Of a stretch of 20,151 nucleotides of DNA, positions 1 to 20,151 are shown in pieces. Position 1 is the stretch's first letter, and every line of letters begins with the position of its first letter. A program made the translations under genes and the position numbers. This stretch comes from a virus: positions 1 to 20,151 of the IMG/VR virus record IMGVR_UViG_3300042450_001323. One strand, 5' to 3'. A model generated the notes under the pieces. The model ran no database searches, was not told the origin of the DNA, and was given only the letters and a program-made list of their open reading frames with translations.

Positions 1-1
1 A

Positions 2-52
2 AATGCAGAGGAAGAGGAGAAAGAAATAGATGATTTTGGGGAGAGTGATTGA
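2..52 (+). CDS. 3' end of an upstream gene (partial)
   Basis: The frame is open from the window edge and ends at TGA 50-52. The 16 visible residues are very acidic (NAEEEEKEIDDFGESD). It overlaps the start of the next gene by 23 nt, as is common in packed phage operons. Nothing can be said about function from this tail. Confidence 0.5.
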   Translation, partial: NAEEEEKEIDDFGESD

Positions 53-317
53 GGATTTTCCTTATCCTGAAAAAATTTGCCCGTATTGCTTTAAGAAACT
101 AAGCGTTGCTAATGCAATACATTGGGAGGGAGATAAGTATCACTATAAAGCTTTATACTTAGATCCAAATCCTGAGTGTCCAGTCTATGACGAGGGCGCT
201 CTGCAAGCCTACGCCAGAATATACTATTCGTCTGAAGACGCTTATGCTTATTATCACGATGTAAAGATACCCGTTCAAAGATGGGGTCGTGATGACTTAT
301 ATAGCGTTTATCAATAA
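30..317 (+). CDS. small protein with CPYC knuckle, function unknown
   Basis: A 95-residue protein I do not recognise. A CPYC motif at residues 17-20 and a later Cys at about 50 suggest a half zinc ribbon, and the rest is rich in Tyr and Asp. The ATG at 30 has a purine-rich AGGAG about 10 nt upstream; GTG at 45 is an alternative start. It overlaps the preceding gene by 23 nt and is followed 23 nt later by the DUF5872-type gene, so it probably belongs to the same plus-strand late operon. The zinc-binding idea is inference from the Cys pair only. Confidence 0.7.
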   Translation: MILGRVIEDFPYPEKICPYCFKKLSVANAIHWEGDKYHYKALYLDPNPECPVYDEGALQAYARIYYSSEDAYAYYHDVKIPVQRWGRDDLYSVYQ

Positions 318-340
318 TTCATGATAAACTAATAGTTACT

Positions 341-1279
341 ATGCCGATTAATAATTGCTCAAATGATGGAAAGCCAGGTTATAAATGGGGTGATTCTGGA
401 GCTTGTTATACATACACTCAAGGAAATAAAAAATCAATGACTGATGCAAGAAAGAAAGCACTTGCTCAAGCAACCGCTATGGGTGAATTTAAATTTGGTA
501 AAACGGCAGAAGAGCTGGCTCTGCAATTAGCAGAAGATGTAATTGATCTATACATGGTTCAAAAAAGTCTCACGCAATGGTTTAAAGAAAAATGGGTTGA
601 TCTTTCAAGACCAAAAGCTGGCGGTGGATTTGAGCCATGCGGTAGAGCCGATGCTAGTTCTGGTAAATACCCAAAGTGTGTTCCAGCCGCTCGTGCTGCA
701 AGAATGACACCTGAGCAAATCGCATCAGCCGTTAGGCGTAAGCGCACAGCTGAATCATCCCAAACCAGGCAGGATAAGAAGCCGATCAATGTCTCAACAG
801 AGGTTGAGAAAGTATCTCGCAATGTTCCGACAAACCCAGCCCTCTATGCCCGAGTCAAAGCTGAGGCTAAGGCTAAGTTTGATGTCTATCCATCCGCCTA
901 CGCAAACGCATGGCTTGTCCGTGAATACAAAAAGCGTGGTGGTGGTTACAGAACAGTTTCAAAATCAATTGATTCAGTAGAGAAGGTAGCAGAGGACTTG
1001 GCGCAGGAAGAAGCTGTTCTTGCTGACATGCTGACCATGCTTGCTAACCTGTATGGTAAGTTTAATGAAGACCAGACTGGTATTTGGGCTGGTTATGATT
1101 CACCAGAAGAAAACGATGTAAAAGATATTGGTGTTAAGTGTTCAAATTGCGTCTTGTATGATGGCAATGGTGTTTGCAAGATTATTGCTCAAAAAGTTGA
1201 AGAAGAAGGTAAGTGCAGATTTGCCATCATCCCAGATGGGGTTGTTGACATAAGCAATGAAGATTACGAAGATAGCTAA
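341..1279 (+). CDS. DUF5872-type phage virion-associated protein
   Basis: This 312-residue protein is a mosaic of short modules seen in large-phage proteins. Residues 1-50 carry a GKPGYKWGDSGACYTY segment followed by an Ala/Lys helix, often found at the N-termini of phage head or protease-associated proteins. Residues 78-135 match the DUF5872 pattern: WFKEKWVDLSRPK, GGFEPCGR, GKYPKCVPAARA and MTPEQIASAVRRKR. Residues 168-204 hold a second conserved block, ALYARVKAEAK then YPSAYANAWLV and KKRGGGYR. The C-terminus has four Cys (C267, C270, C279, C292) ending in CRFAIIPDG, a likely zinc- or cluster-binding knuckle. No biochemical role is established for DUF5872; packaging with the virion or DNA binding is inferred from its basic character and context. 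Confidence 0.75.
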   Translation: MPINNCSNDGKPGYKWGDSGACYTYTQGNKKSMTDARKKALAQATAMGEFKFGKTAEELALQLAEDVIDLYMVQKSLTQWFKEKWVDLSRPKAGGGFEPCGRADASSGKYPKCVPAARAARMTPEQIASAVRRKRTAESSQTRQDKKPINVSTEVEKVSRNVPTNPALYARVKAEAKAKFDVYPSAYANAWLVREYKKRGGGYRTVSKSIDSVEKVAEDLAQEEAVLADMLTMLANLYGKFNEDQTGIWAGYDSPEENDVKDIGVKCSNCVLYDGNGVCKIIAQKVEEEGKCRFAIIPDGVVDISNEDYEDS

Positions 1280-1353
1280 GTAGATGGGGTGTACACCCTT
1301 TGAATAATAAATATGATATGCTTATAAGCATATCTTTGATATAAGGAGATTCT

Positions 1354-1737
1354 ATGAAAGACAATATGAAGAAGATGGTTTCTGACCACAACGCAATGAA
1401 GTCCTGGCATGAGACATCGGCAAAAGCTGCTGCTGAACAAATGCAAGATCACATCAAGGCTGCTGCTTGGCACGATTCACAAGTTAATATGATCAAGGGA
1501 ATGATTAATGAAGTTCCTCTTGATCCAGAAAAGAAAGTTTCTGGCGTACCGACTGGCGGATCAGCTTCTGCTCCAACATCTGGTGCTGGAATGACTTCAC
1601 CGACAAAGGAAGTTGCTCTTGACCCAAAAACTGTTAAGAAGAGTGATTTGATTGAAATTCTTTCCGAGCACGAAGGTCAGTTCGGTAAGTTTGACATGGC
1701 AGTTGAGGACATTGCAAGTTTCTTGCTTGCAGAGTAA
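1354..1737 (+). CDS. putative phage structural or scaffold-like protein
   Basis: A 127-residue protein of unknown family, preceded by a clear Shine-Dalgarno (AAGGAG, about 7 nt before ATG). Residues 1-52 are a helical segment rich in Met, Ala, His and Gln. Residues 60-90 are a low-complexity Gly/Ser/Ala/Pro/Thr linker (GGSASAPTSGAGM), and residues 95-127 form a second helical acidic segment. Two helical ends joined by a flexible linker suit a virion or scaffold component, but that is inference. It lies 74 nt after the DUF5872-type gene and 9 nt before a membrane protein gene. Confidence 0.7.
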   Translation: MKDNMKKMVSDHNAMKSWHETSAKAAAEQMQDHIKAAAWHDSQVNMIKGMINEVPLDPEKKVSGVPTGGSASAPTSGAGMTSPTKEVALDPKTVKKSDLIEILSEHEGQFGKFDMAVEDIASFLLAE

Positions 1738-1746
1738 TCACGGCAC

Positions 1747-1983
1747 ATGGAAGCTATAACCGTTGCCCTAATCGCTGCTGTAGGAGGAATCCTAGCAGCA
1801 CTAATTCAGCAAACAAGAAAAGAAAATAAAGAAGATCATGGCGTAGTCGCATCTTTACTAACCGATCTACATAAAGATGTTTCTAATGTAGAAGTTAAAC
1901 TTGATAGACATATTGAGTCACACGCTGTAACAGCGGCTAAAGAAGTAGTGAAGAAAGCAGTTAAGAAAACTACAACTAAATAA
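1747..1983 (+). CDS. single-TM membrane protein, holin-like shape
   Basis: A 78-residue protein with one N-terminal membrane segment (about residues 4-21, AVGGILAAL core), then a Lys/Glu-rich coiled-coil-like middle (residues 25-60) and a very basic tail (VVKKAVKKTTTK). Small phage proteins with an N-terminal anchor, cytoplasmic helix and positively charged end include holins of the DUF2746 kind in actinobacteriophages. The shape fits, but no signature residue proves it and no endolysin gene is adjacent in the window. It is the last gene before a hairpin terminator, so it probably closes the late operon. Confidence 0.65.
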   Translation: MEAITVALIAAVGGILAALIQQTRKENKEDHGVVASLLTDLHKDVSNVEVKLDRHIESHAVTAAKEVVKKAVKKTTTK

Positions 1984-1986
1984 TTT

Positions 1987-2056
1987 TAGCGGGTATTTCT
2001 AGGCTTATATTTTTCCGAAAGGTTATATAGGTGGTGGAGATACCCGCTATTTTTTT
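1987..2056 (+). terminator. rho-independent terminator after the holin-like gene
   Basis: An inverted repeat TAGCGGGTAT (1987-1996) pairs with ATACCCGCTA (2040-2049) and is followed by seven T residues (2050-2056). The loop is long (43 nt) and contains weak internal pairing. It sits directly after stop codon 1981-1983. Confidence 0.7.
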
Positions 2057-2122
2057 ATTTATGACTTGATTTTCGTTTTTATAAGTGGTAATCTCTCATT
2101 GACCTAAGAGAAAGAAGACAAG

Positions 2123-2578
2123 ATGTCAGATGAAAGCTTTATTGAAGAAGATAATGATTTTATTGGAACTAAAGATTTTGACAATATTTGCGACAATCTA
2201 ATTTCCAAAGTCCCTGTTGATAGTCATAGAGAAGCCTATAGTGTGATATATGGTCACTACAAAGGATGGGCTCCGTCTAAGACAATCAAGCACTATAACA
2301 TTTCAGAGGAAGTGTATAGATATTATGCAAACCTCTTTGATTTCACAGAAAGGGGGGAGAAGATTATGGCTGGAAGAAAATCCAAGCAAGATAATATTGT
2401 CAGTTTTTTGACAGGCAATGTTGGAAAGGTAGTAACACCGATTGAAGTTTCTACGAATGTAGAAATCTCATTGCCAACATTCTACAATTTTTACAATGCT
2501 AATCGTGGTTACTTTAAGAAAGTAAAGCGTGGACATTTTGAAATTGTAGATCCAAAAGTAGAAAGAGCAAATAGTTAA
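2123..2578 (+). CDS. putative winged-helix DNA-binding protein
   Basis: A 151-residue protein I do not recognise by name. Residues 34-70 look like a helix-turn-helix (GHYKGWAPSKTIKHYNISEE followed by aromatic residues). Residues 83-145 read like a winged helix: AGRKSKQDNIVSFLTG, then a VTPIEVSTN turn, a second helix SLPTFYNFYN and a basic beta-wing FKKVKRGHFEI. It is the first gene after the terminator near 2 kb and has a purine-rich leader (AAGAGAAAGAAGACAAG) before ATG. A regulatory role for the operon it heads is inference from position. The GRKSK patch recalls the RGRKSN patch of three paralogues further right, but overall similarity is not apparent. Confidence 0.6.
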   Translation: MSDESFIEEDNDFIGTKDFDNICDNLISKVPVDSHREAYSVIYGHYKGWAPSKTIKHYNISEEVYRYYANLFDFTERGEKIMAGRKSKQDNIVSFLTGNVGKVVTPIEVSTNVEISLPTFYNFYNANRGYFKKVKRGHFEIVDPKVERANS

Positions 2579-2580
2579 TT

Positions 2581-3222
2581 ATGGAGAAGCAAGTGGTTGT
2601 GCGAAATATGAAATCATGGGAATTCTGTGCGGAAGAAGCCGTAAAGGATTTGTTTTGGTTCGTAGATAGGTTTGATATAACTGGCATGACCCTTGAGTGC
2701 GGTACTTCTCAAAAATCACGAATGAGTAATTTTTATTGGGATGGTTTAAACATTGAGCTATCAAATGACCACATCAGTAATATCAAAAATATTATTGACT
2801 GGTGCATTGATAGTAAGGCATGGGAGAGTGATCCACATTATTACCCAGGAGAGAATGATGATAAGCTGATGTATTGCCGACAGTACCATAGTTGGCTATG
2901 GTCAATGATTGGTGCTGTCGCTCTACATTATTGCAAAGTAAATGGTATTGAGTTGAATAAAGAAATGCTCACATCTACTTTGATTAAGAAACAAAAAGAC
3001 TATGGTCCAAAAAATATTGAAAGATTTGGGCTAAATGGTCTTACCATCAGACTACACGACAAGGTTGCGAGATTAGAAAATCTTCTGTCAAAACCAAAAG
3101 GAGTAACTAATGCAGTATCAAATGAAAGCATTTATGATACATTGCTTGATATTGGCGGCTACGCTGCGATTGCAATAATGTGGATTCGTGAAGAGTTCTT
3201 GTTACCAATGGGTGATTTATGA
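2581..3222 (+). CDS. nucleotide modification associated domain 1 (Nmad1/DUF1599) protein
   Basis: A 213-residue protein. The C-terminal half (residues 134-200) has the DUF1599/Nmad1 signature: KKQKDYG (136-142), N145, RFG (148-150), R157, DK (160-161), RLENL (164-168), then DTLLDIGGYA (186-195). The family is all-helical and related to MazG/dUTPase-type nucleotide pyrophosphohydrolases. Iyer and colleagues linked it to phage DNA-base modification systems, so a role in handling modified or unwanted nucleotides is likely. The N-terminal 130 residues are not assigned. Its stop overlaps the next gene's start as ATGA (3219-3222), so translation is probably coupled to a 2OG dioxygenase. Confidence 0.82.
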   Translation: MEKQVVVRNMKSWEFCAEEAVKDLFWFVDRFDITGMTLECGTSQKSRMSNFYWDGLNIELSNDHISNIKNIIDWCIDSKAWESDPHYYPGENDDKLMYCRQYHSWLWSMIGAVALHYCKVNGIELNKEMLTSTLIKKQKDYGPKNIERFGLNGLTIRLHDKVARLENLLSKPKGVTNAVSNESIYDTLLDIGGYAAIAIMWIREEFLLPMGDL

Positions 3223-4013
3223 TTTTATTTAAAGATTTAAATATTGGCGATATTCCATCAACACCTTTTAGCTTATCAACAATTCCAAGCACAGATGAAG
3301 CTGACGAAGTAATCCTTTCCTATGCGAAAAGATACGGGCATCCTGTTGGGTACCTTCAGGAGCAAAATGGGAAAATTGTTCAAAATATTTTTCCGATTAA
3401 AAAATCAGCAGAAGATCAAATATCATCATCATCAAAAGCTACGCTAGAGCTTCACACAGAAGCTGCTTTTCATCCGCATCTCCCAGACTACCTGCTATTG
3501 CTGTGTTTGCGTGGAGATGAAAATGCTGGAACAACATATGCTCTTTTATCTGATGTATTGAAAGATATACATATTGGGGTTGTTAATATTTTAAAGAAAG
3601 ATTTGTTTGAAACATCTGTTGATGAGAGCTTTAGACTAAATGGGGAAGAAGATACATTTGTAAGACTTCCAGTTCTAACTGCTGATTCAAATGGTCAATA
3701 CAAAATGAAATATGATAGAACCGTTATGAAGGGAATAACAGAAGAAGCGCAAATGGCTTTGGATGTTTTTAATAAAGCTATTGAAAGAAATAAACAAACA
3801 GTTTTTTTAAACACTGGTGATCTAATTATAATTGACAACGCAACAACTGTTCATGGTAGAACATCATTTAGCGCAAGATATGACGGATCAGATCGGTGGT
3901 TGAAAAGAGTAGTTGTAAGAAAAGAAATAGATTCTATTACAGATACCAACTTATGTCCAGAAACTGGATATACTGTAATAAATAAATACAAAGAGGACAG
4001 TGATGACAAATAA
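3219..4013 (+). CDS. asparagine-oxygenase/clavaminate-synthase-like Fe(II)/2OG dioxygenase
   Basis: A 264-residue member of the clavaminate synthase-like (TauD/TfdA-type) oxygenases. The iron-binding triad is visible: HTE at residues 79-81 in LELHTEAAFHPH, and the distal His212 in DNATTVHGRT. R226 lies 14 residues after that His, in GSDRWLKR, the expected 2-oxoglutarate-binding Arg position in the AsnO/VioC group; R230 follows. The sequence around PDYLLLLCLRGD and ARYDGSDRWL closely resembles the bacterial L-asparagine/L-arginine beta-hydroxylases. The protein is somewhat shorter than the roughly 330-residue antibiotic-pathway enzymes, so the N-terminus is trimmed. The substrate cannot be read from sequence: a free amino acid is the family precedent, a nucleotide the contextual alternative given the coupled Nmad1 gene. 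Confidence 0.85.
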   Translation: MILFKDLNIGDIPSTPFSLSTIPSTDEADEVILSYAKRYGHPVGYLQEQNGKIVQNIFPIKKSAEDQISSSSKATLELHTEAAFHPHLPDYLLLLCLRGDENAGTTYALLSDVLKDIHIGVVNILKKDLFETSVDESFRLNGEEDTFVRLPVLTADSNGQYKMKYDRTVMKGITEEAQMALDVFNKAIERNKQTVFLNTGDLIIIDNATTVHGRTSFSARYDGSDRWLKRVVVRKEIDSITDTNLCPETGYTVINKYKEDSDDK

Positions 4014-4278
4014 TTTTAATGACACAGAAAAAAATTTTAATCCATTTCTTGGAACAATGGAAGTGAATTTTGAACAATGGATTAATACTGGGATAAACAA
4101 CGGTTGGATCAGCAGACCAGTATGTTCAACTCATGATGGCATTCCAACAACTCATGATGAAGATTTAGAATGGGAAGAGGGTAGTGACCCATGTATTTAT
4201 GCAGTTCGTCTTTTTTCTGATGAAGCCGAGAGAATGCTTGTTATGGAAAATATGAATGGTTTTAACGGTGGACACTAA
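4003..4278 (+). CDS. conserved small phage protein
   Basis: A 91-residue acidic protein with a motif series I associate with uncharacterised proteins of actinobacteriophages and cyanophages: FEQWINTGINNGW, then CSTHDGIPTT, EEGSDPC and a final YAVRLF. ATG at 4003 is preferred over the in-frame GTG at 4000 because GAGGA (3993-3997) is spaced better from it. It overlaps the dioxygenase stop and ends in a TAATG overlap with the next gene. The conserved Cys, His and Asp could bind metal; no function is known to me. Confidence 0.8.
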   Translation: MTNNFNDTEKNFNPFLGTMEVNFEQWINTGINNGWISRPVCSTHDGIPTTHDEDLEWEEGSDPCIYAVRLFSDEAERMLVMENMNGFNGGH

Positions 4279-4760
4279 TGAGTAAAAACACTCCACTTGT
4301 GCAACCAATTGATCCCTGGATTCAGAGATATGCGAATAAGCTTAAAAACATGATGGGTCTTTCTCATTGGACAATTCACATGAGTTCTAAGCCATGCAAT
4401 GTTGATGCTTTAGGTGAAACAGAAGTTATACATGCTCAGAATCTTGCAACAATTTATTTACATAAAGATTTTCGTAAAGATACGCCTGAAGATATTCGTG
4501 CAACGATGGTTCATGAACTTCTTCATTGTCACATGAGTCATATATCAGAAGTTGTTCATGAAATCCTTAAGCCAGAAGAAGATGATCAAAAAGGTAAAGC
4601 TATTCATAAAGCAACAATATCAGTTGTTGATTATGAAATTGAAAGAATCATTGATGCAATATCTGAGTCGCTTGGTAAATGGATGCCTACACCCGACATG
4701 CCAAGGGCAAAAACAACTAAGCCAAGAGTTGCTAAAAAAGCAGTAAGGAAGAAAAAATAA
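4278..4760 (+). CDS. HELLH zinc metalloprotease-like protein
   Basis: A 160-residue protein with a zincin motif: HELLH at residues 79-83 in ATMVHELLHCHMSH, with additional His at 85 and 88. This is the Zn-binding and catalytic glutamate arrangement of gluzincin/SprT-like proteins, often seen as small stand-alone proteins in phages. The N-terminal 60 residues resemble the beta-rich lead-in of such domains (WTIHMSS, then NLATIYLHKDF). The C-terminal 20 residues are a Lys/Arg tail (KPRVAKKAVRKKK), suggesting nucleic-acid contact. Substrate is unknown. Its start overlaps the previous stop by 1 nt, and its own stop directly abuts the methyltransferase ATG. Confidence 0.78.
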   Translation: MSKNTPLVQPIDPWIQRYANKLKNMMGLSHWTIHMSSKPCNVDALGETEVIHAQNLATIYLHKDFRKDTPEDIRATMVHELLHCHMSHISEVVHEILKPEEDDQKGKAIHKATISVVDYEIERIIDAISESLGKWMPTPDMPRAKTTKPRVAKKAVRKKK

Positions 4761-5522
4761 ATGATTCCAAACTGCGTGATCGTAAAGAGAAACGAAACTC
4801 AGTTTTTATTGTTTGATAAACCAGATGTGGTTTCAAATGGAATCAGAAATGGTAATGGCTGGGAAGGGCATCTGGAAACTATCTCAGAAAGGTTTCTTGT
4901 GAACACCTTTGGTGGTTCTGTACTGGATATCGGAGCTAACTTAGGAAGCTACTCGGTTCCTCTCGCCCAGAAATTTCCTAATGTAACTTTTCACTCTTTT
5001 GAGCCGCAAAGAATTATTTTTTATCAGCTATGTTCAAATGTTTTAATTAATGCTCTGCATAATGTTGTTTGTCATAACTATGGTATATCAGATCGCAATG
5101 ATAAGTTTATGGTAATAATGCCAGACTATGCCACTGAAACAAATGTTGGTGCGTTTAGCCTTGATGAACAAACTCGTGAGAATAATTATGAATGTACAAC
5201 TAAAGGATTGATGGAAGAGATTGAAATTAAAATTCTTGATGAGCAATCTTTTAAAAATGTTAGATTGATAAAAATTGATGTTGAAGGTCTTGAGATGGAA
5301 GTTCTTAAGGGGGCATTAAAAACAATTGAAGATAACAACTTTCCTCCGATTATTTTTGAAGCTTGGACTTATAAGCCCTGGTATGAGGATAGGAGAAAAG
5401 AGCTTATTAAGTTTGTTGAATCTCTTGGTTATAACATCACTACTATCGGTGAAAACAATATTGCTCAACACAACACCCATCCGCAAATAGAATTTAGATT
5501 TGAGGTGATTAAGAATGTCTAA
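4761..5522 (+). CDS. FkbM-family SAM-dependent methyltransferase
   Basis: A 253-residue protein with the FkbM methyltransferase layout. The SAM-binding motif I is VLDIGANLGSYS (residues 54-65), an acidic motif II residue sits in HSFEPQ (E81), and the family's KIDVEGLE motif lies at 171-178, followed by EVLKGA and FEAW. FkbM enzymes O-methylate sugars and small molecules. In phages and their hosts they usually sit near glycan-modification genes, which are not seen here, so the substrate is open. It starts directly after the HELLH gene stop and overlaps the next small ORF by 8 nt. Confidence 0.85.
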   Translation: MIPNCVIVKRNETQFLLFDKPDVVSNGIRNGNGWEGHLETISERFLVNTFGGSVLDIGANLGSYSVPLAQKFPNVTFHSFEPQRIIFYQLCSNVLINALHNVVCHNYGISDRNDKFMVIMPDYATETNVGAFSLDEQTRENNYECTTKGLMEEIEIKILDEQSFKNVRLIKIDVEGLEMEVLKGALKTIEDNNFPPIIFEAWTYKPWYEDRRKELIKFVESLGYNITTIGENNIAQHNTHPQIEFRFEVIKNV

Positions 5523-5595
5523 ACAAGATAAAATTACTCATGCAGTGTATTTCACACTTCATGCAATTACAATTGCTATACTGTTAATTAAGTAA
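5515..5595 (+). CDS. 26-residue single-TM peptide
   Basis: A short ORF (MSKQDKITHAVYFTLHAITI, then AILLIK) with a charged N-terminus and one hydrophobic helix of about 17 residues. It starts 8 nt inside the methyltransferase gene, preceded by GAGGTGATTAAG, and ends 5 nt before the tRNA. The tight coupling and coherent membrane-helix composition favour a real gene, but no homologue is recognised. Confidence 0.5.
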   Translation: MSKQDKITHAVYFTLHAITIAILLIK

Positions 5596-5600
5596 TACAA

Positions 5601-5676
5601 TGGCGAGTAGCTCAGTTGGCAGAGCAAGGGACTGTTAATCCCTGGGTCGTAGGTTCAAACCCTACCTCGCCAGCCA
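5601..5676 (+). tRNA. tRNA-Asn (anticodon GTT)
   Basis: A full cloverleaf can be drawn: acceptor TGGCGAG with CTCGCCA, D-arm GCTC/GAGC, anticodon arm AGGGA/TCCCT with loop CTGTTAA, and T-arm GTAGG/CCTAC with loop TTCAAAC. The discriminator is G and the CCA end is encoded (5674-5676). The anticodon GTT is at 5634-5636 and reads Asn AAC/AAU codons. The last A of CCA is also the A of the next gene's ATG. Confidence 0.95.
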
Positions 5677-6230
5677 TGTTAATTATTGATAATTATGTAC
5701 CTATAAAAGAACAGGGGTATCTGTATGAATACTTCACCGACCCTCAAGTTCCTTATCGGTTCTACCGCAGCCATATCTATCACGAGGGTGAAAAGTGGAA
5801 TCATGCACCAATGCAAATGTCACATCACCTGTATGAGTCTGAATCAGATATCGCCTCTAGTCACCTGCCTGCAATCGGCAAGCTTGTCGGTAATCTGGTA
5901 GATAGGTTTGGCAACATTAATCTTTTGCGGGCTAAGGTAAATGTGACTTCTCCATACCCCCCAATGATGAAGTATGAATCTCAAGTCCCTCATATTGATT
6001 TGCAGTACGACAACGGAGACCCCGTTGATCACAAAGTTCTTCTGTATTACATAAACGATTCAGATGGACCAACTTATTTCTTTAATGACTCTTATGAACT
6101 TCAGGACACTGTGTATCCAAAACCAGGGCGAGCTATTATCTTTGATGGTAACAACATTCATGCCGCTTCAAACCCAGTTCGTTCTCCATTCAGAATGGTT
6201 ATCAATATTGATTTTCAAGGAGGCAAATGA
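5676..6230 (+). CDS. 2OG-Fe(II) oxygenase, prolyl-4-hydroxylase-like
   Basis: A 184-residue oxygenase with a jelly-roll 2OG-Fe(II) pattern. HID at residues 106-108 (VPHIDLQYD) and the distal His162 (DGNNIHAASNPV) bind iron, and R169 or R173 is the 2OG-binding Arg. GPTYFFND and YPKPGRAIIFDG are the strand motifs usual between them. I chose ATG 5676: the longer reading frame from 5616 would translate through the tRNA and adds 20 residues with tRNA-derived sequence. Small P4H-like oxygenases are common in large phages; substrates (protein side chains or nucleotides) are unproven. There is no room for a separate ribosome-binding site except within the tRNA 3' half. Confidence 0.85.
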   Translation: MLIIDNYVPIKEQGYLYEYFTDPQVPYRFYRSHIYHEGEKWNHAPMQMSHHLYESESDIASSHLPAIGKLVGNLVDRFGNINLLRAKVNVTSPYPPMMKYESQVPHIDLQYDNGDPVDHKVLLYYINDSDGPTYFFNDSYELQDTVYPKPGRAIIFDGNNIHAASNPVRSPFRMVINIDFQGGK

Positions 6231-6361
6231 AATACTTACTTATGATATGGGTCGGGTTTATTGTTGTTAGAGGAAGTGCCTACTTCACAAGACAATCCCG
6301 AATTCGCAGAATGTCCAATCGTGATGCATGGATCAATTTCCGTAAATCATTTGATGAATAA
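6227..6361 (+). CDS. 44-residue membrane-anchored peptide
   Basis: This ORF overlaps the oxygenase stop as ATGA (6227-6230) and is preceded by AAGGAGG, an excellent ribosome-binding site at 6218-6224. The product has an N-terminal hydrophobic helix (LLMIWVGFIVV) and a basic C-terminal half (RQSRIRRMSNRDAW). Function is unknown. It is the last plus-strand gene before a convergent junction. Confidence 0.7.
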   Translation: MKYLLMIWVGFIVVRGSAYFTRQSRIRRMSNRDAWINFRKSFDE

Positions 6362-6419
6362 ATCGGGCTCTAAAATGTGGGCTCCGAAAATACTAGATGT
6401 TTAAAGGGTTTAAAGGGTT

Positions 6420-6818
6420 TTATTTGTTTCGCTTTGCCAGGAGTGCGTCAAAGTCTTTGACTTTGGTTTCACCCATGTATCCCCAAGCATAACCCTCATC
6501 AATGAGTTGTTCATTGATTGACTTGGCAGCGCCATCAAGATATACCCAACCCAAGATACGCCCGTACTTTTCAGAGCTATCGGGGAGTTCGGTCTTCACG
6601 ACTACATCTTTGGCAGCGTCAATTGCTTTCTTCAGCTTGTCTTTTACCTCAAGCCCCAATGCCTTCTCTCGTGCGTCTTTTGTGCGAGATTCAGGGGTAT
6701 CAATTCCCGCCAGTCTAACTCTTTGGGTATAGGAGATATTAAACCCCAGATCAATGTCCACATCAATGGTATCTCCGTCAACAACTTTCAAAACCTTCTT
6801 AATTCTATATTCGTACAT
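6420..6818 (-). CDS. thermonuclease / SNase-like endonuclease
   Basis: A 132-residue protein with the complete staphylococcal-nuclease catalytic set: DGDT (residues 14-17), R35, D40 and E43 in VRLAGIDTPE, and R87 in EKYGRILGWVY. These residues bind Ca2+ and activate water for phosphodiester hydrolysis of DNA or RNA. No signal peptide is seen, so it presumably acts inside the cell, for example in host DNA breakdown or nucleic-acid salvage. A near-perfect extended -10 (TGATATAAT) ends 5 nt before the ATG, so the mRNA is probably leaderless. It converges with the plus-strand gene ending at 6361. Confidence 0.92.
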   Translation of the reverse strand: MYEYRIKKVLKVVDGDTIDVDIDLGFNISYTQRVRLAGIDTPESRTKDAREKALGLEVKDKLKKAIDAAKDVVVKTELPDSSEKYGRILGWVYLDGAAKSINEQLIDEGYAWGYMGETKVKDFDALLAKRNK

Positions 6819-6823
6819 GATAT

Positions 6824-6832
6824 ATTATATCA
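6824..6832 (-). promoter_or_regulatory. extended -10 promoter of the thermonuclease gene
   Basis: On the minus strand TGATATAAT matches the extended -10 consensus (TG-N-TATAAT). Only 5 nt separate it from the ATG at 6818, placing the expected transcription start on or next to the start codon. Confidence 0.6.
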
Positions 6833-6835
6833 CGA

Positions 6836-7447
6836 TTAACTGTCTATATAGAACCCAAGCCTATTGGTATCTTCAGCTTCAACAAACCTCATGGATTGTG
6901 GGGGGTTGATCTCTTCTCCTTCCCACACGGGTATTGCAATGTTATTACCGTACACAAAGTCGGGGTTGCCTCGCAGATGTATCTCAATAAGTTTACCCCC
7001 GATAAATTCACAGTTGATTGTTTTGTAAAAGAGTGGTATCTTACCCAACATCGCAGGTTGCGGAATAGATATTTCTAGCTTCTCCCATTTTATAAATTTT
7101 GAATGAGGTGCATTCGGGTGTGGAGTACCTTTAACAGTCAACACAGGCTTGTACAGGTGGTAATCAACGCTAATGTGATCGCCCGTGAAGAACTCACACC
7201 AGAACTCTCCAGGATGCAGTTCAAGAGTGCAGAAGTCTAACCAGACCTTGCGAGCTCCTACACCCATACCCTCAAAGTTGGAGATGGGTCTTACCATGTA
7301 AAAGTCGGGCTTGGGAACGGGCATACCCCTTGGTCCACACACATGCCCAGCTTTCTTTGCTACAATCAGCTTGTCAAACACCCAGAGGTGGTCATGGTCA
7401 GCAATTGACCACATATCATAATCGTTATGCACACTCAATTTTATCAT
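6836..7447 (-). CDS. conserved phage protein of unknown function
   Basis: A 203-residue protein (206 from an upstream GTG at 7456). Features: a DHDHLWVFDKLIVAKKAGH segment, a glycine/proline patch CGPRGMPVPKPDFYMVRP, then NFEGMGVGARKVWL and GEFWCEFFTGDHISVDYH. The VRP and GMGVGA patches faintly recall nucleotide-binding loops of ATP-grasp proteins, but the essential metal ligands cannot be identified, so I leave it unassigned. Neither start has a good Shine-Dalgarno. It lies 17 nt upstream of the thermonuclease start and downstream of the ferredoxin gene. Confidence 0.75.
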   Translation of the reverse strand: MIKLSVHNDYDMWSIADHDHLWVFDKLIVAKKAGHVCGPRGMPVPKPDFYMVRPISNFEGMGVGARKVWLDFCTLELHPGEFWCEFFTGDHISVDYHLYKPVLTVKGTPHPNAPHSKFIKWEKLEISIPQPAMLGKIPLFYKTINCEFIGGKLIEIHLRGNPDFVYGNNIAIPVWEGEEINPPQSMRFVEAEDTNRLGFYIDS

Positions 7448-7498
7448 GTGTGGCACGAAAGCACTAGGTAGTGAACTTACCTGCTTTTGTTTGTGAGT

Positions 7499-7744
7499 TT
7501 AAGGTTCAATGAAAATACATTCGCCAGGGCATTCCTCGGCGGCTTCAATGACATCTTCCAGCCGATCATCAGCGAAAGAAGCTAAGCCAGCTGCGCCTTC
7601 GGGGTTTCCCACAGAGGAGGCAAATATTTTGTCTCCTTCTCGTACATACGCCAAACCATCGGGCATCATCGTAAACACATCGGGTGCTATCTCGGCGCAC
7701 AGACCATCTCCAGTACATAAGTCTTGATCAATCCAAACTCTCAC
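7499..7744 (-). CDS. single-cluster ferredoxin (3Fe-4S / Asp-variant type)
   Basis: An 81-residue ferredoxin of the actinobacterial type that partners cytochromes P450. Cluster ligands are C10 and C16 in DLCTGDGLC, and C72 followed by Pro73 in EECPGEC. The position of the second Cys of a 4Fe-4S motif is Asp13, which points to a 3Fe-4S or Asp-ligated cluster. An extra Cys76 follows. It transfers single electrons in the cytoplasm; the partner is not in this window unless one of the oxygenases draws on it, and 2OG oxygenases normally do not need one. It starts at GTG 7744, 7 nt after a TG-G-TATACT extended -10, so it is probably leaderless. Confidence 0.9.
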   Translation of the reverse strand: MRVWIDQDLCTGDGLCAEIAPDVFTMMPDGLAYVREGDKIFASSVGNPEGAAGLASFADDRLEDVIEAAEECPGECIFIEP

Positions 7745-7751
7745 AATAGGA

Positions 7752-7760
7752 AGTATACCA
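7752..7760 (-). promoter_or_regulatory. extended -10 promoter of the ferredoxin gene
   Basis: Minus-strand TGGTATACT fits TG-N-TATACT and ends 7 nt before GTG 7744. It lies back-to-back with the plus-strand -10 at 7770-7775. Confidence 0.55.
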
Positions 7761-7769
7761 TCCTTACGC

Positions 7770-7775
7770 TATAAT
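7770..7775 (+). promoter_or_regulatory. -10 box of the FmdB-type gene
   Basis: A perfect TATAAT lies 6 nt before the ATG at 7782. The -35 region is weak. The spacing suggests a leaderless transcript. Confidence 0.55.
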
Positions 7776-7781
7776 GGGAAC

Positions 7782-7958
7782 ATGCCACAATACAACTATC
7801 GCTGTTCTAATGGACATACTCATGAAGAGTTTAGATCCATTCTGGAAGATAGTAAAACAGATGTTTGCCCCGAATGCAACGCTACGCTAAAACAAATCTA
7901 TTCCCCGCCGATGATAGAACTCAAAGGCAGTGGATTTTACCGTAACTCTAAGAAGTGA
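7782..7958 (+). CDS. FmdB-family zinc-ribbon protein
   Basis: A 58-residue protein with the FmdB/CxxC regulatory layout: MPQYNYRCSNGH at the start, then CPEC at residues 29-32, and a C-terminal tail ending GSGFYRN. C8, C29, C32 and probably H12 bind one zinc. Family members are small putative regulators common in Actinobacteria and their phages; the tail motif G-S-G-F-Y is typical. It diverges from the ferredoxin gene. Its stop codon TGA is also the TG of a strong extended -10 (7956-7964). Confidence 0.85.
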   Translation: MPQYNYRCSNGHTHEEFRSILEDSKTDVCPECNATLKQIYSPPMIELKGSGFYRNSKK

Positions 7959-7964
7959 TATAAT
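7936..7964 (+). promoter_or_regulatory. strong promoter at the end of the FmdB-type gene
   Basis: TTTACC (7936-7941), a 17-nt spacer and TATAAT (7959-7964), with an upstream TG forming an extended -10. The expected start is near 7971. There is no protein-coding ORF downstream before the terminator at 8071-8099. Confidence 0.65.
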
Positions 7965-7970
7965 ACTTAT

Positions 7971-8098
7971 GGCACCCTAAAAGTGTCAAGCGGCAATCGT
8001 GATCTGCACTATCACCAGAGCAGAACGAATTTCGCTATCTTAGGACCGTTATAGTTCACTGAGAAGAAAGAGAGACCACTCGCAAGGTGGTCTCTTTT
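7971..8098 (+). ncRNA. candidate small RNA of about 128 nt
   Basis: The stretch lies between a strong extended -10 promoter and a strong intrinsic terminator. All reading frames are short: the first ATG region stops after three codons. Local pairing is visible: GTGAT/ATCAC (7999-8003 with 8011-8015), a tiny CGAA/TTCG pair near 8026-8034, CTAT/ATAG (8035-8038 with 8051-8054) and the terminator stem. I recognise no Rfam family. It could instead be an unusually long gap, but promoter and terminator placement favour an RNA gene. Confidence 0.5.
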
Positions 8099-8099
8099 C
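8071..8099 (+). terminator. rho-independent terminator of the candidate small RNA
   Basis: A 9-bp stem AGAGACCAC (8071-8079) / GTGGTCTCT (8087-8095) with a 7-nt loop, then a T-rich tail. Confidence 0.8.
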
Positions 8100-8229
8100 T
8101 ATTCTAAGCACACTTCCAGCCTTCCTCCCGAATTTTAAACCCGCCCATGCCCGAATCCCGCCCACGCCATTTTTTAGAAAAATTGAGTATATATTAAAAC
8201 AGTGTTATGCCGTATTTTACGGTGTACCT

Positions 8230-8292
8230 GAATTGGTATGTTGGGTAGGGTCAATGCCCTACGGGGTCACATTGAGCCAATTCTTGACCCAA
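8230..8292. repeat. interleaved inverted repeats upstream of the GC-rich unit
   Basis: GAATTGG (8230-8236) pairs with CCAATTC (8277-8283). Inside lies GTAGGG/CCCTAC (8245-8250 with 8257-8262). A competing pair TTGGGT/ACCCAA spans 8241-8246 and 8287-8292. It sits just upstream of an extended -10 at 8297-8305, so operator or structured-DNA roles are possible; none is proven. Confidence 0.5.
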
Positions 8293-8296
8293 TTCG

Positions 8297-8305
8297 TGAT
8301 ATATT
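8297..8305 (+). promoter_or_regulatory. extended -10 and structured leader for the 8441 gene
   Basis: TGATATATT fits an extended -10, with a predicted start near 8312. The implied 130-nt leader has an imperfect AAACCCCTTAT-type hairpin (8320-8343), GGTTGAG/CTCAACC (8401-8407 with 8415-8421) and CCCT/AGGG (8421-8424 with 8431-8434). The last holds the only Shine-Dalgarno-like AAGGG, so start-site access may be regulated. Confidence 0.4.
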
Positions 8306-8440
8306 ACCAAACAATTTCTAAACCCCTTATTCCATAAGGGTTTGCGAGAGTGTCAGTACTTGCTATGTCTGCCCTATGCCCTGTATCGTTTATTACATGA
8401 GGTTGAGCAACGGGCTCAACCCCTAGCGAAAGGGTCAGTA

Positions 8441-8911
8441 ATGGCAAAGGCAAAGGCAAGGTTCACCTACACGGTGAGCACCGAGGCAAAGGCTCTAGTA
8501 GCCAAGAGCCTCAAGGCAGTAGAGGCAGAGCGAGGCAGAGACCTCAAGGCAGGACACAAGGCTACCTATGTAGACCTAGTGCTACTGACCGCAGTAGCCG
8601 AGGCATGGGTACGAGGCGAGAGCGTAGAGGCTCTACAGGCTCAAGTGTCAATGGCATACGAGGCAGGCAAGCCCGTGACCGTGCCAGCGGTACTGCGATA
8701 CCAGCACCTACAGGGCAAGGCAGGCAAGACCGCTAGTGAGGTCAATGACCGCCCCGACAATGCGATCCAAGTACGCTTGGATAGCCTCGCAACGGTCAAG
8801 GGCATGGCATGGGTCAAGGCAGTACAGGCACGCCGAGGTCTCGCCTACGGCATGAAGGTCAAGGGTACTGACCCTGAAATAGCCGACCTCGTGGTATTCG
8901 CCAAGAGGTAG
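8441..8911 (+). CDS. basic/alanine-rich protein of unknown function, atypical composition
   Basis: A 156-residue protein from ATG 8441. An upstream in-frame start at 8342 would add 33 Cys/Leu-rich residues read from the hairpin leader and is unlikely. The N-terminus is basic (MAKAKARFTYTVSTEAK), followed by long Ala/Lys/Glu helices and a C-terminal ARRGLAYGMKVKG segment. I do not recognise the family. Base use is striking: AGGCA recurs throughout, codons GCA, GTA, CTA and AAG dominate, and GC content is well above both flanks. Recent acquisition or selection on the DNA itself could explain this. A GAAA-loop G/C hairpin follows the stop immediately. Confidence 0.7.
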   Translation: MAKAKARFTYTVSTEAKALVAKSLKAVEAERGRDLKAGHKATYVDLVLLTAVAEAWVRGESVEALQAQVSMAYEAGKPVTVPAVLRYQHLQGKAGKTASEVNDRPDNAIQVRLDSLATVKGMAWVKAVQARRGLAYGMKVKGTDPEIADLVVFAKR

Positions 8912-8916
8912 GCGAA

Positions 8917-8965
8917 AGGGGGGGGCGAAAGCCCCCCTACCCCCCCCCCTCGTGGGCGTAGGGGG
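8917..8965 (+). promoter_or_regulatory. two mutually exclusive G/C hairpins
   Basis: GGGGGGC (8920-8926), loop GAAA, GCCCCCC (8931-8937) forms a very stable tetraloop hairpin just after the 8441 gene. The same C-rich arm (CCCCCTAC, 8933-8940) can instead pair with GTAGGGGG (8958-8965). A run of ten C residues (8940-8949) separates them. There is no T-tract after the first hairpin, so it is not a standard terminator; a switch-like or processing role is possible. Confidence 0.5.
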
Positions 8966-8974
8966 TTATCGGGG

Positions 8975-8980
8975 GATAAT
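8975..8980 (+). promoter_or_regulatory. possible -10 box for the 9030-9367 pair
   Basis: GATAAT in the context TATCGGGGGATAATTTAG. The same TATCGG-N-TAA-type context recurs before genes at 9810 and 11174, which is the main support. No convincing -35. Confidence 0.3.
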
Positions 8981-9029
8981 TTAGTACATGATTACACACA
9001 CACAAAACAACAGAAAAGGAAAAACCATT

Positions 9030-9230
9030 ATGAATACCGAAATTAGACCAAATATCCGAATGAAGGGTATGCCAGTAGCAATAGTAAAGACAGGACATAT
9101 CCTGACCATATGGGTCTCAAGCCCTACGGGAGATAGTTCAGATAGTCACCTATTCACCATGCCATGTGTCAATGAGGCACAAGCCGAAGTTATCATGGAG
9201 ACATGGTTGAATGTATGGGGTCTCGTATGA
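9030..9230 (+). CDS. small protein of unknown function
   Basis: A 66-residue protein from ATG 9030, chosen over an in-frame ATG at 8988 because AAAAGGA lies about 9 nt upstream of 9030 and nothing precedes 8988. The sequence reads as alternating strands and a final helix (VAIVKTGHILTIWVSSP, then AQAEVIMETWLNVWG). No family is recognised. Its TGA overlaps the next ATG (ATGA, 9227-9230), so the two are translationally coupled. Confidence 0.7.
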   Translation: MNTEIRPNIRMKGMPVAIVKTGHILTIWVSSPTGDSSDSHLFTMPCVNEAQAEVIMETWLNVWGLV

Positions 9231-9367
9231 ATTGGTTCGGTATGTTCACCATGTTCCTCATGGTGACAGCCGTAGCCGTATGGTTCGCATACGAGGCAGG
9301 TTATGAGAAGGCGGTCAAAGATGTAACAATGTCTAAGACCTGGCTAGACCTAAACAATAAGAAATAA
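9227..9367 (+). CDS. 46-residue membrane protein
   Basis: Starts inside the stop of the previous gene. Residues 3-21 form a hydrophobic helix (FGMFTMFLMVTAVAVWFAY), followed by a polar Lys-rich tail. Function unknown. A strong terminator begins 10 nt after its stop. Confidence 0.65.
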   Translation: MNWFGMFTMFLMVTAVAVWFAYEAGYEKAVKDVTMSKTWLDLNNKK

Positions 9368-9376
9368 ACGGGAATG

Positions 9377-9403
9377 AGCCCCCTGAGAAATCGGGGGGCT
9401 TTT
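9377..9403 (+). terminator. rho-independent terminator
   Basis: AGCCCCC (9377-9383) pairs with GGGGGCT (9394-9400), 10-nt loop, then TTTT. It closes the 8441-9367 unit. Confidence 0.85.
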
Positions 9404-9404
9404 C

Positions 9405-9809
9405 CATGCACCAAGCAAAACACTGATACCCCTTTATCCAGCTTTAATGCGTACAAAAATTACCTTTATGTAAGTTTACAAACCCCCCATTTTTCAACCT
9501 AAAATTACACGCCTGTAAAATTACACGGCGGGCGGGTGTGGAGCTGCCCAAGAATGTAGCAGACGCACACCCGTTGCATAAATGCAACACTATGTACCAT
9601 TTTTAGTACACAAAAGTAATTCAATTGTTGCTTTATCGCAACGCATGAGTTGTCAATTCGCAACGGCATTATCCCCATTATGGGACATGAATAATTATGC
9701 ATGTTTATGCATAAATAGTGCATAAAATAGGTGCTTGTATTGTTACGGATATCGGTTAGAATTTGGTTGTTGAAGCAACCGCTTCACATTTCACAGATAG
9801 GGAAAAAAA
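9405..9809. repeat. gene-free spacer with cassette repeat A
   Basis: No ORF is convincing here. It holds TACCTTTATG (9461-9470), palindromes GTAAGTTTAC and GTAAAATTAC, and the repeat stem CGGGTGTG/CACACCCG (9533-9540 with 9566-9573). Right of the stem the palindromes change to the GTTGC type: GTTGCATAAATGCAAC (9573-9588) and further TTGC/GCAA pairs to about 9665. The promoter of the next gene occupies 9735-9762. Confidence 0.75.
9735..9762 (+). promoter_or_regulatory. promoter of the 9810 gene
   Basis: TTGTAT (9735-9740), 16-nt spacer, TAGAAT (9757-9762). The upstream context AAAATAGGTGCTTGTA is nearly repeated before the 10631 gene. The short leader has a hairpin GGTTG/CAACC (9765-9769 with 9776-9780). 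Confidence 0.65.
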
Positions 9810-10238
9810 ATGGCACAGAAAAAACGCAAAGCCGATGCAACCAAAGTTGTTGCATTGGAAAAAAAACTTGTTGCAAAGTCGCAACGCAATTCCAAAGCTC
9901 AAGTCAAAAAGTTTTATACCGATAACGGTACAAAGATTTTGGCTGAAGCAATTGCTGTTGCAATGACATTGCCAACCATGCCTAAGGGTTTGGCAAGTGG
10001 TGAAGAAATGCGCCAGTGGTGCATTACCAATAATGCCCCATCGGTACAGCGAAACATTGTTTGCCGAAAAGCAACCAACTATCGTGCCGATAACGCAATG
10101 CGTCAGCGCTTGAAGTCATGGCAAAAAGAAAACATCGCCAGTGCAACGCTTGACATTGTTTGGGCATGCAACCACGCAACAGCATTGCGTGAACCATTTT
10201 CGGTACAAGCCGAAAAGGTGTTCATTGTCAAAATGTGA
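9810..10238 (+). CDS. basic protein of unknown function, gene rich in GTTGC/GCAAC
   Basis: A 142-residue protein with a strongly basic, helical N-terminus (MAQKKRKADATKVVALEKKL) that suggests nucleic-acid binding. The middle contains a possible helix-turn-helix-like stretch (GEEMRQWCITNNAPSVQRNI) and a Trp/Lys-rich helix (MRQRLKSWQKENI). No family is recognised. The coding sequence itself is dense in TTGCA, GTTGC and GCAAC, the same half-sites found in the flanking non-coding DNA of this cassette only. It has its own promoter and terminator. Confidence 0.75.
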   Translation: MAQKKRKADATKVVALEKKLVAKSQRNSKAQVKKFYTDNGTKILAEAIAVAMTLPTMPKGLASGEEMRQWCITNNAPSVQRNIVCRKATNYRADNAMRQRLKSWQKENIASATLDIVWACNHATALREPFSVQAEKVFIVKM

Positions 10239-10245
10239 CAATGAA
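10221..10245 (+). repeat. inverted repeat over the stop codon
   Basis: TTCATTGTCA (10221-10230) and TGACAATGAA (10236-10245) form a perfect 10-bp stem with a 5-nt loop; the stop TGA (10236-10238) lies in the right arm. A separate terminator follows 12 nt later. Confidence 0.65.
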
Positions 10246-10257
10246 CAAAAAAGAATT

Positions 10258-10287
10258 GCGGGGGCAGAAATGCCCCCGCTTTTTTTT
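10258..10287 (+). terminator. rho-independent terminator
   Basis: GCGGGGGCA (10258-10266), loop GAAA, TGCCCCCGC (10271-10279), then eight T residues. It closes the 9810 gene. Confidence 0.92.
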
Positions 10288-10630
10288 GCATGTGTTGTTG
10301 CAAATGCGCAACATGTGTGTTGCATGTTTGCAACATGCGTGTTGCATATTTGGTACACACCATTTTTGGTACACCGTTGTAATATTACAACAAACGGGCG
10401 GGTGTCTTCCCCAGCGTAGCGACCCCATACACCCGTGGTAATATTACACAAATGTAACATTAGTTTAATACCTTTATGTAATGTAATATTACAAAACTCA
10501 TCCTTTATGGGAATGTAATAATACAGCTGCTTTTTATAGCCTCAAAATAGGTACTTGTAATTGCCTTAGGGATCTGATAGGGTGGAGCGTAGCGACACAA
10601 GTCGCTCTTAGACAAAAGGGGTAAAATTAC
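10288..10630. repeat. gene-free spacer with GTTGC palindromes and cassette repeat B
   Basis: Left part (10288-10350): a cluster of GTTGC/GCAAC, best as GTTGCA/TGCAAC at 10319-10334. Right part: repeat B with GTAATATTAC at 10379-10388, 10438-10447 and 10483-10492, the stem CGGGTGT/ACACCCG (10399-10405 with 10429-10435) and TACCTTTATG (10469-10478). ORFs on either strand here are read through these repeats and are not credible. Confidence 0.75.
10555..10583 (+). promoter_or_regulatory. promoter of the 10631 gene
   Basis: TTGTAA (10555-10560), 17-nt spacer, extended TG-A-TAGGGT (-10 at 10578-10583). The leader has hairpin AGCGAC/GTCGCT (10591-10596 with 10601-10606). Confidence 0.6.
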
Positions 10631-10870
10631 ATGAACCTATACGAAGTATCCTGGCAGTTTGAACAAGGCGATGCAGAATGGGCAGATAGTTTTCTGTACG
10701 AAGCCGAGAGCGTAGACGCACTAGGTAAGATCTTGCGCTCTATCAAAAATAACAACGGTGATGATCCTGACATGAGTGTAATTTTTGCACAGATCATGGA
10801 TGATGACATGGATGACGCTGATGACCGAGACATTACAGATGAACTGCCCGAAGATATTCTTGCTGACTAA
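10631..10870 (+). CDS. small acidic protein of unknown function
   Basis: A 79-residue protein with an N-terminal strand/helix part (NLYEVSWQFEQGDAEWADSF) and a highly acidic C-terminus (DDDMDDADDRD, then ELPEDILAD). Acidic phage proteins of this size sometimes mimic DNA or bind basic host proteins, but this is only composition. The ATG is immediately preceded by TAAAATTAC, the start-associated motif shared with 11174 and 11643; AAAGGGG lies 8-14 nt upstream. Confidence 0.7.
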   Translation: MNLYEVSWQFEQGDAEWADSFLYEAESVDALGKILRSIKNNNGDDPDMSVIFAQIMDDDMDDADDRDITDELPEDILAD

Positions 10871-10892
10871 AGTTACAAGCAAGTAAGATTAG

Positions 10893-10918
10893 CCCCTGCG
10901 CCCTCCGCAGGGGTTTTT
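10893..10918 (+). terminator. rho-independent terminator
   Basis: CCCCTGCG (10893-10900), 5-nt loop, CGCAGGGG (10906-10913), then TTTTT. Confidence 0.9.
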
Positions 10919-10930
10919 CTTTGTCCCCGT

Positions 10931-11060
10931 TTGTAAAGTTACACGCATGTAAGTTTACAGGGCGGGTGTAAGTTTACATAAAGCTAAACTTACACCCGTT
11001 TTAAAATTACACACATGTAATAATACTTTAATATCTTTATGGGGATGTAATAATACAAGA
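10931..11060. repeat. cassette repeat C
   Basis: Contains GTAAAGTTAC and GTAAGTTTAC, then a perfect 14-bp inverted repeat CGGGTGTAAGTTTA (10963-10976) / TAAACTTACACCCG (10985-10998) with loop CATAAAGC. TATCTTTATG follows at 11032-11041. Same order of elements as copies B, D and E. The whole 10919-11173 gap has no gene. Confidence 0.85.
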
Positions 11061-11117
11061 CATTTTGTGTCCAAAAACTAATCCTAAAATTACCTAAACT
11101 TACATGAAACTATCGGC

Positions 11118-11123
11118 TAAGAT
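11118..11123 (+). promoter_or_regulatory. probable -10 box of the 11174 operon
   Basis: TAAGAT in the context TTACATGAAACTATCGG, a context partly repeated at 12806-12828. A leader hairpin TTGGGC/GCCCAA (11131-11136 with 11143-11148) follows. The -35 is poor. Confidence 0.4.
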
Positions 11124-11173
11124 TTAGTTGTTGGGCAATCCCGCCCAATGGGTTAGAGAAAGGCTAAAATTAC

Positions 11174-11389
11174 ATGGGCGCTCATAACGATAAGAGTGTG
11201 AAAAAATTGTTCGCACTACTAAGGTCACTAGGCTTTACTATTGACAATAGAAAGAAAGGTTATAAAATTACACCGCCGAAAGATTACACAAACCAAACTC
11301 CATACTTCACACACGGTACGACTAAGTGCGTGAAGCCTTTGGTGCGTGAGTTTCGCAAAATGTACAACATTGAACTAGACCAAAACTAA
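11174..11389 (+). CDS. small basic protein, weakly HicA-like
   Basis: A 71-residue basic protein: KSVKKLFALLRSLGFTID, then a KKGYKITPP strand, a YFTHG turn and a final helix KPLVREFRKMYNIEL. The order helix, beta-hairpin with a G-Y-K-I/T-P pattern, H-G turn, helix resembles the dsRBD-like fold of HicA/YcfA mRNA interferases. However, no HicB antitoxin partner is present, so a toxin function is not supported. TAAAATTAC directly precedes ATG 11174, with GAGAAAGG further upstream. Confidence 0.7.
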   Translation: MGAHNDKSVKKLFALLRSLGFTIDNRKKGYKITPPKDYTNQTPYFTHGTTKCVKPLVREFRKMYNIELDQN

Positions 11390-11408
11390 CACGGAAGGAA
11401 TATTACAA

Positions 11409-11636
11409 ATGTCATACCTAACCTGCAAAATGCGTAACCGCATAAATTATCGGGATAACCTACCCCATGAATATTCATTCATTGGTAGCAATTCCGTAGA
11501 AGTACAACACGGTAAGTTTACACTTACTCAAATCCACGCCGTATGTAAGTTTTGCGGTGTACTCAATACCACTACACAAATTGAAGATAGCGAACACTCA
11601 TACCTATCAAACTTAGGCGAAACGGAAGGGTACTAA
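11409..11636 (+). CDS. small protein with CKFC motif
   Basis: A 75-residue protein of unknown family. CKFC at residues 46-49, together with Cys6 and His20/34/43, could form a zinc site. GGAAGGAATATTACAA precedes ATG 11409, combining a Shine-Dalgarno with an ATTAC variant of the local start motif. It follows the 11174 gene by 19 nt and its TAA is part of the TAAAATTACATG that starts the next gene. Confidence 0.7.
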   Translation: MSYLTCKMRNRINYRDNLPHEYSFIGSNSVEVQHGKFTLTQIHAVCKFCGVLNTTTQIEDSEHSYLSNLGETEGY

Positions 11637-11642
11637 AATTAC

Positions 11643-11735
11643 ATGAATGTAATAAAGATAATCTACGGGGTTGTAGTCCTTTGGTCATGGCTAATCTTAC
11701 CGATAGCGTTAGCGTGGTATATGGAACGAGACTAA
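11643..11735 (+). CDS. 30-residue membrane peptide
   Basis: MNVIKIIYGVVVLWSW and LILPIALAWYMERD form essentially one membrane helix with a charged end. The start is marked by TAAAATTACATG (11634-11645) like two neighbouring genes, which is the main reason to accept such a short ORF. Last gene of the three-gene cassette. Confidence 0.6.
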   Translation: MNVIKIIYGVVVLWSWLILPIALAWYMERD

Positions 11736-11755
11736 ACTTACAAGCTGGTAAAATT

Positions 11756-11789
11756 ACACGCCTGGTACTTTAGCCAGGCGTGTTTTTTT
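11756..11789 (+). terminator. rho-independent terminator
   Basis: ACACGCCTGG (11756-11765), 8-nt loop, CCAGGCGTGT (11774-11783), followed by a T run to 11789. The left arm overlaps a TAAAATTAC element. Confidence 0.9.
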
Positions 11790-12188
11790 ATCCCCTCTAA
11801 AATTACACGCCCGTATTATTACACGGCGGGCGTAACTTTACATCAAGCTAAAGTTACGCCCGCTGTAATTTTACACACATGTAATAAAAGTTTAGTACCT
11901 TTATGTAATAATACAGGGCGAACCCTGAAAATTACCCAGATGTAATATAAGGCTATATCCTTTATGGAGGTCATGTAATAATAGAAGTTTTTCTAAACTT
12001 ACACCGAAAAATATATTTGTAACCAAATTGTAACAATAACCGTGATATATCTCATATGGGCATTGGGTTTGCGGGGTTTATTACATTCTCATTACCTTGC
12101 AATTCATATTTCTATCCATTACATTTATTCATGTCAAGGCAACAACGCCAAGACAACCGCTTAGGCGGTTTACACGCAAAGGCAAAAC
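11790..12188. repeat. gene-free spacer with cassette repeat D
   Basis: Perfect 15-bp inverted repeat GCGGGCGTAACTTTA (11826-11840) / TAAAGTTACGCCCGC (11849-11863), 8-nt loop CATCAAGC, then GTAATTTTAC and TACCTTTATG (11896-11905). An extended -10 (TGATATATC, 12043-12051) may start the next transcript; its leader has hairpin AACCGC/GCGGTT (12155-12160 with 12165-12170). No ORF. Confidence 0.8.
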
Positions 12189-12464
12189 ATGAAATTCCAA
12201 ATTATTGAAGAGACCGCACTGGAGTTTACTCCACGAGGTCGCAAATCAAATGTAGAACCTGAACTGGTTGAGGCACTCAAGACCTTGCCAAAGGGTAAGG
12301 CTGTAAAAATTACAGACATGAAACTGAACCCAAAGACCGACACATTCAAGACCGACAAGGCTCGTGTCTCCGCAACAATTCGTTCGGCAGGCAAGCAAGC
12401 CAAGGTCAATGTCAAGATTATGTGGGCAACTGATGGTACACCACAGGTAGTAGTTGCCAAGTAA
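12189..12464 (+). CDS. RGRKSN-family small protein, copy 1
   Basis: A 91-residue basic protein, one of three paralogues here. Shared signature: an E-x-LEF strand, an RGRKSN patch (residues 17-22), a helix ELVEALKTL, a GKAVKIT strand, and a C-terminal KARVSATIR helix then KIMWATDGTPQVVV. RGRK resembles the basic core of AT-hook-like minor-groove binders, so DNA binding is plausible, and the C-terminal helix with a beta hairpin could be a small winged fold. The family is otherwise unknown to me. AAAGG precedes ATG. It sits alone in its cassette, with its own terminator. Confidence 0.75.
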   Translation: MKFQIIEETALEFTPRGRKSNVEPELVEALKTLPKGKAVKITDMKLNPKTDTFKTDKARVSATIRSAGKQAKVNVKIMWATDGTPQVVVAK

Positions 12465-12489
12465 ACTTACCAGCGTGTAAGAATAGAGT

Positions 12490-12526
12490 AGCCCTTCCCC
12501 AACCCCCTGGGGAGGGGCTCTCTTTT
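12490..12526 (+). terminator. rho-independent terminator
   Basis: AGCCCTTCCCC (12490-12500) pairs with GGGGAGGGGCT (12509-12519) apart from one mismatch, followed by CTCTTTT. Confidence 0.85.
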
Positions 12527-12537
12527 GTTCCAGCTGT

Positions 12538-12670
12538 GTAATTTTACACGCCTGTATTATTACAGGCAGGTGTAACTTTACTTTCTGCTAAAGTTACACC
12601 TGCGGTAATATTACACGAATGTAATAAAACTTTAGTATCTTTATGGAATGTAATTTTACATACATGTAAC
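12538..12670. repeat. cassette repeat E
   Basis: Perfect 15-bp inverted repeat GCAGGTGTAACTTTA (12566-12580) / TAAAGTTACACCTGC (12589-12603), loop CTTTCTGC. GTAATTTTAC lies upstream, and GTAATATTAC (12605-12614) and TATCTTTATG (12636-12645) downstream. Relative to copy D both arms differ at matching positions. Further degenerate GTAACTTTA-type motifs run on to about 12750. Confidence 0.87.
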
Positions 12671-12822
12671 TTTATGGAATTGTAATCGTGTAAGTTTAGG
12701 GTTTATGTCTATGTAACTTTAGGGCTTTGTACTTGTGTAACTTTAGGGATTTGGTGATATATCAGTCAGAAAAAATCTTTATGTAATTTTAGAATTAGCC
12801 TATTATTACATGAAATCTTTGC

Positions 12823-13018
12823 TAAGGTCATTAGTGCTGATTGACCCCAGCTGAGATCGCCAATAGGCGGGCTGTAAAATTACAGCCCTGCAATTTTGGT
12901 CTCAGTGTTCAGCCTAGAAGTTGCGGGAAGGGTAGGTGATGTACCTTCCATAAAATTACATCAAGGCTACTTTAGGCATAAGGTAGTTGTCACTTCTAAT
13001 CTTACACAGAGGTAAGTT
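12823..13018 (+). promoter_or_regulatory. promoter and long structured leader of the 13019 gene
   Basis: TAAGGT (12823-12828) in a TTACATGAAA context resembles the 11118 promoter. The leader can fold as a junction: CTGAGA/TCTCAG (12851-12856 with 12900-12905) enclosing GCC/GGC and the 20-nt palindrome GGGCTGTAAAATTACAGCCC (12869-12888). A further hairpin around GGAAGG/CCTTCC lies near 12928-12950. A good Shine-Dalgarno AGAGGTAAG precedes ATG 13019. A riboregulator or attenuator is possible. Confidence 0.45.
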
Positions 13019-13321
13019 ATGGCTGATAAGAAATATCAGATCATTGACGAAGCTGAGTTAGAGTTTGTACCGCGTGGGCGTAAGTCCAACACGGACACCG
13101 AGTTGGTAGACGCTATGCGTAAACTTACATCGGGCAAGGCTCTCTCGGTTACTTCTTTGCAAGTAGACATGAAACTCACTGCGGAAGTCGTGAAGTCCGA
13201 GAAGGCTCGCATTAGTGCGATGCTTCGGGCTTGTGCGAAACAAGCGGGGGTTACTATCTCAATTCGTTGGTCGCTCACGGGCGTACCGCAAATTGTCGTA
13301 GTGTCTACTTCTAAGAAGTAG
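13019..13321 (+). CDS. RGRKSN-family small protein, copy 2
   Basis: A 100-residue paralogue of the 12189 product. Aligned features: YQIIDEAELEFVPRGRKSN, helix ELVDAMRKL, GKALSVTSL strand, KARISAMLRACAKQAG helix, and IRWSLTGVPQIVVV. The C-terminus ends in a short STSKK tail. Between the GKA strand and the KAR helix it is a few residues longer than copy 1. The gene is bracketed by near-identical palindromes (12869-12888 and 13357-13374). GC content is higher than in the flanks. Function unknown; DNA binding suggested by the basic patch. Confidence 0.75.
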   Translation: MADKKYQIIDEAELEFVPRGRKSNTDTELVDAMRKLTSGKALSVTSLQVDMKLTAEVVKSEKARISAMLRACAKQAGVTISIRWSLTGVPQIVVVSTSKK

Positions 13322-13356
13322 GTCTCGTTTGATCGACCATGCGAGTAAAGTCGCAG

Positions 13357-13374
13357 GGCTGTAAAATTACAGCC
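13357..13374. repeat. palindrome repeated from upstream of the 13019 gene
   Basis: GGCTGTAAAATTACAGCC, identical in core to 12869-12888. The two copies lie either side of the 13019 gene and contain the GTAA-NN-TTAC core. Confidence 0.75.
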
Positions 13375-13385
13375 TCGTAACAGAA

Positions 13386-13474
13386 GGGGACTAGCTGGGC
13401 ATAATATTCCAGCTCTGTAACAATAGGCATATTGTTCCAGGGTTGTCTGAATAACCCCAGCTAGTCCCCATAAT
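13386..13474. repeat. 14-bp inverted repeat enclosing three hairpins
   Basis: GGGGACTAGCTGGG (13386-13399) and CCCAGCTAGTCCCC (13456-13469) are perfect arms. Inside are AACAATA/TATTGTT with loop GGCA, GGGTT/AACCC, and a competing GCTGG/CCAGC. ATAATTTTT follows the right arm, so it could also terminate the 13019 transcript. The cloverleaf-like form is unusual. Confidence 0.7.
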
Positions 13475-13489
13475 TTTTATTACATCTCC

Positions 13490-13582
13490 GTAATATTACA
13501 CAGCCTGGTTAGTGTAATATTACATTCGTGTCATTTTTAGTATCTACATTTTCCCGTGTAATATTACCAACCGTAATATTAC
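13490..13582. repeat. cluster of four GTAATATTAC palindromes (repeat F)
   Basis: Exact copies at 13490-13499, 13514-13523, 13558-13567 and 13573-13582. TTTTTAGTATCTACATTTT between them is a degenerate form of the TAYCTTTATG box. No gene in 13322-13637. Confidence 0.85.
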
Positions 13583-13637
13583 ATATCCAATTTATAAGTT
13601 TAGTGTATATCTAAAAAACTATTCTCTAACAATCTTT

Positions 13638-14048
13638 ATGATTATATTACTAATTATATTTTTTGTAACCTTTATGGGAACCTTTATGATAATAACTTTT
13701 TTAGATTTCTTTTGGATTGGGTTTTTAGTTAGAGATAGGGCTGGTAGTATTAGTGACATGAAAAATAAGAAATTGAAAGATACAATTCCTCAGACAAATA
13801 ACGATAAATGCCCTGCGCTATTATCTGATAATAAACATATTCAAGGTAATCACCAATATATTATTTTATCTTCAACCCAAACTATTGACCAATACTTACC
13901 TACGATCCATTGTTATAGCACTTTAGTTTGTAGATACTGTAACAATGTACAAAACGAATACAAAACTCTAAATTATGGCTTAGAATATCTATTAGCCGAT
14001 AATGAAGATATAAATATAATCCAAATAGATCCAACAACTAATTCATAA
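13638..14048 (+). CDS. N-terminally membrane-anchored protein with CRYC motif
   Basis: Up to 136 residues: a hydrophobic N-terminus (about residues 1-31, including FMIITFLDFFWIGFLV), a basic linker (KNKKLKD), then a soluble domain with CPALL, HCYSTLVCRYC and a Glu/Tyr/Asn-rich end. Cys58 and the CxxC at about 98-101 could bind zinc. The start is uncertain: ATGs at 13638, 13674 and 13686 are each preceded by CTTT, and only the last has GGGAA upstream. The gene is AT-rich, unlike cassettes to the left. No family recognised. Confidence 0.6.
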   Translation: MIILLIIFFVTFMGTFMIITFLDFFWIGFLVRDRAGSISDMKNKKLKDTIPQTNNDKCPALLSDNKHIQGNHQYIILSSTQTIDQYLPTIHCYSTLVCRYCNNVQNEYKTLNYGLEYLLADNEDINIIQIDPTTNS

Positions 14049-14064
14049 CCGAAAGGCAAACATT

Positions 14065-14496
14065 ATGTCCGAGCAATTCTTTTACCCAGAACCTGATGAA
14101 ACTCTTAGCCGTTGGCTAGAGAATACTTTTGACCAACTCACAGTTCTTTATAAGAGCAATTTATATGTTCTTACTTTAGACAATAATAATGAAGGTGTTT
14201 ATTCAATTGATGATGCTGAGGCTGAAGCAATTCGTTTGAAAATTATTGCTATAAGTGCAAAGCTTCTTTCTTATGAATTCAATAAGAAAGAAATTATTCA
14301 TAGCAAAACAATAACCCAACCTGTTTCTAACTTTTTATTTGATGCAATGGATTTTGGTTATGTAATGATGGATAATTTCTCAAAAGCCTATTCATTTGAT
14401 GATCCTAATATTCAATCTTCTTTATTAGAAGATGCATCTATTCTTGTATCTATTATCTCATGCACTGCTGAATACGCATTAGAAAACAATCTCTAA
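14065..14496 (+). CDS. acidic helical protein of unknown function
   Basis: A 143-residue acidic, mostly helical protein (SRWLENTFDQL, then AEAEAIRLKIIAISAKLL and NFLFDAMDFGYVMMD). No catalytic motif is seen. AAAGG precedes the ATG by 8 nt. It follows the 13638 gene by 16 nt in the same cassette. No canonical terminator follows; the 16-bp inverted repeat at 14599-14636 is the nearest structure. Confidence 0.7.
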   Translation: MSEQFFYPEPDETLSRWLENTFDQLTVLYKSNLYVLTLDNNNEGVYSIDDAEAEAIRLKIIAISAKLLSYEFNKKEIIHSKTITQPVSNFLFDAMDFGYVMMDNFSKAYSFDDPNIQSSLLEDASILVSIISCTAEYALENNL

Positions 14497-14509
14497 TGCA
14501 ATTCCTAAT

Positions 14510-14660
14510 CTTACGCCTTTGTAAAATTACAGACCCCTAATATTACATAGGCTATTGTTCCAGTCGTGTAACATTACAGGCGTGTAATTTTAGAACGGGA
14601 GGGTGTAATATTACTTTTATGTAATATTACACCCTCGTAATATTACACATAACCTTTATC
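14510..14660. repeat. cassette repeat G with nested palindromes
   Basis: GAGGGTGTAATATTAC (14599-14614) and GTAATATTACACCCTC (14621-14636) form a perfect 16-bp inverted repeat with a 6-nt loop; each arm itself contains the palindrome GTAATATTAC, and a third copy follows at 14637-14646. GTAAAATTAC and GTAACATTAC lie to the left, ACCTTTATC to the right. No gene in 14497-14844. Confidence 0.85.
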
Positions 14661-14782
14661 TAATTTAGTACATAATTTCTAATCCAATTCCCTACTTTTA
14701 TCTGGCTGCAAATACCAATACATATCTTTATCCTAACCTTTATGAAACCTTTATCTGAATACAATTCTTAACCCCATTTATA

Positions 14783-14819
14783 TAAAAAAATAAGGGCTAG
14801 GTTTTACCCTAGCCCTTAT
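14783..14819 (-). terminator. rho-independent terminator of the 14845 gene
   Basis: ATAAGGGCTAGG (14790-14801) pairs with CCTAGCCCTTAT (14808-14819). Read on the minus strand it is followed by seven T residues, and it lies 25 nt after the minus-strand stop. Confidence 0.88.
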
Positions 14820-14844
14820 CTAAATCGGTAGTTATTTGTTTAGT

Positions 14845-15189
14845 TTATTTCTTAGCCTTAGGCTTATCTATTCCGAAACGAATTGCTGGAACAGTTTCCT
14901 TATGCCAACGGATTTCTGAAGAATAACCCAAACGCTTAGCCAAACCCCGAAGCATTGCCGAAGTTGTAGCCTTATAGTTTTTCTTATCCTTTTCATCAGT
15001 TAGATCCGAAGGAATTGCCAATTCTGAAAGTGTAAGAAATTTCTTACCTTCAACCATTTTGTTAGCAATAATCGTATTCTTAATCTCATTCACAAATTCA
15101 TCTGAAAGATTAGATTTACGACCACGCTGAACAAATTCTAAATCATTTTCTTCAATGATTTCAAATTTCATTTTTTTATTCTCTGACAT
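14845..15189 (-). CDS. RGRKSN-family small protein, copy 3 (opposite strand)
   Basis: A 114-residue paralogue of the 12189 and 13019 products. The common parts are KFEIIEENDLEFVQRGRKSN, helix DEFVNEIKN, GKKFLTLSEL, then TTSAMLRGLAKRLG and SEIRWHKETVPAIRF. It is longer because of an insert of about 15 residues between the first helix and the GKK strand. It is the only one on the minus strand, and is AT-rich like its neighbours, so the paralogues have diverged in composition. ATG 15189 is used here; ATG 15171 would align with the start of copy 1. It carries its own terminator. Confidence 0.78.
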   Translation of the reverse strand: MSENKKMKFEIIEENDLEFVQRGRKSNLSDEFVNEIKNTIIANKMVEGKKFLTLSELAIPSDLTDEKDKKNYKATTSAMLRGLAKRLGYSSEIRWHKETVPAIRFGIDKPKAKK

Positions 15190-15989
15190 TTGTTTTACCC
15201 ATTTCTTTCTTTTATTGTTTGTTTTATATTTTATTTATTTGGTAATTAGATTACCGATTTAGACCCCCATTCTATCAGCTAATGCAATAGAAACCAACCT
15301 GATCCAAAAATTAATAAAATAAAGTTTTAATTACCTATCCAATTCTTTACTCAATTTTTGATCGGCTGCGGGGGATGTAATATTACACGCCAGGGGCTAA
15401 TGCTTTAGATAATGCTTTACCTAAAACAAAATACGCTTGGTGTAATATTACACGATTGTAATGTTACATAGAGTACATAAAAAAAATTAGAAAACGCTTT
15501 ATGTGAATAATTAGAAAATGTAATACCTTTATGGGGCGGGTATTAGGCAACCTATTAGCTGAGTCAATTACCCTATTGTAATTTAGACCCTATTCAACAT
15601 AGGATTTCTAATTTAATCCCGCACCCATTAGGCACACCTAACTGGACACTAAATTTTTGATAAATATGGTCTCTAATTCCCTTATTTAATTTTGGGGGTA
15701 TTCAGACATAAATATGTTTACCTTCTCTATAGGGAATAGACATACAAATAACCCGCTTTATATTTTTCGGGGTTTGATTATTCATTCTACTAATAAATTA
15801 TTCTATTACAGAGATAATACCTTTATGAGGACTGTATATACATACAAATTATAGCTAATTATAAAAATCCTAAGGAATTAGGTGTTTTTAAGGCTATTTT
15901 GTACTGTTTTTACATGTTACACCACAATATTTAATATAATCTGTACCTTTATTGAGTATAAAGCACATGAATATAGGTATACGGCAGGG
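15190..15989. other. 800-bp AT-rich gene-free region with repeat H
   Basis: No credible gene on either strand. It contains GGTAAT/ATTACC around 15240-15254, GTAATATTAC at 15377-15386 and 15442-15451, GTAATGTTAC nearby, and TACCTTTATG at 15524-15533 and 15818-15827. The part nearest 15190 should hold the promoter of copy 3, and the rest separates the repeat array from the leftward operon. AT richness would suit an origin, but no iterons or initiator gene are seen. Confidence 0.6.
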
Positions 15990-16205
15990 CTATTTATTAG
16001 CAAACCACCATCTCTCTTCTAAATCATCATCCTTATCTACTCCAGGTAATTGATTTACCTTAGACTCTATTCTATTCAGACGATGAATGAGTTTCCTATC
16101 TCTGAGGTAATCCTCTAGTATCTCTATCATAGTAACCAATAGATATACCCCGCCAAATATCATAAAGTACGAGGCAACCATTTTTAGAAACAGATCCGTA
16201 GTCAT
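15990..16205 (-). CDS. small membrane protein
   Basis: A 71-residue protein with one N-terminal membrane helix (about residues 5-28, VASYFMIFGGVYLLVTMIEI) and a charged cytoplasmic-type tail (YLRDRKLIHRLNRIESKV, then DDDLEERWWFANK). AAGGGATAAGGGAT precedes ATG and overlaps the end of the upstream gene. It is the last gene of the leftward operon. Function unknown. Confidence 0.7.
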   Translation of the reverse strand: MTTDLFLKMVASYFMIFGGVYLLVTMIEILEDYLRDRKLIHRLNRIESKVNQLPGVDKDDDLEERWWFANK

Positions 16206-16210
16206 ATCCC

Positions 16211-16384
16211 TTATCCCTTCTCAATCGTAAAGTGAACATTATGTCCATCTGGATTCTCATCTGTAGAGACCATATGATCTATAACCTCATCCAACTCTAA
16301 TTCCCGCTTGCATTTCCTACAATAAACCAGAACCTTTTCCCCAGCTTTTAACACACTCAAAGGGAAGTTCCCATACAATTCCAT
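16211..16384 (-). CDS. small CxxC/His protein, possible zinc finger
   Basis: A 57-residue protein from ATG 16384 (alternatives at 16402 and 16426 overlap the upstream gene). CRKC at residues 22-25 and His37, His48 and His51 could bind zinc. The chosen start lies 4 nt after the stop of the 16389-16559 gene, consistent with coupling. Unknown family. Confidence 0.6.
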   Translation of the reverse strand: MELYGNFPLSVLKAGEKVLVYCRKCKRELELDEVIDHMVSTDENPDGHNVHFTIEKG

Positions 16385-16388
16385 AACA

Positions 16389-16559
16389 CTATTGGCACTC
16401 ATGTCCATACCCAAATTCATCCTCATCTAGTAATTGTTCACATTCTTCGCACATATCATAATAAAGCTTACCTGTTTGCGGATCTTGAAGGGCTCTAATT
16501 GCCCCAACTTTGATCCTAGCCATAAACGGAATATCAGCCTTGAATTTAATGTTAGTCAT
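16389..16559 (-). CDS. 56-residue protein with CEEC...HEC zinc-like motif
   Basis: The product reads MTNIKFKADIPFMARIKVGA, then a middle ending in KLYYDMCEEC and a C-terminus ending GYGHECQ. Cys37 and Cys40 with His53 and Cys55 would suit a small zinc site. It starts 8 nt inside the upstream gene and fills a gap that would otherwise be empty in this tightly packed operon; GGTGGCAAAA precedes the ATG. No family recognised. Confidence 0.7.
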   Translation of the reverse strand: MTNIKFKADIPFMARIKVGAIRALQDPQTGKLYYDMCEECEQLLDEDEFGYGHECQ

Positions 16560-16710
16560 TTTTGCCACCCTGGTCTTTCTCTATGATTAGTTTCATTCTT
16601 TCCACTATTTTCTTAATTTCTGTATAATGCCATGTTGGTCTATCAACATAGCCATTTTCTAATGAAGATAGTACCCTCATAACCCATTCCATCTCTTGGC
16701 TATTAATCAA
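16552..16710 (-). CDS. 52-residue helical protein (TTG start)
   Basis: The open frame extends to an ATG at 16755, but that would overlap the upstream gene by 53 nt. TTG 16710 is preferred because AAAGAGGA lies 5-6 nt upstream and it overlaps the upstream stop by 8 nt. ATG 16692 is another option. The product is a helical, charged protein (EMEWVMRVLSSLENGYVD, then EIKKIVERMKLIIEKD). Function unknown. Confidence 0.6.
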   Translation of the reverse strand: MINSQEMEWVMRVLSSLENGYVDRPTWHYTEIKKIVERMKLIIEKDQGGKND

Positions 16711-16915
16711 GATAATCCTCTTTCCATTGCTGAACAAGAGCTTTGAGGTTATCAAGGATCTTATAGATTTCGCTAAAGTCAGGGTGATCTTTTATAATAA
16801 CCCCAATCCTGGTATATTCCATATCCTCAATGAAACCCCTAACGGTTTCTACACCTTTCTCTAATTCTTCAAGGGTCAAATCCATAGCCATTGCCTTAGT
16901 TATCTCCTGTTCCAT
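16703..16915 (-). CDS. 70-residue acidic helical protein
   Basis: Two predicted helices (MDLTLEELEKGVETVRGFIE and FSEIYKILDNLKALVQQWKE) joined by an IGVIIKDHPD segment. No recognised domain. Its start overlaps the end of the 16900-17037 gene by 16 nt, and a purine-rich AAAGAAGAAGAT precedes ATG 16915. Confidence 0.65.
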   Translation of the reverse strand: MEQEITKAMAMDLTLEELEKGVETVRGFIEDMEYTRIGVIIKDHPDFSEIYKILDNLKALVQQWKEDYLD

Positions 16916-17037
16916 TTATCTTCTTCTTTCCATTGAGTTCCATATTGATCATGCTTTTCAATTGCTCTTTTAACCACATGAATATGAAACTGAATGCCAG
17001 CAAATATGCCAACTCCTAATGCCAATATTGTCCTCAT
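16900..17037 (-). CDS. 45-residue membrane-anchored peptide
   Basis: MRTILALGVGIFAGIQFHIH, then VVKRAIEKHD and a Trp/Glu/Lys-rich tail. There is one N-terminal hydrophobic helix. TTAGGGAG lies just upstream of ATG 17037 inside the end of the preceding mini-gene. Overlaps on both sides fit a real operon member; function unknown. Confidence 0.6.
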   Translation of the reverse strand: MRTILALGVGIFAGIQFHIHVVKRAIEKHDQYGTQWKEEDKWNRR

Positions 17038-17038
17038 C

Positions 17039-17101
17039 TTAACTCCCTAATAGTATAAGCATAACAAATATGCCTATAATTCCTAATCCGATTCTTACCA
17101 T
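17039..17101 (-). CDS. 20-residue membrane peptide
   Basis: MVRIGLGIIGIFVMLILLGS is a single hydrophobic helix. It lies in the 72-nt gap between two genes, with a stop 1 nt before the next ATG. The hydrophobic composition and spacing support it, but at this length chance cannot be excluded. Confidence 0.4.
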   Translation of the reverse strand: MVRIGLGIIGIFVMLILLGS

Positions 17102-17109
17102 TTCAAATG

Positions 17110-17439
17110 TCAAAACTCCTCCTTTTTGAAGCCCAATCCGTATGTGTTATCACATTCCATAATGCGACTAAACCCATCTCTCATAACCTTAGCCTGATGC
17201 AAACCGCAACAATAGTCTTGGTTATACCTACTTAGTTTAGTCGCGCAATTAATATAACAACAAATACCAGTATTAAGCTTTGAAACATCAAAACCAATTT
17301 CCATTAATTTCTTAACAACTCTAGTCTTTCTTGATTCATTTCTCTTACGATTTATCGCAAGCCGAGCTTCAGGATCAACCTTCATTAAAGCTTTTTTCTT
17401 TTCGTATTTTACTTTTCTTGACTCTGGGCTATATGCCAT
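17110..17439 (-). CDS. basic Cys/His-rich protein, putative zinc-binding
   Basis: A 109-residue protein. The N-terminal half is strongly basic and helical (KVKYEKKKALMK, RKRNESRKTRVVKKL), and the C-terminal half carries CC (60-61), C65, CC (77-78) and H81 in CCYINCATKLS and QDYCCGLHQ. The pattern suggests a zinc finger attached to a nucleic-acid-binding arm, as in some small phage HNH-like or ribosome-associated proteins, but no HNH catalytic triad is seen. AAAAGGGAAAAT precedes ATG. Confidence 0.7.
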   Translation of the reverse strand: MAYSPESRKVKYEKKKALMKVDPEARLAINRKRNESRKTRVVKKLMEIGFDVSKLNTGICCYINCATKLSRYNQDYCCGLHQAKVMRDGFSRIMECDNTYGLGFKKEEF

Positions 17440-17499
17440 ATTTTCCCTTTTATATATGTTAGATATATTGCTAATATATTACAGTAATCCTAATGATAA

Positions 17500-18048
17500 T
17501 TACAACTCAATCCTAGGATAGTTTCCTAAGTTATATTCATTCAAATCTAGTTGATCTTTAAACCTTGTTAATGTCTGAGCATAAGGCGTAGCTGATTCTG
17601 AACTCATTATTGATCTACCATCAAATTCATCTAGAATCTGTCTTCTGACATAAAGGAAATTACTTTCCCATTTCTCAGGCTCAATCATATCGTGAATCCG
17701 TTGGAGAACTTTTAACATACCCAATGAATTATCTGTAACTTCCCAGTTTTCACAAGATAGTTTTACAGCGTCAATTACATGTGTATTATCAACAGTTTGT
17801 GATTCCAATTGATCATCATAAATATCATCATCAATAATATGACCAACGGCACATTTAAGTGTATCAATAATCTGACCGTCACCATCTCTTATATAACCAC
17901 GATAAGCACAATCTCCACTCACTTCATATTCTTCAGTATCATAATTCATATAACTTTCTTGTGATTTCTCACCCTGATTCAATAGGTTTGTAACAATATA
18001 ATCCATCACCTTCATATCATTGTCTAAATCACTTAATTCAATAGCCAT
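17500..18048 (-). CDS. phage protein with CAVGH motif
   Basis: A 182-residue acidic protein. The stretch GDCAYRGYIRDGDG followed by KCAVGHIIDDDIYDDQLE (residues 46-82) is a motif I have seen in many uncharacterised phage and plasmid proteins. Cys47, Cys66 and His70 may form a metal site. The rest is helical with no catalytic motif. ATGGAGAC lies upstream of ATG. A hairpin AGCCC/GGGCT (about 18067-18079) sits in its leader. The 18588 gene product has a related Cys-Gly style motif, so both may be early accessory proteins. Confidence 0.7.
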   Translation of the reverse strand: MAIELSDLDNDMKVMDYIVTNLLNQGEKSQESYMNYDTEEYEVSGDCAYRGYIRDGDGQIIDTLKCAVGHIIDDDIYDDQLESQTVDNTHVIDAVKLSCENWEVTDNSLGMLKVLQRIHDMIEPEKWESNFLYVRRQILDEFDGRSIMSSESATPYAQTLTRFKDQLDLNEYNLGNYPRIEL

Positions 18049-18119
18049 TTTAAAATGTCTCCATTCAGCCCTGTTGGGCTCTATTTTCGTTTTTAAAGGT
18101 TAACTTGTACTCTTATCGG

Positions 18120-18368
18120 TTACGGCATTAAATAGAAATTCGTTACCGTATCCCCATCCTCGCCCAATGATTTACCAAACATACAACCTGGACCATTACC
18201 CTCTTCATCACGAGAAGGGTAAAGTACACTTTGATCTGAAAGCACAAGTGCAATCGGAGCTTTGTTCATATTCAAAGACCAACCTTCCTTCTGCATTTCA
18301 AACTCAGTCATTTCCCTAGCCTTAACTATTGTTAATCCTTCGGGATAGTTGTCCTCATCAATTGACAT
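18120..18368 (-). CDS. 82-residue protein of unknown function
   Basis: Alternating strands and helices (EGLTIVKAREMTEFEMQ, then PIALVLSDQSVLYPSRD and GDTVTNFYLMP). The VLSDQSVLYPSRDEEGNGPG section resembles small beta-rich phage proteins, but I cannot name a family. AAAGGAG lies 6 nt before ATG 18368. The start overlaps the upstream gene by 11 nt. Confidence 0.7.
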   Translation of the reverse strand: MSIDEDNYPEGLTIVKAREMTEFEMQKEGWSLNMNKAPIALVLSDQSVLYPSRDEEGNGPGCMFGKSLGEDGDTVTNFYLMP

Positions 18369-18588
18369 TACTTTTCTCCTTTTGATCTTCTTGATACATA
18401 CTGTGGATAGATTTCCAATACTTCTTCAATTGTGCATTTGTAGCTTCAGATGAATCTATTCCATTAGACACAGTGTATTCATAATTCAAAAGAATTATTG
18501 CATACTCATCATCACACCCAAGTGCATCTTTAACCATACCTCTCCAGTATGGATTAAATTCACTCCATTTAATATTGCTTTCATTCAT
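18358..18588 (-). CDS. 76-residue protein of unknown function
   Basis: Starts at ATG 18588 in a TGATG overlap with the upstream stop; an in-frame GTG at 18591 is the alternative. The product is acidic and helical (PYWRGMVKDALGCDDEYAII, then EATNAQLKKYWKSIHSMYQE). No family recognised. Ends within the next gene's start. Confidence 0.7.
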   Translation of the reverse strand: MNESNIKWSEFNPYWRGMVKDALGCDDEYAIILLNYEYTVSNGIDSSEATNAQLKKYWKSIHSMYQEDQKEKSNVN

Positions 18589-19214
18589 CACACTACCGCT
18601 TCTTTCATAATATAATGAGGTTCATTATCCCAGTTAGCCAAACCAATTTCTTCATTCATAATTCTAGTCAATACATCTACGGCTGTAAGATAATCAACGC
18701 TACTGAAATCTGCATACAAATCATCATCCCACCATTGCATATCACCTTCATCGTAAGCATCATCTATTGAATTATAATCTTCCAATGACAATTCTGGATA
18801 CCTAGCTTCCTCTACATACTGCAACCATTTCCAAATGCTTTTGGAATCTGCAAAGTAAAGGTTTCTTCCTTCTTCATATGCAAGCCCAAGAAATTCATTT
18901 GCTTCTTTTTCAAACATGCCTACATGTCCTGAAGCATTATCTTCTGCTAACCAATTAGGTGCTTTCCAGTCATTAGCCAAAGCTGAAGCAAAACCTGCAA
19001 TACAACCCATTGAAGTACAATTAAACATACTTGTACCCTCTTTAATATAACTAACCCGAGTTGGCTTATAAATACTAGCTAATTCACCATGCTCAAATAC
19101 TTCTTTAATTTGATACTCACTCTCAAGTTTGCCAATGAACAATTGCATATTAAATTTCTTTTGTCCATCAAACTTGATTGCATCAATCAATCTTTGCATA
19201 TTTTGCTTATTCAT
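18588..19214 (-). CDS. phage protein with CTSMGCIAGFA motif
   Basis: A 208-residue protein. FNCTSMGCIAGFA (residues 65-77) followed by EKEANEFLGL (102-111) matches a motif combination frequent in uncharacterised phage and plasmid proteins (Cys-x-Thr-x2-Cys-Ile-Ala-Gly, then a FLGL segment). The N-terminus is a helical, basic stretch. The C-terminal part is very acidic and Trp-rich (AYDEGDMQWWDDDLYADF). ATG 19214 is preferred over 19232 because GGATTGGA precedes it and it gives an 8-nt overlap with the upstream stop. Biochemical role unknown. Confidence 0.72.
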   Translation of the reverse strand: MNKQNMQRLIDAIKFDGQKKFNMQLFIGKLESEYQIKEVFEHGELASIYKPTRVSYIKEGTSMFNCTSMGCIAGFASALANDWKAPNWLAEDNASGHVGMFEKEANEFLGLAYEEGRNLYFADSKSIWKWLQYVEEARYPELSLEDYNSIDDAYDEGDMQWWDDDLYADFSSVDYLTAVDVLTRIMNEEIGLANWDNEPHYIMKEAVV

Positions 19215-19449
19215 TTCCAATCCATCCTTCATTGTTATCTATGATTTGTACTATTTGGTTATATATTAATTCTTGAGGATACACAGTCATATCATCAAAC
19301 TCTGATACAACCTTTCCCCAAGCTTCTTCTTTTATGTCTTTGTCATATGCACCTTCAAACAATTCCTTAGCCCACCATGCAATGCAAATTTCTTCATCTT
19401 GGTCTAAATAATCATTTAGCATCTTGATCGCTTCTTTTACTGTTGTCAT
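19207..19449 (-). CDS. 80-residue acidic protein of unknown function
   Basis: Begins with TTVKEAIKMLNDYLDQDEEI, a typical helix-then-loop lead-in of small phage proteins, followed by CIAWWAKELF and a Val/Tyr-rich C-terminus. ATG lies 1 nt after the previous stop, so translation is likely coupled. No function assigned. Confidence 0.7.
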   Translation of the reverse strand: MTTVKEAIKMLNDYLDQDEEICIAWWAKELFEGAYDKDIKEEAWGKVVSEFDDMTVYPQELIYNQIVQIIDNNEGWIGNE

Positions 19450-19450
19450 A

Positions 19451-19771
19451 TTAAAACATCAACGCTTCCTGCACTCTTAGGAAATCCAAAACCTGGAGCC
19501 ATTTCATATCATTGAGTGCACCCAAATCAATGAAGTCTTTCTCCAACTTATCGTTCAACCCAAGATCGGCTAGTTCCTTAATGTAAGAAACAAACTCAGG
19601 CTTATTAGTTTCAAAGTGAGAAATTTTACCTGTAATTGGGTTTCTTACATAAACAAATTGCGCATCTTTGCATGGAATCAATAAGCTATAATTTCCGTTA
19701 ATCGCTCCTTGAATCAATTGCTCTTGCTCTGTTCTTTTATCTACTTTTACTGCTGCTTTTCTAGTTGCCAT
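19451..19771 (-). CDS. 106-residue protein of unknown function
   Basis: N-terminal basic stretch (MATRKAAVKVDKRTEQEQL), a beta-hairpin-like middle (QFVYVRNPITGKISHFE) and a helical C-terminus. No catalytic motifs. The start overlaps the preceding gene by 11 nt. Unknown role in the early-type operon. Confidence 0.7.
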   Translation of the reverse strand: MATRKAAVKVDKRTEQEQLIQGAINGNYSLLIPCKDAQFVYVRNPITGKISHFETNKPEFVSYIKELADLGLNDKLEKDFIDLGALNDMKWLQVLDFLRVQEALMF

Positions 19772-20012
19772 TATTAATACTCAATCTTTCTTGTAGTAGT
19801 TGTAACATTCTTGTATCTTGTTCCATGATCTTATCGTTATCTAATTTCACCCATTCACCAGTACCCATATTGAAAACTGGGGTTGGATAAAACACCTCAA
19901 CATTTTCCATGTCTAAATCAAAGTTGATTTTGTCATCTTTATCAAGCCATGCTTTTACAATAAAGTGATGTTCTTTTCTATGGATATCTCCGTGTCTAAT
20001 GTCTCTCGTCAT
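19761..20012 (-). CDS. 83-residue protein of unknown function
   Basis: Starts at ATG 20012, chosen over ATG 20033 because AAAGGA lies 6 nt upstream. The product is RDIRHGDIHRKEHHFIVKAW, then an acidic middle and the helix TRMLQLLQERLS. It overlaps the upstream gene by 17 nt. Function unknown. Confidence 0.7.
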   Translation of the reverse strand: MTRDIRHGDIHRKEHHFIVKAWLDKDDKINFDLDMENVEVFYPTPVFNMGTGEWVKLDNDKIMEQDTRMLQLLQERLSINNGN

Positions 20013-20133
20013 AATCTTTCCTTTGCATATCAATAAGTATATTCTTGGCTATGTCCATAGCTTCATAGATATCATAAAGAACAATATCCAAGTGTTCCCC
20101 ATCTTGATCATAAAGATCAAACCAGGGATTCAT
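19996..20133 (-). CDS. 45-residue acidic protein, possibly partial
   Basis: ATG 20133 has AAGG about 5 nt upstream, giving MNPWFDLYDQDGEHLDIVLY, then DIYEAMDIAKNILIDMQ and a charged end. The frame remains open to the window edge at 20151, so the true start could lie outside. Reads like a small WxxDLYD-type phage protein; no function known. Confidence 0.6.
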   Translation of the reverse strand: MNPWFDLYDQDGEHLDIVLYDIYEAMDIAKNILIDMQRKDYDERH

Positions 20134-20151
20134 TTGAACCTTATTCTGATC

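Follow-up and report, generated by a model that had tools for sequence, protein, structure and literature searches.

The gene at positions 13019 to 13321 (plus strand) of a 20,151-base IMG/VR virus record, a linear fragment referred to here in its entirety as the window, encodes a 100-aa basic protein with an RGRKS motif and is flanked by two conserved RNA structures: a leader immediately upstream and a long hairpin, the 3′ element, directly downstream. We consider it fairly probable that the mRNA of this gene folds at its 3′ end into the 3′ element, in which a terminator or protector stem carries a recognition core, and that this element forms one controlled unit with the leader. At the level of sequence, the structures, their covariation, their orthologous position, and their joint presence or absence are established by comparison with related viruses, and post-transcriptional control of the 13019-13321 gene is the most likely mechanism.

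A perfect inverted repeat folds into a single rod

The first-pass annotation of this region described a 14-bp inverted repeat enclosing a multi-hairpin, cloverleaf-like element. The repeat itself was readily verified: its plus-strand arms, GGGGACTAGCTGGG (13386 to 13399) and CCCAGCTAGTCCCC (13456 to 13469, defined by sequence and alignment), pair at 14 of 14 positions and flank 56 nt (13400 to 13455). Dinucleotide-shuffled windows contain on average 0.005 perfect inverted repeats of at least 14 bp within 100 nt, and nine overlapping start pairs at five loci, one of which is the 3′ element, were observed in the window. The 89-nt stretch has a predicted RNA minimum free energy of -49.7 kcal/mol (z score, -9.1) and a DNA folding energy of -24.3 (z score, -6.9), and the RNA fold of the 3′ element is better on the sense strand than on the antisense strand (-49.5 versus -42.3).

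The cloverleaf-like geometry did not hold up, since the minimum-energy and conserved folds both correspond to a single rod of 84 nt and 35 pairs. From the outside inward, this rod comprises the 14-bp outer stem, a 5-by-2 internal loop (CAUAA/AC), a 5-bp UAUUC/GAAUA helix (13405 to 13409 with 13449 to 13453), a 3-nt UCU bulge (13446 to 13448), an 8-bp helix (13410 to 13417 with 13438 to 13445), a U-C mismatch, and an apical hairpin (13419 to 13436) in which a 7-bp stem is capped by a GGCA loop. The apical stem is the AACAATA/TATTGTT pairing that had been proposed earlier; it was confirmed at 13419 to 13425 with 13430 to 13436 and is supported in relatives. The other two inner pairings are not: GGGTT/AACCC is broken by GGCTT in relative L005, GGCTG in L006, and GCGTT in L009, while the alternative GCTGG/CCAGC stem is disrupted in L005 and L009. 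Downstream of the rod, the tail ATAATTTTTATT (13470 to 13486, plus strand) includes the short T tract noted previously (TTTTT, 13474 to 13478), which would serve a presumed intrinsic terminator as its U tract. In the window, AUAAUUUUUAUU follows the 14-bp stem, and the U tract is offset by 4 nt in the window, L005, and L006.

Three other folds were considered and rejected. ARAGORN reported only a tRNA-Asn (5601 to 5676), and the 3′ element folds as a rod, so a tRNA-like cloverleaf was discarded. Pairing of the GGCA loop with a downstream UUGUC to form a pseudoknot would require a loop of 1 to 3 nt to span 7 to 9 bp, and the UUG is already paired within the rod. A K-turn was dismissed because the bulge is not faced by tandem G-A.

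The stem of the 3′ element is replaced while its core is kept

A protein-guided search of IMG/VR for the 13019-13321 gene recovered L005, L006, L007, L008, L009, and L010 and then L023 and L024. The 3′ element lies directly 3′ of the 13019-type gene in four of these relatives (L005, L006, L009, and L010). A covariance model (R1) detected a single full copy per record in all five element-bearing records, on the sense strand and with E values of <1e-27, including the two records that are 106 to 109 kb in length; far weaker antisense matches at these positions arise from the palindromic arms.

In the five-sequence alignment, 95.4% of the cells of the 35-pair rod are paired. Compensatory changes in related genomes, which the first-pass annotation had named as a check, were indeed found: double changes affect 11 of the 35 pairs, including 9 of the 14 outer-stem pairs, with the five sequences representing effectively three lineages (the window, L005, and L006 are close, and L009 and L010 are near identical), such that these changes are not independent events. 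The covariation score of the rod was 0.383, compared to 0.152 for shuffled alignments and ≤0.154 when the structure was slid along the alignment. Conserved pairs include G-U, the apical stem shows a change from A-U to G-C, and the stem of L006 contains one A-C mismatch. The five TATTC/GAATA pairs are invariant and thus provide no evidence either way on their pairing.

The inner part of the element is conserved according to both its identity and its pair counts in relatives. The outer stem of L009 and L010 (CCCCAGCAAGCGGG/CCCGCTTGTTGGGG) is only 18 to 27% identical to the window arms, yet all 14 of its positions are paired. In contrast, the core (13397 to 13457) is 90% identical between the window and L009/L010, unpaired bases included, relative to 54% for the gene, 59 to 61% for the leader, and 43 to 46% for the downstream flank. 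The near-invariant inner part reads GGGCAUAAUAUUCCAG...UGUAACARUAGGCAUAYUG...UGUCUGAAUAACCC. Given that the arms have diverged but remain paired while the core has barely changed, selection preserves the stem as a shape and the core as a sequence.

Additional homologues were not found when IMG/VR was scanned with the arms, a core pattern, a 16-mer of the core, and a leader pattern, since these scans returned only the five known records, and their other matches were attributed to chance by inspection or model score. A scan of GTDB genomes yielded seven chance matches, all of which lack the stem, and a phage collection contained no match for the region or for the two paralogues tried.

The 3′ element occupies the terminator slot of the gene

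The other genes of the array end at 10238, 10870, 11734, and 12464 and are followed ~20 to 26 nt later by ordinary terminator-like hairpins at 10258, 10891, 11756, and 12490, respectively; repeats and a "simple stem" come next. Downstream of the 13019 gene, no hairpin other than the 3′ element has a U tract. L007 and L008, whose orthologues lack the element, carry by eye ordinary G+C-rich inverted repeats in the same slot. The first-pass annotation placed the element at the position that a simpler stem takes in copies B to E. However, a simple stem (GGGTGTAA...TTACACCC) lies downstream of the 3′ element in L006, L009, and L010. Since both are present in these records, the 3′ element occupies the slot that ordinary terminators fill after other genes rather than taking the place of the simple stem. 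Simple stems with 14- to 16-bp arms are located between genes of the window at 10963 to 11000, 11826 to 11863, 12566 to 12603, and 14599 to 14636, and the copies differ by matched changes (GGGTGTAAGTTTA, GGGCGTAACTTTA, and GGTGTAATATTAC plus their complements).

The U tract is kept in relatives and is stronger in L009 (AUAUUUUUUU) and L010 (AUAUUUUUUUU). A stable GC-rich hairpin followed by a U-rich tract is present in the window, L009, and L010. Based on these sequence features, the 3′ element likely functions as an intrinsic terminator or 3′-end stabilizer, with transcription predicted to terminate at the U tract. Among the functions suggested at the outset, a terminator and a structured RNA are thus both supported and are mutually compatible, the former by the position after the gene, the GC-rich stem base, and the U tract and the latter by the compensatory changes in orthologues.

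A pseudoknotted leader accompanies the 3′ element

The leader upstream of the 13019 gene (12836 to 13018) is likewise conserved and folded on the plus strand. Hairpin A (12836 to 12913), which was identified from the alignment, the consensus fold, and compensatory changes, consists of a closing stem (GCUGA/UCAGC), an inner stem (CUGAGA/UCUCAG), and an apical palindrome (TGTAAAATTACA), and its asymmetric internal loop (UUGACCCCAG/UGU) is invariant across relatives. It is followed by an H-type pseudoknot (12931 to 12963) composed of S1 (12931 to 12936 with 12944 to 12949), S2 (12937 to 12943 with 12957 to 12963), and an A-rich loop (12950 to 12956); 100% of its cells are paired, and each stem contains two double changes. 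Hairpin C (12965 to 12991), whose loop is UAGGCAUA, contains four double-change pairs. Together, the pseudoknot and hairpin C are paired in 108 of 108 cells, with eight double-change pairs.

The UAGGCAUA loop is common to hairpin C and the apical hairpin of the 3′ element. Because the models of the two elements match each other's UAGGCAUA hairpin weakly (E values, 0.13 to 0.96), a common origin or ligand of these hairpins is only suggested. Five records (G000, G001, G002, G005, and G006) contain both the leader and the 3′ element, and four (G003, G004, G007, and G008) contain neither. Preceding the genes at 8438, 12189, and 13019, a GTGATATAT(C) motif that is possibly a promoter or operator element recurs at 8298, 12041, and 12751; relatives carry it as well.

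Gene family and genomic context

The 13019-13321 gene has two paralogues in the window, at 12189 to 12464 (plus strand) and 14845 to 15189 (minus strand). The RGRKS motif is invariant in all three, and the trio is maintained in L005 to L010. Searches of Pfam, PHROG, and PDB gave nothing above chance for this family, and the modeled 100-aa protein (pLDDT, 79) lacks both a fold match and any known RNA-binding domain.

The virus is probably an actinobacterial phage, with its host being uncertain: one window protein and the capsid maturation protease of Actinomycetia phage DSL-LC01 have a stretch in common, and other window proteins resemble cyanophage proteins. The palindrome GTAAnnTTAC occurs at 33 sites between 9470 and 15467 of the window (0.47 expected); these sites are nearly all intergenic within one ~6-kb gene cluster and are often 16 bp apart. 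The matching cluster is also where the palindrome is concentrated in the 106- to 109-kb relatives. L023 and L024 (records G007 and G008) contain zero or one copy of GTAAnnTTAC and instead carry CTAACGTTAG at matching intergenic positions (35 and 28 copies, respectively), as if the specificity of a repeated operator had been switched together with its binding protein. Exchange of small gene cassettes flanked by similar repeats also seems to occur: at the place where another short gene stands in the window (11637 to 11734), L005 carries an additional paralogue of the 10631-type gene (4370 to 4627).

DISCUSSION

Our analyses point to a division of labor within the 3′ element. The freely replaceable outer stem, together with the U tract, would act as an intrinsic terminator and 3′-end protector, and the near-invariant inner core would serve as a sequence-specific recognition site. 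The leader, whose hairpin A, H-type pseudoknot, and UAGGCAUA hairpin C lie just 5′ of the ribosome-binding site, would control translation and form a single unit with the 3′ element. A protein or other factor recognizing both the leader and the 3′ core could then set the translation and/or lifetime of the message and thereby affect expression. This factor is perhaps the gene's own small basic protein, which would result in autogenous control, but because the 100-aa protein lacks a family or fold match, we put autogenous binding forward as a proposal only.

Could the 3′ element simply be an intrinsic terminator whose hairpin happens to be unusually long and whose inner sequence is functionless? 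Its location after the gene, GC-rich stem base, and U tract are consistent with this explanation, as is the finding that ordinary terminators fill the same slot after other genes and in relatives. However, a functionless loop would be expected to drift fastest, whereas the core, unpaired bases included, has retained 90% identity compared to 54% for the gene and 18 to 27% for the arms. We therefore regard a terminator-only function as unlikely, and the invariant core goes beyond the needs of a terminator alone, with recognition as its putative role. Alternatively, the element could be a self-standing noncoding RNA or a 3′-UTR-derived small RNA that acts in trans, with the terminator end being the 3′ end of the RNA. 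It is compact, stable, conserved, and single copy per genome, it ends in a U tract, and a consensus scan found a promoter-like match at 13377 to 13405. Nevertheless, promoter-like matches are not enriched (21 versus 24.4 in shuffles), and the co-occurrence of the element with the leader of the same gene suggests that it acts in cis, which makes a trans-acting RNA decidedly unlikely.

More improbable still is a role in replication or recombination as a DNA hairpin or cruciform, for instance as an origin, as a site resembling attC, or as the boundary of a cassette. Although the long perfect palindromic arms fold as DNA too (z score, -6.9), and the region is rich in repeated palindromes with gene cassettes that vary between relatives, the conserved bases are strand specific, G-U is among the conserved pairs, and the sense strand folds better. 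Moreover, the element is present once per 106- to 109-kb record, always directly 3′ of one gene, and its core is absent from the other intergenic palindromes. These observations argue against the recombination or replication function raised in the first-pass annotation. The least credible explanation is a single ribozyme or intron-like RNA that is split between the leader and the 3′ rod and carries the open reading frame in a loop. The joint presence or absence of the two parts would fit this arrangement, and in the window and close relatives, GUUGCGGGAAGGG in the leader and GGGGACUAG in the arm are reminiscent of group I core elements. However, the resembling bases are not retained in L009 and L010, Rfam gives no group I or II catalytic-core match even with lax filters and thresholds, and no conserved pairing between the leader and the 3′ element was seen by eye.

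Within post-transcriptional control of the 13019-13321 gene, our preferred mechanism, a more ambitious and quite doubtful extension is that the pseudoknotted leader and the 3′ rod, with their shared UAGGCAUA hairpin, form the opposite ends of a single new RNA regulatory system and are sensed jointly. For example, a factor binding both ends could loop the mRNA and control translation and decay together; if true, this would be a phage counterpart of end-to-end mRNA communication.

Rfam 15 contains no family that matches the element or the leader above the gathering cutoff in the window or its relatives. The two elements are a new RNA family of a known general kind, namely, structured phage untranslated regions and terminators, and the combination of a replaceable stem, a frozen core, and a paired pseudoknotted leader is unusual. 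A terminator-like hairpin in which the stem is exchanged freely but the core is frozen, coupled to a pseudoknotted leader on one small phage mRNA, would add an RNA family not yet described to phages of uncultured hosts and offer a compact system for studying two-ended message control of one among several paralogous DNA-binding-like proteins. The 3′ element resembles intrinsic (Rho-independent) terminators in its GC-rich stem base, U tract, and position directly after a gene, and it resembles the simple terminators of neighboring genes in the slot that it occupies. Unlike intrinsic terminators, it is an 84-nt rod with a partly unpaired conserved core, and its stem sequence is replaced while the core is kept. 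The leader shares a compact 5′-untranslated-region pseudoknot and an A-rich loop with riboswitch-type leaders that have an H-type pseudoknot and an A-rich third loop, for example those of the preQ1 classes, but differs from them in having no Rfam match and a 3′ element as a partner, and its gene encodes no recognizable metabolic enzyme or transporter. The T4 gene 32 protein binds a pseudoknot in its own leader and represses its own translation (PMC535899). Like the T4 operator, the 13019 leader carries an H-type pseudoknot 5′ of the ribosome-binding site, and its gene is also a phage gene for a small, putatively nucleic-acid-binding-like protein. The T4 protein is a single-stranded-DNA-binding protein; a corresponding role for the 100-aa protein, which matches nothing in Pfam, PHROG, or PDB, is conjectural. 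The 13019 unit differs from the T4 operator in its longer leader, its two further hairpins, and its second conserved element at the 3′ end.
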